Positions 1-64,000 of a stretch of DNA of 64,000 bases are shown piece after piece. A program made the position numbers and the translations under genes. Positions within the stretch are counted from its first letter, which is position 1; each line of letters opens with the position of its first letter. The notes beneath the pieces are model-generated. The model was not told the origin of the DNA. It was given only the letters and a program-made list of their open reading frames with translations, and did not search any database. The stretch lies in contig CATOSP010000002.1 in NCBI GenBank assembly GCA_951812625.1, forward strand, positions 1,218,880 to 1,282,879. Reading direction: 5' to 3'. Origin of the DNA: an uncultured Dehalococcoidia bacterium (GTDB lineage Bacteria > Chloroflexota > Dehalococcoidia > Lucifugimonadales > UBA3495).

Positions 1-981
1 GGAGATGAACCACCGGATGCGGTCCCCCTCCTTGAGCAGCTTGCCGCCCAGTTCCACGTCTTCTGATGCAATCCTCTGGATGGACTTCACCGGCGGATCA
101 TAGCGCAGGCATTCCTCTGTGGCCCGCACCACCGCATTCGGGGAATCCAGGGTGTCTTCCTTCAGCAACTGCCACTGTTCCGGGTGCTGCATGAACGCCA
201 GGGTGCCGTTGCATATAAGATTGATCGTCGTCTCGTGACCGGCCAGCAACAGCAGGATCGCGTCCGCGATCACCTCGTCGCGGGTCAGGACGCCATTCTT
301 CCCTCCGCTCGTCAGCACGGAAAGCAGGTTGTCCTCGTCCGTCGGCAGGTCCATGTGCATGTCCACCATGGGCGCGAGGTAGTCCTGCAGTTCCTTGATC
401 CCGTCAACCAGGGGCTGCATACGGTCCGCTTCACCCCGCCCGATGAACAGAAGTTTCTCAGCCATTGAGCGAATGAACTGCCGGTCCTGGTAGGGCATCC
501 CCATCATCTGGGCGATGATGAACAGCGGCAACGGCGTGGCGAAGTCTTTCATCACGTCCATCTTGCCGTTCTGGTCTGCCTCATCCAGCATGTCCCTGAT
601 GACCTGCTGGACCATCGGACGCCACATCTCCATCGACTTGGGGTTGAACCACTTGTGCACTACCTTGCGCTGGTCGGTGTGTACCGGCCGGTCGTGCTGG
701 ATGAACCAGTCCATGAAGAACTCGCGCATGTAAGCGTACAGTCCCATGTCCGACTCGTCGATCGCTGGGTACGGCGGGCGCTTGTCCCGGGCCCAGAACT
801 CCGACGAGAACAATTCATGATTACGGGTCATCCATACCAGGTCGTCGTGCTTGGTGATGACCCAAAGCTCGTAGAGTTCGTTCCAGTAGACCGGGTCCTC
901 GTCCCTGATCTTTCCGTAGTAAGAGTAAGGGTCGGCGATAGCCTCTCCGGTGAACATATCGTCGGTGATCGAAGTTACCAT
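1..981 (-). CDS. cytochrome P450, 3' part cut by window edge
   Basis: Partial heme monooxygenase, 327 residues visible, running off the left edge. Seen: the I-helix oxygen-activation motif AGHETT at about residues 247-252, the K-helix ExxR as EECLR (E290/R293), and the C-helix region around HDRPVHTDQRK (about 96-105). The heme-ligating Cys loop lies beyond the window. The start ATG at 981 gives a natural N terminus with no signal peptide or membrane anchor, as in soluble bacterial P450s. It lies 83 bp downstream of the fusion gene on the same strand, so it may be co-transcribed with that gene and the FAH hydrolase. Substrate unknown. Family assignment is secure. Confidence 0.93.
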   Translation of the reverse strand, partial: MVTSITDDMFTGEAIADPYSYYGKIRDEDPVYWNELYELWVITKHDDLVWMTRNHELFSSEFWARDKRPPYPAIDESDMGLYAYMREFFMDWFIQHDRPVHTDQRKVVHKWFNPKSMEMWRPMVQQVIRDMLDEADQNGKMDVMKDFATPLPLFIIAQMMGMPYQDRQFIRSMAEKLLFIGRGEADRMQPLVDGIKELQDYLAPMVDMHMDLPTDEDNLLSVLTSGGKNGVLTRDEVIADAILLLLAGHETTINLICNGTLAFMQHPEQWQLLKEDTLDSPNAVVRATEECLRYDPPVKSIQRIASEDVELGGKLLKEGDRIRWFIS

Positions 982-1064
982 TTATCCCCCACCCGTGTAG
1001 GTTATGATTCGGACTTTGAATGGAACATATTATAACATGCGGGCTGATGTCAATGCCGTTCCAC

Positions 1065-3083
1065 TTAGGGCTGAATCAGCACTCGTACCGACCCATCCGT
1101 GTCCTTCCGATGGGTGATTACTCTATGCTCCCCCTGCTCTGCCCAGAGTATCACGTCGTAGATGTTCAGGGCGTCGGCCAGGATTGCCTCGACCAGTGAG
1201 TCGTGGTCCAGCTCTATTTGGCGGGTCAGCGCGGCTATAACCCCGGCGCAACTCTTGCCACGGCCGTCAATGACGATCCAGCCATTCCCGGAACCGTTGC
1301 CGGGAATCGACAGTGGTTCGTGATGGACGTCAAGTTCACCACTCTTGCGCAGGTCCACCTGCCGCTTGAACTCCGAGACCTTCTCCCACGTCACCGCTTT
1401 GCCCCGGTCGCCTTCTCCGCAGACAGCCCCCCGGACGCCGACGATGTCCGGGTTCACCCGTGCCAGCTCGTCCAGGTCCTCGATGCGCAGGTGTCCTGAC
1501 AGCGCGGTGCTGAGACCCAACTGCTTGCCCTGGAAGACCATCTCTTTCAGTTCGTTCTCAGGGATGAAGTCGAACAGGTTTCGGCCATCCTTGGTCAACG
1601 TGTCTATCAGGAAGCCGTCGCACTGCCCTTCCTTGGCCAACTGTACCATGCACTTCGGGTCCAGACCGCCGTACAGATGGTTGTCGGCGAACAGTGACCC
1701 GACAAGCTTCGTGTTTGTTCCCGCCATGGCCTCCCGCGACTGGATCAACGTCTCACGGGCAGTCTCATAATCGGTGTTGCAGAAGCCCACCTTTACTGAT
1801 GTCGCATTCAGCGCCGCCGCCGCGTATGCCGCCATGGCAACGGTACCTGGCTGGCTCGGCACCACTCCCAGCGTAACGCTCACGTGGTTCTCTGGCGCAA
1901 TCCTTGACCGCACCTGGTGTACCACGTTCGGGTGTCCGGAACCCACCACGGCCTCTTGCAGATTCTTGACATCCACAACGTCTGCCCCGCCGCGTTCAGC
2001 CTCCAGCGCCTCCTCAACGTCTTGGACGCTGACCATCAGCAGCATCCCGGACGCGAAGTTGTTGTTGGCCGTCAGCCAGGCGGTGCGGTTGTTCACTGGC
2101 GCAGCCGCCTCCGGCAGTCGCGGCTTTAGCGGTTCCAGGTCGCGGCGAAGCTCGTACTTCTCCTCGGGGGTAAGCTCCATCAGGGGGTACCTGGGATGCC
2201 CGGCGGCCATACCCATCAGCTCGGCCCAGTATTTCACCATGGGTATCGGGAGCGCGCCGTCATACTTGTCCACTATCCGGGTCCACCAGGTGTCCGAAAG
2301 TTCCTTGATCCTCCGCAGGTGTGTCTCATAGAACGGTTCATCGAGGTGGCCTTCCGATGCCTTGTTGATGAACTGCACGTAGTTATTGCACTCGGGAATG
2401 TCGAAGCGCCAGTCAGACGTGTTGGAGAACATCACCTGTTGGTTGAACCCCAGCTCTTTCCCTCTCCAGTAAATCCATTCGTCGGGAGTGCTGATAATCG
2501 CGTCCTTCCCGATGGTCAGGTGTGCCTCGATTGAGAGTTGCTGGTTGAAGCTGGCTTCCTTGACGCCGACCACGTTGGGTATCTCGCAGAGCCGTCTCAG
2601 GTTTGTTGTGTTGAGAACAATCCCGAACTGTGGCGAGTTGTAAAACATGATTGCCAACCGGGTATTCGTGGCCAGATAGCGCACCCACTCCACGACCTGT
2701 TCCTCGGTCTTCGTGACCATGTACGGGGGGGCCACGATCAGCAGGTCATAGCCCGTGTCCTCGGCATGGTGTGCCAGGTCCAGCATCGCCCCAGCGGATG
2801 TGTGGGTGATGTGCGCCCCGATGGTCCACTGACCCCTGGCCTCATCGGACAGGGTGTCCATCACCTGCATCCGCTCTTCGTGGGTCAGGCTCCAGAATTC
2901 CCCCATGCCCCAGGTGCACCCGGCGCCGGCCGTGCCCAGCTTACGGATGTGGCGGATGTTGTGCCTAAGCCCGTCCTCGTCGACGCGGTCGTCAGGGGTG
3001 AACGGCGTGATCAGTGTCGTCCATTGCCCTTTCAGGTTCTCCCAGGCCCATTCCTGGGCCTCACCTTTGGTATAGGCTGGCAT
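1065..3083 (-). CDS. three-domain fusion: DapA/NAL-family aldolase, MfnB-like synthase, TusA-like domain
   Basis: Protein of 672 residues. Residues 10-325 are a dihydrodipicolinate synthase/N-acetylneuraminate lyase-type TIM barrel with YNSP (148-151) and the Schiff-base Lys in VVGVKEA (K175). Residues 346-580 match the (5-formylfuran-3-yl)methyl phosphate synthase (MfnB, DUF556) family: GGADVVDVKN (Lys 373), SVKVGF (Lys 431) and DTLTKDGRNLFDF (Lys about 498) fit its active-site lysines. Residues 601-672 resemble the small TusA sulfur-carrier fold, with a Cys in the expected place (GKSCAG, C612). MfnB makes a methanofuran precursor in methanogens and methylotrophs; finding it joined to an aldolase and a sulfur-carrier-like domain is unusual. 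The combined reaction is not known. Neighbours are an FAH hydrolase and a P450 on the same strand. Confidence 0.85.
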   Translation of the reverse strand: MPAYTKGEAQEWAWENLKGQWTTLITPFTPDDRVDEDGLRHNIRHIRKLGTAGAGCTWGMGEFWSLTHEERMQVMDTLSDEARGQWTIGAHITHTSAGAMLDLAHHAEDTGYDLLIVAPPYMVTKTEEQVVEWVRYLATNTRLAIMFYNSPQFGIVLNTTNLRRLCEIPNVVGVKEASFNQQLSIEAHLTIGKDAIISTPDEWIYWRGKELGFNQQVMFSNTSDWRFDIPECNNYVQFINKASEGHLDEPFYETHLRRIKELSDTWWTRIVDKYDGALPIPMVKYWAELMGMAAGHPRYPLMELTPEEKYELRRDLEPLKPRLPEAAAPVNNRTAWLTANNNFASGMLLMVSVQDVEEALEAERGGADVVDVKNLQEAVVGSGHPNVVHQVRSRIAPENHVSVTLGVVPSQPGTVAMAAYAAAALNATSVKVGFCNTDYETARETLIQSREAMAGTNTKLVGSLFADNHLYGGLDPKCMVQLAKEGQCDGFLIDTLTKDGRNLFDFIPENELKEMVFQGKQLGLSTALSGHLRIEDLDELARVNPDIVGVRGAVCGEGDRGKAVTWEKVSEFKRQVDLRKSGELDVHHEPLSIPGNGSGNGWIVIDGRGKSCAGVIAALTRQIELDHDSLVEAILADALNIYDVILWAEQGEHRVITHRKDTDGSVRVLIQP

Positions 3084-3309
3084 CTGCTATCTCCTTAGGT
3101 CTGGATCCTTCTGAAACGCGGATTCTCGGTGGCCGCACCGGCCCCGGATGGGGTATGGGCAACCTTCTCGGATCACACCGCATTTTACTGCCACCACGAT
3201 AATCAGTCTACTGCGCCATCTAGGCCGGAGCCGTCACCGCTCGTGGGTCCGCGGACTTGCCGCTGTTGGCTGGACCCGGCGACCCTCGGAATCTGGACGG
3301 CCTGCAACA

Positions 3310-4329
3310 TTACCTGTTGCGCCCCGGATAACGGTAGTCTCTGGCAATCCCCATCTCGGGGATTGGCGGCTGGGCTTTGGCTCGGTAACGGTAGTCCGGG
3401 TCTGCCTCCACCCTCGGGCCGATCGTATTTCGCAGGACTCCGATCCCCTCAGCCTCATGTTCCACCACGTCACCCGGCTGCAGGAACCTCGCCTTCTCAT
3501 AGCCCTTGCGGATGGCTTCGGCGATGGAGCCTCCGCCTACGGTTCCACTCCCTAGGACATCTCCCACAGCGATACGGCTGTCGCGGGACGCCCGCTCGAC
3601 CAGCGACCCCCAGGTGTGCCATGACTCTCCGCCTTCTGAGTCCGTGAGCCAGTCGTCTCCGTTGACCCGGACGCTGCACTTGATATGCAGTCGCCCATCC
3701 CGCAGGTAGGGAGCCATCTCATCGGGTGTCACCAGCCACGGCCCCAGTGACGAACCGGAGTCCTTTCCCTTCGCGGGGCCCAGTCCTACCGCGCTCTCGT
3801 CTCGTTGGAGGTCCCGGCAACTCCAGTCGTTGAATAGCAGAAATCCAGCGATGTAGTCCATTGCATCGGCTTCGGTGACGTTGGTCCCCTCTTTCCCGAT
3901 TACGCACCCAAGCTCCAGTTCATAGTCCAGCATCTCAGCCGCCGAGGGATACGGCACGTTTTCACCCGGCCCATAGATGCACAATGGGTTGGAGAAATAG
4001 AAGATGGGCATCCTGTACCATGCTTCTTCCCTCTCCCTGGTGCCCTGGGCTGTAGCGTGCTCCTCGTAAATCATGAAGTCCCGCACCGTCGGCGGACGCA
4101 GTACCGGTGCCCGGAGCCTCGCCTGCGCCAATGGAACGCCCGGTGCGCCTCCACTACCGGACAGGGCTTCCCGCACCCGGTCAACGGCTTCCCCGTCCAA
4201 CTCCAGCAGGTCGCGTACGTCCCGCAGTGTCTGTCCCTCACCCAGTAGGGCGGTCACATCCACTACTTGCTCGCCGTCCAGTACGCCGCACCTCGGGCCC
4301 GACCCGGTATCATACGTGAGTAGTTTCAT
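3310..4329 (-). CDS. fumarylacetoacetate hydrolase (FAH) family protein
   Basis: Metal-dependent C-C bond hydrolase or related decarboxylase/isomerase of beta-diketo acids, about 339 residues. Metal ligands are visible in DYELELG (E137, E139) and NDWS (D168), followed by the typical GPAKGKDSGSSLGPW stretch. An upstream in-frame ATG at 4428 exists, but MKLLTYD at 4329 is the family's usual N terminus and has GGGAGA upstream, so 4329 was chosen. It lies 226 bp upstream of the aldolase/MfnB fusion on the same strand. Substrate is not predictable; fumarylpyruvate-like or acylpyruvate substrates of aromatic ring cleavage are candidates. Confidence 0.9.
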   Translation of the reverse strand: MKLLTYDTGSGPRCGVLDGEQVVDVTALLGEGQTLRDVRDLLELDGEAVDRVREALSGSGGAPGVPLAQARLRAPVLRPPTVRDFMIYEEHATAQGTREREEAWYRMPIFYFSNPLCIYGPGENVPYPSAAEMLDYELELGCVIGKEGTNVTEADAMDYIAGFLLFNDWSCRDLQRDESAVGLGPAKGKDSGSSLGPWLVTPDEMAPYLRDGRLHIKCSVRVNGDDWLTDSEGGESWHTWGSLVERASRDSRIAVGDVLGSGTVGGGSIAEAIRKGYEKARFLQPGDVVEHEAEGIGVLRNTIGPRVEADPDYRYRAKAQPPIPEMGIARDYRYPGRNR

Positions 4330-4792
4330 ATCGTGTCTCCCGCGACATCTCTTCGAATTGGGAACACCGGATGCCGTGATTGAGCTCGCATCCTTCCCGC
4401 TTGTGCAGCCTAGCGTATGCCGCTGCAAAAACCGTTGTCAAGGACGAGAGCCAACACTCAAACGCGTGCTGCCGCACGGTCAATCTGGGGCGCGAATCCG
4501 TGGGACAGTCACCAAATGGCAGAGTCACCTGAAACAGTCGCCCCTGACAAACACTGCTTGCAAAGGTTATAGAACGCATGTACCATCGTGTCTGTCCAGC
4601 ACTTAAGACCCGACCGGAGGGCAGTGCCAGTCCAGGACAGCCACTGAGGCACACGATGTTCATTGTCCAGAAAACCTGACAAGGCAACCCGCAAGCACCA
4701 GGCCAGTCCCTCCCCGGAACCCACCTTCGGCTCGTCCAGTCACCCAAAATGTCCGGTTCTGTCCGGATATGACCGGAAAATCGGGATTTTCT

Positions 4793-4812
4793 CCCCCTTT
4801 CGCAAAAGGGGG
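4793..4812. other. perfect hairpin in intergenic region
   Basis: CCCCCTTT and AAAGGGGG flank a 4-base loop (CGCA). There is no following T-run on either strand, so it is not a classical terminator. It lies in the 561-bp gap between the FAH start and the orphan gene at 4891, just before a triple tandem repeat. It could be a regulatory RNA structure of the downstream gene. Nothing else is recognisable in the gap. Confidence 0.45.
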
Positions 4813-4838
4813 ATTTACCCCCTCGCTCCACACTCATC

Positions 4839-4880
4839 AACTCCCTGTAAAGAACTCCCTGTAAAGAACTCCCTGTAATG
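4839..4880 (+). repeat. three tandem 14-bp repeats upstream of orphan ORF
   Basis: AACTCCCTGTAAAG occurs twice in direct succession, followed by a third copy ending ATG instead of AAG. The last copy ends one base before the ribosome-binding site AGGTG (4881-4885) of the gene starting at 4891. The array could be a slippage product or a repeated regulator site controlling that gene. Confidence 0.7.
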
Positions 4881-4890
4881 AGGTGCAACC

Positions 4891-5418
4891 ATGACTTTCT
4901 CCCAACTCAGGTCCCAGGTCGACGCCCTCCTCCGCAAGTACGCAACCGAAGTCGAGACCTACCGCCTCGGCAAGGTCACCGCTGAATTCTGCGATGAGGT
5001 TGCCGACGCCCTGACTAACCCCAAGTCCGGCCCCGTGAAAGACCCCTTCGATTGGGCCTCCGTATTGTTCAAGCGGATGGCGAAACGCGGCTACCGTCCC
5101 CGGAACCTCACGCCTATCCAGAACTACCTGACCCGCTGCCTCCAGGAGCGCCGCGTCCTTCCCCAGGCCCGCGAGGTCCTGCGTGCCCTCCTGCCCAATG
5201 CCGCCGAACGCGGACTCATCCCCCGCACCGTCGAAGACCCGGTTCCCATCTGCGCCATGAAACGCGGGCTGGAGAATGCTGCCAGGAGTGGCGGTTCAGG
5301 TTCGTCCGGCCTGGGTCTGTCGGACCTGATCGAACACTGGCAGAAGATGGACTACTGGCGGCAGTTGGCCCAGAGTTCCTTGCCGGGTAAGGGAATGGCA
5401 GAAGGGGCGACCGCGTAG
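4891..5418 (+). CDS. hypothetical protein, 175 aa
   Basis: No family recognised. A soluble, helix-rich, Arg/Leu-rich protein without signal peptide or membrane segment; the C-terminal third contains a Gly/Ser-rich linker (about residues 130-140). The start has a good AGGTG ribosome-binding site five bases upstream and is directly preceded by three tandem repeats and a hairpin. Its codon use looks like that of its neighbours, with C or G in most third positions, which supports a real gene. It stands alone between the FAH gene (minus strand) and the enoyl-CoA hydratase. Confidence 0.6.
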   Translation: MTFSQLRSQVDALLRKYATEVETYRLGKVTAEFCDEVADALTNPKSGPVKDPFDWASVLFKRMAKRGYRPRNLTPIQNYLTRCLQERRVLPQAREVLRALLPNAAERGLIPRTVEDPVPICAMKRGLENAARSGGSGSSGLGLSDLIEHWQKMDYWRQLAQSSLPGKGMAEGATA

Positions 5419-5609
5419 ACCTGCCCCGGTCGACAGAGACAGGGCCCCGCAGGCCGTCTTTGTACAACTGGACTGCCTGATACGCACACCTGCCTTCACT
5501 GTGTTCGCCTTGACTGCGAAACCCTCCGGGGCTAACATTCCCCCGACTGAACGGGCTGGTATCGTCCAGCCACCGGCGAAATACCGCAGCCAGGCACACG
5601 CGAGGGAAT

Positions 5610-6443
5610 ATGCCCTACCAGAACCTGTTGCTGGACCGGGATCAGGCGGTCCTCAAGATCACCGTGAACCGGCCCGAAGTGCTGAATGCCCAGAGCCGCA
5701 TAATGCGGGAGGAGCTTGACATCACCTTGGCCGAGGCGGCGGAGGATGATTCGGTCCGCGTGGTCATCATCGCCGGGGCAGGCAAGCACTTCTCCGCCGG
5801 GCACGACCTTGGCAGCCCCCAGGAATTGGACGACCGCCAGCGCCGTCCCTATGCGCCCGGAATGTCCGGCCAGTTCAAGCGCAGTTGGGACCAGAACCTC
5901 GCCAATACTCTTCGCTGGCGCGACTTTCCCAAGCCCACCATCGCCCAGGTCCAGGGATACTGCATCATGGGCGGCCTGATCCTCGCCACGTCTTGCGACC
6001 TGATTGTCGCTGCCGACAACGCCCGGTTCTCCGACCGCACCGTCCGCTGGGGCGGCCCCCACGTCCAGTACTCCAGCCTCCCCTGGGAGATCGGCGTGCG
6101 CAAGGCAAAGGAATACCTCTTCACCGGCGACTGGATAGACGCCGCAGAGGCGGAACGAATCGGGCTGATCAACCGCGTCGTCCCCGCCGACAAGCTCGAA
6201 GAAGAGACGATGGCCCTGGCCCAGCGCATCGCGCTGCAGGACCCCTTCGCCCTCAGGTTGGCCAAGTTCTCCATCAACCAGATCCAGGACGAGATGGGAT
6301 TCCGCACCGCCATAACCGGCGCATTCCAGGCCCACGCTATATCACTGGCCTACCGCCGGGAGCAACACGGCGATGACTTCGAGCGCAGCATGGGCACCGA
6401 TCGGGCCCGGCGCAGGGACGAAGCCTTCGGCGACCACCGTTAG
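5610..6443 (+). CDS. enoyl-CoA hydratase/isomerase family protein
   Basis: Crotonase-fold enzyme of 277 residues acting on acyl-CoA thioesters. The oxyanion-hole segments HFSAGHD (60-66) and GYCIMGG (116-122) are both present. Crotonase members also catalyse isomerisation, dehalogenation or C-C cleavage, so hydratase activity is only the default. GAGGGA precedes the ATG. It is followed 38 bp later by two CoA-transferase genes on the same strand, suggesting an operon that activates an acid to its CoA ester and processes it by beta-oxidation-like steps. Confidence 0.92.
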   Translation: MPYQNLLLDRDQAVLKITVNRPEVLNAQSRIMREELDITLAEAAEDDSVRVVIIAGAGKHFSAGHDLGSPQELDDRQRRPYAPGMSGQFKRSWDQNLANTLRWRDFPKPTIAQVQGYCIMGGLILATSCDLIVAADNARFSDRTVRWGGPHVQYSSLPWEIGVRKAKEYLFTGDWIDAAEAERIGLINRVVPADKLEEETMALAQRIALQDPFALRLAKFSINQIQDEMGFRTAITGAFQAHAISLAYRREQHGDDFERSMGTDRARRRDEAFGDHR

Positions 6444-6481
6444 TCCGGTCGCGCCGTCGTTGGGACCATGAAACACCTGCC

Positions 6482-7669
6482 ATGAGCGCTCTCTCCGACC
6501 TTCGGGTCATAGACCTCTCCACCAACGTTGCCGGGCCATTTTGTGCCAAGCTCTTCGCCGACTTCGGGGCTGACGTAATCAAGGTCGAGCACCCCCAGGG
6601 TGGTGACGAGGCTCGGCTGATCGGCCCCTTCGCAGACCAGTCCAACCCCGAAGAGAGCAGTGCCCTCTTCCTCTACCTCAACACCAACAAGCGGGGCATC
6701 ACCCTGAACTTCGACACCCAGCAGGGGATGTTCGTCCTGCGACAGCTTCTCAGCGTCGCCGACGTTGTGGTGGAGAGCTTCCAACCGGGCACAATGGAAC
6801 GGTACGGCCTGGGGTTCGACGGGCTCCAGGAACTCAAGCCGGGGATCGTCTTGGTATCCATTACCCCATTCGGCCAGGACGGCCCGTGGAGCCAGTACCA
6901 GGCTACCGACTTGGTCGAATTCGCAGCGTCCGGTCTGAGTTCCGTCAACGGCTTGGCATCCCGCGAACCGTTGAAAGTCCCCGGCTTCGAGACCTGCTAC
7001 CAGGCTGGGATTAGTGCCTTCTCCGGCGCGATGACTGCCGTCTGCCACCGGGACGCCGGTGGTCCGGGCGACCATGTGGACGTGTCGATTCTTGAGGCCG
7101 CCACCACCATCTTCGGCCCGCAAATTCTCGCCGCACAGCATTCCGGCCGCTCTCCGGGTCGTCGCAACGCGCCCAGGCCCACCGGCTTGTTTCCCTGCAA
7201 GGACGGCTTCATTTCCCTGAACGTCCGCCACGAACCAACTTGGCGTTTCATGTGGCTCTTCTTCGACGAACCGGAGATGGCGGACGACCCGCGATTCGCC
7301 ACCCAGAACGCCCGTCGGGAGCGCAACCAGGAGCTTGAGGATCTGCTGATGCCCCGCTTGGCCCAGTACACGATGGAGGAGTTGTTCCACGGCCTTGCTC
7401 CCATCCGCATCATGGTGGGGATGTCCCTTGATGTGGGCCAGATAGCCAACGATCCTCACCTCAAGGAGCGTGGCCTGTTCGTCGAGTCCCAGCATCCGGT
7501 CGCTGGGGCCGTGCGCCATCCCGGGGCGCCCTTCCTCATGGGCGAAACACCGTGGGAACTGCGTCATCCCGCCCCGACCCTGGGACAGCACAACCGGGAC
7601 ATCCTCACGGGAATGCTGGGCTACAACCCTCGGGAATTGGACCGCTGGCGCGCTCAGGAGATCATTTAG
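6482..7669 (+). CDS. family III (CaiB/BaiF) CoA-transferase, possibly non-catalytic partner
   Basis: Formyl-CoA transferase-like protein of 395 residues with the typical start LRVIDLSTNVAGPFCAKLFAD and the GDHVDVSILEA segment near residue 200. In the family the catalytic Asp lies in a GD or TD motif just before the segment resembling YQAGISAFSGAM. Here that place reads GFETCYQAG and no Asp is evident. The adjacent gene does have it. A heteromeric pair in which only one subunit is catalytic, as known for benzylsuccinate CoA-transferase, is an inference. The stop codon is one base from the next start. Confidence 0.9.
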   Translation: MSALSDLRVIDLSTNVAGPFCAKLFADFGADVIKVEHPQGGDEARLIGPFADQSNPEESSALFLYLNTNKRGITLNFDTQQGMFVLRQLLSVADVVVESFQPGTMERYGLGFDGLQELKPGIVLVSITPFGQDGPWSQYQATDLVEFAASGLSSVNGLASREPLKVPGFETCYQAGISAFSGAMTAVCHRDAGGPGDHVDVSILEAATTIFGPQILAAQHSGRSPGRRNAPRPTGLFPCKDGFISLNVRHEPTWRFMWLFFDEPEMADDPRFATQNARRERNQELEDLLMPRLAQYTMEELFHGLAPIRIMVGMSLDVGQIANDPHLKERGLFVESQHPVAGAVRHPGAPFLMGETPWELRHPAPTLGQHNRDILTGMLGYNPRELDRWRAQEII

Positions 7670-7670
7670 G

Positions 7671-8954
7671 ATGGCTGTCGACAACTCCGGAGCACATTCC
7701 TTGCCATTGGCCAACCTGAGGGCCGTTGTCCTCACTCAGGCTTGGGCCGGGGCGGTCACATCTATGCTTCTTGGCGACATGGGCGCGGACGTGGTCCAGA
7801 TCGAAGCCCTCGAACGCCCCGATCCCTGGCGCGGCGGTTACGCTCCACGGCTCTCCGGCACCTACGCCAACAATGACCCCGGGGAACGTCCCTTCGACCG
7901 CAACGCCAACTTCAACTCCGTCAACACCAATAAGCAGGGCATCACTATCGACCTCAACCACCAGGAGGGCAAGGACCTCTTCCTTGACCTGGTGCGAATC
8001 TCCGACATAGTCGCCGAGAACTTCTCCGCCCGGGTGATCCCCAACTTCCGGCTGGAATACCCGGTATTGCGGCAGATCAACCCCAGCATCATCATGTTGC
8101 GTATGCCTTCCTACGGAACGTTCGGCCCCTATGCCATGTACATGGGCAACGGTGGCACTACCGAACCTATGTCGGGTATATCCTCCCTCTTGGGTTACCA
8201 GGATGGGCCGCCCATGAACTCCGGCGTTATGCACACCGACCCGGTGGCTGGCATGTTCGGCTACGCCTCGTTGATGATCGCCCTCCACCACCGTAACCGC
8301 ACCGGGAGAGGCCAATTGATCGACCTGTCCCAGCAGGAGACCTCGGTACACCTGATCGCACGTCAGGTGATGGATCAGACCCTGACCGGCAGTATTCCTG
8401 CCCGGCAGGGCAACCGCGACGATCTCATGGCTCCCCACGGCAACTTCCCTTGTCAGGGCAACGACACTTGGGTCGCTATCTCCGTCCGGTCCGATGCTGA
8501 ATGGATGCGGCTGTGTGAAGTAATGCAGCGAGCCGACCTCGCCGTGGACCCGCGCTACCGCGACTTGGCTGGGCGGCAGAGGCACGTCGCAGACCTGGAA
8601 GATGCAGTGTCGAGGTGGACTTCCGCCCAGGATGCCTACGCGGTGTCGTCCCGGCTGCAAGCCGTTGGTATCCCTTCGGCCCCCGTGCTTAAGGCTGCTG
8701 AGGTTCTGGAGAACCCGCAGTTAAAGGCCCGTAGCTTCTTCGATGATGTGGCCCATCCGGACACTGGTACCTACCAACACGCCGGGACTCCTTGGCGGCT
8801 GGTCAACTCCCTTCGCAAACCCCGATCACCCGCTCCAACCCTCGGGCAGCACAGTGCCAGGGTCTTCCGCAACCTCCTGGGACTATCAAATGAAGACGTC
8901 GCCGCTCTCATTGATCGGGGCATCACAGGGGAAACACCATCCCCCGAGGAGTAG
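7671..8954 (+). CDS. family III (CaiB/BaiF) CoA-transferase, catalytic Asp present
   Basis: About 427 residues from ATG 7671, chosen because it abuts the preceding stop (TAG ends at 7669) and begins the usual CaiB N terminus; the reading frame remains open upstream but overlaps the previous gene. The motif HTDPVAG places the expected catalytic Asp at about D190, and GRGQLIDLSQQE follows as in active members. These enzymes exchange CoA between a thioester and an acid through an aspartyl-CoA anhydride. It is translationally linked with the preceding CoA-transferase and lies downstream of an enoyl-CoA hydratase. The exact CoA acceptor is unknown. Confidence 0.92.
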   Translation: MAVDNSGAHSLPLANLRAVVLTQAWAGAVTSMLLGDMGADVVQIEALERPDPWRGGYAPRLSGTYANNDPGERPFDRNANFNSVNTNKQGITIDLNHQEGKDLFLDLVRISDIVAENFSARVIPNFRLEYPVLRQINPSIIMLRMPSYGTFGPYAMYMGNGGTTEPMSGISSLLGYQDGPPMNSGVMHTDPVAGMFGYASLMIALHHRNRTGRGQLIDLSQQETSVHLIARQVMDQTLTGSIPARQGNRDDLMAPHGNFPCQGNDTWVAISVRSDAEWMRLCEVMQRADLAVDPRYRDLAGRQRHVADLEDAVSRWTSAQDAYAVSSRLQAVGIPSAPVLKAAEVLENPQLKARSFFDDVAHPDTGTYQHAGTPWRLVNSLRKPRSPAPTLGQHSARVFRNLLGLSNEDVAALIDRGITGETPSPEE

Positions 8955-9004
8955 ACAGCGGATTTGGGAATCCGTACCGCGAAGAGGTTGACCGCCGGTG
9001 CTGT

Positions 9005-9454
9005 CTACGAAGGCTGATTGAACTGCACCAGTATGCCGTCCGGGTCGCGCACGTAGATGCTGCGTATCTCTCCGTCGTCGTTGGTGAACGACTCGATCGG
9101 CCCGGCCAGATCAAAACTCTTGGCCATGAGCTCACGTGCCAGACCTGCCACGTCCTCGACGCCGAACGAAATGTGGCTGATACCCACTTGGTCCAACAGG
9201 ATGGCATCCCCGTCCGGGTCCTCGCCGGGATGGCTCGTCAATGTCAGCGTTGGGGTTGCGCCGTCCCCGTATGCCAGGCTGACCCAGCGCCTGGTCTTGC
9301 GCGAGTGCTTGTAGTTGTGCTGACGTCCACCTTCCGTCGGGTCAGTGGGCCTGTCACCCAATACCTTCATCCCCAGCGCGTCCCGGTAGAACGCCAGCGA
9401 CCTGTCCATATCGCGGACGCATATTCCGATGTGGGTAACGCAAGATGCTTCCAT
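9005..9454 (-). CDS. glyoxalase/VOC family protein
   Basis: Vicinal-oxygen-chelate protein of 149 residues with two beta-alpha-beta-beta-beta repeats. Possible metal ligands are H8 (VTHIGI) and H94 (GISHISFGV); the C-terminal ligand position, usually Glu, reads Q144 in GILVQFNQ. The last part (IYVRDPDGILVQF) is the classic family ending. It could be a lyase, an isomerase or a dioxygenase-like enzyme. The start at 9454 is six bases from the stop of the upstream hydrolase gene on the same strand, so the two are likely co-transcribed. Confidence 0.88.
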   Translation of the reverse strand: MEASCVTHIGICVRDMDRSLAFYRDALGMKVLGDRPTDPTEGGRQHNYKHSRKTRRWVSLAYGDGATPTLTLTSHPGEDPDGDAILLDQVGISHISFGVEDVAGLARELMAKSFDLAGPIESFTNDDGEIRSIYVRDPDGILVQFNQPS

Positions 9455-9460
9455 TGGTTA

Positions 9461-10270
9461 TCATCCTCCCCCGGTCTGTGGGCCCGGCTCCGCTCTGTAT
9501 CTGGCATACCTCACGAGGAAGTCGCGGATGCCCCTGAAGTATTGGGTAGTCCCAACGTACATCAGGTCATTGTGCCCGGCGCCGGGGATGATCTCCAAGT
9601 GTTTGTTCGCGGTGCGCAGGTTGTTGTGCATCTCCACCGCATCCCGCAGCGGAGCGCCCTCGTCCCACTGCCCGTGTATCACCAACGCGGGGATGTCGAT
9701 GGAATGTACCTTGGCCACATAGGCTTCTTCCAGCGCCCGGGCAACGTCCGCTTCCAGGCTGCGCGTGAAGTTTCCGATGGTAGGACGCCCGCTCTCGATT
9801 ATCACGCCGCTCAGGTGCTCGGATGCGTTCACTGCCAACTCGAATGCTGAATGCCTGCCCATCGAACGCCCCATGACGTACAGCGGCCCCGTGAACTGGC
9901 GAACTTGCATCGTTTCCAGCAGCGACTCCAGCACTTTGTGGCAGTCCAGAATCATCTTGGAGAATCCAGGTGAGCCGCCAGAAGCACCGTATCCCCTGTA
10001 ATCGGCGATGAAGAAGTTGACGCCGATCTCGTTGTAAAGTGGGGCAATCGAGTCGTATCCGGCCGCCGTTTCGCCATTCCCGTAGAAGAACAGAATGGTC
10101 GGATTCGCCAGGCCTACCGGGAAGAACCTGGACGAAAGCACGATATCGTCGTCCACGTCGATCGCGTAGTCAACGGCTCCTTCCGGGGTCTTCGTCCAGT
10201 GAGGCTGTGGGTAAAAGGATCGCGCCGACGCCTCTGGACTATCCAGAACGGAATAATCTAGGTTGGTCAT
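9461..10270 (-). CDS. alpha/beta hydrolase
   Basis: Serine hydrolase of about 269 residues. Catalytic triad candidates are S136 (GRSMG), D203 (HGQWDEG) and H233 (GAGHNDL); FFYGNGE supplies the oxyanion-hole loop and YRGYGASGG the usual strand-4 turn. Two ATGs lie close together (10276 and 10270). The GGGGAGGG ribosome-binding site directly abuts the first and is well spaced for the second, so 10270 was chosen. It is divergent from the monooxygenase at 10371 across a 100-bp intergenic region and followed by the VOC gene. The substrate, ester or C-C bond, is unknown. Confidence 0.88.
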   Translation of the reverse strand: MTNLDYSVLDSPEASARSFYPQPHWTKTPEGAVDYAIDVDDDIVLSSRFFPVGLANPTILFFYGNGETAAGYDSIAPLYNEIGVNFFIADYRGYGASGGSPGFSKMILDCHKVLESLLETMQVRQFTGPLYVMGRSMGRHSAFELAVNASEHLSGVIIESGRPTIGNFTRSLEADVARALEEAYVAKVHSIDIPALVIHGQWDEGAPLRDAVEMHNNLRTANKHLEIIPGAGHNDLMYVGTTQYFRGIRDFLVRYARYRAEPGPQTGGG

Positions 10271-10370
10271 GTCCATCCCTCCCCAGAACCAATCTCCGGC
10301 ATTATACTACGCGCCGTGGTAAGGTGTTCCCACGACGATAACCCACCGACGACGGCAGAGGTGTACTGGA

Positions 10371-11480
10371 ATGGCGAAAATGGAGATCGGACTGTACGAC
10401 GTTTTGGACCAGGCCCAGATGGAGTCTCACGCGATCGCCGCCGATGTTTACGATGAGCACATACGTGGTGCGCAGGAAGCCGAGCAACTGGGGTACAAGT
10501 ATTACTTCTCCATTGAACACCAGACCTCAGATGTCAGTTTTCTGAGTGCTCCCAATGTGTACTTGACCGCCCTTGCCCGCGGCACCAGTGCCATGCGTTT
10601 CGGCGTCATGATTTACCAGTTGCCCTTCCACCACCCTATCCGTCTGGCTGAAGAAGTGGCAATGCTGGACCATCTCTCCAGGGGACGAATCGAGTTCGGT
10701 GCAGGCACGGGAGTCACCAGCCACGAGTTCATGCGTTGGAATGTGGAATTCGACCGCAGGCGGGAGATTAGTGAGGAGGCCCTGGACATCATCCTTCAGG
10801 CATGGACCGAAGACAGCGTCACCTACCATGGCAAGTTCTTCAAGTTCGACGAAGTGCTGACCAGTCCTAAGCCATTTCAGCGGCCCCATCCGCCGGTCTG
10901 GTTCGGGTGCCATAGCGCGGCCAGCTTCGAGTACGCCGCCCGCATGAATTTCCACGTTTCCCAGAACATCGACACCGATCCTGTCATCGCCGACAAGTTC
11001 AACACTTGGCGCAACATCTGGAGGAAGGAAGGCCACTCCACACCCATGCCCAAGACCTTCCTCACCCGGCATGTACACGTCGCAGAAACCGACGAGAAAG
11101 CCCGCGCCCAGGCTGAATCACACCTGGCAACCGCAGTCCATCCCGAAGCGGTACCCGCGGGCAAGGGTCGAGACATCATTGGTGCAACGAGGCTTGGCTA
11201 TGGACCATCAGGGATGCGTGGCGGAGACCCCGGAACGCCCGAGAGGGCCGAACTACGCCGGACATTTGCCGAGCGTGCCCGCTCCTACGACTTCTGGGTT
11301 GATAATGGTATCGCCCTCGTGGGCAGCCCTGAGACCGTGGCGAGGCAGATGCAGGAACAGCACGACCTCATAGGACACGACATCTTCTGTGCCCGCCACC
11401 TCTTTGGCTACATCTCCCCCGAAGCCGCCAAGAACTCTATCCGCCTCTTCGCCGAAGAAGTGATGCCAGCCTTCGCGTAA
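10371..11480 (+). CDS. luciferase-like (bacterial luciferase family) flavin monooxygenase
   Basis: F420- or FMNH2-dependent TIM-barrel oxidoreductase, 369 residues. The N terminus (KMEIGLYDVLDQ), the segment YYFSIEHQ, the DHLSRGRIEFGAGTG stretch and PHPPVWFGCHS are typical. Such paralogues are expanded in marine SAR202 bacteria, where they are proposed to start breakdown of recalcitrant compounds; that link is background knowledge, not shown here. AGAGGTG precedes the ATG. It stands alone on the plus strand and is divergent from the hydrolase/VOC pair, possibly sharing a promoter region. Confidence 0.92.
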   Translation: MAKMEIGLYDVLDQAQMESHAIAADVYDEHIRGAQEAEQLGYKYYFSIEHQTSDVSFLSAPNVYLTALARGTSAMRFGVMIYQLPFHHPIRLAEEVAMLDHLSRGRIEFGAGTGVTSHEFMRWNVEFDRRREISEEALDIILQAWTEDSVTYHGKFFKFDEVLTSPKPFQRPHPPVWFGCHSAASFEYAARMNFHVSQNIDTDPVIADKFNTWRNIWRKEGHSTPMPKTFLTRHVHVAETDEKARAQAESHLATAVHPEAVPAGKGRDIIGATRLGYGPSGMRGGDPGTPERAELRRTFAERARSYDFWVDNGIALVGSPETVARQMQEQHDLIGHDIFCARHLFGYISPEAAKNSIRLFAEEVMPAFA

Positions 11481-11558
11481 AAGAGGGCACCGGCTCGCAG
11501 TTGCAGCGGACCAGGACCCTGTCTTGTACCAAACGCGAGAACCGGCTAGGGTGCTCTT
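11480..11558. terminator. long-range inverted repeat after monooxygenase gene
   Basis: The bases just after the stop (AAGAGGGCACC, from about 11481) are complementary with one bulge to GGGTGCTCTT at 11549-11558, which is followed by CTTGTTT. It lies between convergent genes and could act as a terminator, though the loop of over 50 bases is long. Confidence 0.35.
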
Positions 11559-11655
11559 CTTGTTTCCCTGAGCTATCGCCCTCGCGAATGCGGGATATAT
11601 CACATTAGACCAGCTACTGGACATAAGCGGCGTAGGCGAGTTCTGGGCACTGCCA

Positions 11656-13104
11656 CTAAACCCGCCGCAGCAACTCATCCTCCAGCCGGTCCACGTCGAA
11701 GCTTTCGCTGGCCTCGGCGACGCGGGCATCCCCCTCCCGGACCATACGCTCGGCTTCGGTCTCATCCAATGCTTCGGGGAGTTCCTCCTCCCGTGCCCTG
11801 CGTCGTTGCACGTCCCGCGCGTGTTCCACGAACAATCGGCGCATCGCCACCACCACCGAATCGGTGGAGGACAGGTACTCCGGCATAGCGTACTGGGTGT
11901 ACTTCTCCGCGTCATAGTCCTGATTGCGGAAATTGAAGTTCAGCTCCCAGTTCCGGTAAGGCCACGTGGCTCCGCTGACCAGCCTGCGCAGGAACCCCGG
12001 CTGACTCTCGTACCGCTCCACGTTCAGGTAGACCATGCGGGTCAGGTTCTCTTCGACGGGCACCGGCCAGCGGGTGCTGCGGAAGTAACGGTTGTTCCCC
12101 CCAGTCCGCGACATCCCCGGCAGTTTCGTGCCGTTCCACTCGTTTACGTCCGGCGTGTCTGCCGCAGCGGCCCGGCGCATGGATGGGTCCTGGCCCTTCC
12201 GGCGCGCTTTCCACTCGAAGAACCACGTCCAAGCGAGCCGCCATCTGTGCAACGGCCACACCCCGTCCACGCCGGGATAGTACATCTGATACGGAATCTT
12301 GCCGTTCTCGTCGTAGTAGTACCTCTCGGTCGATGACTTGCCGCTGCCGGGACGGTAGTGGACGTTCTTGTTGTTTACCAGGTTGACCCGGTAGCCTAAC
12401 GGGGTCCGGGGTCTGCCCCCGACCCTGCTGCCCAGGATCCTGAGCGCGTTGCGATGGACCATGAAGGCATTGTGGGCGTCCATCGTGTTTTCCAGCACCA
12501 GCACCCAATTGCAGTCGAACATGCAGAATGAGGGCCGGCATATGTTGTGGCCCTCGAACATCTCCGGCGGGATGTCCTCCTCCGGCGCGACCGGTTCGCC
12601 ATCACCCATCCAGACGAACACCATCCCCTTCAGTGTGACGGTGGGAAACTTGCGGGCCTTCATTCCCGGAGCGCCGACCATCTTCGAGTCCGGACCTTCG
12701 GTTAGAAACGCCACGCAGTTCCCGTCGCCGTCAAACGTCGCCCCGTGGTAAGGACAAGTGAGGAACCCCTCGAAGTAGCACCGTCCCATGGACAGGTACA
12801 CGGCACGGTGTGGGCACCAGTCCAGCAACGCCTGGATCTCCCCTTGCTTATCCTTAAAAAACACAACGTCGGTGCCGAGCATCCGTAGCACCTGGGGCTT
12901 GTTCTTCTTTACATCCTTCGCCGGGAGGGCCGGATACCAGTACTCCCGGAACCCGGTGGGAGGAATCCTGCTACGCCGGTCCTTCGGGTCGTCTGGCACC
13001 TTGAACGGCGGCGTGGAATCGAAACCCTGGAACCCCCGCCGCATCTTCTTGTAGCCGCCGGGATAGCCTGAAAATGGTTTCAAAAGAAGCCGTTTCAGCC
13101 CCAT
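11656..13104 (-). CDS. Rieske [2Fe-2S] ring-hydroxylating oxygenase, alpha-subunit type
   Basis: Oxygenase of 482 residues. The Rieske cluster ligands are CPHR (C97, H99) and CPYH (C117, H120). The mononuclear iron site is in ENTMDAHNAFMVH (D209, H211, H217), matching the D-x-x-H-x4-5-H signature. The N-terminal extension and long C terminus resemble single-component alpha-subunit oxygenases such as phthalate- or vanillate-type enzymes. It lies 121 bp downstream of a BenD-like dehydrogenase on the same strand, consistent with oxidation of an aromatic or related acid to a cis-diol followed by rearomatisation. No ferredoxin or reductase gene is seen nearby. Confidence 0.93.
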   Translation of the reverse strand: MGLKRLLLKPFSGYPGGYKKMRRGFQGFDSTPPFKVPDDPKDRRSRIPPTGFREYWYPALPAKDVKKNKPQVLRMLGTDVVFFKDKQGEIQALLDWCPHRAVYLSMGRCYFEGFLTCPYHGATFDGDGNCVAFLTEGPDSKMVGAPGMKARKFPTVTLKGMVFVWMGDGEPVAPEEDIPPEMFEGHNICRPSFCMFDCNWVLVLENTMDAHNAFMVHRNALRILGSRVGGRPRTPLGYRVNLVNNKNVHYRPGSGKSSTERYYYDENGKIPYQMYYPGVDGVWPLHRWRLAWTWFFEWKARRKGQDPSMRRAAAADTPDVNEWNGTKLPGMSRTGGNNRYFRSTRWPVPVEENLTRMVYLNVERYESQPGFLRRLVSGATWPYRNWELNFNFRNQDYDAEKYTQYAMPEYLSSTDSVVVAMRRLFVEHARDVQRRRAREEELPEALDETEAERMVREGDARVAEASESFDVDRLEDELLRRV

Positions 13105-13225
13105 AGTCCCGCGTCCTTCCTGGTAGTCTGTCGAATTGCCGTCATAGTAGCAGAAGTGTCAAGAAGGGGTGCATGGGGTACATTTTCCGAGGAGTACAGA
13201 CTGGACAACCATCTCCGCCAGCGAA

Positions 13226-14065
13226 CTAGAACGGGTAAGGCTGTCCTCCTCCAACCGCCAGCACCTGCCCAGTGATGTACGAAGCGTCATGGGACGCGAG
13301 GAAGGCAATGGCCGATGCCTGCTCGTAGGCCTCTCCCCGTCGTCCCATCGGAATCTCCGAACTCCGGGTCGTAGACCGGTACTCCGCCTGGTCCGCCTGT
13401 TCCTCTTCGGAAAGCGCCGGTGGCGCCACATCTACGCCGAAGTCTCGCGGCGTCACCCGATCATCGGCTCCAGTTCCGCTGGGGGCGACGCAGTTGACCC
13501 GGATGCCCAGGTGAGCGACCTCCCGCGCCAGGGAAGTCGTGAGACCGATCTGTCCAGCCTTGGCCGCGGCGTAGGGCACGCGGAACCGGCCCGTAACGGC
13601 ATGGGTGGCGATGTTGACGATGGAACCCGATCCCTGCTTGATCATGTGGGGAAGCGCGGCCCGGCAGCACCATACTGCGGTCCAGAAACTCCGGTCGATC
13701 TCAGCCTGTATCTGCTCGGGAGTGTAATACTGGAACGACTGGAACCAGATTGTGCCCCCGGCGATATTGGCCAACACGTCGATCCGTCCGTAGGCGTCCA
13801 TGGCCTTGGACATCAACGCCTCGGCGTTCTCCCACCTGGAGAGGTCACCGACTGATACGACGCACGAGCCACCGAAACCCTGTACTGCCGTGCGGACCCG
13901 CTCCGACGTCTCGGCCACGAGGTCTCCGATAACAATGGACGCACCCTCCTGGGCCAGCCGTCGTGCCGTAGCCGCGCCGATCCCCTGCCCCCCGCCCGTA
14001 ATCACAGCGACCTGTCCTTCGAAGCGGCGCGCTCCAGCAGCCCTGGGGTCAAGGGCTTCCACCAT
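13226..14065 (-). CDS. SDR dehydrogenase resembling BenD/XylL cis-diol dehydrogenase
   Basis: Short-chain dehydrogenase of about 279 residues. The NAD-binding GGGQGIG (24-30), NIAGG (100-104) and YAAAK (Y165/K169) motifs are clear. The catalytic Ser position reads Thr (NIAT, T154), and the loop before Tyr is two residues shorter than in ordinary SDRs. This loop, GGTIW, WCCRAALPHM and the RVPY segment recall benzoate diol dehydrogenase BenD, as I remember it. ATG 14065 was chosen over 14119 because AGGAGG lies just upstream. The neighbouring Rieske oxygenase supports a dihydrodiol role. Precise substrate remains uncertain. Confidence 0.88.
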   Translation of the reverse strand: MVEALDPRAAGARRFEGQVAVITGGGQGIGAATARRLAQEGASIVIGDLVAETSERVRTAVQGFGGSCVVSVGDLSRWENAEALMSKAMDAYGRIDVLANIAGGTIWFQSFQYYTPEQIQAEIDRSFWTAVWCCRAALPHMIKQGSGSIVNIATHAVTGRFRVPYAAAKAGQIGLTTSLAREVAHLGIRVNCVAPSGTGADDRVTPRDFGVDVAPPALSEEEQADQAEYRSTTRSSEIPMGRRGEAYEQASAIAFLASHDASYITGQVLAVGGGQPYPF

Positions 14066-14099
14066 AGTATCCTCCTGCTGCCGCTCCGGCAGGGCTGTC

Positions 14100-15266
14100 C
14101 TAACCGGTGGCCAGCACAACCGTACCTGTCGAGGACAGAGACCCTCCGGTGCCGTTGACGATGGAAACTTTGGGGGTGCCGCCGTTGACCTTCACCTGGC
14201 GCTCGCCACCCTCTCCCCGCATCTGTCTCACCGCTTCTACGAGCAGGAAGCTGCCGTACATACCCGGATGGGTGTAGGAAAGCCCTCCGCCGCTGGTGTT
14301 CAGGGGGAAGTCTCCGCCGGGAGCGGTGCGCTGCCCGGCCACGAAGTCCGCCGCCTCTCCGGGGCCACAGAAGCCAAGTGCCTCCAGAGTGAGCATCACC
14401 GTGTAGGTGAACGAGTCGTAGATCATCGTCAGGTCTATGTCGTCGTGGTTGATGCCGGCGCGGGCCATCGCGTTAGGGCCGGACTCCCGAGCAATCAGAG
14501 AAGTAAGAGACGGCATCATGCTGATCATGTTGTGGTCATGGCTCTCGGCCGCACCCAGAACCCAGATCGGCTCCTTGGCGCAGTCGCGCGCCTTTTCGGC
14601 AGAGGCAACGATGATTGCCGCTCCCGAATCAGTAACCAGGCAGCAGTCGAGCAGGTGGAAGGGCCAGGATACCCAGCGGGAGTTGTGGTAGTCGTCAAAA
14701 CTCATGGGCGTCTCGTACATAACGGCCTTGGGGTTCAAGTTTGCCCACTTACGGGTTGAGACCGCTATCTCCGCCATCCCCTGACGGGTCTTGTCCTCTC
14801 CGTACTCGTGCATGTACCGGGAGCAGGCAATCGAGTAGTTGATGGGAGCCCCGATAATCCCGTAAGGGGACTCGTACTGGGCTGCGGGCAGGTTGGGGTC
14901 TCCTGGTACACGCCCCCGCGTGGAGCGGCCCGCCTGGCCGTGGGTGATGAGGGCCACATCGCAGAACCCGGCCCGGATGGCTGCAACTGCGTGGGCCACG
15001 TGGATGACGAACGACGATCCTCCCACAGAGGTATTGTCAGTGAACCCGGGCTGGATGCCCAGGTACTCCGCCGTTGCCAGGGTGGAGAACCCGGCGGTGA
15101 AGAGGCCATTGACGTCGTTCTTCGACAACCCAGCGTCCGCAAGGGCATTGTGAGCCGCTTCCCCGTGATGTTGCAATGATGACTTGTCGGGCACCGTGCC
15201 CATTACGTCGGACTCGGCAACTCCCACGATGGCAATATCCCGCTGACCCATACTGCTAGTCGCCAT
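14100..15266 (-). CDS. thiolase-fold protein (SCP-x/lipid-transfer type), cysteines absent
   Basis: About 388 residues of thiolase fold. In true thiolases a Cys nucleophile follows the N-x-x signature; here the segment reads NTSVGGSSF with no Cys. The C-terminal Cys loop is also replaced (VNGTGGSLSSTG). The histidine region GGGLSYTHPG is kept. The family includes Ltp2-type aldolases of sterol side-chain breakdown, which need a DUF35 partner; no such partner is in the window. ATG 15266 has GGAGGGT seven bases upstream. It lies 34 bp upstream of the BenD-like gene on the same strand. Retro-aldol cleavage of a CoA thioester is a plausible inference. Confidence 0.85.
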   Translation of the reverse strand: MATSSMGQRDIAIVGVAESDVMGTVPDKSSLQHHGEAAHNALADAGLSKNDVNGLFTAGFSTLATAEYLGIQPGFTDNTSVGGSSFVIHVAHAVAAIRAGFCDVALITHGQAGRSTRGRVPGDPNLPAAQYESPYGIIGAPINYSIACSRYMHEYGEDKTRQGMAEIAVSTRKWANLNPKAVMYETPMSFDDYHNSRWVSWPFHLLDCCLVTDSGAAIIVASAEKARDCAKEPIWVLGAAESHDHNMISMMPSLTSLIARESGPNAMARAGINHDDIDLTMIYDSFTYTVMLTLEALGFCGPGEAADFVAGQRTAPGGDFPLNTSGGGLSYTHPGMYGSFLLVEAVRQMRGEGGERQVKVNGGTPKVSIVNGTGGSLSSTGTVVLATG

Positions 15267-15329
15267 TGCCGACCCTCCCGAAATAACCTGCTGAACCGTC
15301 AAGTAGTCCAGGATTGCTCCCCTATAGTG

Positions 15330-15770
15330 TCAACCGCTGTCGGTGTCAGCTTCCCAGGGGTTGTATGAACCGAAGTACTACAGGTGGCCCTACAGATCCG
15401 TGGCCCCGTAAAGGCGTCTCCCGTAGTCCTGATCCTCGATCTCGCGGGCTATCTCAGCCCCTTCGGCCCTGGCATGACTGTAGTGAGCATCGATGTCTTC
15501 AACCACGGCATAAACGCTCCGTGTGTTGACGCCAATTTCCGAAGGTGTATTGACTGGATGGTCTTCTTCACGGTTGGAGGCAGACCCGAGCATGATCATA
15601 CCTTTGCCAATGGTCAACTGCGCGTGGGCTATGGTGCAGTTCCCTCCCGGTACGACCAACTGCGGCGAGAACCCAAATACCCTGCATAGCCAGTCTATCG
15701 CTGCGGACGCGTCGCGGTAGCTCATTCCTGGAATCACATGGCCTGGTATGGTAGGAACCAGATCACTCAT
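15330..15770 (-). pseudogene. VOC family protein gene interrupted by two in-frame TAG codons
   Basis: Residues 1-126 form a normal glyoxalase-like protein from ATG 15770, which has AAGGAGG upstream. Translation stops at TAG 15390-15392 within the usual family ending. Reading on in the same frame gives GHL, a second TAG, then YFGSYNPW and a TGA at 15330-15332. In relatives this segment reads like EGHLWYFGSYDPW, so the ambers replace a Glu and a Trp codon. There is no frameshift. The gene is either decayed recently or still gives a shortened protein. It sits 15 bp downstream of the hydantoinase B gene's end coordinate on the same strand. Confidence 0.75.
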
Positions 15771-15785
15771 CGGATTGAGCCTCCT

Positions 15786-17663
15786 TCAGCGCGGCATATG
15801 CTTGCAGACCCACTCGAACTCTTCTTCCTCGGAGTCGAAGTATTCGAACCTGTGGAAGAGTTTAGTCGGCCCCCTTGATTCGCGGATACTATCCCTCTTG
15901 CCTCCGGTACAATCCTCGTCCACCGTCATTGTAGCTGGGTCTATAACAACCCCGTAGCGCTCCAGCGCCGACCTCATTGACACGAAACCGTCTTTAACGT
16001 CATCCAGCACCTGATCCATGTCCCGTTCCAGCGGGTCACCCCAACCCCCGCCGCCTGCCGTGTAGATGCGCACGAGGTCGCCCTTCTTCCAGTGGTTATC
16101 GTCGGAAAACGCCCTGACCTCCTGCTCCTCTGGCGTTCCGGGATTCAGCACTACACGGGAGACTCCACCACCCATTCCCCCGGCGACGCCCCAGGCCGGG
16201 AACAGGTTGTTCTCGACGCGCAGCCCGAAGGTGCCCTCATCGGCCAGCAGCCGCACGTCGCGCATGATGCCGCAGCCCCCCCGGAACTTCCCGGGCCCGC
16301 CGGAATCGGTTGAAATGGCGTACCGCTCCAGCCTGAGGGGATATTCCATCTCCATGAACTCGCCGGGGTAATTCTCGTTGTGACGCTGGTAAATGGCATC
16401 CAGCCCGTCGGCATGGGGCCGAGCGCCGTGGCCCACGGCAATCCCGTCCGTGCATAGCAGCCACGCGCTCGTATCCCGGTCCGCAAGCGGGGCTTTCATT
16501 CTCCAGTAGGCGATGACGTACACTGCAGTCCCCGCCATCACATTGCCGCCGGTAGCACCTGCCAACACTGCCCTGACAGCGCCCTTCAACTTGGTGAAGG
16601 TGTGCGCCCGGCACCCCAGTGCCGCCGGCCATTCCGGCTGCAGGATGCTGCCGGAACGTAGCTGAACATCGTCCACGCCAGCCAGCAGGCCATGGTTGGC
16701 CAGCAGTGATGGGTCGAACTGGTGAAAATACTGCCCGAAGTAAGCCTTGAGAGCGCCGCCGCTGGCAATAAAGTTGATCGATCCGTCAGACTGGTCGTCG
16801 CTCCCCGTTGCGTCCAGCCGGATGTTGTCACCCTGGCGGCTCAGCTTCAGATGGAACGAATGCCATTCGTCACCAACTCCCCCGTGATCCATGAAATCCC
16901 GTACCGAGTACTCTCCTTCGGGTATTGCTTCCAGCGTCTTCTCTCTTACCATCATCGCTGTGTCTGCCTGGTCCTGGTCGATTGCCGCCAGCATTGTCGC
17001 CTTGCCGAAACGGTCGAACATCTCGAGCAGCCGTTCCTGCGCCCGCTGGGCTGCCGCCATCAGCGCCCTGGAGTCCCCTTCCAGCAGGTCAGGATACCTG
17101 GAGTTGCGAAGAATGATCCGGTAGGCCTCGTCGTTCAGCTTGCCCCGGTCAATAATCTTGATGGGCGGCACCAGTGTCCCATCATGGAAAATCTCTGTGT
17201 TAGCCGGGCCGATGCTCCCGGGACGTGCTCCCCCTAGGTCCCAGAAATGCGCAAAGGAATGGCAATAGGCCACAGTCTCGCCTTCGTAGAACACCGGCGC
17301 GATGAAGACCATGTCCGGAGTGTGGGTGATGCTGCCTTGTGAGATGTAAGGGTCGTTGTACCAGTACAGGTCTCCAGGACACATCGACCCGGCGGGGTAA
17401 TACTCCCAGACGCAGCCCATTATGTCGCTGCCCATCGTCTCGCCGTATATTTCCTGTCCCTTGCCGTCCAGAAAGCTGACAGTATAGTCTTTCTTCTCAC
17501 GGATGAACGCCGACATTGCCGTCCGCTCGATGATCAATTCACACTCCAGCCTCGCGGCCCGCAACGATCCCCGGATTAGCTGCCGCGTCACCGGATCCAC
17601 CAGGCTTGAGGGCTGAGTCTTGTCCGTGGGAGCCAGTTTAGTATCGGCCCGAGATACGGTCAT
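15786..17663 (-). CDS. hyuB: hydantoinase B/oxoprolinase family protein
   Basis: Protein of 625 residues of the HyuB/5-oxoprolinase C-terminal/acetone carboxylase alpha family. Recognisable parts are IIERTAMSAFIREKKDY near the N terminus, GDLYWYNDPY, HTPDMVFIAPVF, FAHFWDLGGARPGS, and the RSGSILQPEWPAALGCR and YRGGCG-like metal-site region. With HyuA it forms a complex that opens cyclic amides (ATP-dependent hydantoinases or oxoprolinase) or carboxylates ketones. The hyuA gene lies 65 bp upstream on the same strand. Substrate cannot be read from sequence. Confidence 0.93.
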   Translation of the reverse strand: MTVSRADTKLAPTDKTQPSSLVDPVTRQLIRGSLRAARLECELIIERTAMSAFIREKKDYTVSFLDGKGQEIYGETMGSDIMGCVWEYYPAGSMCPGDLYWYNDPYISQGSITHTPDMVFIAPVFYEGETVAYCHSFAHFWDLGGARPGSIGPANTEIFHDGTLVPPIKIIDRGKLNDEAYRIILRNSRYPDLLEGDSRALMAAAQRAQERLLEMFDRFGKATMLAAIDQDQADTAMMVREKTLEAIPEGEYSVRDFMDHGGVGDEWHSFHLKLSRQGDNIRLDATGSDDQSDGSINFIASGGALKAYFGQYFHQFDPSLLANHGLLAGVDDVQLRSGSILQPEWPAALGCRAHTFTKLKGAVRAVLAGATGGNVMAGTAVYVIAYWRMKAPLADRDTSAWLLCTDGIAVGHGARPHADGLDAIYQRHNENYPGEFMEMEYPLRLERYAISTDSGGPGKFRGGCGIMRDVRLLADEGTFGLRVENNLFPAWGVAGGMGGGVSRVVLNPGTPEEQEVRAFSDDNHWKKGDLVRIYTAGGGGWGDPLERDMDQVLDDVKDGFVSMRSALERYGVVIDPATMTVDEDCTGGKRDSIRESRGPTKLFHRFEYFDSEEEEFEWVCKHMPR

Positions 17664-17728
17664 TGCATGTTCCTCTTACCGAGATGTGCCGTTGATCTGG
17701 TAAAGTGCATTTTCATCGTTACTCCGCG

Positions 17729-19810
17729 TCATGACGCTCGCATGATGCAGTTCCCGTAGTCATCAATCAGCGCGTCCCACCCAGGATTGATGATTACAGT
17801 GGAGTCCATCCCTTCCAGTATGGCAGGCCCTTTCAGTGTTTCCCCTAGCCTCAGTCCGCCTCGGTGGTATACCGGGCACGAGACGTACCCATCAGTTTCC
17901 TCAAAGAAGACCTGTCTCCGCTCTACTGCTGCTCTCCTTACCCCGTCGCCACCGACCGAAATCCTGGACATCTCGACATGACCCACCTGTCCCGATGCGG
18001 TAACTCTCAGAGTCACGATTTCTACCGCTTGCTCCAGAGAGAACCCGTACAGTTGCTCGTGACGCCGGTGGAACTCAGCGACCATATTCTCCAGGCCGTC
18101 CCGGTCCAGCTGGGAACCATTGGTCTCGGATTCGGTTCCGGTTCCAGTGTACTGGACAGTCAATTCCGAACCCTGGTGGGCGTAACGCAGGTCTGCCGAC
18201 CGTGCCAGACTGTGGCTGGCAACCGGAACGCCCTCCTCTCTGAGCCAGTCACGGCCCTCCCGTTCCAGTTCGGAATAGACTGCAGCAATTCCGTCCAGAT
18301 CGTAGTCTGGTGGCCTTTGCAGAAAGGTCCGTGCATAGTCGTTCTTGAATTCAGCGACCAGCAGTCCGTATGCCGAGGCTATCCCAGGATGAAGCGGCAC
18401 CACCACCGTACCGATTCCCAACAGGTTCGCGACATCTATGGCGTGCATTGGCCCGGCGCCACCGTAGGCCACCAGCGCAAAGTCCCTGGGGTCGTGGCCG
18501 CGCTCGACGCTGATGTTGCGTATGGCCCCGACCATCGCGTTATTGGCGATCTTCAAAATACCGCTGGCCGCGGAAGGAACGTCCAACCCGAGCTGCGAGG
18601 CTATATTATCGTCTATGGCTCTTTCTGCCGCGTCCCGGTCAAGAACAAGCTGCCCACCGGCTATTCGCGTATTCACCCGGCCCAAGGCCAGGTTCGCGTC
18701 GGTGACCGTTGGCCTGGTCGCCCCGTTGCCGTAGCACACGGGGCCAGGGTCCGCCCCTGCGCTGGAAGGCCCGACGGTTAGGCTGCCGTAGGGAGAGACC
18801 TCGGCGATGCTCCCTCCCCCGCATCCGATGGTCGCGATGTCCAGCATCGGCAGTTGGATGGGCCACTCTCCTAGTTTGCCGTTCAGGGTCATCCCCGGCT
18901 CCCGGTTGCGCAACAGCGAAACGTCGGTGCTGGTACCCCCCATGTCAAAAGAGATGCAGTCTTCGATTCTTGTAGTCTCTGCTACCTGCCCTGTGGCCAT
19001 GACTCCGGCCGCGGGACCGGAGAGGGCGGTGTAGACCGGCTGCCTGGCCGCCATGGCCGACCCGATCGTCCCGCCATTGGACTTCATTATAGAGAATGCT
19101 GCGCTGATGCCGAAGTCATCCAAGCTGTTCTTCAGGTTCTCGATATACACGCTTACTCGCGGGGTTACGTAGGCGTTCAGGACCGTCGTGATCGTCCGCT
19201 CATACTCCCGGTACACGGGCAGCACTTCTGACGACAAAGACACCGCTACGCCGGGGAGAGCCTCATACAGTATCTCTCTGGCCCGGCGCTCATTCTCGGG
19301 GTTTGCATAGGAGTTCAGGAAAGACACCGCGACGGATGAGATTCCGGCCTGCCTGAAATGGTCTGCCGCATCGCGTACACCCTCTTCGTCCATTGGCAGC
19401 AGCAAGCCACCGTCGTACCCGGTCCGTTCCCGCACCTCCAGGCAGTCCCGGGGCTGTACCGGGCGGTCTGGTTTCACCCATGAGTGGGGGTTGGCCAGCC
19501 TCGGCATACCGTGACGCGCTATCTCCAGCACGTACTTGAAACCCTCGGTGACCAGCAGGCCGACGGGTGCACCCCTATTTTCCAGCACCGAGTTGGTGGC
19601 GATGGTCGTGCCGTGGAAGATGTGGACTACCTCCGAAGGCTGGACGCCGTTGTCCGCGAGAATCCGCGCCAGACCGGTCATAAACCCCACGGCCGGGTCC
19701 TCTGGGGTCGATGGCGTCTTGAACACCCGCTGCGCGTTGGATTCTAGGTCGCACAGAACAATGTCAGTAAAAGTGCCGCCCACATCGACGGCTACTCCAT
19801 AGGTTCCCAT
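17729..19810 (-). CDS. hyuA: hydantoinase/oxoprolinase A family protein
   Basis: Protein of 693 residues with the actin-like ATPase start AVDVGGTFTDIVLCD (about 6-20), FHGTTIATNSVLENRGA, SFDMGGTSTDVSLL, and GGGSIAEVSPYGSLTVGPSSAGADPG. These are the phosphate and nucleotide loops of the HyuA/5-oxoprolinase N-terminal family. AAGGA precedes the ATG. It forms a two-gene unit with hyuB downstream. A broken VOC gene follows. The unit probably hydrolyses a cyclic amide or carboxylates a small ketone; which one is unknown. Confidence 0.93.
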   Translation of the reverse strand: MGTYGVAVDVGGTFTDIVLCDLESNAQRVFKTPSTPEDPAVGFMTGLARILADNGVQPSEVVHIFHGTTIATNSVLENRGAPVGLLVTEGFKYVLEIARHGMPRLANPHSWVKPDRPVQPRDCLEVRERTGYDGGLLLPMDEEGVRDAADHFRQAGISSVAVSFLNSYANPENERRAREILYEALPGVAVSLSSEVLPVYREYERTITTVLNAYVTPRVSVYIENLKNSLDDFGISAAFSIMKSNGGTIGSAMAARQPVYTALSGPAAGVMATGQVAETTRIEDCISFDMGGTSTDVSLLRNREPGMTLNGKLGEWPIQLPMLDIATIGCGGGSIAEVSPYGSLTVGPSSAGADPGPVCYGNGATRPTVTDANLALGRVNTRIAGGQLVLDRDAAERAIDDNIASQLGLDVPSAASGILKIANNAMVGAIRNISVERGHDPRDFALVAYGGAGPMHAIDVANLLGIGTVVVPLHPGIASAYGLLVAEFKNDYARTFLQRPPDYDLDGIAAVYSELEREGRDWLREEGVPVASHSLARSADLRYAHQGSELTVQYTGTGTESETNGSQLDRDGLENMVAEFHRRHEQLYGFSLEQAVEIVTLRVTASGQVGHVEMSRISVGGDGVRRAAVERRQVFFEETDGYVSCPVYHRGGLRLGETLKGPAILEGMDSTVIINPGWDALIDDYGNCIMRAS

Positions 19811-19977
19811 GTCATTCCTTACAGGTCCGAGTCACCGGCTTTTCCCGGTTGAGCTTGATGCTCGCAATAACAGCCTTGCGGGCGCTCGGGAAACTACTGT
19901 CGCCTGAAACGGTATCAGTGTCCTAATGGGGCCGTCATGTCCTTGCGCAATACCCGCGCCCTTGGCAGTATAGGCCA

Positions 19978-20724
19978 ATGAACACTGTGGACGAAACGCT
20001 GGTCAGAGAAATCCCGGACTATCGCGGAGAGACGGTCACTTACGAAGTGCCCATCACCGCCTACCCTACGTCATCCGGCATAATGATCATCAACTCTCCC
20101 GGTTCCGGGGAGCTTAAAGATGGACGGCATGACCGTTGGAAGAAGCTGGGCCTGTACCTCCAGAGTCGTGGCATCGCCACCCTCGTTACCTACAACGCGC
20201 CCCGGCCAGACTTCGAGGTCCAATTGCCGTGGGAACCCTACTCCCACCAGGGGGCAAGTTGGAACCAACTGCTGGTTGATACTATCTCTCACGTGACCGA
20301 CTTTTGCATGGAACATGCTCAGGAACTGTGCGGGACTGCCGCTCCAGCCATATATATGGCCGGGTTCTCCTCCGGCGGTTCTGCCGTAGGGGCAGTGGCC
20401 TGGCGTTACTCCCAAGTCAAGCGCATTCTGCTCCTATCCACCTACGACAGCGTGGGCGACCCTTTCTACATCGGAATCGAAGAGTTTGCTGGCGATATAT
20501 TTATCGCTTTCGGTAGCCAAGACCCGATGGCCGGGCTCCTGGCCTACGTGCTGCAGGCAGGGCCATTGTCAGCCCGGTCCCTGCACATCCGAGAGGTGCC
20601 TGACTGCAATCACCGTTTCAGCGGTGCCACCAACAGCCGGATCCTTAGCAACGCCTTCCTCTGGGCGTTCCATGAATTTCCTGATTTCCCTTCCCCCGAG
20701 GGCGGTCTTCAGCTCTACGAATAG
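19978..20724 (+). CDS. alpha/beta hydrolase-like protein
   Basis: Protein of 248 residues with a serine nucleophile elbow GFSSGG (about residues 124-129), preceded by IYMA, a likely acid in GSQDPMA and a histidine in DCNHRF. It resembles the small group of hydrolases with an N-terminal phosphate-like loop NSPGSGELKDGR. No signal peptide. The ribosome-binding site is weak. It is divergent from hyuA (167 bp between them) and convergent with the GMC oxidoreductase. Substrate unknown; esterase or thioesterase activity is a guess. Confidence 0.8.
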   Translation: MNTVDETLVREIPDYRGETVTYEVPITAYPTSSGIMIINSPGSGELKDGRHDRWKKLGLYLQSRGIATLVTYNAPRPDFEVQLPWEPYSHQGASWNQLLVDTISHVTDFCMEHAQELCGTAAPAIYMAGFSSGGSAVGAVAWRYSQVKRILLLSTYDSVGDPFYIGIEEFAGDIFIAFGSQDPMAGLLAYVLQAGPLSARSLHIREVPDCNHRFSGATNSRILSNAFLWAFHEFPDFPSPEGGLQLYE

Positions 20725-20749
20725 ATTCCAAAGCCGGTCCCAAGTCAGC

Positions 20750-22294
20750 CTATTGCCCCTCCGAGGCGATCCAGTGGGCTACCCTCTCTCCGATCATTAT
20801 GGTGGTGCAGTTGGTGTTGGCGCGGATAACATCGGGCATGACCGATGCGTCGGCAACCCGAAGTCCGTCGACGCCATGGACACGGCAGTGTTGGTCAACC
20901 ACAGCCATTGGGTCGTTGTCCGGACCCATTTTGCACGTACCGGAGAGGTGTTGACCGATCCAGACATTTTCCAACATCCACGAATCGAGGGTCTCGTCGG
21001 ACACCAGGTCTTCCTCGGTGGGTGAAACCAAACCGTCAACGATGTTGTTGAACGCCTCGTGCTCCACCAGCTTCAGTGCGATGCGCACACCCTCCCTCAG
21101 CCTTTCCCGGTCCCATTCCTCCTCGAGGTATCGGCAGTCGATGAAGGGCTGCACTGTTGGGTCGGTGGATGTAAGGCGTACTTCGCCTGACCCCACCGCC
21201 AACTCCAACATGCACGTCATCCGCACGCCCTCGTTGGCGAAGGGATCACCCCCCAAGGGAGTAGCGAAGGACGACGGGAATATCTGCATGTCGTTCCTGG
21301 CATCGGATCCTCCCGACGTGTATCGCAGCACAGTCTGGATCCTCGGACCGTTCGGGTCCTGCGGGAAGTCGGGCTTGGCCGCCAGACGGATGGGCACAAG
21401 CGGGTGGTCGCGCAGGTTTTGTCCGACGCCTGGCAGGTCCTTGACTACCGGGATTCCCAAGTTCTGCAAATGCTCGTCCGGCCCGACGCCTGACAACATC
21501 AATATCTGGGGCGACGCTATAGCTCCCGCGCTCAGGACGATCTCCTCCCCCTCCACCTTGAAGATTTCTCCGCCGCTTTCGACCTCAACCCCGGTTGCCC
21601 GCTTGCCCTCGAAGATAATGCGGTTAACGTGGATGTTGGCGCGAATGGTCAGGTTGATGCGGTGGCGGTTGGGGTTGATGTAGCTGATGGCCGTGCTCAT
21701 CCTGACCCCGTTGGGGTTGTTCATCGGGAATGGCCCGACGCCCCACGAATCGGGATGGTTATGGTCGTAAGTTTCAGGATATCCTACAGCGACGCAGGCT
21801 GCATAGAACGCTTCCTGTATCGTGGACCACGCCTCCCGCTTGTGCCTCCGAACCGGGACCGGCCCGTCGAATCCGTGGAAGTCGTCCCGGATGTCCATGT
21901 CAGACTCTGCTGCCCGGAAGAAGGGGAGGACGTTGACGTAACTCCACTCGTCGTTGCCCCAAGATGCCCAACGGTCATAGTCCTCTGGCACGCCGCGCAG
22001 GAACACCTGCCCGTTGATGGCGCTGGTGCCGCCGACTACCCTCCCTCTGGGCACGGCTACAGGCTCCTGTTGGCTGCGAGAGCCACTGCCCACGAAGGAC
22101 CAGTTGTGGGGCGCTCCCATCTCTGATGCAGTGGGAGTATAGCCATATTTTAGGTCGTCAGGTGTGTTCTCAAGATCAGGATAGTCTGGCCCCGCTTCGA
22201 GGAGCAATACGGACCGTCCCGGGTCTTCCGACAACCGGGTCGCTAGTGTCCCTCCAGCGGACCCTGCGCCTATGACAATCACGTCGTACTTCAA
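20750..22294 (-). CDS. GMC family FAD-dependent alcohol oxidoreductase (choline dehydrogenase-like)
   Basis: Flavoprotein of 514 residues. The N-terminal FAD-binding GAGSAG (9-14), LLEAGPD, the GMC signature around RGRVVGGTSAINGQVFLRG, and the second signature in LSAGAIASPQILMLSGVGP are present. The C terminus has HLSGTCKMG, containing the catalytic His, and ANTNCTTIMIGERVA. The start is TTG 22294, supported by GAGGAGGGAG upstream and by a close paralogue at 50080 that starts identically with ATG. It oxidises an alcohol to an aldehyde; substrate unknown. Confidence 0.93.
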   Translation of the reverse strand: MKYDVIVIGAGSAGGTLATRLSEDPGRSVLLLEAGPDYPDLENTPDDLKYGYTPTASEMGAPHNWSFVGSGSRSQQEPVAVPRGRVVGGTSAINGQVFLRGVPEDYDRWASWGNDEWSYVNVLPFFRAAESDMDIRDDFHGFDGPVPVRRHKREAWSTIQEAFYAACVAVGYPETYDHNHPDSWGVGPFPMNNPNGVRMSTAISYINPNRHRINLTIRANIHVNRIIFEGKRATGVEVESGGEIFKVEGEEIVLSAGAIASPQILMLSGVGPDEHLQNLGIPVVKDLPGVGQNLRDHPLVPIRLAAKPDFPQDPNGPRIQTVLRYTSGGSDARNDMQIFPSSFATPLGGDPFANEGVRMTCMLELAVGSGEVRLTSTDPTVQPFIDCRYLEEEWDRERLREGVRIALKLVEHEAFNNIVDGLVSPTEEDLVSDETLDSWMLENVWIGQHLSGTCKMGPDNDPMAVVDQHCRVHGVDGLRVADASVMPDVIRANTNCTTIMIGERVAHWIASEGQ

Positions 22295-22376
22295 GGCTCC
22301 CTCCTCAATTTGACCAATGCTGGCATATTCTGGAATACCAACCAGAGGACATTAACGGATAACACTCAGAAACTCA

Positions 22377-22875
22377 TCAGCTCTCATCACGGTCTTCTGG
22401 CAAGGATATACCTTCTACGTTGGGACCTAGTAGACTCCCGCGTTTGCGTTGGAACGGGTGGTTGGCCGCCACGGTGAAACGGTATCAGATGTATGTGGCC
22501 CACCACACGCCGAAAGCACACAGCCCGATGTGGCCACACCCATGACGACCAGAGTGTTTCCACGCATTTTCCGTAGCCCAACGTCCAGCGTGGTAGCGGG
22601 AAATGGTCCTGCCCCTGTATTGGTAATCACGATCTCGCCAACGGCTGGAGTTTCCCTTGGTGAATTTCCACGGTGGGTACATCTTCCACGAGGGCCCCAC
22701 CGCGATGCACATCGTATTTGACAGGGATTCATGCTCCTCTGGCTCCCTCCAGTACCCGTGCACTGTTACGGATCACCGCCACTGGCTCGCTTGCTTCGTT
22801 GGTCACTATCCGCTGCTGAAAGTTCATGATCAGAACGGTGGTCCTGTCCCTGCCAATGACAGCTTGCTGTGTCAA
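22377..22875 (-). pseudogene. decayed isochorismatase-family cysteine hydrolase
   Basis: Three reading frames together rebuild an isochorismatase-like protein. From TTG 22875, with GAGGAG upstream, the first frame gives LTQQAVIGRDRTTVLIMNF and VLEGARGA, then TGA, then IPVKYDVHRGG. The second frame carries TLVVMGVATSGCVLS, which is the family's catalytic Cys motif. The third frame gives WWATYI, TGA and YRFTVAANH, matching the segment after that Cys. At least two frameshifts and two nonsense codons are needed, so the gene is inactive. It lies between a GMC gene and the mobile-element mosaic. Confidence 0.8.
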
Positions 22876-23102
22876 GGTTTACTCTCCTCGATGGGCGAAG
22901 GTGATGATTCTCTAGGAAAGGATGCTCATCACACGACTCTTCTTTCCTTAGTTTCCTTATTTGGCAATTATATGTCTAGTCCACACACATTCGAACCCTG
23001 CCGACTCAAATCGTACAGGTCCCCGTTTCCACCAGTACTGACCCTAGGCTGCGACGCTGGCCCATCGGCTCCACAAACGCTCTTCAACGCCCATGTCCCT
23101 AT

Positions 23103-23164
23103 TACTACAGTCGCACTAATTCTGATTTGGAAATCCCGGTCTCGAATTCGACTTGATTTCGTTA
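23103..23164 (+). mobile_element. left half of a MITE, interrupted by an IS5-like element
   Basis: These 62 bp are identical to 27353-27414, the left part of a complete MITE with IS701-like ends (TACTACAGTCGCA). At 23164 the IS5-like element begins. The right half of this MITE is not found after the IS5-like element, where an IS701-like element starts instead, so a later rearrangement removed it. Confidence 0.85.
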
Positions 23165-23930
23165 TGGGGTGTCGTCAAAACAATGAGAGGGTGGTAAATT
23201 GCTGGAAACGGGGAGAGTGTGGGAGGTGGGGAGTATGACGGCAGCGCACCGGCGCCACGATATGGCTGATGATGTTTGGGAGAGGCTGAGGCCGTACCTA
23301 CCCGTGGGAGAGGGCAAGAGAGGCCGGCCGTCCCATGACAACCGGCGGTTTATCGACGCCGTGTGCTGGATACTGCGCACCGGCGCTCCCTGGCGTGATC
23401 TGTCCCCGAACTACGGAGATTGAAAGAACACCCATCGCCGCTTCTGCCGCTGGCGGGACCGGGGCGTGTGGGCCGGACTGTTGGAGGCAGTGATGGATGA
23501 CCCCGATTTCGAGTGGCTGATGATTGATTCCAGCTACATCAAAGCCCATCCCCGCAGTGCCGGGGCCCGGGGCGGAAAGCAGGCCATAGCCCGCACAAAA
23601 GGGGGCTGAACAGCAAGCTGCACCTGGCAGTGGACTCCCACGGAATGCCGGTACGGCTGGCGGATAAAGCCTATGACACCAACGAAATCATAGCCGCTGC
23701 CACGGAGTTGGGAATGGAGCCGGTGATACCACCCAAGAGCAACCGGAAGGAGAAGCGGGGCTATGACCGGGCGCTGTACAGGTTGCGGCACTTGGTGGAG
23801 AACGGTTTCCTGGATTTCAAGCAGTGGCGCGGGGTGGCGACCCGTTATGCCAGGAGAACGGCGTCATACCTGGCAGCCTGTCAACTCCGGGCAGTGATGA
23901 TCTGGAGCAAACTCTTTTGACGACACCCCA
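23165..23930 (+). mobile_element. IS5-family (IS427-like) insertion sequence with perfect 16-bp inverted repeats
   Basis: The 766-bp element starts TGGGGTGTCGTCAAAA and ends with the exact reverse complement. It is flanked by TA on both sides, inside the TTAG sequence of a MITE. The transposase inside is inactive. Confidence 0.85.
23235..23920 (+). pseudogene. IS5-like transposase, disrupted
   Basis: The N-terminal part (DDVWERLRPYLP, CWILRTGAPWRDLSPNYGD) stops at TGA where relatives have Trp (GDWKNTHRRF); reading on gives KNTHRRFCRWRDRGVW and the first catalytic Asp in LMIDSSYIKAHP. A frameshift near 23608 leads to LNSKLHLAVDSHGMPVR, then directly LADKAYDTNEI with the second Asp. About 25 residues normally found between these are missing. 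The last Asp/Glu region is RHLVENGFLDFKQWR. A nonsense codon, a frameshift and an internal deletion make it non-functional, though the terminal repeats remain perfect. Confidence 0.85.
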
Positions 23931-23933
23931 TAG

Positions 23934-25340
23934 TACTACAGTCGCAGATTAAGAAGAGGTAGAATTGGGTCAGTTGTTTGGCAATGAGGTGAGGCGGTGG
24001 TTGTTGGGAGAGATGAGGTGGCGGAGGTAGCCCGGCGGGCCGATGGCATAGAACGGGTGCATGAGTGCATCGCCGGCCGGTTCCGGCGGCCGGAGCCGCG
24101 CCGCCGGGCTCTGGCATATCTGCGAGGACTACTCAGTCCGGTGGAACGGAAGAACGGCTGGCAACTGGCGGAGCAGGCCGGCGACGCCACCCCCGATGGA
24201 GTGCAACGCCTGCTGTACAACTACCGGTGCGATGCCGACCTGGTCCGGGATGACCTCGGAGGCTATGTGGTGGAGCATCCGGGCTGTGGCCGACGGGGTA
24301 GTGGTGGTGGACGAGACGGGGTTTCTCAAGAAAGGGGACAAGTCCGTCGGGGTGCAGAGGCAGTACAGCGGCACGGCAGGGCGGATCGAAAACTGTCAGC
24401 TCGGCGTATTCCTGGCCTATGCCTCAGCCAAAGGCAGAACGCTGCTGGACCGGGAATTGTACCTGCCCCAGGTATGGGCGGAGGACTGGCAGCGGCGGCG
24501 GGATGCAGGGGTGCCGGATTGTGCAGGCTTTTGGACCAAGCCGCAACTGGCCCGGCTGATGCTGGGGCGTGCGCTGGAATCGGGTGTTCCCTTCGCCTGG
24601 TTTACCGGGGACGAGGTCTACGGCAGCGACCGGAACCTGAGGCTGTGGCTGGAACGCAAGGAGATTCCGCATGTCATGGCCATAAAGAGCAACGAGAAGC
24701 TGTGGGCTTTGACAGACAGGGGACCGCTGCAGGTGAGGGCGGACCGGTTGGCGTCTCAGGTTGACGAAACCAACTGGGTCAGATGCAGCGCCGGGAATGG
24801 CGCCAAGGGCCCCCGGGTCTACGACTGGGCCGCCGTGGATATTCGCCTCCTGAGAGACCTGGCAAGGGCCACTGGCTGCTGGCCGGCGCAGCGTGGCCAA
24901 GCCTGAGGAGTTGTCCTGCTATGTGTGCTTCGGCCCGGCGGGCGCCAGCCTGGAGGATCTGGCAAGAGTGGCCGGGACCCGGTGGGCGATAGAGGAATGC
25001 TTCGAGGACGCCAAGGGAGAGGTGGGACTGGACCAGTACGAGGTGCGGCGGTGGGACGGCTGGTACCGGCACATCACCCTGGCCATGCTGGCCCAGGCCT
25101 GTCTGACGGTAATCAGGCATCATGCGTTGGGACAGGGGAAAAGGGGGGCCGCTACGGCCCCGGTGAAGAGCTGATTCCCGTGACCGTCCCGGAGGTGCGG
25201 GGGTTGCTCACACGCCTGGTATGGACGGAAAGCCAGCCGCCTGATTTCATCCTCCACTGGTCGTGGTGGCGCCGTCGCCACCAAGCCAGAGCCCAACGGT
25301 GCCACTACAGACGTCGCCTATCAAATCTGCGACTGTAGTA
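23934..25340 (+). mobile_element. IS701-family insertion sequence with 17-bp inverted repeats
   Basis: The 1407-bp element begins TACTACAGTCGCAGATT and ends with its exact inverse. The left flank is ATAG and the right flank CTAG; they differ, so the original target duplication is lost or the element took part in a rearrangement. Its ends match those of the two MITEs in the window. Confidence 0.85.
23997..25338 (+). pseudogene. IS701-like transposase, frameshifted at least three times
   Basis: Frame one gives the N-terminal part (RALAYLRGLLSPVERKNGW, then LRDD-like RDDLGGYVVEH). Near 24270 the frame changes and gives the DDE core: VVVVDETGFLKKGDKSVG, QYSGTAGRIENCQ and WFTGDEVYGSDRNLR. Near 24880 it changes again ([31 protein letters not shown] with the catalytic Glu). 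A last shift near 25130 leads into PEVRGLLTRLVW and ILHWSWWRRRHQ. Family membership is clear from the motif order; no full-length protein can be made. Confidence 0.85.
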
Positions 25341-25440
25341 CTAGCCTCCCTTTATCATTAGCCTTCAACGACTGCTCGACGCTGTGGCCGATACTCTTAC
25401 CAATATGCGATTGCCCTGTCATGGACAGCAGGGTCTTTTA

Positions 25441-26527
25441 CTGACGAGTGAATGAATAAGTAAACATTGGAGCGGGCTTGTGGGATAATCGTCCACATGA
25501 ATAAGGAGAGGGCTGAGCACTCAAGGGGATGGATGGAAGCCCGCCGGCTCCGGGCTTGGGAACTGCTGCAGAAGGGTTGGAAACAAATCGAGGTGGCCGA
25601 GGCCCTGGGGGGTTCCCGCGGGGCAGTGAGCCGGTGGGCGGCCCTGGCCCGGCAGGAAGGCTCCCAAGCCCTGCGGCGGCGCAAGCCTCCGGGAGGACCA
25701 CGCAAACTGCAGGACGACCAACTGGCCCAACTCCCGGAGTTGCTACAGCGGGGGCCCGGTAGCTTCGGGTTTTCCGGGGAGATCTGGACCAGGGCACGGA
25801 TTGCTCAAGCGATCCGGCAGGAATTCGGTGTCTCCTATCACCCTACCCAGGTGGGGAGGCTGCTCAAGCAATGCGGCTTCAGCCTGCAAAAGCCAACCCT
25901 GCGCGCCTCCCAACGGAACGAGGACGCCATCAGGGACTGGCGGGACCGGCGCTTCCCGGAACTGAAAAAAGGCCCTGGCTGAAGGCAGAACCATCCTGTG
26001 GGCTGACGAATCGGGCTTTTACCTGCTCCCTTCCCTGCTGCGCACCTGGGCGCCGGTGGGCCGGACCCCGGTAATCCGCCGCAAGTTGAGCCGCGAGCGC
26101 CTGAGCGCCATCAGCGCCGTCAGCATGACCGGAGAACTCTACCTGGCGGCGCAGGGCCACTCCTACAAGGGGGCGGACATAATCAGCTTTCTGGAGCAGT
26201 TGCTGGAGGAGATAGAGGGCAGTTTGCTGGTGATCTGGGACGGGGCGCCCGTCCATCGCAGCCGGGCGGTGAAGGAATGGCTGGCTCGGGGCGCAGCCCG
26301 GCGCATCCAACTGGAACAGTTGCCCGGCTACGCCCCGGAGTTGAACCCTGACGAGGGGGTCTGACGTTACCTGAAACGGGTGGAATTGAAGAACCTGGTC
26401 TGTGCCGGCCTGGAACAGTTGGGGCGAGAGTTCCGGGCGGCAGCGGGGAGGTTGCTGAGCAAGCCCGAGGTGCTGCGCTCCTGTATCAGGGAAGTAGATT
26501 ATGTTTACTAACTCATTCACTCGTCAG
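25441..26527 (+). mobile_element. IS630-family insertion sequence
   Basis: Ends are imperfect inverted repeats: CTGACGAGTGAATGA on the left and its inverse TCATTCACTCGTCAG on the right, extending inward with mismatches to ATGTTTAC. TTA flanks both ends, agreeing with TA-targeted insertion. The 100 bp between this and the IS701-like element hold nothing recognisable. Its right end abuts the second IS5-like element. Confidence 0.8.
25497..26511 (+). pseudogene. IS630-like transposase with frameshift and nonsense codon
   Basis: The N-terminal part has a helix-turn-helix (GWKQIEVAEALGGSRGAVSRW). At the A6 run near 25966 the frame ends (KKGPG, TGA); a +1 shift restores KKALAEGRTILWADESGFY with the first catalytic Asp. 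The second Asp is in LLVIWDGAPVHRS. In LNPDEGV the codon that should be Trp is TGA, then RYLKRVELKNL continues in frame to TAA at 26511. The A6 run might be a recoding site, but the nonsense codon makes inactivation likely. Confidence 0.82.
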
Positions 26528-26529
26528 TT

Positions 26530-27347
26530 AAGAGACAGTAGAATGTAAATCCAGTAGGGCCAGTGTGGTGGAGGGGTAAGGGTATGGAAGGACGTCAGAT
26601 CAGCGGTGATCAGTGGCAACGGATTGAAGGATTCCTGCCTGGCCGGCCTGATTCGGTGGGCGTGACTGCCAGAGACAACCGACTGTTTGTAGATGGGGTT
26701 CTCCGGGTGTTGCGCAGCGGCGCGGAATGGAAGGACCTGCCGGAAGGGTACGGCAAGTGGAAGACGGCCCACAAGCGCTACACCCGCTGGGCCAGGGCTG
26801 GTATTTGGAAAAAGGTATTTCAGGTGTTGCTGGATGACCCGGACAACCGGTATGTGATGATTGACTCCACGATAGTGCGGACTCACCAGCAGGCGGTGTG
26901 TGGTAAAGGGGGGGCCAAGGTGAGGCTGTGGGGCGGTCCCGGGGAGGGCTGAGCACCAAGATACACATGGTGACCGATGCCCAAGGACAACCGATGCGCT
27001 TTGTCCTTACCGGAGGTCAGGAGGCCGATGGACCCCAGGCCATACCCCTGCTGACCGGTATCGAGACTGAGGCGGTGATTGCCGACAAGGGGTATGAAAG
27101 CAACGGGATACTGGCCTTCATCCAGGAGCAGGCGGCAGCAGCAGTCATCCCGCCCAAGTCCAACCGGAAGGAACCTTGGGACTACGACCGAGCATTGTAC
27201 CGGGAACGTAATCTGATTGAACGAGCCTTTAACAAGCTGAAGCAGTGGCGGCGTCTGGCCACCAGGTATGATCGGAAAAGTCTCTACTTCCTGTCAGCCC
27301 TGCATCTGGTTGCCGCCATTACCTGGAGTCACTAATTGTCGATTAGC
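26530..27347 (+). mobile_element. second IS5-family (IS427-like) element, apparently intact
   Basis: Weak terminal inverted repeats are seen: TAAGAGACAGTAG on the left and the inverse of TAATCGACAATTAG on the right; exact limits are approximate. The element lies back to back with the IS630-like element on the left and the MITE on the right. Confidence 0.6.
26584..27335 (+). CDS. IS5/IS427-like transposase made by -1 frameshift
   Basis: First part starts at ATG 26584 (MEGRQISGDQW), with GGAGGGGTAAGGGT upstream, and includes the first catalytic Asp in VMIDSTIVRTHQQA. It reads into a run of A3G7 near 26909-26919. A -1 slip there gives the conserved bridge QGEAVGRSRGGLSTKIH, then the second Asp in VIADKGYESN and the Glu region RERNLIERAFNKLKQWRR, ending at 27335. 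Programmed -1 frameshifting is usual for this IS group, so this copy may be the only active transposase in the cluster. Without frameshifting the first frame ends at 26952. Confidence 0.8.
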
Positions 27348-27352
27348 CTTAG

Positions 27353-27495
27353 TACTACAGTCGCACTAATTCTGATTTGGAAATCCCGGTCTCGAATTCG
27401 ACTTGATTTCGTTAGGATTGGAGACTTCGGCCGTAGCCAGACGTTGCGATTTTAGGAGCGTCTAAGACTCCCAATGGCTATCTGCGACTGTGGTA
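27353..27495. mobile_element. 143-bp MITE with IS701-like ends and TTAG duplication
   Basis: Left end TACTACAGTCGCA and right end TGCGACTGTGGTA are inverted repeats matching the IS701-like element at 23934 with one mismatch. Direct TTAG copies flank it (27349-27352 and 27496-27499), agreeing with the YTAR target duplication known for IS701. No coding capacity. Its left 62 bp recur at 23103. Confidence 0.88.
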
Positions 27496-28137
27496 TTAGT
27501 ATATTGTCAGGATTGTGACGGTTGATCTATTCCTAGACCCACGAGATACGTGCAAGAAGGATGTCCGTGATATTGGGCAGGGATTTGCGGTTACGACACT
27601 CGTCGAGGCATTCGTGGCAGTCTCGATGGTAGTCCGTGACCGATTGAGAATGGGCGGAGACGGAAGCCAGAGCGGGTAAACTGTAGGATGAAGGGGTTCG
27701 GGCTAGGGCTTGTGCTCTCCGCTGGCAGCCTCCATTCGATGGTGTATTTCCCGGTCAGTTTAGGCAACTTCGTTGTTTAAGTTCCGGTTTTCGTCCCTTT
27801 GACATCTACTCTTGGCGTCTGGAGGACTGCCGAAGGGATATTTTGGATTCCTTGCCATTTCCATACATTTCGGCCTATGGTTTGGTCATGGAGAGTCCGG
27901 CGGGCGTCTTGGCACATGAAATCCTCAGGGCGATGTTCCACATTCTCCATGAGCGGTACTCAGAGCCCCGCTCGGCCCCAGGCCGAGCTTGAGGCGTACC
28001 AGACATGATAGGGGAATGTAACCAGGGTTCGAAACGGGGACTTGCCAGTGGCGTAGGGTGCGTAAGCCATCGTGGGAGGGAACCACTCCCGGTCGGGCTG
28101 CTTGCAAGCTCCAATTGCTACACTATCTTGGGTGGTC
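27496..28137. other. 640-bp stretch without recognisable gene
   Basis: Only short open frames without codon preference or known motifs are seen on either strand. It lies between the MITE and the 3' end of an ISAs1-like transposase remnant and may be degraded host or mobile-element DNA. Confidence 0.5.
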
Positions 28138-29087
28138 TCACGTCAGGGCAATCGCGTCTTGACCGAGGAGGACTTTGAGGAAGTAATGTTCTCGCCAACC
28201 GGCTTGCAGACGTTTGCCTTGAATACCCACCTTGAGGCTGGTTTCCCGTTTCAGCAAGTTGTGGGAAATCTGACGCAGAGTCGCCATGTTCTGCGGCCCA
28301 TGGTTCTTACGCACCCGGCACTGGCCCTCCCGAAAGGTCACGTCCAGGCTCCAATGCAGTGAGTTCCCGACGCTCCGATGGGCACGCACCGCCGCCAGCA
28401 ACTCCCCGGCCAATGCCTTCAGACTGCTGATGTAGTACCGGGGTTGCACCGTGGTCCCCTCTCCAGGGTACCGATGGCACACCATTTTGACCACCGGGCG
28501 GAGGGCGGGCCGCTTTTGTCCAGTGCTCTGATAGTCCAGCTCAAGGGGTCACCGATGGCCCAGCACTCCCGCCGTTCTATTCGTCCGTGGTCCTTGCCCA
28601 CGGTGAGGGCGTAGTCGTAGGGCACCACCTCGAAGCCAAATTCCTCTGCCCCCTCAAACAGGTCCCGCACATCCTCGTACAAATGTCCCTGGTTCTCCTT
28701 CACCGCCAGCACGTAGTCGGCGTCACCGTCCAAAATCCCCCTGGCTATCTCCTTCTGGGATCCCATGGCATCAATGGTAACGATGCATCCTTTCAATTCC
28801 AGCAGTTCCAACAACCGGGGTACAGCGGTGATTTCGTCGGACTTGTCTTCAGTCTTTACTTGTCCCAGAGCAAGGGTGTTGGCCGGGGCCCAGGCGCTGA
28901 CCAGATGGATGGCCTCTTTGCATGGCCTCTTGTCATGGGAACGGCGCGCCGTCTTGCCGTCAATGGCCACCACCTCTCCGGGTATGAGGTCCGCTATTGC
29001 CTGGGTCCACTCCATGAAGCACCGTTGAAACTGCTCCGGGTCCAGCCGGGAAAACCCATCACCAAAGGTGTCGTGGGAGGGGAGGGC
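28138..29087 (-). pseudogene. ISAs1-family transposase remnant, 5' truncated and frameshifted
   Basis: Starts abruptly at LPSHDTFGDGFSRLDPEQF, a segment usually about 90-110 residues into ISAs1 transposases. IAIDGK-like VVAIDGKTARRSHD and VTIDAMGSQKEIA carry two catalytic Asp residues, and YVLAVKENQGHLYEDV follows. Near 28515 the frame shifts, after which VKMVCHRYPGEG, RYYISSLKALAGELL, NSLHWSLDVTFREGQCRVRK and NLLKRE complete the C terminus. The 5' part is cut off by the terminal repeat of the IS4-like element at 29088, so that element inserted into this one. Confidence 0.82.
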
Positions 29088-30415
29088 TGACAGGGGCATG
29101 TATGGGGTTTTCAGGACGGCGCATGGTGCGTAATCTCCAGGTTGGGCTTGGGCTGTGGCCAGGGTTCGGGCAGGAGCCAGACCCGGCTCTAGAGGCGACC
29201 CTTGAGCAACAACCGGCGCAGCCAGTCGATGCCGTGGCGTATTACGCTGACTGTGCGCGCCGGGCGGCTCCGGGAGTCCCGGTGGGTGTCAGCCACGGCT
29301 TTGGGCGGCGTGCGCAAGTTGCCTGGGGCGATGCTGCGGTCCTGGGCGTCCTCCACCCTGGTGCCGTAGGCCAGGGCCATCAGGGTGGCCACCGGCAGCA
29401 CCAGCCAGTGGCGGGAGATGCGAGCCGGGTCAGTGCGGCGGGTCTTGTCCCACTTCCAGCCCAGGCTCTTGATGGCCTTGAAGCCCAGTTCGATCCAGAA
29501 GCGCAGGGCGTACCAGCTGGGTCCCGCCTTATCGGGCACCAGATCGGTGAGGATGATCCAAGGTTCTTCCTGCCCGGCGTACCAGACCACCAGGAGAGTG
29601 CAGCGGCGCTGGGCGCTGGGGGTGCCGAAGGCAGTGCCGCGGCCAATCCAGGCAGTGTCGGGAACGGATACGAAGGCCCGGGCGGGTAATCGTTTGCCGC
29701 CGTCGGCGCAGAAGGTGATGTTCTTCCGGCAGCGCATACAGGGATGCCAGCCTTGGGCGCGTATCTGCCGCCACAGCTTGGGGCTGGATATGCCCCGGTC
29801 GCAGAGCACGATGACGGTCATTTCCCTGGGAACCGCCGGGGCGAGCTCCTTGAGCAGTTCCACCGTGGGGTCCATCCAGGAGCCGCGTTGGGTGGCTTTG
29901 CGGATGCGCCAAGCCACCGGAATGGCGCAACTGCGCTAGTGCACGCTGATGACGATGGCGGTGGTCTGGTCGCCCTTGAGGGTTGGATCAACGGCCAGGG
30001 CGAGACGTTCGGAATGCCACCAGCAGAGAACCCACCGCAGCAACGGCGCGAAGCAGAGGCTTACGTCCAGTTCGGTCTGGCAGGGACGGGCCCGGTCGCT
30101 GCCGTCGTAGAGCCATTCCCGGAGATACTGTCGAAACTTGTTCCATCCACCCCAGGGCGAGAAGGCCGAGACCACAGCGTTCTGGCCGGCAGCGCCGGCC
30201 AGAACGGCCCCACAGACCCACAGGACCAGGCCGGCCAACTATGGCCGGGAGAGGCGAGGCAGATGCGTTTTAATGACCTGCCGCATCTTATAGCATTCTC
30301 CGGGAAGGCGCATGGGACACCTCCGGCGCCTGGTTTCGTGACTGCTGCCAAGATGCCGGAACCCCGTGCGCTTTCCAAGTTTTCAGACCATTTCAGCCGT
30401 TACATACCCCTGTCA
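29088..30415 (-). mobile_element. IS4-family element inserted into ISAs1-like gene
   Basis: Ends are TGACAGGGGCATGTA on the left and the inverse of TGACAGGGGTATGTA on the right, one mismatch. GGGAGGGG occurs just outside both ends (29075 and 30416), an imperfect duplication of about 12 bp as expected for this family. The transposase reads on the minus strand. Confidence 0.75.
29189..30313 (-). pseudogene. IS4-like transposase with two in-frame TAG codons
   Basis: From ATG 30313, with GGAGGTG upstream, the frame reads MRLPGECYKM and is stopped by TAG at 30239-30241 where a Gln is likely, then continues LAGLVLWVCGAVLAG. The first catalytic Asp is in LALAVDPTLKG. A second TAG (29936-29938) follows VISVH, where relatives usually have Tyr. 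Then RSCAIPVAW, VIVLCDRGISSPKLW (second Asp) and YALRFWIELGFKAIK, which fits the Y-R-E-K signature of IS4. No frameshift is present, only the two ambers. Confidence 0.85.
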
Positions 30416-30812
30416 GGGAGGGGTGGGGGTGCGTAATTCCGTTTTAGGGAGCGCGTTGGGGCCCAGCAGAAACTGCCGGGCCCGTGAAGGTCCGGTTCGT
30501 CGTTGATCAAATTCCTGCCTCAGTCAATATGCTTGCCGGAAGGGGGAACACCGCTGGGCGGCCATCGAATGTCTCCGGTCACGGACCGGCCACAATGTGG
30601 CCCCTGCGGCCGTTTCACCCACACCGGATTCCAGCACAACCATCTCCGTTGTGGCGGGTTTCAATGCGCTATGGCCCACGCAAAACACCTGCCAGGAGAT
30701 GGCATGCGCCAACGGAGGCCGTGCCAAGGTTCCTTTGTACACAATTTGACCTTGAGTTCCGGTGCTCCATTTAGCGCGTTTCCTGGCTGTCACTTCATAC
30801 AGACTTTTGGGG

Positions 30813-30850
30813 TATACAAATGTATATCGCTTTGTACGCCGGGATGTACA
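30813..30850. promoter_or_regulatory. paired inverted repeats upstream of histidine kinase
   Basis: TATACA-AA-TGTATA (30813-30826) and TGTAC-N8-GTACA (30833-30850) lie in the otherwise gene-free 570-bp region between the IS4-like element and the kinase, about 140-170 bp before its start. They look like operator half-sites, possibly for autoregulation by the response regulator. No binding protein can be named. Confidence 0.3.
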
Positions 30851-30986
30851 CATTCCGACCTAGCATCCGCCGCTGAGCAGGCGATATATTTGACCCGGAG
30901 ACTTGCGCAGACCAATAGTCACCCATCCCAGGGTGCAGCAATGGAGCCAACCCGTGCGGCGGGCGCTGCTGTCCAGGGTGGATTTC

Positions 30987-32231
30987 ATGGCGACGGGCTG
31001 GCCGTTGACTGTCTTGATGACCGACGAACACACCACAGGGAACCGGCTGGAGCGGCTCTTCCGGGCCGACCCCGACGTTGTGCGCCACGCGGTGAGGGTG
31101 TCGATCTGGGGACGCTGGTACATCTGGCTGGTCGGCGCCGTCATGCTGGCGCGCCGTCCGGGTCTTTGGTATCCCGAAAACATCGAGCTGGCGTTTGTGA
31201 ACGTATTGGTGGCGGCCATCAACGGTTTCGTCCACTACTGGCTCCACACAAACCGGTCAGTAACCTGGTTCTGGATGCTCGTTCTCTGCGCCGTTGACAT
31301 CGCGCTGATAACGGGCAACATCGCCGTCAACGGGAGATTCGAAGGCTACTTCTTCGTCGCCTACTACCCAGCCCTCGCCATGTTTGCCGTGGTCTTCTCT
31401 TCGCTCTGGCTCATCCTGGCCTGGGTCACCGCCACGGCCGTAGTCTACTACCTTGTGAGCGTCGCGGCGGGTCCCGGCCTCGACCTTGAAATGGTGCAAG
31501 ACCATGCGTTGGCGGCTAGGCTGTCCGTGATGTATCTCGTTGCCGTGGGCGTCAGCCTGATCGTCCGGTTCGAACGCGACAGGAGACGGGCCGCAATGGA
31601 GCGGGAGCGCCGGATGCACGAGGAGCGCATCGAGCTCTCCCAGTCCATCCACGACACCACCGCCCAGACCGCCTACATGATCGGGCTGGGCATAGAGGGG
31701 GCCATGAAGCTGGCCGGAGACTCGAACCCGGTGCTGACGGAAAGGCTGGCGGCGACGGCGGCTCTGTCCAGATCGGCCATGTGGGAGCTTAGAAAGCCCA
31801 TCGACATGGGCCGCATCTTCGAGGGTCGGGAACTGGCTCGCGTGCTGGGCGGGCACACCGCGACCTTCGCCAGGATCACCTCGGTCCCCGCGGAAATGGT
31901 GCAGTCGGGACAGGAGCCGCCGCTGTCCGCTGAGGTCAGGAGCGGCCTCTTCTCCATCGCCCACAACGCCCTGGCCAACGCTTTCCTGCACGCGCGGGCC
32001 GGGAGGGTGGAGGTCAGGCTCGACTTCCAGGCCGACTCCACCCGGCTGTCCATCTCCGACGACGGGGTCGGCCTCCCGGAGGACTACGCCGGGCGGGGCC
32101 GGGGCTTCAGCGGCATGGAGGCGGACGCCGAGCGGATGGGAGGCAGGCTGATCGTTGAATCGGGCGGACCCGGAGGGGGGACGATCATCACCTGCGTGGT
32201 CCCCCGCGAGTCCGCCGTAGGGGGAGGCTGA
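30987..32231 (+). CDS. sensor histidine kinase, NarL-partner (HisKA_3) type
   Basis: About 414 residues. The N-terminal half has five or six predicted membrane segments (for example about 45-55, 68-84, 95-112, 121-138, 140-160 and 178-194) and no large extracellular sensor domain. The dimerisation/phosphoacceptor helix has H222 in ELSQSIHDTTAQ. ATP-binding boxes are AHNALANAFLHA (N box), DDGVGLP (G1) and GRGFSGMEADAERMGG (G2). ATG 30987 was picked because AGGGTGGA lies six bases upstream; an upstream in-frame ATG at 30903 lacks such a site. The response-regulator gene starts one base after the stop. Confidence 0.88.
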   Translation: MATGWPLTVLMTDEHTTGNRLERLFRADPDVVRHAVRVSIWGRWYIWLVGAVMLARRPGLWYPENIELAFVNVLVAAINGFVHYWLHTNRSVTWFWMLVLCAVDIALITGNIAVNGRFEGYFFVAYYPALAMFAVVFSSLWLILAWVTATAVVYYLVSVAAGPGLDLEMVQDHALAARLSVMYLVAVGVSLIVRFERDRRRAAMERERRMHEERIELSQSIHDTTAQTAYMIGLGIEGAMKLAGDSNPVLTERLAATAALSRSAMWELRKPIDMGRIFEGRELARVLGGHTATFARITSVPAEMVQSGQEPPLSAEVRSGLFSIAHNALANAFLHARAGRVEVRLDFQADSTRLSISDDGVGLPEDYAGRGRGFSGMEADAERMGGRLIVESGGPGGGTIITCVVPRESAVGGG

Positions 32232-32232
32232 T

Positions 32233-32919
32233 ATGTCATCGACCAATGGGATCAGGGTGATGTTGGTGGACGACCATCCCATCACCAGGAGGGGCCTGCG
32301 GGAGGTCCTGGAGGACTCGGGAGGGTTCGACGTCGTGGCCCAGGCGGCTGACGGCGTTGAGGCGGTCACTTGGGCGGAGGAGACGAAGCCTGATGTCATC
32401 GTCATGGACGTGCTGATGCCCAGGAAGGACGGAGTGGAGGCCTGCCGGGACATCCTGGACCTGCTGCCGGAGACGAAGGTGCTGATGCTCACGGCCTCAA
32501 CCGAGGACGACGCGGTGATCGAGGCGATTGCCGCCGGGGCCACGGGCTTCGTTCAGAAGTACTCGGGAGGCGATGAGCTGGTGGACGCCATCCGGCAGGT
32601 TGCCGGGGGGCGCTTGGTGATCCCGGACGAGGCGATGCGGCGGGTCTTCAAGCTGATACGGTGCGGGACCGCTCTGATGCCCGGTCCGAAGGTGCTGACG
32701 GTGAGGGAACGGGAGGTGCTCACCCACTTCGCCAAGGGCAAGTCGTACGCCCAGATAGCCAAGGCCCTGGGGGTCGGCACCGTGACGGTCAGGAACGCCA
32801 TCTATCGGGTGCAGGACAAGTTGGCACTCGACTCCAAGCAGGAGATCGTGGTGTGGGCCGTCCGAAACCGCCTGCTGGACGGGGAGTCGAGCCCGGATGC
32901 GGGCGACCCGGGGAGCTAG
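32233..32919 (+). CDS. response regulator, NarL/FixJ (REC + LuxR HTH) type
   Basis: DNA-binding regulator of 228 residues. Receiver domain residues 8-125: acidic pocket VDDHP, phospho-acceptor D59 in VIVMDVLMP, conserved Thr/Ser (LTAST) and K109 (FVQKY). The LuxR-type helix-turn-helix covers about 155-218 with LTVREREVLTHFAKGKSY and IAKALGVGTVTVRNAIYRV. It begins one base after the kinase stop, so the two are a coupled pair. Target genes are not evident; the neighbours are an IS cluster and the defence island. Confidence 0.92.
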   Translation: MSSTNGIRVMLVDDHPITRRGLREVLEDSGGFDVVAQAADGVEAVTWAEETKPDVIVMDVLMPRKDGVEACRDILDLLPETKVLMLTASTEDDAVIEAIAAGATGFVQKYSGGDELVDAIRQVAGGRLVIPDEAMRRVFKLIRCGTALMPGPKVLTVREREVLTHFAKGKSYAQIAKALGVGTVTVRNAIYRVQDKLALDSKQEIVVWAVRNRLLDGESSPDAGDPGS

Positions 32920-33000
32920 ATTTTGCGCGACCGGAACCCGGGTACGAGCATCTAACATCAAACGGCGTTTCGAACATTGAGGCCAGATGTGGTAGGAATG

Positions 33001-33357
33001 AACCTGAGCAATCTCTTCAAGGAATCCAATCCGGAGAAGGTCAAACTGAACCTCAAGGCGGTCGAGTTCGAAATCTCGTTCTTGGAGGCTGACAGGGGTG
33101 CAACTTGGGACCTCTACGTCGAGATGCTCACCCGAACGGGTTGGCGCAAGAGCCGAGACCGAGGGACTGGGGGTATTCCCACTGTAGTAGCGCCGTCTAC
33201 CGCCCAAGGCGGATTCAAAACAGTGCAGCCTATCGTCTGCCTCAGCCGCCCAGACCGCCAAGCCACAACTTCAAGACGAAGGCTCTTGATTTTGACCAGT
33301 TATGTGGGCCTGGATGGACTCGAATTGCGAACTTTTCGGTGGGAGGTCTCGATGTAG
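33001..33357 (+). CDS. truncated hypothetical protein at island boundary
   Basis: Residues from MNLSNLFKESNPEKVKLN to about FLEADRGATWDLYVEMLTR resemble the N terminus of a widespread small uncharacterised family (EAD-x-AAWELYVELLTR, from memory). After about residue 45 the similarity ends and the sequence becomes low-quality. The frame runs across the tRNA-Ile-derived repeat at 33304, so the gene is probably a stub cut by insertion of the island. Confidence 0.4.
   Translation, partial: NLSNLFKESNPEKVKLNLKAVEFEISFLEADRGATWDLYVEMLTRTGWRKSRDRGTGGIPTVVAPSTAQGGFKTVQPIVCLSRPDRQATTSRRRLLILTSYVGLDGLELRTFRWEVSM
33304..33324 (-). repeat. left copy of 21-bp tRNA-Ile 3'-end repeat (putative att site)
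   Basis: GTGGGCCTGGATGGACTCGAA is identical to 45020-45040, where it is part of a longer tRNA-Ile 3' half. On the minus strand it reads TTCGAGTCCATCCAGGCCCAC, the T-loop to acceptor end. The two copies are direct repeats 11.7 kb apart and enclose the restriction/defence genes. Confidence 0.7.
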
Positions 33358-33656
33358 GAGGTCGCAGGCGGGGAGGCGACCTACCAAATCCAAGACTGGC
33401 GGCAGGAGTTGCGAAACCGCTACGGAGTCTCCACGGATCACGAACTTCACGTCTCCGACCTGCTGGCCGGGAGACGAACGCTGGCATATAACAGCAATAC
33501 CGACCTGATGCTCACCCCCAGGTGCCCGATCCCATTTAAGGATAGGCAAACCCGCATGTCATTCCCCATCTTGAGGTAAAATGGGGAGTAAGGGGTCTGA
33601 CCGAAATGTAGATATCCCAACTTGGATAAGCCGTAATAGCATCGGGGGTCGTAAGA

Positions 33657-34341
33657 ATGGATGAAGCAGCGGAATGTCCGCTTGCCGAAACAGACGACAA
33701 GTTCAGCGAGGCTCACAATTTCATTGAGAGAATGATGATTGAATACCACGAACCGATGGCCTTTAGATATAACCTAAACGCATTTCTCCAAGCTCTGAGA
33801 AATGTTACTTTCGTGCTTCAAAAAAAACCTCTCGCATCGTGACGGATTCCGAGAATGGTATCGGGTACGACAGGATACAATGAGAGAGGACCCGTTACTT
33901 CACCAATTCGCCGATGGCCGTAACATCGTGGTTAAACAGAGGAGCCTCGAAATCAATAGTGAGGCGGCGATAGGTATCTTCAGAGGGCGAACACTCAAAT
34001 TAGGGTTTCCCATGGATGTGCCGACGCACGCGTCATCGAAACATATAGTTGAAAACGTGGCTCCTATAAGTGGATTGATTGAGCCAGAACACTTTGCAAT
34101 AGACGAGCAGTATGGTGTTCGAAGGGAGTGGTATGCCCCTGAACTTGGGGAGAGCAACGTCATCACTCTCTGCGATCTTGCATGGGTAAAGATTGGTCGA
34201 GTCCTATCAGAAGCACATGACTTCGCGGGATGGCATTCCTTGCCGCCAATCGAGCATGGCCATAGAGTGGAGAATTGTAACGTTCTCTTAGAAATGGATG
34301 TTGACCCGAGTCTCCCCCTAAAGTGGGGCTGGGTCGAATAA
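33657..34341 (+). pseudogene. hypothetical protein gene frameshifted at an A8 run
   Basis: The first frame reads MDEAAECPLAETDD, MIEYHEPMAFRYNLNAFLQ and ALRNVTFVLQKK, then ends at 33842. At the A8 run (33820-33827) the frame 33802-34341 picks up with KNLSHRDGFREWYRVRQD and continues through NIVVKQRSLEI to the end. Joined, they give about 228 residues resembling a common uncharacterised bacterial family with the pattern FNLNAFLxAxRNVTFVLQ. Function unknown. Either the gene is broken or the homopolymer length is a sequencing error. Confidence 0.6.
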
Positions 34342-34921
34342 ACCACATTACGGCGATGGTCTTGTCAGGACTTGAGGCAAGAACATTAGGACGTGGGGAG
34401 ATGGCGCCATGATCTGCTCCCCGAAAACCGATCCATCTGCGATTCGAGCTTTGCAATACTTTCCTCCTTGCCAACTCAGTTCTTATCGTCCCACGAAGAT
34501 GGCTGGTTATACCCTAAGGCAGGTCGCTTTCGACGTGCGTTAAGCCGATGGGGCCGTAACCTTGGTTACCTCAACCCAGATGACATCGTGTCATCGACCC
34601 GCGTCCTGCACTGGAATCAGGATGAATCCCCGATCTAACAGCAACTCGGCGGTGGGCTTACACCTGCAACAACGACCCTTCGGCTGCACCATTCATATTG
34701 GTTAAATGCCTTGCCCTAAAGGACTGGGGGAGTGATGAATTCAGTAGGTCATAGCCGGGGGGTGGTGGGCCTAACTTGACGGAAGACAGTACCGTTTTCG
34801 AAATGTGTATGGACCTGTGACTTTCTGATTAGAGGGGCCTCTTTCCCATCGTCTACTATGCGATGCCATAGTGTAACCGGACTGCGAACGTCTGGATGTC
34901 TGAACAACACCCCACCCGACG
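34342..34921. other. 580-bp stretch without convincing gene
   Basis: One open frame (34393-34638, plus strand) has no recognised motif and poor codon bias. The stretch lies between the frameshifted gene and the hsdR stub and may hold further decayed hsdR sequence, which I could not align by eye. Confidence 0.4.
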
Positions 34922-35355
34922 TCAACTGAGGAACAGCACAATGTAGGGGCGGTGGGTATTGCGGTTTTCGGTGCCGGTGAACTGGTCGACTGTCAGTCAA
35001 TCGTTGGTTTCCGGGGCGTGGAAACCCAACCACCTGGGACCGCTTTCCCCGAATGGAGCCATCATCGCCCTGATACTCAATCATAACGCCGTTGACCAGC
35101 ATTCTGTGAAAGGAGCGATTGCGAGCCTTCAGCGTCGCCCCCAGGCTGGATCAACTTGCGGAGCGCGTCGTGTAAAGCCGAGACCGGCAGGCTAGGGTTC
35201 AATCGGGCCAGAGCGTCCCGCAGCTGACGTTCCAAGACTGCTTGACCGTAGTTGTCGCTCTCCGCTCTGGGCGAATCAGGACCAATATCTGGGCCGTACG
35301 CCGTTTGCCAGCCGAAGGCGGCCTCTTCAACGTCGGATTCAATAAACGTAATCAT
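34922..35355 (-). pseudogene. hsdR 5' stub (type I restriction endonuclease R subunit)
   Basis: From ATG 35355 the frame reads ESDVEEAAFGWQTAYGPDIGP, SDNYGQAVLERQLRDALARL and LPVSALHDALRKL, the typical HsdR N terminus. A frameshift follows, then another frame gives MLVNGVMIEYQGDDGSIRGK, and a third gives TID, TGA, LTVDQFTGTENRNTHRP, all in HsdR order. It then ends at a stop at 34922. The nuclease and helicase domains are missing. It begins 8 bp after the end of the deoxyribosyltransferase-like gene. Confidence 0.8.
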
Positions 35356-35363
35356 GGAGTCCT

Positions 35364-36332
35364 TTACACCCCTGGTCCTTCTCCGATAACGCTGAGTATC
35401 CGATTCTTTAGCTTCTCCAAGAGTTCCTCGGGTGTAGACCAGACTATGTGATTGTAATGGCTGGTGTCGAAATGGAGAGTTTCCAAGGAGTCTTCATGGC
35501 AAGTGAAGATGACGGGCAGATCACGGCCTTTTGCAAGTCCCGCCTCATAATAGACGCCACCTCTAGCTCCCGCATCCCCATGAGTGAAGTCAGCGACGAC
35601 AAACCCTGAACGGCGAATCTCGGCTTCGATTTCATCGTCAATCCGGTTTATGTGTTCCTTCCTGTTGATAATCAACGGTGTGTATCCGGTGGTCTCTATC
35701 GCCGGACCGATGCCCTTCTCATAGGCTTCCTCCATGCTGGCGTCGAACCACATCGCTACGAAGGCTTGCGAACGGTCCGAGGTTCTTTCTTTAATGTCGA
35801 GTTCTTCCACTCTGCTATGGCCTTCAACGGTAACTTTCCAACCGGATCCGGGAATGCCCAGTTCAGGAGCTTCCATCCAACCCTTCTTTGACAGGTAATC
35901 AAGGAGGTATTCGATCTCAGCCCATTCTACTGACTCAGACCATGCAAAAAATTCATACTGGTTACGGAGAAATCGCAGTGGTACACCCACTTTCTCGATA
36001 CTGGAGGCAATTGCGATATATTTCAGCAACCTGTCCGCCCTCTGATAAACACGAAGTGAACGCTTCCGCAACACCGATTGAAGCACGTGAGGCGTAATTT
36101 CGGGCTGGTAGTTGCCAAGGGTGAATTGATCAACAATCCAAGTGGTGAGCCAGGCCTTTTCGCGATCCGAAAGTCGCTTGATGCGCAAATCAAGTAACAA
36201 TTGCGAGACTTTGTATCCGCTAAAGGCACGGTCGGAATCCTCGACCTCATACGTCTTTGCTATTGGATCGAAAGTTCCTTTAGCCTTGTACCTGTTCCCC
36301 CAAATTGGACACGTCTCGATTCTCTCCGTCAT
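35364..36332 (-). CDS. protein with C-terminal nucleoside 2-deoxyribosyltransferase-like domain
   Basis: About 322 residues. Residues 1-190 are an uncharacterised helical region. Residues about 195-300 have the pattern of NDT-like domains: QAFVAMWFDASMEEAYE, GYTPLIINRKEHINRIDDEI, SGFVVADFTHGDAGARGGVYYEAGLAKG, with a Glu (YYEAG) where the family has its catalytic Glu. Such domains act in nucleotide or NAD metabolism and serve as effectors in some antiphage systems. ATG 36332 has TAGGAGA upstream. Cargo of the type I restriction locus; possible abortive-infection effector (inference). Confidence 0.75.
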   Translation of the reverse strand: MTERIETCPIWGNRYKAKGTFDPIAKTYEVEDSDRAFSGYKVSQLLLDLRIKRLSDREKAWLTTWIVDQFTLGNYQPEITPHVLQSVLRKRSLRVYQRADRLLKYIAIASSIEKVGVPLRFLRNQYEFFAWSESVEWAEIEYLLDYLSKKGWMEAPELGIPGSGWKVTVEGHSRVEELDIKERTSDRSQAFVAMWFDASMEEAYEKGIGPAIETTGYTPLIINRKEHINRIDDEIEAEIRRSGFVVADFTHGDAGARGGVYYEAGLAKGRDLPVIFTCHEDSLETLHFDTSHYNHIVWSTPEELLEKLKNRILSVIGEGPGV

Positions 36333-36445
36333 GGTAGGTTCTCCTACGCCCGGCCGCACCGTATCCCGATTAGGGCTCCAAAAATGGAGTTACCCGTCAC
36401 CAATTCATATCGGCGGCAGGATGCACCAAATGCCACTGCCAATCC

Positions 36446-37270
36446 TTACCGATCCCCTGCCACATCGGCCAGGGCGGCTTTGAGGACCTGGAAACAGACC
36501 TTGGCCGTATGCTCATCGGGCTTGAATCCCGACGCCATTTGTTGATAGGGGTGGATATAGTTCCTGAAATCCCGCAACCCGTGGCTGAATTTCAGCACAT
36601 CTGGCTTCAGTAATCCGGTGTCGTGCGCCACGTTGATGAACTCCGACAAGGTCCATTCATGGAATTGCTTCACCTTGCCGTTTTGTTTTGGACTCGCGGG
36701 AGCCTGATTGAACTTTTGAGGCTCCCTTTGAGCTGCCCCGAGGAGAACCGCCTCCAACACGCTGCCACACTGGAATATGACCGACAGATGAGCACCTGCC
36801 GACAAACATGACTGGGCTTCTTTCAATCGATCCTGGATGATTCCAGACACAGCAAGGTCCACTGGCAGTTTCTGGATGTTCGGTATGTCGAATTCTCTCT
36901 TCAGAAATCCGTCGCCGGTCGTGGTATTGGATTCGATGGGTCTCCCGCTAAGCCTGGCAATAATTTCCCGACCCTTGCCGAGAGATATGAGGTCCGTTTC
37001 GCGTTCGCCCAGTTGGCATTGAGCTTCATAGTTATCGAGCATTTCGGACAGAACCCGAGCTACAAGTCCGTCCGCCTCCTGTTCCCAAAACGCGCGCATC
37101 TTCTTGGCTTTGGATGTGCCGTAGGTTAGATACTTGTTCCCATGAATTTCGACCCCGTGCCGTTTGAAGAACGCTCCAAACGAGGCATCAGAGAAGTCCA
37201 GGACGTATCCGGTTCCCATGTTGAGGACTTTCTCGATGTAACGCTGTTCCGTGACACTGAGGCTGCTCAT
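36446..37270 (-). CDS. AbiJ-like/HEPN-type protein
   Basis: Protein of 274 residues. The N-terminal part (LSVTEQRYIEKVLNMGTGYV, DASFGAFFKRHGVEIHGNKY, KMRAFWEQE) resembles N-terminal domains linked with AbiJ abortive-infection proteins. The C-terminal part has a helical region ending in LRDFRNYIHP, which fits the HEPN RNase motif R-x(4-6)-H. GGAGGAG lies eight bases before the ATG. It lies in the same direction as its cargo neighbours. A role as an RNA-cleaving abortive-infection effector is inferred from the motif and the context. Confidence 0.7.
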   Translation of the reverse strand: MSSLSVTEQRYIEKVLNMGTGYVLDFSDASFGAFFKRHGVEIHGNKYLTYGTSKAKKMRAFWEQEADGLVARVLSEMLDNYEAQCQLGERETDLISLGKGREIIARLSGRPIESNTTTGDGFLKREFDIPNIQKLPVDLAVSGIIQDRLKEAQSCLSAGAHLSVIFQCGSVLEAVLLGAAQREPQKFNQAPASPKQNGKVKQFHEWTLSEFINVAHDTGLLKPDVLKFSHGLRDFRNYIHPYQQMASGFKPDEHTAKVCFQVLKAALADVAGDR

Positions 37271-37405
37271 GCAGTTCTACTCCTCCACCACACTTCGGGA
37301 CCACTTGAAAAGTGTCCAGGCTTCCTGTGTGTCTCGATTGGCCTAGAGATTGATGAATTCAAACCCGGATAGACCACCGCATTGGAAGTTGATTCGACAA
37401 CTCTT

Positions 37406-37921
37406 TCACACCGCCCAATTCATTAAGCCGACTATGGTCAGCACGGTAAGCACCGTCGCGGATAGGTGGAGAGTGACAAACGCGATGGGGATCCATCTCT
37501 CAATGTAGGTCACAGGGTTATAGGACCTGCCCTTTCCTTCACCCGCTAGTTGCCATTCATACTGAAACAGCGCTGTAGGCAGATGCCTCTCCATTTCGTG
37601 AATTATCCTGAACTTCACCGCGTTCAGGTCCCGGTGCGACTTGATGATTTGATGCCATAGCAGGGAGACCGGAATTCCCAAGACAGGCACCAGCAGTGTC
37701 CAGTAAGTCTGCCCGAAGTTGGCTGATTGCAGGCCGTACAGAGCCACGAGAGCGACGTTAAGAGTCAGCCGATAACGGCTCGACGCGACCCGACGGGCGC
37801 TGACGTTCTCCGCCGACTGTACGTAGAGCTTGTATTGCTCCAGTAGGTCGGCATTGAACGAGCCTTTGTAAGTCTCTCCCGTGAATTGGGACAGGCTGTT
37901 ATCTGATTCGCCGCCCACCAA
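37406..37921 (-). CDS. small membrane protein partner of TIR protein (RipA-like)
   Basis: About 171 residues with membrane segments near 50-66, 72-90 and 147-167 and a cytoplasmic stretch HQIIKSHRDLNAVKFRIIHEMERHLP. This matches a family annotated as RipA-type octameric membrane protein, usually next to a TIR-like gene. Its TTG start directly abuts the TIR gene's stop codon (TAG 37922-37924), with GGAG upstream, so translation is coupled. The pair is likely a membrane-linked antiphage module. Confidence 0.72.
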   Translation of the reverse strand: MVGGESDNSLSQFTGETYKGSFNADLLEQYKLYVQSAENVSARRVASSRYRLTLNVALVALYGLQSANFGQTYWTLLVPVLGIPVSLLWHQIIKSHRDLNAVKFRIIHEMERHLPTALFQYEWQLAGEGKGRSYNPVTYIERWIPIAFVTLHLSATVLTVLTIVGLMNWAV

Positions 37922-38311
37922 CTATCGTGCTCCCTCTATCAGTCGCCCCAAGTTCTCCCAAGTCCAACTGTGCATTTCGTCAGTCCTACGAGACATGCGG
38001 GGCTTGGTGCAAGTCCTCCTCCTTCGCCCCTTGAGCAGAAAGTAGGGTTTGCCTTCTTCTCGGGTCATGGTAATCTCGGCCGCTACACCGGGTGCATCGT
38101 GCGTGTGCTCACCGCAAATGACGACGGTGAGGTCCGCCCTGAGAATCCGGTCGCGTACTTCCCTCCTCCAGGCTTCATCTATCCGATGCTGCACCGACCA
38201 ATCCGTGATGCTGAATGGTGAATCGGCATTTCTGGCTTGAGCGACCAAGTTGCCTCGAAGGTCTTTATCGTGGTCAAAGTCAAAACTGATGAAAACGCCT
38301 CTTGTGGTCAT
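37922..38311 (-). CDS. TIR-like (DUF1863/ThsB-like) domain protein
   Basis: Protein of 129 residues. RGVFISFDFDHDKDLRGNL, the segment ADLTVVICGEHTHDAPGV, AAEITMTREEGKPYFLL and WTWENLGRLIEG are typical of the MTH538 TIR-like family to which Thoeris ThsB belongs. In such systems TIR proteins make or degrade NAD-derived signals on infection. Here the partner is a small membrane protein rather than ThsA. GGAGA lies upstream of ATG 38311. Family call is secure, function inferred. Confidence 0.85.
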   Translation of the reverse strand: MTTRGVFISFDFDHDKDLRGNLVAQARNADSPFSITDWSVQHRIDEAWRREVRDRILRADLTVVICGEHTHDAPGVAAEITMTREEGKPYFLLKGRRRRTCTKPRMSRRTDEMHSWTWENLGRLIEGAR

Positions 38312-38428
38312 CGTTAAATCGGTCTCCTTCTCAGCGCATCAAGCACTATGTCAGGACCATGAACCTTCTGCTACCTCCGGCCAGCAAATCAACCAAAAGA
38401 CGGCCTGCCCATGGATGCTCAGAACAGT

Positions 38429-39181
38429 TCACTCCACTGGCTCACACGGCCCCAAGCGAAGCCTATCGAAGCTCACGAAACCTTCGAACACGCTAATTTC
38501 AACCCGCCATGAGGTAAACCTGGCTGGCAGTTTCGATTCAGGGGATACAATAACTCGGTAGGAGGATGGCCAACTGTTTCCATAAGCCACCAACTCATGG
38601 ACACGTTGGTCAGTGCCGATGCTGAGGACTCGCCCGTCGAAACTGAACGTGATCCCGGCTTCTTCACCGAGCCATGACAGTTCTCCCAACAGATTGCGCC
38701 GCAAAACTCGAGCATAGTCTCGTTCGATATGGCACTTGGGGCAAGCCTCGTAGGCCCGACGCCTTTCGTAGGCCTCGCGTCCCTCAATTACAGACCAGAC
38801 GAGGTCCCAGTGACCTTCGCCTTCGATAAACCAATCCGGTAAGGGTTGCAGTTCGGACCTGTGAGACCGAAGGGTGAAGCTAATCCAGGCGGCAGCTTCT
38901 GAAGTGGTTCTCAGGTTAAAGGGGATTTGACCTTCTATTATCGAAAGACTGCGGTCGTCCCCACGATAGCCGGTCAGTCCAACCACGGGCACATTGAAGC
39001 TGTTCAACGTTGGGCTAGCGACCAAGTCGAAATCAGCGAACTTGTAGCAGACGCTCACCAACGGGGACTGATGCCCCTGGGGCACCATCCAGCGCATGGA
39101 AGGCGGAACTTGGAGCACTGGTGGCCGGTCCTCGAAGCCAAGTTCAAGCAAGGTTTCCACCGTTGGGCTTGAATTGGTCAA
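38429..39181 (-). CDS. hypothetical protein, 250 aa
   Basis: Not recognised. Soluble, no signal peptide. The middle contains a CPKC pair (in EACPKCHIERDYARVLRRN) without a second Cys pair. It lies 117 bp upstream of the TIR gene and right after the first hsdR stub (39240-39359), in cargo position. It may be the first gene of the TIR cargo cassette, but no functional motif supports a specific role. Confidence 0.65.
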   Translation of the reverse strand: MTNSSPTVETLLELGFEDRPPVLQVPPSMRWMVPQGHQSPLVSVCYKFADFDLVASPTLNSFNVPVVGLTGYRGDDRSLSIIEGQIPFNLRTTSEAAAWISFTLRSHRSELQPLPDWFIEGEGHWDLVWSVIEGREAYERRRAYEACPKCHIERDYARVLRRNLLGELSWLGEEAGITFSFDGRVLSIGTDQRVHELVAYGNSWPSSYRVIVSPESKLPARFTSWRVEISVFEGFVSFDRLRLGPCEPVE

Positions 39182-39239
39182 TACTTTACCTCCATATCGT
39201 ACTCGGCTTCCCTATCTTCACTTTCACTAGCGCCAAAAT

Positions 39240-39359
39240 CTACAGCACCGCGTCCTGTAGTAGTCCTGTTAGGTGGTCAGCGCGATGTCGAATCCGTGGG
39301 CCGTCTGCCAGCCAGGACAAAGCGGCGGACTCAAGGTAGGCTTCGGCAAGGGTGGTCAT
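39240..39359 (-). pseudogene. second hsdR 5' stub
   Basis: From ATG 39359 the frame reads MTTLAEAYLESAALSWLADG; after a one-base shift the other frame gives QTAHGFDIALTT. Together they parallel the stub at 35355 (ESDVEEAAFGWQTAYGPDIGP) and HsdR N termini in general. It ends in stop codons after about 40 residues. It starts five bases after the nucleotidyltransferase gene's end coordinate. Short length makes this call moderate. Confidence 0.55.
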
Positions 39360-39364
39360 GGATA

Positions 39365-39658
39365 TTAGCCCTTTATTCGCTGGTGAACTACATACGTCAA
39401 GAAATTGGTTTCTTGCAACTCCGATTTGCTTAGCGTCGTAAAGTCTATGGTGCAATCTTGAAACATCTCAGCAAGTACCTCTTCAACTTTGTCTTTCTCG
39501 ATGTTCACTCTTTCTGCAGTAGCAGCTTCGTAGATCAAGAGGATATCTATATCGTTGGGGGTGTCCGTCCACAGACTAGACCCAAATAGGAACACTTGGT
39601 CGAAGAATTCAAAAACCTGACCCTGATCATTGAGCAATATGTCACGTGCTTCGCTCAT
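39365..39658 (-). CDS. minimal nucleotidyltransferase (MNT-like)
   Basis: Protein of 97 residues with FLFGSSLWTDTPNDIDILL: G26-S27 plus D36 and D38, the G-S-x8-D-x-D motif of DNA-polymerase-beta-type nucleotidyltransferases, and a third Asp in CTIDFTTL (D72). Such minimal enzymes pair with HEPN toxins as AMPylating antitoxins or act in defence. ATG 39658 overlaps the stop of the preceding small gene by 4 bp (ATGA), so it is the third gene of the HNH trio. Substrate unknown. Confidence 0.8.
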   Translation of the reverse strand: MSEARDILLNDQGQVFEFFDQVFLFGSSLWTDTPNDIDILLIYEAATAERVNIEKDKVEEVLAEMFQDCTIDFTTLSKSELQETNFLTYVVHQRIKG

Positions 39659-39951
39659 TTGATATTTCTATGAGCAAATTGGAAGAAGTCGTTCTGACTA
39701 AAGAGACGGACCCCAATCTGGTTTGCGTATTCGTGAGCGCCCTGACTTACTGGAGCACTGTTCCAGTTGTGCAAATTGACCACCATGTCCCCTCTTACAA
39801 GTGTCATCTTTTGCACATCTGAAAGAGACAGAACGTACTTGTAGCAGAGCTTGACCTTGTATTTCCCGTTGAGAGTCATTGCAGTCAAATCGTTCATGCT
39901 GGCAAATTCATACTTTATTTGGTTCTTGCATAACCATTGAGCAAAGAACAC
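39655..39951 (-). CDS. small uncharacterised protein between HNH and nucleotidyltransferase
   Basis: Protein of 98 residues. The C-terminal half (LVRGDMVVNLHNWNSAPVSQ, then AHEYANQIGVRLFSQNDFF) recalls the last strands and helix of Mrr-type restriction folds, but no full active site (D...ExK) is visible, so the likeness is weak. Its start lies 37 bp inside the end of the HNH gene and its stop overlaps the next start by 4 bp. The tight overlaps suggest that the three proteins act together. Confidence 0.65.
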   Translation of the reverse strand: MFFAQWLCKNQIKYEFASMNDLTAMTLNGKYKVKLCYKYVLSLSDVQKMTLVRGDMVVNLHNWNSAPVSQGAHEYANQIGVRLFSQNDFFQFAHRNIK

Positions 39952-40814
39952 CAGGCTTTCGATACGGACATCAGTGGAATTGGGCCTAAAAAACCTCCCT
40001 CCCAGAAAATCTGTTGAACACGAGGTCTGTCTTCCAGTTTTAGTGTTACTTCAACACCTTCATCCACATAGGTGAGGCGAGGTGCTTCATTAAGATCTAA
40101 TGAGATGAAGCGATCTTCTCGAACCAAGTAAGAAACGAAGTTCTGAAGCGCAGACAAGTTAGGAGGGCACCCAACAAGTGCCTCTTCGACCCCAAAAATA
40201 GACAGCAGTTGTCGAGGGAAGAGTTTCACTCGCTGAATCTGATCATCGTCCCTAGTCACTGTAAACTCCTGAGCGTGTGCCACAAAGCTGTCTACGATTA
40301 CCCGATTTTCCTTGGGGAGTAGGTTCTTGTTCTTTGTCAGAATGATCTCTGGGCGTCGGTTATTCGATATGAGCTCTCCTTCGAATTTCAGCCAAAGGTC
40401 GTGTCGTTCCGAGTTGTATGGGTCATCATTCAAGGGACCATAGCTATCGAAAATCTGTCCGTTTCTGTCCAGTATCTGCGTCACTGCTTCCTTTAGCTTC
40501 CTGAATGATGCGTACCGCTTTGCGAATTGTTCCACTATTGCGGCATTTCTGTTCCTCTTCCACTTCTTCAGCCGAGCAACGGAGGCTTCCGTTCGATGGC
40601 TGTCGGTTTGTGTATGACAATTGCCACATAGGAGGAGTAAATTGTCGAAGGAAACATCTCCTCCCTTTGCGTGAGCCTTGATATGGGCCATTTCACCGAT
40701 GCTAACACCCTTCTTGATCAGCTCGACCTGGCATTCCGGGTTCATGCAATGTCCGATGGCCTCGGCCCAGAACATCCTCTCGGTATTACGAGCTATTGAT
40801 GGCTTTGCGCTCAT
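39915..40814 (-). CDS. HNH endonuclease domain protein
   Basis: Protein of 299 residues. The N-terminal HNH domain has zinc Cys C23/C28 (CMNPEC), catalytic region MAHIKAHAKGG (H44, H48), N58 (FDNLLLLC) and C63/C66-H67 (CGNCH). The remaining 220 residues are an uncharacterised domain that could be a specificity or sensor part. ATG 40814 overlaps the hsdS stop by 4 bp (ATGA). Likely a DNA-cutting component of a defence module carried within the type I restriction locus. Confidence 0.82.
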   Translation of the reverse strand: MSAKPSIARNTERMFWAEAIGHCMNPECQVELIKKGVSIGEMAHIKAHAKGGDVSFDNLLLLCGNCHTQTDSHRTEASVARLKKWKRNRNAAIVEQFAKRYASFRKLKEAVTQILDRNGQIFDSYGPLNDDPYNSERHDLWLKFEGELISNNRRPEIILTKNKNLLPKENRVIVDSFVAHAQEFTVTRDDDQIQRVKLFPRQLLSIFGVEEALVGCPPNLSALQNFVSYLVREDRFISLDLNEAPRLTYVDEGVEVTLKLEDRPRVQQIFWEGGFLGPIPLMSVSKAWCSLLNGYARTK

Positions 40815-42121
40815 ACGCCAATCTCCATTGGTTCAACCCGAATCTCCCCCAACACCAGCTTCGGCAGAAACGCATCCCGCTGGATAGCCAGGGAATGGGA
40901 TTCTTTGCGGGTTATCTCGACCTGAGCGAGGATGGGGGCCAATAGAGAGCAGAATACTGACCAGACGTCCGCTGAGGGGAACGGAAGCAGGTATGAAGCC
41001 AGTGCGTCAACCTGGACCCGCTGTCGCCCTGATCTTCCCGTCATGCTCTGGATGGCGTGTTCTCGAAAGCCTTCTTCACGGCTAGGGAGGTACGGATATT
41101 CCGCTGGAATGGGGGGAATTGCACGCATGACGATGAACTCGGTTGAGCCCCAGCCAACAGCGTCCTTTGGTAGTAACTGGACAAAGGCGGTCTTGCCGTT
41201 TTCCAAACAGGGTGTTGTTATCCGCGCGAGGAGAGTATCGCCGTTCCGGAAACGAGCCCCTGATTTGAACCCCCGCAAAACTGTATCGTCTGGAGAGGAC
41301 CCTGTGGTGGGTAACGCCGCCATCTCAAGGTAGGGAGCTGCTGTACCTTTCTGTATGGGTTCTCTGGGGTTCAGGTCGATCAGTTGGTTAAGAGTTTTCA
41401 CTCCCCGTCACTCGGGGATCTCCCCCAACTCCGAGTCTACGAGTCGGTCGGGGAACAGGGCCCACAGTTCCGGCAGCAGGTAAGGTTCGCGGCCTTCCTG
41501 CTTGGCCCGGACCGGGCCGAAGTCTACTAACCAGTCCTGGAAGATGGCGCGGGCCATCTCCTCCAGGGTCTGGTTCGTCCGCTGGTTCAGCTCAATCTTG
41601 TCGTCCAGGGTGCCGAGGATGTGGGCGATGGTGTACTGTTCGGGAAGGGGAGGCGTGGGAATTTCAAGCGACTCGATCATTCTCTTGGTAAGGGCGTTTC
41701 GAGTTCCTCCTGACCCTGCCCAAGACAGCAACAAAGTCTGCATTTCGGGAGATGCTAGATAATATGGCAGATAGCTTGCATCTAAGTTAACCGAGTCCGG
41801 CCTGATGATGGCAACGTGCTGATTAACGCGGGCCGGCAACACATCGGGGGCGACCTGGCATACCCTGGCCACGGAGTCGCCGGTGATGTTAAGAAGGACA
41901 TCTTCCTCAAAGACTTCCACGTTTTGCAACTCGTCGGCATGGCGCTCCCCAATGAACACCAAGCCCTCATGATGGAAGTCATCGTTGTAAACGTTCTGAC
42001 TGCGGATCAGCGTGCAAGGACCCTCGTCCAGGTATACGTCCTTACCACCACGAGGCGTTGCTCCGCTACCAATCTTGGTGCACACTTTACCGAGAGTGAC
42101 TTCGGACCAGTCCCTGATCAT
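40811..42121 (-). pseudogene. hsdS, type I restriction specificity subunit, with in-frame TGA
   Basis: Two target-recognition halves are visible. The first (MIRDWSEVTLGKVCTKIGSG, PTPPLPEQYTIAHILGTLDDKIELNQ, ELGEIPE) ends at TGA 41408-41410. Three codons later and in the same frame the second half begins VKTLNQLIDLN and runs to the end, including FLPKLVLGEI. Normal HsdS continues GEIPEGWxVKTL, so one base change breaks the gene. The halves could also be made separately from GTG 41401. ATG 42121 overlaps the small Cys gene's stop (ATGA). hsdM and hsdR are also broken, so the restriction system is inactive. Confidence 0.85.
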
Positions 42122-42324
42122 TGGCCTCGTCCCACTGCGTGCCATTGAGCTAATGCTGATCTGCCCCCATGGTTTTCGCAGTAGAATCCCGTGCAAGGAC
42201 GGTCACAGGGCACTCTTTGGCCACCTCTGGTAACGTACTGGGCGCATTTCCCGTACCAGGGGATGTATCCCCGGACTCCGCCACGTCTTCCTCCTGACGG
42301 CCTGCTTCCTCCACTTCCTGGCAT
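42118..42324 (-). CDS. small Cys-rich protein, 68 aa
   Basis: Residues MPGSGGSRPSGGRRGG form a Gly/Ser/Arg-rich start, followed by YGKCAQYVTRGGQRVPCDR and PCTGFYCENHGG, four Cys that could bind zinc. No family recognised. The stop overlaps the hsdS start by 4 bp (ATGA) and the ATG lies 24 bp after the preceding gene's end, so it fits into the operon. A GGGGG tract precedes the start. Reality of the gene is supported mainly by this spacing. Confidence 0.5.
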   Translation of the reverse strand: MPGSGGSRPSGGRRGGVRGYIPWYGKCAQYVTRGGQRVPCDRPCTGFYCENHGGRSALAQWHAVGRGQ

Positions 42325-42348
42325 AATTACCCCCGAGCCTCTTGGGAT

Positions 42349-42624
42349 TTAACGAGGAAAGTCCACTCGAAATTTGGAACGCTGACTTCTAATTCTCCCC
42401 GGTTTATAACTGACTCCCTTGGTTCCTCTGGCTAGTCCTTTAAGGGCTTTTCCTATTTCATCCGCTGCATATGCTGCCGCTTGGTGGCCAATTGACTGCT
42501 TGACCCGCGCGTAGTCCTCAGATGTGCCACACCGGGGACAGACCACCCTCTGGGGTATATCCCCTTCGAGAATCACGTGCGCTGCGACGTTGCAACTGCT
42601 GCACTTTATGGGTTCATTTGCCAT
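42349..42624 (-). CDS. small zinc-ribbon protein, 91 aa
   Basis: IKCSSCNVAAHVILEGDIPQ and VVCPRCGTSEDY form a four-Cys zinc ribbon (residues about 8-38), followed by a helical region and a basic C terminus (RIRSQRSKFRVDFPR) that may touch nucleic acid. It lies 17 bp downstream of the HigA-ImmA gene and 24 bp upstream of the small Cys protein. No known function. Confidence 0.7.
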   Translation of the reverse strand: MANEPIKCSSCNVAAHVILEGDIPQRVVCPRCGTSEDYARVKQSIGHQAAAYAADEIGKALKGLARGTKGVSYKPGRIRSQRSKFRVDFPR

Positions 42625-42641
42625 TTTGGCCTCCCATACAA

Positions 42642-43895
42642 TTAGCCCGAGTCCCTCTCAAACTGCCGCCGCACTTCTCCCGTGCCCACAAACTGGGAAA
42701 GGAGCCGGTATTCGCCCCTCTCAAACCGCACCCGTCCGGCCACGATAGCCGGATGTACCCGCGCTTCCCACGCCATTCTGAGCACTGCCATGGGATTGGG
42801 ATCTGCCTTGATTACACCGTCGTCCCAGATTTCTGGAGGTATCAGGGCTTCCTGCGCCATCTCGTCCGCCTCTTGTTCTGTGGTGTCACTGCCGCCGGAC
42901 TCCACGCCGCGCAGGCTGTGGTCGTCCACAAAGCCGTTCTCATCGCTGCACTCCTTAAGGTGCAGGCACACATGTGCCAGCTCGTGCAGCAGCGTGTACC
43001 AGAAGTTGTCTATCCGGTCGTAGCGCAGGGTCAGGCCGATCACCGGGTTGCTGTCGGGCAGTCGCAATGCGGCGCCGTCCAGGTGCGTCCTGGGCAAATG
43101 CTTAACATACTCCAGGCCGATCCCCTGCTGGAACAGAAAGTCCTTGGCTTGCATCGGTCCGTCTTCCAGCACACTCATCTGAGCGACTTCACGCAGTAAT
43201 TCGGTAGTGATCACTTCTGTCTGGTAATCAACCCCTGGCTGCCTATCCTTGGACTGTGCCAGCACCTGCCAACACCAAGCCCGGAGAGCATAGTCATCCG
43301 TCTTGGCGTTGACTCTCCGGCTATCGTTTTTGCGGTACAACGGAGCCGGCGCCAAAGCACCAACACCGGCGCGGTTAATCAAATCGGTGATTAATTCTTC
43401 AGCCTGATCCTTCAGATTTTTGGCTTGGGGGATCCAGCCGAGCCTTGCCATAGCGGTGAGGGGGAACCTAGCGTACTCCAAGCCCGGCGCTGTATCCGAA
43501 AGGGTGGCTCCCGGTTCCTGCAACAGGACCTCGGCCGAAATCCCCAGGTGTTGGTGCAGGGCCCGGGCCATAGACATGGTGATGGATCGTTTTCCCGATA
43601 GGACCTCCGAGACCTTGGCCCGGCTGCCGATGAAAGGCACCAGATCTCTGGCGGTAAGGTTGGCTTGGTCCATCCGGAACTTGATGGCAGAAATGGGGTC
43701 TGGCAAGGCAATGGGATGGTGGCGTTCCTCGTAGAGTTCTACGAGGTCCACCAACACGTCAAGCTCAATGCGGCTGGGGGCTTCCAAGTCCTCTACTTGA
43801 TCTTCAGACCCCGATAGTTCATCCATTAATTCAGAGATCCGGGCCAGCGCGTTTTCGTAGCCTTCTTCAGAGCGTATTGCCCGGACTTGTACCAT
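42642..43895 (-). CDS. higA: HigA-like antitoxin with HTH and ImmA/IrrE metallopeptidase domain
   Basis: Protein of 417 residues. An Xre-type helix-turn-helix covers about 68-122 (MDQANLTARDLVPFIGSRAK, VSEVLSGKRSITMSMARAL). A C-terminal ImmA/IrrE zinc peptidase domain has HELAH (H304-E305-x-x-H308) within WYTLLHELAHVCLHL. It lies two bases after the HigB toxin gene on the same strand. The HTH part should repress the operon and neutralise the toxin; the peptidase may allow self-cleavage on stress or infection (inference). Confidence 0.88.
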   Translation of the reverse strand: MVQVRAIRSEEGYENALARISELMDELSGSEDQVEDLEAPSRIELDVLVDLVELYEERHHPIALPDPISAIKFRMDQANLTARDLVPFIGSRAKVSEVLSGKRSITMSMARALHQHLGISAEVLLQEPGATLSDTAPGLEYARFPLTAMARLGWIPQAKNLKDQAEELITDLINRAGVGALAPAPLYRKNDSRRVNAKTDDYALRAWCWQVLAQSKDRQPGVDYQTEVITTELLREVAQMSVLEDGPMQAKDFLFQQGIGLEYVKHLPRTHLDGAALRLPDSNPVIGLTLRYDRIDNFWYTLLHELAHVCLHLKECSDENGFVDDHSLRGVESGGSDTTEQEADEMAQEALIPPEIWDDGVIKADPNPMAVLRMAWEARVHPAIVAGRVRFERGEYRLLSQFVGTGEVRRQFERDSG

Positions 43896-43897
43896 CG

Positions 43898-44191
43898 TTA
43901 CACCTCCTCTGCATTTATTCTGTCGTATTCCCGATGATTCCCAACAAATCGTATATAAACATACCTCGCAGGATAAAATATTCTCACCACAATCCTGTAG
44001 TTGCCGCCTCGAATTCTGAATACGACCCTGTCATCGGCTAAAATGCTGGCATTGGGGAATCGATCTATTACGCTGGCCGGGGTAGACCAGTCCGCTCGCT
44101 GTACCTCTTGGTACCAAGCCAACAGCGGTTGTTCCGATTCTGGATGTCGCTCCCAGTATTCACGTAATGTCTTTCTGGAAATGATCCGCAA
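43898..44191 (-). CDS. higB: HigB family toxin (mRNA interferase)
   Basis: Protein of 97 residues of the RelE-like HigB family: MRIISRKTLREYWERHPESE, the WSTPASVIDRFPNASIL stretch, RVVFRIRGGNYRIVV, and VYIRFVGNHREYDRI. Family toxins cut ribosome-bound mRNA. The toxin-first order before higA is typical. The locus follows an hsdM remnant and opens the operon that runs through hsdS to the HNH trio, so it may stabilise the restriction locus or be part of its control. Confidence 0.9.
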   Translation of the reverse strand: MRIISRKTLREYWERHPESEQPLLAWYQEVQRADWSTPASVIDRFPNASILADDRVVFRIRGGNYRIVVRIFYPARYVYIRFVGNHREYDRINAEEV

Positions 44192-44318
44192 AGTTGAAAA
44201 ACTCCCTTCCTCCCATCACTGTTTATATTACAATGCTCCCAAAACTTTAGCAAGTGTCACGAGAAGCCTTGCGGAATTAATCCTTACCTGGGGACTTGGA
44301 GAAGGTTGAGCCGGTGGG

Positions 44319-44640
44319 TTACTGGATTGGCGGGAAACCCAGTCTTGACAGGTTCTCCTCAATGGCGGCGTCCAATCTCACCGTTTCAGCCTGCCGTTCT
44401 CGCCAGTGGGCGATTAGGCGGGTCATCTTTTCCCCCAGGGTTCCCCGTCGTTTGCCTGGACTTCGGCGCCCACATAACGACCATGGTAAGCACGTGTCCG
44501 TGCCGACGGTTTTCCTCCAAGGATGCGCTCTTGCAAAACCCCGGAACATCCGAATATTTGTTCCCGTTTCTCCAGGCATTGTAAGAATCGGGGATTTGTG
44601 ATATGCCCTCGTATGACAGTTTATCTGTTATCCAATCATC
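44319..44640 (-). pseudogene. hsdM 3' remnant (type I methyltransferase subunit)
   Basis: Three frames give successive HsdM C-terminal pieces: ISQIPDSYNAWRN with SDVPGFCKSASLEENRRHGH and VLT, then GRYVGAEVQANDGEPWG, then EKMTRLIAHWRERQ and ETVRLDAAIEENLSRLGF. Two frameshifts are needed. All N-terminal catalytic motifs are missing. It lies 128 bp upstream of higB on the same strand, as expected if the toxin-antitoxin pair sits between hsdM and hsdS. Confidence 0.75.
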
Positions 44641-45017
44641 GCCAAAACTCCGTTACTCCTGAGCGGTTGACTTAGATGCAACTGGAGTTGACTAGTGCAC
44701 GAGCCTTCTGAATCCACGTGCCCAGTTGGTAGTGGGTCAAAGGAGAGATCTGCCGACCACCATTCGGGGTCGATTTCTTAGCGGCGGGCTGGTTCGAGAG
44801 TTGATCGGAGCGGCAGAGGACGCAGCGGAGGACTATCGGAGGGGCCAAAGAGCTCTGGTACAATGATCAAGATCTGGAACCCGAGGGCTGATCGTGCACA
44901 GCCGCCGCTGATCGTAGGATTCCCCGATCGACGATAAAGTTGGCAAACCGCCAGAAGTCTAGGGCCAGGCTTAATCTCACTGATAGAGTACTATCTATCG
45001 TCAAGTATGGCCGGATT
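44641..45017. other. gap without recognisable gene
   Basis: About 380 bp between the hsdM remnant and the tRNA-Ile fragment. Only a short minus-strand frame (44672-44863) without known motifs is present. It may contain further degraded hsdM sequence. Confidence 0.4.
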
Positions 45018-45064
45018 TGGTGGGCCTGGATGGACTCGAACCATCGACCTCGGTCTTATCAGGA
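45018..45064 (-). repeat. tRNA-Ile(GAT) 3' half, right copy of the island repeat
   Basis: On the minus strand this reads from CTGATAA (anticodon loop with GAT) through GGTTCGAGTCC to CCAGGCCCACCA, with a perfect 5-bp T-stem (GATGG/CCATC). The 5' half with a matching acceptor strand is absent, so it is not a working tRNA gene. 45020-45040 is repeated at 33304-33324. This looks like the junction left by site-specific integration into a tRNA-Ile gene. Confidence 0.8.
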
Positions 45065-45127
45065 CAGAAACGGGAGGATGCCCTACCAAGAGGTCTTGGG
45101 GGCTACCATGCCAAATAATGTGCCTAG

Positions 45128-45271
45128 TACTACAGTTGCAGATAGTTTTTCGAGGCATTGGTCAACCTTGATCACCGCAGGTTCCAGCTACGGGCAACGT
45201 CTCTTCCTGTAACGAAATTGCCTGTTTACCAAGGTCGAAATTACCGAGTCAGCCTATGTGCAACTGTAGTA
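45128..45271. mobile_element. 144-bp MITE with IS701-like ends and CTAG duplication
   Basis: Inverted ends TACTACAGTTGCA and TGCAACTGTAGTA differ from the IS701-like element by one base. CTAG flanks both sides (45124-45127 and 45272-45275). The inside differs from the 27353 MITE, so it is a distinct sub-family of similar length. Confidence 0.88.
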
Positions 45272-45303
45272 CTAGGCGGTTCGTCGGTCTACTGCCTGAT
45301 GCT

Positions 45304-46556
45304 CTATGGAGTCACCAATTGCGAGCGCTGTGACGAGAGGTTCCAAGGAGAATGGACTGTCACTGCGGCGCTGTTTCCAAGGTCTTCACGAGAAGCCAAC
45401 AAATCTGCCCATGATTCCATCAACCACCGCCTCCTCTCGAAGAGGTCGCTCCTAGCGTACGCAGTTTCTGTCGAGTTGCCCAAATTATGGGCCAGAGCGG
45501 CCTCCCTCACCACCCAAGGCGTGTCGGTGCATTCGATGCACCAGCCCTTGAAGCTGCTGCGGAACCCATGAGGCACTGCGGGTATGCCGAGACGCCGGAG
45601 CAGCGTGACGTAGACCATGTTGGACAGCGGCTTGCCGGAATGCCCCTGGAATACGAGCTTTCTGCCATCCTCATCCAGGTTCCGTACCTTGGATAGAACT
45701 TCCAGGGCACGGACAGCTAACGGCACCCGGTGCTCCCGTCGCGCTTTCATACGCGACGCCGGGACGAACCAGGTCCTGGACTCCCAGTCTACCTCGGACC
45801 ACTTCGCCAGTCGCACCCCGCCGGAACGGGCTGCCGTCAGCACCAGGAACTCGAGGGAGAGCTTGGTCACCAAGTCGGCGGTGGACTGCCTGACCCGTTC
45901 CAGTGCCGCAGGCACGTCCCCGTAGGGCAGGGCTGGATGGTGGTTCTTCACCTTGGGTAGCTTGGGGAGCACCTTGAGGCTGGATCTGCCTGCCGGGTTA
46001 TCCAGCCTCCACCCCTGGGCGACGGCCCAGTCGAGCACGGTCTCCAGGCGCTGCCGGACCCGGCGGGCGGTCTCGGACTTGACGGTCCATATGGGGGTCA
46101 GGACGGCCAGCACGTCCCCGCCGTCAATCTCATCCACCGGCTTGGAGCCGGTCACAGGGTTGGCGTAGGTGGCCAGGGTGTTCCTCCACTGGTACGCGTG
46201 CTTGGCATTGCTCCAGGTGGGGCGGCGCAACTCGATCACGTGGAGACAGGCCTCGGCGAATGTGGGAATGGATGGAGGCGGCTTGCGGGAGGATTCCCGG
46301 GCCACACGTTTTTCCGATACCGGGTCCGTCCCTCGGCTACGGCGGTTTGGTTGTGATGGGCGATGGAACGGGCGCTGGCGGGGCTTATTCCGGGGTATGC
46401 CCCAAGGCCTATGTCCCGGTGCCGTCCGTCAACCACTATCCGTTGCACCTATGACTTGGCGCCTGAACGTGAGATGTACAGGTAGAAACCGTCGCCATCG
46501 CCGTGCCGGCCGGGCTTGCTGAGGGTTTTTGCCGAGAGTGCGGTGAGGTTGCCCAT
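45304..46556 (-). pseudogene. P4-type tyrosine recombinase/integrase, inactivated
   Basis: From ATG 46556 the frame reads MGNLTALSAKTLSKPGRHGD, GFYLYISRSGAKS, then TAG where Trp is expected, then VQRIVVDGRHRDIGLGAY. A one-base frameshift near 46320 leads into VARESSRKPPPSIPTFAEA and the rest. Catalytic residues are visible: Arg in AARSGGVRLAKW, H-x-x-R in HGFRSSFKGW, LAHNLGN and the Tyr region AYARSDLFERRR. It lies between tRNA-Ala (158 bp upstream) and the MITE, a normal place for an island integrase. Confidence 0.85.
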
Positions 46557-46713
46557 GTGCGTCCTCTCTATTCCCACATTTATTCCCACACAAAGAGTGG
46601 GATGTGGTGGTATTGCAGAGGACGTTACTGGACTAATTCAAGGCCACGGTCTCAATGATCAGGCTTGAATGAATGCCTTTTGAGACTCTATTGGACTCTA
46701 CTAGACTATAAAA

Positions 46714-46788
46714 TGGTGGAGGTGAGGGGATTCGAACCCCTGACCCCCTGCGTGCAAAGCAGGTGCTCTCCCTCTGAGCTACACCCCC
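46714..46788 (-). tRNA. tRNA-Ala (anticodon TGC)
   Basis: Minus-strand cloverleaf: acceptor GGGGGTG pairs with CACCTCC, D-arm TAGCTCAGAGGGAGAGCA, anticodon loop around TTTGCAC with TGC, T-arm AGGGGTTCGAATCCCCT, discriminator A and an encoded CCA (46714-46716). No introns. The 3' end faces the integrase pseudogene, so it may be an integration target; I found no second copy of its 3' end in the window. Confidence 0.95.
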
Positions 46789-47005
46789 TCGGGGGTTAAA
46801 GTATAGGAGCGGGGTTCGAAGGGTGTCAACGAGGTGAATGTTGGCGTAACGCCGCGTCAATCAAGAGCTGCGAGTCTGTCTCCGCATATGTATCATTAGA
46901 CACTGTACTCCCTGCGGGGTATGATAACCGCTGACTGCGACGGCCTGAGCAAGTTTGATCGCCGCAGCATTGTCTTATCCGTGAACAATTTTCAAGGAGT
47001 AAGTC

Positions 47006-48205
47006 ATGCGAGGAGTTGCAATCGTGTCACCGGTACGTACCGCCGTCGGTAATTTCGGCGGTACTCTTCGCGGCACCTCGGCCGCGGAACTGGGGAGCAT
47101 AGCAGTCCAAGCCGTGCTGGAGCGCAGCGGGCTGGATGCCGAGAACGTTGACGACGTGATTTTGGGCCACGGGTATCCCAGCGGGGAGAATCCTGCCATA
47201 GGCCGGTTGGTGTCACTTAAGGCAGGGCTTCCCATCGAAGTACCGGGTTACCAACTGGACCGCCGCTGTTCTTCCGGATTGCAGGCCATCCTCAACGCCT
47301 CGATGCTGGTGCAGACTGAGAACGCCGACGCTGTGATAGCCGGCGGTGTTGAGAGCATGAGCACCGCTGAGTTCTACTCCAACGAGTCACGCTGGGGCGC
47401 GCGGTTCGGGTCTGTGACTTTCCATGACCGGTTGGCACGGGCCAGGGAAACCATTTCCCCCGAGGAACGATTCGGCTACATCTCTGGCATGATCGAGACG
47501 GCGGAAAACCTGGCCAAGCAGTACGAGATTTCCCGCGAAGAGCAGGACGAATACGCTCTGCGCAGCCACCAACGGGCTGTCTCAGCTATTGAAGCGGGGA
47601 AGTTCGAGAAGGAAATTGTAGGTGTTCCTATCCCGCAGAGGCGGGGAGATCCCGTCAACTTCGCTACGGACGAGAATCCCAGAGCGGACACCTCTATGGA
47701 AGCTCTGGCCCGACTGCGCCCGATAATGTCTGACGGCACTGTCACCGCCGGTAACGCTAGCAGCCAGAACGACGCGGCGTCCGTGTGCCTGGTTGTTGCC
47801 GAGGACAAGCTGGAGGAGTTTGGCCTTACCCCGATGGGTTACCTCCGAGGCTGGGCCGTGACCGGATGCCACCCGGCCTACATGGGAATCGGGCCAGTGG
47901 GAGCCGTTGGAAAGGTCATGGGTAAGCTGGGCATGAGCCTGGAAGACATGGACCTGATCGAGTTGAACGAAGCCTTTGCCGCCCAGGTGCTGGCGGTGCT
48001 GCGGGAGTGGAAGCTGCCCAACCACGACAAGCTGAATGTCAATGGCTCCGGCATTTCCCTGGGTCATCCCATCGCAGCTACTGGCGCTCGCATACTTACC
48101 ACTCTCCTTCACGAGATGGAACGACGTGATGCCCAGTGGGGTCTGGAGACCATGTGTGTCGGCGGTGGCCAGGGAGTAGCCGCAGTCTTCGAGCGGTCCG
48201 GTTAG
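47006..48205 (+). CDS. acetyl-CoA C-acyltransferase (thiolase)
   Basis: Canonical thiolase of 399 residues. Nucleophile C88 in DRRCSSGLQA, base H353 in GHPIAATG, and C384 in CVGGGQG; NEAFAAQ is also present. It cleaves 3-ketoacyl-CoA or condenses two acetyl-CoA. AAGGAG stands seven bases before the ATG. The GMC oxidoreductase at 48277 follows 71 bp later on the same strand. Unlike the thiolase-fold protein at 14100, all catalytic residues are kept. Confidence 0.95.
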   Translation: MRGVAIVSPVRTAVGNFGGTLRGTSAAELGSIAVQAVLERSGLDAENVDDVILGHGYPSGENPAIGRLVSLKAGLPIEVPGYQLDRRCSSGLQAILNASMLVQTENADAVIAGGVESMSTAEFYSNESRWGARFGSVTFHDRLARARETISPEERFGYISGMIETAENLAKQYEISREEQDEYALRSHQRAVSAIEAGKFEKEIVGVPIPQRRGDPVNFATDENPRADTSMEALARLRPIMSDGTVTAGNASSQNDAASVCLVVAEDKLEEFGLTPMGYLRGWAVTGCHPAYMGIGPVGAVGKVMGKLGMSLEDMDLIELNEAFAAQVLAVLREWKLPNHDKLNVNGSGISLGHPIAATGARILTTLLHEMERRDAQWGLETMCVGGGQGVAAVFERSG

Positions 48206-48276
48206 AACCTGACTCAAGAGGGGCACGTTTCGATTCTCCGCTTTTGCACATGGGGGTTTCTCCTACAGGAGGGATG

Positions 48277-49869
48277 ATGTCATCCAACGAAGTAGCCGAC
48301 GTACTGGTAATTGGGGCGGGGGCCTCGGGAGCGGCGTTCACCTGGAGCCTGACCCAGGTGGGGATCAAGGTCGTCTGCCTGGAGCAGGGGGGATGGGTGC
48401 CCCGGGGATACCTGCCCGTGGGTGATCCCGCCGCGCCCCTGCACGGCCAGACCGACTTCCACTCCGACCCCAACGTCCGCGGCCTACCCGAGGACTACCC
48501 GGTAAACGACAGGGAGACCCCCATAGCTCCCCTGATGTACAACGCCGTTGGCGGAAGCACCATCCACTGGGGTTCCCACTTCCCCCGGTTCCATCCATCG
48601 GACTTCCGGCTCAAGTCCCTGGACGGGGTATCCGACGACTGGCCGATGACCTACGACGAACTGGAGCCCTACTATGACCTGAACGACCGGATGATGGGAG
48701 TGTCGGGATATGCTGGAGACCCGGCATACCCGCCCAAGCCGGAGAGGCCCTGCCCGCCCTTGTCCATCCGTCCCGGCGGGAGGGTGCTGGCCGAGGCGTT
48801 AGACAAGCTGGGGTGGCACTGGTGGTCGTCGGACACGGCGCTGAACTCGGTGGCCCACGAAGGGCGTCCGCCGGACACCGGGGAGGTGCTGAGGTCTCTG
48901 GCCAGCGTGGACATAGTGTACTGGCCGAAGGCGTTGCAGCAGGGGGCGAAGCTGAAGACCCACGCGCGGGTCCGGGAGATTATGGTGGACGAGACGGGGC
49001 GTGCGAGGGGTGCGCTGTACTACGACAGCAAGGGGAACCTGCAGGAGCAGCGCGCGAAGGTGGTAGTGCTGGCGGCCAACGGCATTGGGACGGCACGGCT
49101 GCTGCTCAACTCCAGATCAAGCCTGTTCCCCGACGGGCTGGCCAACAGTTCCGGGCTGGTGGGGAAGAACCTGATGCACCACCCCTGCGGCATGGTCATG
49201 GGTGTGTTCGATGAGTGGCTGGGCGCCGAGCAGGGGGCACGGGGCAGCACTATGCTGAGCCAGGAGTTCTATGAGACTGACCTGAGCCGTGGGTTTGTCC
49301 GGGGCTACGATCTCCAGATTGGTGGCGCGGCGACCACGCCCTTGTCCTCTGCACTTGGGGGACTACTGGGCAACCGGGTCCCCTGGGGAGAGGGGCATCA
49401 CAAGACCTTCAAGGAGCGGTTTGGTCATACCGTGGGGATCACGATTATGACCGAGGACCTTCCGGAAGAACACAACCAGGTGACCCTGGACCCTGGCCTT
49501 ACCGACAGTCACGGCATCCCGGCACCGAAAGTCAATTACACCATCAGCGAGAACACGGACAAGATGCTGGCCCACGGCGTGGAGATGGCAAGCCAGGTGA
49601 TGGAGACCGCTGGAGCCAGGGAGATATTCACTGCGCACCAGCGGCGCAACGCAGGATGGCACCTCCTGGGGACCGCCCGCATGGGCGACGACCCGGCGAC
49701 GTCGGTGGTGGACCGCTGGGGCCGTGCCCACGACGTTCCCAACCTGTTCGTAATAGACGGCAGCATCTTCGTCACCGGCGCGAGCATCAATCCCACCACT
49801 ACGATCCAAGCGCTGGCGCTACGCACAGCTGATTACCTCAAGGGCGAGGGGCAGGATAGCATAGGCTGA
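48277..49869 (+). CDS. GMC family oxidoreductase
   Basis: FAD enzyme of about 530 residues of the group with a short FAD-binding segment: VLVIGAGASGAAF (about 9-21), LEQGG, then NAVGGSTIHWGSHF and the late pattern GWHLLGTARMG and FVIDGSIFVTGASINPTTT. This subgroup includes gluconate 2-dehydrogenase-like and sugar/cyclitol oxidases. Two ATGs follow AGGAGGG; 48277 has better spacing than 48274. The frame stays open upstream to 48136, overlapping the thiolase, which is unlikely. It may oxidise an alcohol feeding the thiolase pathway. Confidence 0.9.
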   Translation: MSSNEVADVLVIGAGASGAAFTWSLTQVGIKVVCLEQGGWVPRGYLPVGDPAAPLHGQTDFHSDPNVRGLPEDYPVNDRETPIAPLMYNAVGGSTIHWGSHFPRFHPSDFRLKSLDGVSDDWPMTYDELEPYYDLNDRMMGVSGYAGDPAYPPKPERPCPPLSIRPGGRVLAEALDKLGWHWWSSDTALNSVAHEGRPPDTGEVLRSLASVDIVYWPKALQQGAKLKTHARVREIMVDETGRARGALYYDSKGNLQEQRAKVVVLAANGIGTARLLLNSRSSLFPDGLANSSGLVGKNLMHHPCGMVMGVFDEWLGAEQGARGSTMLSQEFYETDLSRGFVRGYDLQIGGAATTPLSSALGGLLGNRVPWGEGHHKTFKERFGHTVGITIMTEDLPEEHNQVTLDPGLTDSHGIPAPKVNYTISENTDKMLAHGVEMASQVMETAGAREIFTAHQRRNAGWHLLGTARMGDDPATSVVDRWGRAHDVPNLFVIDGSIFVTGASINPTTTIQALALRTADYLKGEGQDSIG

Positions 49870-49925
49870 GTCCAGGGCGTATCCCCAAAGTGCGGGCTCA
49901 TGGGGCCCGTGTCAGTGCCGAAACA

Positions 49926-49955
49926 ACGGGCCTCTCTCCATGGGGCCCGTTTCTG
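49926..49955 (+). terminator. probable terminator after GMC gene
   Basis: Stem ACGGGCC (49926-49932) pairs with GGCCCGT (49944-49950), followed by TTCTGTTGT, a weak T-rich tail. Larger repeats (ATGGGGCCCGT twice) in the same gap suggest alternative structures. Confidence 0.45.
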
Positions 49956-50079
49956 TTGTGGGGATAGCAATCTTCGAGACTACTTCGACGGCATGTTTCG
50001 TACCTGTCCAGTGTTTGTCGGGTATAATGCCCTTCGCGGCGATTAGTCCAAACGGGACATGAAAGTTTAGGGAGGGTCC

Positions 50080-51657
50080 ATGAAGTACGATGTCATTGTC
50101 GTTGGCGGAGGGGCGGCGGGATCGGTCTTGGCCAGCAGATTGGCGGAAGACCCAAATACCTCTGTTCTGTTGTTGGAGGCCGGGAACGACTATCCCGATT
50201 ACTCCACCCTTCCGGACGAAGTGAAGTATGGTGGGACCAGGTTCGCGGAATCCCCGGAATCGGAACACAACTGGGCATTGCGCGGCACCATTACTGAGGA
50301 GCAGGGCGAGATCCACGTAGCCCAAGGCAAGGTTATTGGCGGTGGTTCATCTATCAATGGGCAGGCGATGCAGAGAGGATTTCCCGAAGACTTCGACTCC
50401 TGGGCGTCACTGGGGAACGACGAATGGTCGTATGACAAGGTGCTGCCGTTCTACAGGAAGATGGAGCGTGACCTTGACATCCAGGACGACTTTCATGGGT
50501 CGGATGGTCCAATGCCGGTAAGGCGCAGGCAGTCCGGGGGTATGACCGACCTCCAGAAAGCCTTCACCGCCGCCTGCTCGCGGCTTGGATACGGCGTTAC
50601 AGGGGACACGAACGGTCCGAACCCTTCCGGCCTAGGGATATCCCCCACCAATAACCTTGAGGGCGTACGGATGAGCGCGGCAATCACCCACCTGAATCCG
50701 ATGCGCCACCGGTTGAACCTGACTGTAAGGGGCGGCGTATTCGTCCACAAGGTATTGTTCGAGGACTCGAGGGCCGTCGGTGTGCAGGCTGAGAGCGGGG
50801 GAGAGGTGTTCACCCTAGGATCAGACCGAGTAGTCCTGAGCTCCGGCGCAATCAGGTCTCCCCAGTTGCTCATGCTGTCAGGCATCGGCCCCAAGGACCT
50901 GCTTGAGCAATTTGGGATTTCCGTGATCCAAGAACTCCCCGGAGTAGGCCAAGGGCTGTGGAACCACCTCAGCGCGCAGGCTACCTTCAAGGTCAAGGAT
51001 GGGGTCACTCTGACCGGCCATGATGTCGATGCCCCACACTATGGTCTGCATTACACTTCCGAAGGATCAGATGAAACGAACGACATGGTGCTGAGGACAG
51101 GCACAGTGGTCGATGAGCGTGCTGAGCGCGTCCCCGGAGTGCGAACCAAGTACCTGACCGGCGACGTTCCTCCTGATCGGGCGGCACGTATATCGTGTAC
51201 TCTCGGGTTGCCTAAGGGATCAGGTTATGTCAGGTTGGCGTCCGCTGATCCGAACGTTCAACCAACCTTCAATTATCGTTACCTCCAGCATCCGGACGAC
51301 ATGCGGCGGGTAAGGGAGGGCCTGAGGTTCGGGATCAGGCTGCTGGAGTCCGAAGAGTTCAAGGACGTTTATGACTACCGGATTCAACCGACGGACGACA
51401 TCCTTGCCGATGACAACGCGCTTGACACCTGGATACGCCAAACTGTCGGCACTGCCAGGCATGTGTCAGGGACATGCAGGATGGGTCCTGATTCGGACTC
51501 GATGGCAGTGGTCGACCAATACTGCCGTGTAAGGGGAGTTCAGGGTTTGTGGGTGGCCGATGCCTCGGTAGCTCCGCGAATTCCCCGGTCAGGCGGCCTC
51601 CATCCCACAGCACTCATGATCGGGGAGCGGGTAGTGGACTGGGTTGCGGCAGGCTAG
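50080..51657 (+). CDS. GMC family FAD-dependent alcohol oxidoreductase (choline dehydrogenase-like)
   Basis: Protein of 525 residues, clearly paralogous to the gene at 20750: MKYDVIVVGGGAAGSVLASR, VLLLEAGNDYPDY, GKVIGGGSSINGQAMQRG, LSSGAIRSPQLLMLSGIGP. The C-terminal catalytic region HVSGTCRMG and the ending LMIGERVVDWVAAG are present. GGAGGG precedes the ATG. It is followed 110 bp later by an NHL-propeller gene on the same strand. Substrate is an unknown alcohol. Confidence 0.93.
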   Translation: MKYDVIVVGGGAAGSVLASRLAEDPNTSVLLLEAGNDYPDYSTLPDEVKYGGTRFAESPESEHNWALRGTITEEQGEIHVAQGKVIGGGSSINGQAMQRGFPEDFDSWASLGNDEWSYDKVLPFYRKMERDLDIQDDFHGSDGPMPVRRRQSGGMTDLQKAFTAACSRLGYGVTGDTNGPNPSGLGISPTNNLEGVRMSAAITHLNPMRHRLNLTVRGGVFVHKVLFEDSRAVGVQAESGGEVFTLGSDRVVLSSGAIRSPQLLMLSGIGPKDLLEQFGISVIQELPGVGQGLWNHLSAQATFKVKDGVTLTGHDVDAPHYGLHYTSEGSDETNDMVLRTGTVVDERAERVPGVRTKYLTGDVPPDRAARISCTLGLPKGSGYVRLASADPNVQPTFNYRYLQHPDDMRRVREGLRFGIRLLESEEFKDVYDYRIQPTDDILADDNALDTWIRQTVGTARHVSGTCRMGPDSDSMAVVDQYCRVRGVQGLWVADASVAPRIPRSGGLHPTALMIGERVVDWVAAG

Positions 51658-51767
51658 TCACTAATTGACACTCCATATACGAGACTTTAGGATAGCAACG
51701 GGTTTCCCGGGTGCCTGCCGGGGGAACCCGAGGTCCGAACATACAACTACCTGAATTGGGGGGAGAT

Positions 51768-52718
51768 ATGGCGGATACCTACGGACAGGGAGATTTTCTC
51801 TACCGGCACGTGGACAACTGGGCTAAGCTGCCCGAGGGAGTACGGTTCCTGGAGTGTCCTGGTGTCGCGGTGGATTCACAAGACAACGTCTACGTTTTGA
51901 CCCGCGGAGAACATCCGATCATGGTGTTCGACCGGGAGGGGAATTACCTTCGCAGCTTCGGGGAGGGCGAGTTCAGTAACCGGACTCACGGGCTCTATAT
52001 CGCACACGACGACTCCCTTCTCTGTGCCGATGACGGAATCCACACCATCCAGAAATTCTCGCCTGACGGCAAGAAACTGATGGAGATCGGGGAGCGCAAC
52101 CAGCCGAAGCCAATCTGGGGCGGAGATCCGTTCAACCGGCCGACATCCGCTGCGATCATGCCCAGCAACGGAGACGTGTACATTTCCGACGGCTATGGGA
52201 ACTCCAGAGTCCATGTCTTCTCCGAGACGGGGGACTACAAGTTCTCCTGGGGTGACTCGGGAATCGACGCGGGCCAGTTCATGAGGCCCCACAATATCGC
52301 CATCGACGCCGACGACCGCGTTTACGTAGTAGACCGGGAGGCTCACCGTATCCAACTATTCGACGCACGTGGCAACTTCATCGAGATGTGGAATAACATC
52401 CACCGCCCGGATGCGATGGTGCTATGGCAGGACCACATCTACGTCGGCGAGCTCAACGCTCCCGGACCGCCTCCCCCTGCCGGCGCCCCCGGATTGGGCC
52501 ATAGGGTCACTATCTACGATCTGAAGGGCAACCGAGTGTGCATGTTCGGTGCACCAGAGGAAGGCGAGGGGCCTGGGCAGTTCATCGCTCCCCACGGGAT
52601 TGCGGTGGACTCCAGAGGAGACGTTTACGTGGGAGAGGTGTCCTACACCATACGCGGCTCCCACATGGACCCGCCGAAGGAACTGCGGAGCATATCCAAG
52701 TACGAACGGGTCCGGTAG
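51768..52718 (+). CDS. NHL-repeat beta-propeller protein (peptidyl-hydroxyglycine lyase-like)
   Basis: About 316 residues of repeated NHL motifs such as GVAVDSQDNVYVL, PSNGDVYISDGYGNSRVHVF, NIAIDADDRVYVVDREAHRIQLFD and GIAVDSRGDVYVGE, making a six-bladed propeller like the peptidylglycine lyase fold. No signal peptide is seen. ATG 51768 has GGGGGGAG upstream; the frame is open earlier. It lies between a GMC oxidoreductase and the selenoprotein pair on the same strand. Enzymatic or binding role unknown. Confidence 0.85.
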   Translation: MADTYGQGDFLYRHVDNWAKLPEGVRFLECPGVAVDSQDNVYVLTRGEHPIMVFDREGNYLRSFGEGEFSNRTHGLYIAHDDSLLCADDGIHTIQKFSPDGKKLMEIGERNQPKPIWGGDPFNRPTSAAIMPSNGDVYISDGYGNSRVHVFSETGDYKFSWGDSGIDAGQFMRPHNIAIDADDRVYVVDREAHRIQLFDARGNFIEMWNNIHRPDAMVLWQDHIYVGELNAPGPPPPAGAPGLGHRVTIYDLKGNRVCMFGAPEEGEGPGQFIAPHGIAVDSRGDVYVGEVSYTIRGSHMDPPKELRSISKYERVR

Positions 52719-52758
52719 ACTGGCCCAAGGCCAATCCCGGCGCGGAGGCGAGGGCGAC

Positions 52759-53829
52759 TTGAGCGAACAGGGCGACACCACCACGGATACTACCACAGTA
52801 CAATGGGCCGACCCCCTGGAGGCTGTAGAGGTATGCTATGACCTGGGCTGGACGGACGGGTTGCCCGTAGTGCCGCCCACAGCCAGGAGGGTGGGCGAGT
52901 TCCTCGAATGCGTCGGCCGGTCCGCTGATGAGGTGGTAGGGGAGATACCAGAACGCCGACGGGTAATCACCGTAGGCAAGGTGGCGGCCAACGCAGTAAT
53001 GGCCGGGTGCCTGCCCCAATACCTCCCCGTGGTCCTCGCCGCCACCGAGGCTATGCTCGACCCGGTGTTCAACCTTGTCGGACCGTCCTCCAGTATGGGC
53101 GGCTCGGCGATCCTCGTGGTCGTCAATGGCCCCGTGGTGCGGGAGCTGAACATCAACTCTCGGAACAACCTATTCGGCCCTGGCAACCGTGCCAACGCCA
53201 CCATAGGGCGGTCCATTCGCCTGATTCTGATGAATGCCTGTGCGGCCATTCCGGGACTTTTCGACCGGAGCGTTATCGGGCACCCTGGCAAGTACAGCTA
53301 CTGCATCGCCGAGGCGGAGACGGAAACCCACTGGGAGCCTTTCCACGTTGAACGTGGCTTCGGCCCCGACCAGAGCACGGCCACTGTGTTTGCGGCGGAG
53401 AGTCCCCGGCAAGTTCGGGCCACCGGGCACCCGGAGTCGATTCTCTATGCTATCGCGGACGCTGCATCGTCGCTGGGGACGAGCATGTCCACATCCGGGT
53501 CTGTGGGGGACCGCTCAGCCGGACTGCGGCAGGGGCAGATTGGCGTAACGATAGCGGGGGCATCCAGCCTCTGGAAGGACTGGACCAAGGCGCAGGTGCG
53601 AGAATACCTGTACGCGAACATCAGTCGCTCGGTGGGGGATCTGAAAGAAGCAGGTGTCCTTCCCGGTGACCCGGAACCGGGGGATGAAGCGGAGTTCGTG
53701 CCCCTTCTCCCCGAGCCTGAGGACATCTTGCTCCTGTTCGCCGGTGGTGAAGAGTCCAATATGGCATCCGTTATCCCCAGTTGGGGTCCCAAGGTGGCTT
53801 CGACGGCGGTTACGAAGCCGGTGCGCTAG
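52759..53829 (+). CDS. uncharacterised protein paired with UGSC selenoprotein
   Basis: About 356 residues from a TTG start with GGAGG/GAGGG upstream; a longer frame overlaps the NHL gene and is unlikely. Characteristic stretches: GWTDGLPVVPPTARRV, AVMAGCLPQYLPVVLAATEAM, LNINSRNNLFGPGNRANATIG and HPGKYSYCIAEAE. From memory such proteins recur next to UGSC-type proteins, but no activity has been assigned that I know of. Conserved Cys residues (AGCLPQY, YCIAE) may cooperate with the selenocysteine of the partner, 49 bp downstream. Strong codon bias supports it as real. Confidence 0.8.
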   Translation: MSEQGDTTTDTTTVQWADPLEAVEVCYDLGWTDGLPVVPPTARRVGEFLECVGRSADEVVGEIPERRRVITVGKVAANAVMAGCLPQYLPVVLAATEAMLDPVFNLVGPSSSMGGSAILVVVNGPVVRELNINSRNNLFGPGNRANATIGRSIRLILMNACAAIPGLFDRSVIGHPGKYSYCIAEAETETHWEPFHVERGFGPDQSTATVFAAESPRQVRATGHPESILYAIADAASSLGTSMSTSGSVGDRSAGLRQGQIGVTIAGASSLWKDWTKAQVREYLYANISRSVGDLKEAGVLPGDPEPGDEAEFVPLLPEPEDILLLFAGGEESNMASVIPSWGPKVASTAVTKPVR

Positions 53830-53878
53830 CGTGCCGACTGGGAATACCGATGCGTGATCCAAATCAAAGGAGGCGGCA

Positions 53879-54424
53879 ATGACCCAGAAGCAAGACATCA
53901 CGCTGGTCAACCCTACCACACAGGCAGTAGTGGCGCCTTTCGACGGGGCGCCTCGTCTACCCAGCCTTGCCGGTACGCGGCTGGGCATTATCGACGACAG
54001 CAAGCGGAACGCGGACGTGCTCCTGGAGGAATTGGTGGACCTGCTCCGCACCCGGTACGAAATCTCCGACGTGCGGTGGCACCGCAAGCCCAGTGCGTCC
54101 CGGCCCGCAGACCCGGATGCGATCAAGAACCTGGCTGAACACTGTGATTCGGTGATCATCGCGATCGGGGATTGAGGGTCCTGCAGTGCGTGCAGTGTGC
54201 ACGACGGGATCCACGTGGAAAACGCCGGTATTCCTTCAGCTACGATTTGCACCGACCGGTTCATCCCCACGGCTGAGGGCATGGCCAAGATGTGGGGTGC
54301 AGCCGATTACCCCACAATATTCACGGAACATCCGATAGAGAACCTGGACCGAGACGCTCTGCGCAGCCGGGCAGAGGAACTGGCCCCTCTGGTTGTGCAG
54401 GTCTTGGTGGGCGACTCTCAGTAA
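53879..54424 (+). CDS. UGSC family selenoprotein (in-frame TGA read as selenocysteine)
   Basis: ATG 53879 has a perfect AAAGGAGG. The frame runs 98 codons to VIIAIGD, then TGA (54173-54175), then GSCSACSVHDG and 76 further codons to TAA at 54424, 181 residues in all. The motif is U-G-S-C with Sec99 and C102, plus C105, the signature after which the family is named. The part after the TGA keeps good codon use and family-like sequence (GIPSATICTDRF), so the TGA is not a true stop. Redox function is likely; the substrate is unknown. A hairpin directly after the TGA fits a SECIS element. SelA/B/C/D must be elsewhere in the genome. A standard gene caller would split it in two. Confidence 0.88.
54173..54212 (+). 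promoter_or_regulatory. putative bacterial SECIS element
   Basis: Just after the TGA, GGGTCC (54176-54181) pairs with GGATCC (54207-54212, one G-U). Inside, GTGCG (54186-54190) pairs with TGCAC (54198-54202) around a seven-base loop TGCAGTG. The apical loop lies about 16-22 bases from the TGA, the usual distance for SelB-binding hairpins. Predicted by eye only. Confidence 0.6.
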
Positions 54425-54465
54425 AAACTGGAAGTCACGGGCCTAGCACCAAATTAGAGTTGTCG

Positions 54466-54493
54466 CGTCGGGGGGATTCCCCCCGACGTTTTT
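54466..54493 (+). terminator. rho-independent terminator of selenoprotein operon
   Basis: Perfect 10-bp stem CGTCGGGGGG/CCCCCCGACG with ATT loop, followed by five T. It stands 42 bp after the selenoprotein stop and before the convergent Trm112-like gene. Confidence 0.9.
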
Positions 54494-54501
54494 CTGTCAG
54501 G

Positions 54502-54684
54502 CTATCCCCGCATGTCGGGAGGCAGCAGGTTTGGGATCGCGTCCTCGATGGGATACACTTCGTTGCATGATTCGCAAGTAAGCGCCCCGGTGACCACCTC
54601 ATCCGCCTCCTCAGTATCGACGCGAAGCTTTAGGTCTCCTTTGCACACAGGGCAGACCAAGATGTCCATTAATTCTCTCTTCAA
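54502..54684 (-). CDS. Trm112-family zinc-ribbon protein
   Basis: About 60 residues. DILVCPVCKGDLKL and GALTCESCNEVYPI form the four-Cys zinc ribbon; IPNLLPPDMRG is the classic ending of the family. Trm112 proteins activate methyltransferases. TTG 54684 was chosen since it gives the usual start KRELMDILVCP and has GGGGGAA upstream; ATG 54669 and 54738 are alternatives. Stand-alone gene convergent with the selenoprotein. Confidence 0.88.
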   Translation of the reverse strand: MKRELMDILVCPVCKGDLKLRVDTEEADEVVTGALTCESCNEVYPIEDAIPNLLPPDMRG

Positions 54685-54744
54685 AATTCCCCCAGGTTCT
54701 GATCGTAAGCAGAGCAAGGTGTAGGGGTGTCTCAACAATCCGGG

Positions 54745-55227
54745 CTACCCGACCAGCCCTCGTTCGAACAGGGCGTCGAGAACATCCGCGAGCCCGATTG
54801 CTATGGTACCGCCTATGATGATGGCCACTGGGCTGACCAATGCGCACCGCACCCGTGCTACCAGGCTGCCCTCCGTGGAGGAGTTGTTCACTCCGCTCCT
54901 CCTTTGCAGGAGCCATGTTGCGCCGAATATGTACAACGCCACGGCTATTTTGACCGACAACACGATTACATAGGGGAGGGAGACAGCGGTCGAGGTCAAG
55001 CGGGACACGGACAATATAACCCCACTCAACACCAACACGGCTATGGCGGTGTTCACCACGCTGCGGAATTCAGCCCCAGCCAATCTACCTACCGTCCCGC
55101 CGCCGTCTGCCTTCTTCAAGGCCGGGCGCAAGACCAACAAGAAAAAGATGCTCCCGCCAACCCATGCCACAGCGGCCAGGGCATGGGCCAATCTGATGCC
55201 CACCAATATCCAGTCCAGTACGGTCAT
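54745..55227 (-). CDS. CopD/DUF-type integral membrane protein
   Basis: About 160 residues with four membrane segments: about 5-30 (WILVGIRLAHALAAVAWVGG), 52-75, 80-102 and 130-150. The pattern of a His in the first helix and the general layout resemble the CopD copper-resistance/heme-linked membrane family. No clear ribosome-binding site for either ATG (55227 or 55272). It lies downstream of a TlpA-like gene on the same strand, which fits an envelope redox or metal role (inference). Confidence 0.7.
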   Translation of the reverse strand: MTVLDWILVGIRLAHALAAVAWVGGSIFFLLVLRPALKKADGGGTVGRLAGAEFRSVVNTAIAVLVLSGVILSVSRLTSTAVSLPYVIVLSVKIAVALYIFGATWLLQRRSGVNNSSTEGSLVARVRCALVSPVAIIIGGTIAIGLADVLDALFERGLVG

Positions 55228-55310
55228 TAATCGAGCGTAGGGTGAGTGGGCAGGTTCATGGGCTGGGTGCAACTACAGTGGGACTGTCGTGTCGGTGGTG
55301 TCCGACTAGG

Positions 55311-55841
55311 TTACCCCTGGGCCATTTCGCCGACGATCTGAGTGATTTTCTCCCGGTCCAGGACGCTAATCTCTGTCGAGTGCACATGCCCCGACTTGTC
55401 GATGAATATGGTCGTAGGGTAATACTTCAGTCCGTAGGCGTCGGCGATCTCGGCACGGGTATCGGTGGCCACGTCGTAGGTCAAGCCAAGCTCCTGGACG
55501 AAGTCACGTGCGTCCTGCTCCGAATCCAACCCGCGAGGAACGAACAGTCCCAGGAACCGCACGTCCTTCCCCTGCAAGCCGCGCCATGCCTCCTCGAAGT
55601 CTGGCATTTCGGCGCGGCAGGGCGGGCAGGATGGGAACCAGAAGTTAAGCACGACCGCCGTGCGGCCTATCTGTTCCGACATCTGGAACTCCCCGCCGCT
55701 GAAAAGCGTCACCTGGAAGTCTACGGCTTTCTCTGGACCGCCTGGCAGGTTCCCGCAACCAGACAACACGAACAACGATACGGATGCGAAACCCAGTTGC
55801 AGGAGGCGGACGAGGAATCTGAGAATAGACGTCTGGGCCAT
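55311..55841 (-). CDS. TlpA/ResA-like thioredoxin-fold lipoprotein
   Basis: About 176 residues. N-terminal signal with membrane stretch and lipobox VLSGC (lipidated C29), then a thioredoxin fold with the redox pair CPPC (in WFPSCPPCRAEMP, C72/C75) and the cis-Pro region YYPTTIFIDKSGHV. Membrane-attached outside the cytoplasm; probably reduces disulfides, for example during cytochrome c maturation. Start 55841 is preferred for a standard signal peptide; GTG 55865 is possible. Confidence 0.88.
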   Translation of the reverse strand: MAQTSILRFLVRLLQLGFASVSLFVLSGCGNLPGGPEKAVDFQVTLFSGGEFQMSEQIGRTAVVLNFWFPSCPPCRAEMPDFEEAWRGLQGKDVRFLGLFVPRGLDSEQDARDFVQELGLTYDVATDTRAEIADAYGLKYYPTTIFIDKSGHVHSTEISVLDREKITQIVGEMAQG

Positions 55842-56014
55842 CGGAGCTACGGGAGCAATACTCACAGTTGGGCCAGCTAATTCTATAGCCGGAAGGGTGG
55901 ATGGTCAAACCGGAGGTCCAGGGTTCAAGCATGACCGACCGGCAACTCGCTCACCGTTGACTGACGGTGGGAGATGTTTACAATCAGACCATCCTGACAT
56001 CGGAAGGGGCAATG

Positions 56015-56764
56015 ATGCGACTCGAGAATAAAGTTGCCTTGATCAGTGGCGGCGCGAGAGGAATGGGCGCAGCCGAGGCGAAGCTGTTCGCCAGCGAGGG
56101 TGCAAGGGTGGTCATAGGCGACCTGCTGGAAGAAGGGGGTCGGCGAACCGAGGCGGAGGTTAACGAGGCAGGAGGTGACTGCCTGTTCGTCAAGCTGGAT
56201 GTGACCAGCGAAGCTGACTGGCAGCAGGCCGTGGCCGCAGCGGTCGCCCGGTTCGGCAAACTGGACATTCTGGTCAACAACGCAGGCATCTACCGGACGG
56301 AGCGGGTGGAGGAGACATCCGAAGAGCTTTGGGACCAGGTTATGGAGATTAACACCAAAGGGGTCTTCCTGGGGACCAAGAACGCCATACCTGAGATGAG
56401 GCGTGTCGGCGGCGGTTCGATCATCAACATTTCGTCAGTGGCGGGACTGGTGGGCAACACCATGTCTGCCGCTTACATCGCGTCCAAGGGTGCGGTCAGG
56501 CTCTTTACCAAGGCGACGGCCATCCAATATGCCAAGGACGGTATCCGGGCCAACTCAGTCCACCCAGGTACCATCGAGACGCCGATGACGGCCCACCTGC
56601 TGTCGCAGGAATCCTACCGGCAGAACCGTACGGAGAGGACGCCGCTGGGCAGGCTCGGCACGCCGGAGGACGTGGCTTGCGGCGTGCTTTATCTGGCCTC
56701 GGACGAGTCGTCCTTCGTCACCGGCAGCGAGTTGGTAATCGACGGTGGCCGCACGGCCCAGTAG
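56015..56764 (+). CDS. SDR family oxidoreductase
   Basis: Classical short-chain dehydrogenase of 249 residues: GGARGMG (12-18), NNAG (88-91), S141 in INISSVAG, Y154/K158 in YIASK, and GSELVIDGG near the end. NAD(H) preference is suggested by IGDL after the second strand. ATG 56015 has AAGGGG five bases upstream; 56012 is the alternative. It converges with the gamma-glutamyltransferase gene, the two stops touching. Alcohol or hydroxyacyl-CoA substrates are possible. Confidence 0.93.
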   Translation: MRLENKVALISGGARGMGAAEAKLFASEGARVVIGDLLEEGGRRTEAEVNEAGGDCLFVKLDVTSEADWQQAVAAAVARFGKLDILVNNAGIYRTERVEETSEELWDQVMEINTKGVFLGTKNAIPEMRRVGGGSIINISSVAGLVGNTMSAAYIASKGAVRLFTKATAIQYAKDGIRANSVHPGTIETPMTAHLLSQESYRQNRTERTPLGRLGTPEDVACGVLYLASDESSFVTGSELVIDGGRTAQ

Positions 56765-58522
56765 TTACCGGCCCATGGCGTAACCGTCGCGGCGCGGGTC
56801 AGACCCTGCGGACAGGCCACCCCTTTCAAGATCGACCTCAATGGCGCACAGGCAACCCATACGGCCCGTCCACTCGTCCCAGATCTCGGTTCTGTGGCCT
56901 CTTCGCCCAAGTTCGGCGGTGGTCTCCGCCGGGATGCGTCCTTCGACCCCAACCAAGCCGGGGTGATAGGCGTGGGGATGGAAGGAGTTGGGGAAGCTCC
57001 ACGTGGAGACCCTGGGGGCTTCAATTGCCGTCTGAACATCCATGCCGAACTCGGCGACGTTCAGGAATAATTGCACCATTGACTGACATTGTACGTCTCC
57101 GCCAGGAGTTCCGAAGGGCATCCAGACTCTCCCGCCCTTCATGGCCAAGCCGGGATTGGGCGTGAGACGGGGACGCTTGCCCGGGGCTACAGCGCAGGGG
57201 TGGTCCGGGTCCAGCCAGGACTGGGAGCCGCGCGGCGAAATCACGAATCCCAGTCCTTCGGCTATTGGCCCACCACCGATGCCGTCGCTGGGGGTTGCCG
57301 AGAAGGCGTTGCCCCAGCGGTCAACCACGCAGGCGTAGCTGGTGTCTGCGGGGATTGGTCCGCCTACAGGTTCCGGATGGGCCAGATTGGAGATGTTGGC
57401 GCCGTTTCCTTGATGCACCCAAGGGTCGCCGGGGTTGGGCATCCCGGAGTGGGCTATACTCTGATCGATGTAGCCTGCCCGGTCCCTAGCAAAACTCTTG
57501 GACAACAGCCCTTCCAGGGGTACGTCGACGAAGTCCGGGTCGCCATAGTAGTGGTGGCGATCCGAGAAGGCGAGCTTCAGGGCTTCAATGACCGTGTGCA
57601 AGTAGTCGGGGCTGTTGTGCCCCATCGTTCGCAAGTCGACGTTCTCCAGAATCTGCAAGGTCTGAATGGATACCGGCCCCTGGCACCAGGGCCCGCATGT
57701 GAAAACGTCGATCCCCTTGTAGCTGCCTGCGGCTGGAGGTTGTACTTCAACGCTGAATCCCGCCAGGTCTTCCATCGATAGCAGGCCGCCCTGTTCCCGG
57801 CAGAAATCCACGATCTCCCGTGCGACGTCTCCAAGGTAGAAGAAATCCCTGGCTGCCTGAATTGCCTCCTCGCGGCCCTCGCGGGCATGAGCCCCCTCGA
57901 TCTCGACCAGCCGTCGGAAGGTTCGGGCCAAGTCGGGCTGTACGAGGACATCACCCGGTTGGAGCGCATTTCCGTCGGGGTAAAATACGCTGGACGTGGT
58001 CCGCCAGTGGCGGGAATCCCCTTCATCATGGGCCAGCGGGTCTCCGGCGCGGACCAGTGCGCGGTGAAGGGTGAGGGGGATTGGAAACCCTCCCTCAGCC
58101 AACTCCAGAGCCGGGGTTACAACCTGCTCGAAGCTCATCGTCCCGTAGAGTTTCAATGCCGTCAGCCAGGCGTCTGCCGCTGCGGGAGTCACTGTCCTGA
58201 GCACGCCTGGTGGCATATCTGCACCGGCGTGGTTCATGAAGTAGTCGATGCTGGCCTCCCTAGGCCACCTTCCCAGGCCGCTGATCTGCATTGTCTCGCC
58301 GCGGTGGGCATCGTGGAGGACTATTGGAGCAACCCCGCCGAAGCTGGTGTACTGGGGAAGCACCACATTCAGGGCGATTCCTGAGGCGACCCCGGCGTCG
58401 GTGGCATTGCCTCCCTGCTCCAGGATGCGGAATCCCGCTGACGTGGCCAGGTAGTGGCCAGTCGATACCATGTGGGTGGCACCTGTAATCAACGGACGGT
58501 AAGTAGCGATGCCTGTCGCCAT
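56765..58522 (-). CDS. gamma-glutamyltransferase-family hydrolase
   Basis: Ntn-hydrolase of 585 residues. The N-terminal part has GGNATDAGVASGIALNVVLP; the nucleophile after autoprocessing should be T394 in PADTSYACVVDRWGN. SPRGSQSWLDPDHP and KRPRLTPNPGLAMKGG follow as in GGT. No signal peptide, so probably cytoplasmic, unlike classical periplasmic GGT; relatives hydrolyse acyl-amides such as cephalosporin side chains or oxamate-type compounds. AGGAGC lies upstream of the ATG. Substrate unknown. Confidence 0.92.
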   Translation of the reverse strand: MATGIATYRPLITGATHMVSTGHYLATSAGFRILEQGGNATDAGVASGIALNVVLPQYTSFGGVAPIVLHDAHRGETMQISGLGRWPREASIDYFMNHAGADMPPGVLRTVTPAAADAWLTALKLYGTMSFEQVVTPALELAEGGFPIPLTLHRALVRAGDPLAHDEGDSRHWRTTSSVFYPDGNALQPGDVLVQPDLARTFRRLVEIEGAHAREGREEAIQAARDFFYLGDVAREIVDFCREQGGLLSMEDLAGFSVEVQPPAAGSYKGIDVFTCGPWCQGPVSIQTLQILENVDLRTMGHNSPDYLHTVIEALKLAFSDRHHYYGDPDFVDVPLEGLLSKSFARDRAGYIDQSIAHSGMPNPGDPWVHQGNGANISNLAHPEPVGGPIPADTSYACVVDRWGNAFSATPSDGIGGGPIAEGLGFVISPRGSQSWLDPDHPCAVAPGKRPRLTPNPGLAMKGGRVWMPFGTPGGDVQCQSMVQLFLNVAEFGMDVQTAIEAPRVSTWSFPNSFHPHAYHPGLVGVEGRIPAETTAELGRRGHRTEIWDEWTGRMGCLCAIEVDLERGGLSAGSDPRRDGYAMGR

Positions 58523-58812
58523 GATGCTGCTCCTGTGTCGTAGGCTTCGGCTGACCGATGGTGTCTCTTCAAGCTCAGATTGTTCAGATGGACGGGAAAC
58601 TTGCCGGTATACTAGCCTTGCCCATATTGGGAGTCAACCGCCGGGATTTCTCGGGCCGTGGCCAAGCTTCTCCCAGATCAAATCCTTATCCGATAGATAT
58701 CGATTGCCGGTGAGCATCCCACAGAGTTCGCGGTATGGCAGGGAATTCGCTTCTGATGTGCTAGAATTGCCGATGCAACACGGCCTGCCAACAATCCTAT
58801 CGGGGGACTGGT

Positions 58813-59160
58813 ATGCTTCTGGAAGTCGAAGTCGTAGCGGCGGAAAACAGCCCGATGGACCTGAACAGGGTCTTTGACCTGCTGTCGGAACCCCGGGTGA
58901 TCAACCGAGTATTCACTGCCAACCAGATAGGGGAGGACGTCTGGTGTGATGTGACTGGCTGGAGCGAAGATGGTCCATGCCCGGCCATGGCAGCGCTCTC
59001 TGAGGATTCCGGGGACGGGGTGATACTCCTCGTGTACGGGGGAGACGATGGCATCCGCATACGGCCTGTAGGTTCCGATGCCGATTGGAATGCATCCGAT
59101 TCCAATCAGTGGGGGGAGCCGTGCCTGATGCTGGATAAGGACACACCGGTGGACGGGTAG
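58813..59160 (+). CDS. hypothetical protein, 115 aa
   Basis: Acidic soluble protein; MLLEVEVVAAENSPMDLNRV, AALSEDSGDGVILLVYGGDD and the Trp-containing C terminus show no known family. A GGGGGA tract precedes the ATG at normal distance. Codon bias resembles the neighbours. It stands between two minus-strand genes, so it has its own promoter if expressed. Confidence 0.55.
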   Translation: MLLEVEVVAAENSPMDLNRVFDLLSEPRVINRVFTANQIGEDVWCDVTGWSEDGPCPAMAALSEDSGDGVILLVYGGDDGIRIRPVGSDADWNASDSNQWGEPCLMLDKDTPVDG

Positions 59161-59200
59161 GTCTTTGTCTTTGTCCTCGATTCGAGGGCTTGGCCGAGGC

Positions 59201-60418
59201 TCATACCACGGGGGAACTTGAGACGGGTGAACCCAAGGAAGCTCTCAAGGACGCCAGGCCGAGGTCGTAAGTATCCTGGCTTTCCCAGCCCCTCCAGTCC
59301 ACGGTATCGAGTGCGCGCAGTTCGACGCACAGCGGTTCCTCGCTTCCAAAAAGTTGCTCATCAATGACCAACGGGAGAAGCGAACGCCCTGGCAACCCAT
59401 TCCGGGACAACTCGGTGAACGACCGGCTGCCGAATGGGTTCTGCAGAGAGTTGGCAGAGCAGACCAGAGCAAGACGGTCGTAGTATGCGGCCTTCTCCAA
59501 AACACCTCCCTGATCTTTGAACGCTGGCTCATCGTCTACGTACAGGCTCCAGCATAGGGTCCCGGATTCCCGGAGGTCTTCCAGAACTCGCTCGACAAAC
59601 GCAGCGTCCTTCACAGAGCCCAGCAGCAATACGCGTGGATCGGACCGTTGGAAGCCCTGCAGATGGGGCTGTGACGCGATCAGGGCCTCAGCGACCCCCG
59701 CGCTGCGCAGGAAGCATTCGGGGATCAGGCCTCGAGACCTACCGAGGGAATCTGCGCCGATAATGCTTGGGCCCAGGTGCCGCACGTGCTCGAGGGCCAG
59801 GACACGGCTCAGGTCGCAGTCGGCAATCAGGGTCATCTCCAGCGATACACCATCGAATATCGCGTCGTCCAGGGTTGCTCGATGCAGGGTGGCACCCCGC
59901 ATTTCCGCGCCGCTGAGGTCCGACAGGTCGAGGGCTGTGCCGTTCATCCTCGCGTTTCTCAGGACTGTGCCGGTCAAATTAGCCCAAGACAGCTTGGTCG
60001 AGGTCAGGTTCGCTCCTGACAGGTTGGCTCCCTCCAAGTCAGACCGGCTCAGGTCGGCGAAGGAAAGGTCAGAACCTCGCAAGCTGACGCCACGCAGGCA
60101 ACTGCCGCTCAGGTCGGCGCGGACAAGGGAAGCTCCGGTGAGATTGGCCTCCCGGAGATCGCTGCGGCTTACGTCGGCGCGGAACAGGTGAGCGCCGCGA
60201 AGGTTTGCGCCTGCGAGGTCTGAGAGATAGAGGTTCGCGCCGGTGAAGTCTATGCGGCTCAGGTTGTCGTGAGCGAAGTCAGCCCCGGTGAGTTTGGCCC
60301 GGCTCAACATCGCGCCAGAGAGGTCGAGTTGACGCCGTATCCACTGGCTGCCAACCCTGTACCGTCCCACAGCCTCGGTACCCCGCTTCGCCAAGGCAGC
60401 GTGCGCTTGATTAGCCAA
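59201..60418 (-). CDS. pentapeptide-repeat protein with C-terminal TIR-like domain
   Basis: Protein of 405 residues. Residues about 32-205 contain over 25 A(D/N)Lxx pentapeptide repeats forming a right-handed beta-helix. Residues about 260-395 look like a divergent TIR domain: PRVLLLGSVKDAAFVERVLEDL, CWSLYVDDEPAF, YDRLALVCSANSLQNPF, then LPLVIDEQLF. Pentapeptide-TIR fusions occur as predicted NAD-linked signalling or defence proteins. TTG start 60418 with GGGAG upstream. It stands alone between two unrelated genes. Confidence 0.82.
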   Translation of the reverse strand: MANQAHAALAKRGTEAVGRYRVGSQWIRRQLDLSGAMLSRAKLTGADFAHDNLSRIDFTGANLYLSDLAGANLRGAHLFRADVSRSDLREANLTGASLVRADLSGSCLRGVSLRGSDLSFADLSRSDLEGANLSGANLTSTKLSWANLTGTVLRNARMNGTALDLSDLSGAEMRGATLHRATLDDAIFDGVSLEMTLIADCDLSRVLALEHVRHLGPSIIGADSLGRSRGLIPECFLRSAGVAEALIASQPHLQGFQRSDPRVLLLGSVKDAAFVERVLEDLRESGTLCWSLYVDDEPAFKDQGGVLEKAAYYDRLALVCSANSLQNPFGSRSFTELSRNGLPGRSLLPLVIDEQLFGSEEPLCVELRALDTVDWRGWESQDTYDLGLASLRASLGSPVSSSPVV

Positions 60419-60526
60419 ACCCTGACTCCCGAGGGGTGCGGGTCAACCGTAGCGGTACCCTATTCACCCACCGGATGAATTTGACGGTAAAATGGCTGTC
60501 TCCGGTTTGAGACAGAGGACTACCTG

Positions 60527-61708
60527 CTAGCTGCCGTCAGAGGGAGTTGTGGCTAATGGCACTTCCACCGCGGGTGAGAAGGCAGGCATAACTTCCCTGG
60601 CAAACAGGGTCAACTGGTCGCGGAACTCGGTCCATGGCATACCTTCTGGCCACTGGAGGATTATGTCTTCAAGACCAGGAAACTTCTGCTCCTGTTCACG
60701 AAGAAAGTCTATGAACTGGCCCGGCGGGCCGCAGATCCACACCTTTTGCTCCACGCCGTCCTCTATGGTTGGCACTCGAGAAGGTGCGCCCGGGGTGCCC
60801 CACATCCTACCTTGGGAATCGGTATACCGGACAAACCCAAAGGGGGCGAACCACTTGTAGCGCTCATCGTGATAGGGGCGTACGCGATCTATTGCTTCCT
60901 GTTGAGTGTTGGCGATGTAGAATCCCAATCCCAGGCCCATATCCTGGCCCAAGACCAAGTCCCGGCCTGCGTTGCGAGCGTGCTCGTGGTAAGAGCGGAA
61001 CATCTGCTCGACCAGCACCTCACCGGTCAGGGCGACCATAGCCTTGATTCCCTGTCTAGCGATGAATTCGAGTGTGCGCCCGCTGGCGATTGGCTGCCAG
61101 ATCTCCACAGGGCGGTTTACTGGGCGGGGCACCATCGTTATTTCTTCCAGTTGGTAGCCACGATAGGGTACATCGGCCGGGATAGTGTAGTGTTTCCCCT
61201 TATGGCTGAACGACTCTTCGTTGAACGCCTTGAGTATGACCTCCATCTGCTCCATGAAGAGTTCGCGGTTGGCGTCGTTGTCGATGACCGGCGCGCCGAA
61301 TGTCTCCACTTCCCTGGAGTGGTAGCCACGACCCACTCCGAAGATCAGGCGACCACCGGTGAGCACATCTGCCATTGCGAAGTCTTCGGCCAGTCGGAGT
61401 GGGTGCCACATAGGGACGATGTTGAAGGCAGACCCGAACTTGAGGCGTTTCGTCTGCCCCGCCAGGTGGACCCCGAGCAGAATCAGATTGGGGAAGCACT
61501 CATAGCCTTCCCTCTGGAAGTGGTGCTCCGCGGTCCACATACAGTAGTAGCCCAGTTCATCCATGTGTTTCGCCAGGTTCACTGCGTGTCCGTAAGCCTG
61601 GACCAACTGCTCATTGGGGTATCGGCGGTCGTTAGCGGGCGTGCCATCTGCGCCGGGATTGTCCAAGTCTATTTGGCCTACGTAGAGCACCGAAAACCGT
61701 TTGATCAT
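60527..61708 (-). CDS. luciferase-like (bacterial luciferase family) flavin monooxygenase
   Basis: Protein of 393 residues: KRFSVLYVGQIDLDNPGADG start, YYCMWTAEHHF, GSAFNIVPMWHPLRLAEDFAM, LTGGRLIFGVGRGYHSREVE and RPVEIWQPIASGRTLE are typical of the family. Longer and divergent from the paralogue at 10371 (different start and active-site stretches), so probably a different substrate. It lies 95 bp downstream of the transporter gene on the same strand. Confidence 0.92.
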   Translation of the reverse strand: MIKRFSVLYVGQIDLDNPGADGTPANDRRYPNEQLVQAYGHAVNLAKHMDELGYYCMWTAEHHFQREGYECFPNLILLGVHLAGQTKRLKFGSAFNIVPMWHPLRLAEDFAMADVLTGGRLIFGVGRGYHSREVETFGAPVIDNDANRELFMEQMEVILKAFNEESFSHKGKHYTIPADVPYRGYQLEEITMVPRPVNRPVEIWQPIASGRTLEFIARQGIKAMVALTGEVLVEQMFRSYHEHARNAGRDLVLGQDMGLGLGFYIANTQQEAIDRVRPYHDERYKWFAPFGFVRYTDSQGRMWGTPGAPSRVPTIEDGVEQKVWICGPPGQFIDFLREQEQKFPGLEDIILQWPEGMPWTEFRDQLTLFAREVMPAFSPAVEVPLATTPSDGS

Positions 61709-61803
61709 CCCTCTGGGTCCCCCTGGTCTGGAAATCGTGCCAGGCTTCGCGTTTCTCGGGGTATTATAGCATGGAGGAGGTAGGCACCTTTATCCGCTGT
61801 CGG

Positions 61804-64000
61804 CTAACGGGGAGGCGTTACGGAGTTTGTCCCACCGCGCGCAAATATGAGAAGCAGGGAAGGGAGCACCAACAGCGAGGCAATGGCTGCCATCAATATC
61901 ATTACCGCCGAGATTACTCCGTAGGTCGAAAATAGGGGCATGGGAGCGAATCCCAGGACCGCGAATCCGATGATGCTGGACGCCGCCGATCCTGCCAGGG
62001 CAACCCCGGTCCCGGCAGCAGCAGTTTGTAAGGCTGGAACGGGTGAGCGTTGGTTTTCCAGTTCCTGTCTGAATCTCTGGGTCATGTGTATAGAGTAGTC
62101 TATGCCAACTCCGATCGACACTGCAGCTATCGTCGCAGTGACGAAGTTGAGGCTATACCCGGCCAGGTACATGAAGGCGTACAGCCAGGACACTACCAAT
62201 CCGATCGGGATGATGGTCGCCACGGCGAAGCTGAGTGACCGCATCCAGAGTGTCAGTAGCAAGAGACAAGCTACTACCGCGACCGGCAAAGAGATGGTCA
62301 GTGCCTTTGTGGTAGCAGTCAAGGTCGCCTCGCGAGCGAATGGGGAGCCGGTGATTCCTACTTCCGTGATGGACGGGACACCTCGCAGGGGCGCTAGGTC
62401 CAGTTCCAGCGACTCTCGGGACCTCCTCAGATTGGCCTGTTCGCGTGAGCCTAGTACTCCGATGATGAGGATGATCGCCTGCTTGTCCTGGTCGTGGTAC
62501 AGCACTTCTCGTACCTGGATGGAGTCATACGCCAATATCTGACCGTCCAGAGGGACTCCATTGTCTATCATGTAGTCATAGGCGGCACGTATCTGTTCCG
62601 GTGTATCGGGTATACCGTCTCTGTCCTTGTCTAATATGGATACCCCAGTTGCCTCCAGCGCCCGCTGGCGGGCAACAGAAGACTCGGTCACTCGGCGCAA
62701 CAGGTCGAATACCGTCCGGTTGTAGAGAGACACACTCCCGTCCCGAGCGTTCCCCAGGGTCTCGTTGTCTGCAAGCCGGTCCAGCAGGTCTCGAAGAGCC
62801 TCGAGAGAACGTGGATCGGTGATGTCTCCTTCCACGTAGATGACCGCCGGTTCGCCAGCCACGGTCTCGGAGGTATGTTCCTCCAGCTTGTCTACACCCA
62901 CTGCGAAGTCTGAATCGGCATCGAAGAAGTCCTTGATGTCCAATTTCGGTTCCAGTTGAAGGGACAGGTAGACTGCACCGGCCGTTACTACGGCGGCAAG
63001 TGGAACCACTGCCCACGGGACTCTTGCCAGCTCGACCACTACCCAGGCAATCCGGCCATAAGATGGATGTGCTTCCTTCAATTTGTCTGCGTCGTACTCA
63101 TCCTTTACCGGTAAGGCCTGAGTGGACCGGTGAACCTTCCGCTGGTCCAACTGCATCAATACAAGGGGGATGAGAATTCCCATGATGACGAAACTGGATA
63201 GTACAGCCACACCCGCTGCTACACCGAAACCTATTATGGTTTCGATCCCGGAGGTCACGTTGGCCAGGAATGCGATACCGTCAGACAGGGTGGCGAGGAC
63301 CAATGCACCCAACACGCCTGCCAGCCCCGCCCTCAACGCAGGAGCGGGGCGAATCGAGCGTTCCCGCTCCTCGTTGTACCGATGGACGGCGTGTATCATG
63401 AAGTCTGCACCCAGGGAAATCATGGCTATGGGCACAATCAGGTCCAGGGTCAACGATGACTTCAACCCAACCAAGTTGGTAATTCCCCTGAGCCAAACCA
63501 GGAGAATCAAGAGTCCGCAGAATCCCAGACCAACCGCCCGAACGGAGCGGAGAGTCACGCCAACGACCACCAGCACCAAGGCGACGGTGGCGGCGATGAA
63601 TGGCACGGCGGTCCTGCCCTGTTCCAACGAAGTCAGGTTAACGTCTATGGCGAGACCCCACGTGCGGTAGGAATTCTCCTGCCCTCGAAGAATTTCCTGG
63701 GCCCGGCGCCCGAACCTCTCCTTCTCCAGGGCAGTTTCATCGTTGGTCAATCCAATGTTCAGCGGGCCGCCGCCCAATTTCTCGTTGTCGGCGGCGAGAA
63801 ATACAGAAAGAGCTTTGGCACGCCACTCCACCATTTCTCGTCCATCAACCACAACGGTCCGCGATGCGGCGTCCTTGGACAGGGATGCGCGCAACAACTC
63901 CCCGGCGGGGCTGTTGAGGATGCGGGCCACAGCCTGCTTAACCTGCGCGTCGGTGGCGGTCTCCAGCGTGATGTTGGTGCGTGGGTCGAGGATGAGCAGG
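61804..64000 (-). CDS. RND/MMPL-superfamily transporter, N terminus beyond window
   Basis: At least 731 residues visible, continuing past the right edge: the frame stays open to 64000 and reads LLILDPRTNITLETATDAQV. Two clusters of membrane helices frame a large extracytoplasmic domain. IVPIAMISLGADFMIHAVHRY and VSIGVGIDYSIHMTQRF are the repeated Asp-containing TM4-type motifs of the family. A DKDRDGIPDTPEQIRAAY segment resembles a calcium-binding loop inside the second periplasmic domain. Likely exports lipids or hydrophobic compounds using the proton gradient. Confidence 0.9.
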   Translation of the reverse strand, partial: LLILDPRTNITLETATDAQVKQAVARILNSPAGELLRASLSKDAASRTVVVDGREMVEWRAKALSVFLAADNEKLGGGPLNIGLTNDETALEKERFGRRAQEILRGQENSYRTWGLAIDVNLTSLEQGRTAVPFIAATVALVLVVVGVTLRSVRAVGLGFCGLLILLVWLRGITNLVGLKSSLTLDLIVPIAMISLGADFMIHAVHRYNEERERSIRPAPALRAGLAGVLGALVLATLSDGIAFLANVTSGIETIIGFGVAAGVAVLSSFVIMGILIPLVLMQLDQRKVHRSTQALPVKDEYDADKLKEAHPSYGRIAWVVVELARVPWAVVPLAAVVTAGAVYLSLQLEPKLDIKDFFDADSDFAVGVDKLEEHTSETVAGEPAVIYVEGDITDPRSLEALRDLLDRLADNETLGNARDGSVSLYNRTVFDLLRRVTESSVARQRALEATGVSILDKDRDGIPDTPEQIRAAYDYMIDNGVPLDGQILAYDSIQVREVLYHDQDKQAIILIIGVLGSREQANLRRSRESLELDLAPLRGVPSITEVGITGSPFAREATLTATTKALTISLPVAVVACLLLLTLWMRSLSFAVATIIPIGLVVSWLYAFMYLAGYSLNFVTATIAAVSIGVGIDYSIHMTQRFRQELENQRSPVPALQTAAAGTGVALAGSAASSIIGFAVLGFAPMPLFSTYGVISAVMILMAAIASLLVLPSLLLIFARGGTNSVTPPR

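Follow-up and report, generated by a model that had tools for sequence, protein, structure and literature searches.

The window analysed here, a stretch of 64,000 nucleotides, belongs to a genome of 4.03 Mb (95% complete) from the Chloroflexota (Dehalococcoidia/SAR202). It carries a gene for a UGSC-family selenoprotein, preceded on the same strand by a gene of an unnamed family, hereafter the partner, and by an NHL-repeat beta-propeller gene (Table 1). The ATG of the UGSC gene stands 5 nt after the Shine-Dalgarno sequence AAAGGAGG, and from there one frame runs through a TGA into GSCSACSVHDG and on to a TAA at 54422-54424. The U-G-S-C motif itself is written TGA GGG TCC TGC (54173-54184). A first-pass annotation, made from the letters of the sequence, had described this frame with its start signal, its assignment to the UGSC family, a SECIS-like hairpin right after the TGA and a strong terminator after the TAA, and every feature it described is present.

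Three convergent genes on the minus strand (Trm112-like, CopD-like and TlpA-like, 54502-55865) lie beside the UGSC gene in 31 to 41 of 46 orthologue loci. On the plus strand, a GMC oxidoreductase gene at 50080-51657 scores above the NCBIfam cut-off for the mycofactocin dehydrogenase MftG (TIGR03970, 399.7 against 387.45 bits). On the minus strand, a tyrosine-recombinase integrase gene (45304-46305; PF00589, PF22022) is found near a tRNA-Ala (46714-46788), and a weak tRNA-Ile-like sequence at 45018-45096 was not accepted by Rfam; this region may be the remnant of an integrated element.

Table 1. Features of the UGSC locus (window coordinates).
Feature	Position	Strand	Remarks
NHL-repeat beta-propeller gene	51711..52718	+	Found upstream in 43/46 named orthologue loci
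Partner gene, unnamed family of ~345 residues	52759..53829	+	Constant companion of UGSC; TTG 52759 taken as the start by comparison with N termini of orthologues
Shine-Dalgarno sequence AAAGGAGG of the UGSC gene	53866..53873	+	Read in the sequence
UGSC-family selenoprotein gene	53879..54424	+	181 residues, Sec at residue 99; matches to PF24696 and NF041046; purifying selection before and after the TGA
Sec codon TGA, residue 99, motif U-G-S-C	54173..54175	+	TGA in 17/17 orthologues and 9/9 paralogues; Cys in several bacterial and archaeal homologues
SECIS apical stem-loop	54189..54203	+	5-bp stem CGUGC/GCACG, loop AGUGU, 18 nt after the TGA; MFE -20.7 (54176-54215)
Intrinsic terminator	54465..54489	+	11-bp stem and T run; fold z-score -5.2

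The in-frame TGA and its decoding

Mechanical ORF calling under the standard code splits the UGSC gene into two ORFs of 98 and 75 aa, as the first-pass annotation had foreseen for automatic callers. Taken at face value, this would mean that the TGA is a real stop that ends a 98-residue protein, the remainder being either in decay or a separate ORF. The probability of this reading is negligible. Indeed, a single domain model spans the TGA: the Pfam model PF24696 (UGSC) matches the read-through product over residues 9-177 with 191.6 bits (E 1.5e-56), and the NCBIfam model NF041046 matches it with 156.1 bits, both above the cut-offs for family membership (25 and 125 bits, respectively). The TGA is kept in all orthologues and paralogues, and purifying selection is as strong after it as before it (dN/dS 0.12 and 0.145, respectively, in 17 orthologues), so both halves are under protein-level selection. 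Furthermore, the check for Cys at position 99 proposed in the first-pass annotation returned uninterrupted homologues with CGSC in bacteria and haloarchaea (Arthrobacter, Natrinema, Halalkalicoccus, Halorientalis, Roseovarius, Embleya, Variovorax and Haloterrigena). Conservation and these Cys/Sec pairs refute a real stop and, on comparative grounds, we regard as confirmed that 53879-54424 is one gene for a predicted selenoprotein, its TGA read as Sec99.

The selenocysteine system that this reading implies for the organism was found complete in the genome, with selA (558 bits), selB (347 bits), selD (390 bits) and a tRNA-Sec with anticodon UCA. The first-pass annotation had named a lack of this machinery, or homologues with a true C terminus at the TGA, as evidence against its reading; neither occurred. 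selD (C2:793402-794325) contains one in-frame TGA, and selenophosphate synthetase is probably itself a selenoprotein.

The hairpin behind the TGA is under a constraint of its own. Codons +5 to +10 past the TGA (GCG TGC AGT GTG CAC GAC) show no synonymous change among the 17 orthologues (pS 0.00), against synonymous differences of about 0.64 elsewhere in the gene. Judged by the bacterial SECIS model as quoted in PMC13188914, the hairpin agrees in loop length, G position, stem length, 18-nt spacing and energy. Covariation is modest, consisting of one pair with four double changes: four divergent paralogues have G-C in place of the C-G pair that closes the loop. Folding the single sequence gives a minimum-energy structure with a long lower stem and a 7-nt loop; this was dropped, as only the apical CGUGC/GCACG stem is kept across paralogues. 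With this machinery and this element present, the UGA at 54173 would be decoded as Sec by SelA, SelB, SelD and tRNA-Sec, aided by the SECIS at 54189-54203.

Paralogues and a constant partner

By its sequence, the window selenoprotein belongs to an already known, functionally uncharacterised family. A UGSC-containing selenoprotein was described in the Global Ocean Sampling (GOS) survey of Zhang and Gladyshev in 2008 (PMC2398784); that paper gives 255 Sec and 21 Cys forms and ranks UGSC, with 255 sequences, as the fifth most numerous selenoprotein family. It also reports a fusion of UGSC with Unknown_1, which is probably our partner family.

Homology searches, from which all our whole-genome counts derive, revealed nine UGSC-family genes in the genome, each with exactly one in-frame TGA. 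One TGA is likewise present in all of the ~155 UGSC matches listed for 59 related genomes. Across 301 genomes of the phylum it is absent from only three of ~79 matches, namely one fragment and two sequences with neither Sec nor Cys, and TGA-GGN-Ser-Cys is retained in 46/46 orthologues from named records (Dehalococcoidia, SAR202 cluster, Chloroflexi MAGs). A search of viral contigs for UGSC gave no match. Some fused relatives have neither Sec nor Cys, carrying TRSG, MGVT or MGTS instead; part of the family therefore works without a selenol or thiol at this point. Plasmids of Vibrio europaeus (excerpt 5371-7056) and Sporomusa termitida (excerpt 5314-7038) encode such UGSC-like/partner fusions with MGTS in place of UGSC, adjoining aconitase X and DUF126 genes, and their sequences identify them as a branch that lost both Sec and Cys.

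Other plasmids carry UGSC genes with a TGA and hairpins of the CGUGG/CCACG type, namely p2-T1 of Acidovorax sp. T1 (excerpt 5863-8424) and pFER4 of Paracoccus ferrooxidans (excerpt 5435-6001), the latter with selB 4 kb away. Public annotation splits the Paracoccus gene into two small ORFs and, for the Acidovorax UGSC-partner fusion, gives only the portion ahead of the TGA. Gene counts for the family are therefore probably too low.

The partner (52759-53829) matched no model in Pfam or NCBIfam. Nine genes of its family are found in the genome, pairing one-to-one with the nine UGSC genes: eight UGSC copies have a partner relative as neighbour on one side or the other, the ninth has one at a distance of ~8 kb, and two of the nine are UGSC-partner fusions. 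Frameshifts break up one partner copy (C2:1631924-1632941), which from the sequence makes it either a pseudogene or an assembly error. The association extends well beyond this genome. UGSC and partner have identical presence or absence in 59/59 related genomes, with copy numbers that correlate closely (Pearson r 0.98 over the 59 genomes) and are equal in 33 of the 46 positive genomes, unequal counts reflecting at least partly fragmented matches. Of 46 named orthologue loci, 43 to 45 retain the gene order NHL propeller, partner, UGSC. Every UGSC homologue examined on a plasmid (Actinomycetota, Proteobacteria, haloarchaea) is adjacent or fused to a partner, and this adjacency persists in bacteria and haloarchaea although gene order varies. 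Pairwise divergences of the two proteins are also correlated (r 0.69; 0 of 2000 permutations). This genomic evidence strongly supports a functional link in which UGSC would act together with the partner encoded upstream, and the two may form a physical complex. The interpretation given in the first-pass annotation stands as to family, Sec codon, SECIS and implied Sec machinery; it had missed the nine paralogues, the obligate-looking upstream partner and the relation to GrdB described below.

Predicted fold and relation to GrdB

An AlphaFold2 model of the UGSC protein (pLDDT 91) shows an alternating alpha/beta, flavodoxin-like domain, with Sec99 placed where a beta strand ends and a helix begins. 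In structure it comes closest to lumazine synthase, flavodiiron flavodoxin domains and FMN reductase. A likely Trx-like fold was assumed when the family was named (PMC2398784); a thioredoxin fold with CxxC at the first helix does not fit the flavodoxin-like model, and thioredoxin is absent among the 50 PDB matches listed for it. For the partner, structure prediction gave an uncertain fold (pLDDT 70) that matched nothing in the PDB. Searching PDB sequences with UGSC, the partner or GrdB returned nothing useful either.

Sequence profiles point to the closest relative of known function, which is GrdB, the selenoprotein B of glycine reductase. Around its Sec, the window protein gives a match to TIGR01917, a GrdB model (E 1.4e-4), as do 11 of 14 UGSC members at E<0.1 (best 3.8e-6). 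These scores are far below those for GrdB membership (20.9 bits against a cut-off of 602 and 17.5 against 65 for TIGR01917/TIGR01918). In hhalign, comparison of UGSC with GrdB selenoproteins of the same lineage gave a probability of 87.5% (E 3.6e-6) with U aligned to U, against at most 0.3% for unrelated controls. The comparison with PrdB or PrdB-like proteins was not significant (1.5%). These alignments support a distant relationship between UGSC and the C-terminal part of GrdB, which bears the Sec. The partner showed no similarity to GrdB, nor to the GrdE-like protein of the same genome, on which ground a GrdE-like role for it was rejected; no pyruvoyl or Schiff-base chemistry is therefore implied.

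The genome also encodes a full GrdB-type selenoprotein (TST-U-GTSTRCG; TIGR01918, 479 bits) at C2 about 1887608-1888894, preceded by a PF09338 Gly_reductase gene, and therefore has a glycine/betaine/sarcosine-type reductase as well. A PrdB-like selenoprotein (TPT-U-PLC) with a long C-terminal extension is found at C2 about 2165216-2166402, ~5 kb from one UGSC copy.

The top structural matches of the model would also suit a UGSC protein that serves the partner enzyme as an electron-transfer subunit, flavin-binding or of another kind, its Sec or Cys acting as a redox relay rather than as a nucleophile. We think this improbable: the invariant residues cluster at U-G-x-C and the helix that follows, and the GrdB register points to a catalytic Sec.

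Proposed function and comparison with known reductases

Clusters of the Cys type offer further clues. In Arthrobacter sp. ERGS1:01, trxB and trxA adjoin the partner-UGSC pair in the order trxB-trxA-partner-UGSC. In Roseovarius THAF8 and Variovorax SRS16, trxB lies adjacent to the pair or close by, as do TrxB-family reductase genes in V. boronicumulans and Haloterrigena. The surroundings of these clusters include genes for CoA-transferases, lyases and solute transporters. No TrxB match was found next to the SAR202 UGSC copies.

The relation to GrdB, the fold, the TrxB neighbours and the catabolic gene context together lead us to infer a thioredoxin-regenerated reductase in carboxylate catabolism. 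The best explanation of the whole, to which we give a probability of roughly 0.55, is that UGSC and its partner would form a two-component selenol reductase that is regenerated by thioredoxin and acts on a catabolic substrate. Sec99, whose register in the sequence is that of the catalytic Sec in GrdB, would reduce the substrate as a selenolate, probably through a nucleophilic attack of the kind proposed for GrdB/PrdB, directed at an activated carbon. Selenolate attack on carbon is the mechanism proposed for GrdB and the fluoroacetate reductase FarB (PMC10838667), and by analogy may apply to UGSC. The Se adduct would next be resolved by Cys102 of U-G-S-C, giving a selenenylsulfide, and thioredoxin with thioredoxin reductase would re-reduce the Sec99-Cys102 bond.

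The UxxC motif and the TrxB/TrxA neighbours, together with the TlpA-like thioredoxin gene that follows the locus on the opposite strand, could also be expected of a general thioredoxin-like thiol/selenol oxidoreductase, such as a protein disulfide or peroxide reductase, instead of a substrate-specific catabolic enzyme. We consider this unlikely, given the confident flavodoxin-like model and its lack of thioredoxin matches, and because nine copies with their own dedicated partners among catabolic genes point to substrate specificity. Under the selenol reductase reading, the nine pairs of the genome probably serve different substrates in SAR202 catabolism. More tentatively, UGSC and partner might represent a new class of two-component, thioredoxin-dependent reductases that cleave substrate bonds through a selenolate, akin to glycine and proline reductases with a different partner, and that radiated to as many as 13 pairs per SAR202 genome for the breakdown of dissolved organic matter. 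With its constant partner, its TrxB neighbours and its relation to GrdB, the family has a function that can be put to a concrete test.

With the UGSC family as described from GOS (PF24696/NF041046), the window protein shares the full-length domain, the U-G-S-C motif, a TGA-encoded Sec with its SECIS and the prevalence of Sec over Cys. It departs from that description in the nine paralogues of one genome and their one-to-one partner, which, like the GrdB relation and the TrxB linkage, we did not find in the open-access literature examined; the SAR202 pangenome and cultivation papers among it treat other paralogue expansions and make no mention of selenium. D-proline reductase PrdB (TIGR04483) has a UxxC Sec motif in a position comparable to that of UGSC. 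With GrdB of the glycine/betaine/sarcosine reductases (TIGR01917/TIGR01918), UGSC shares the register beta strand, U, G, S/T, x, helix and E..GIP; in contrast to GrdB, it is a stand-alone domain of ~180 residues that lacks the N-terminal GrdB part and is paired with a partner that is not GrdE-like.
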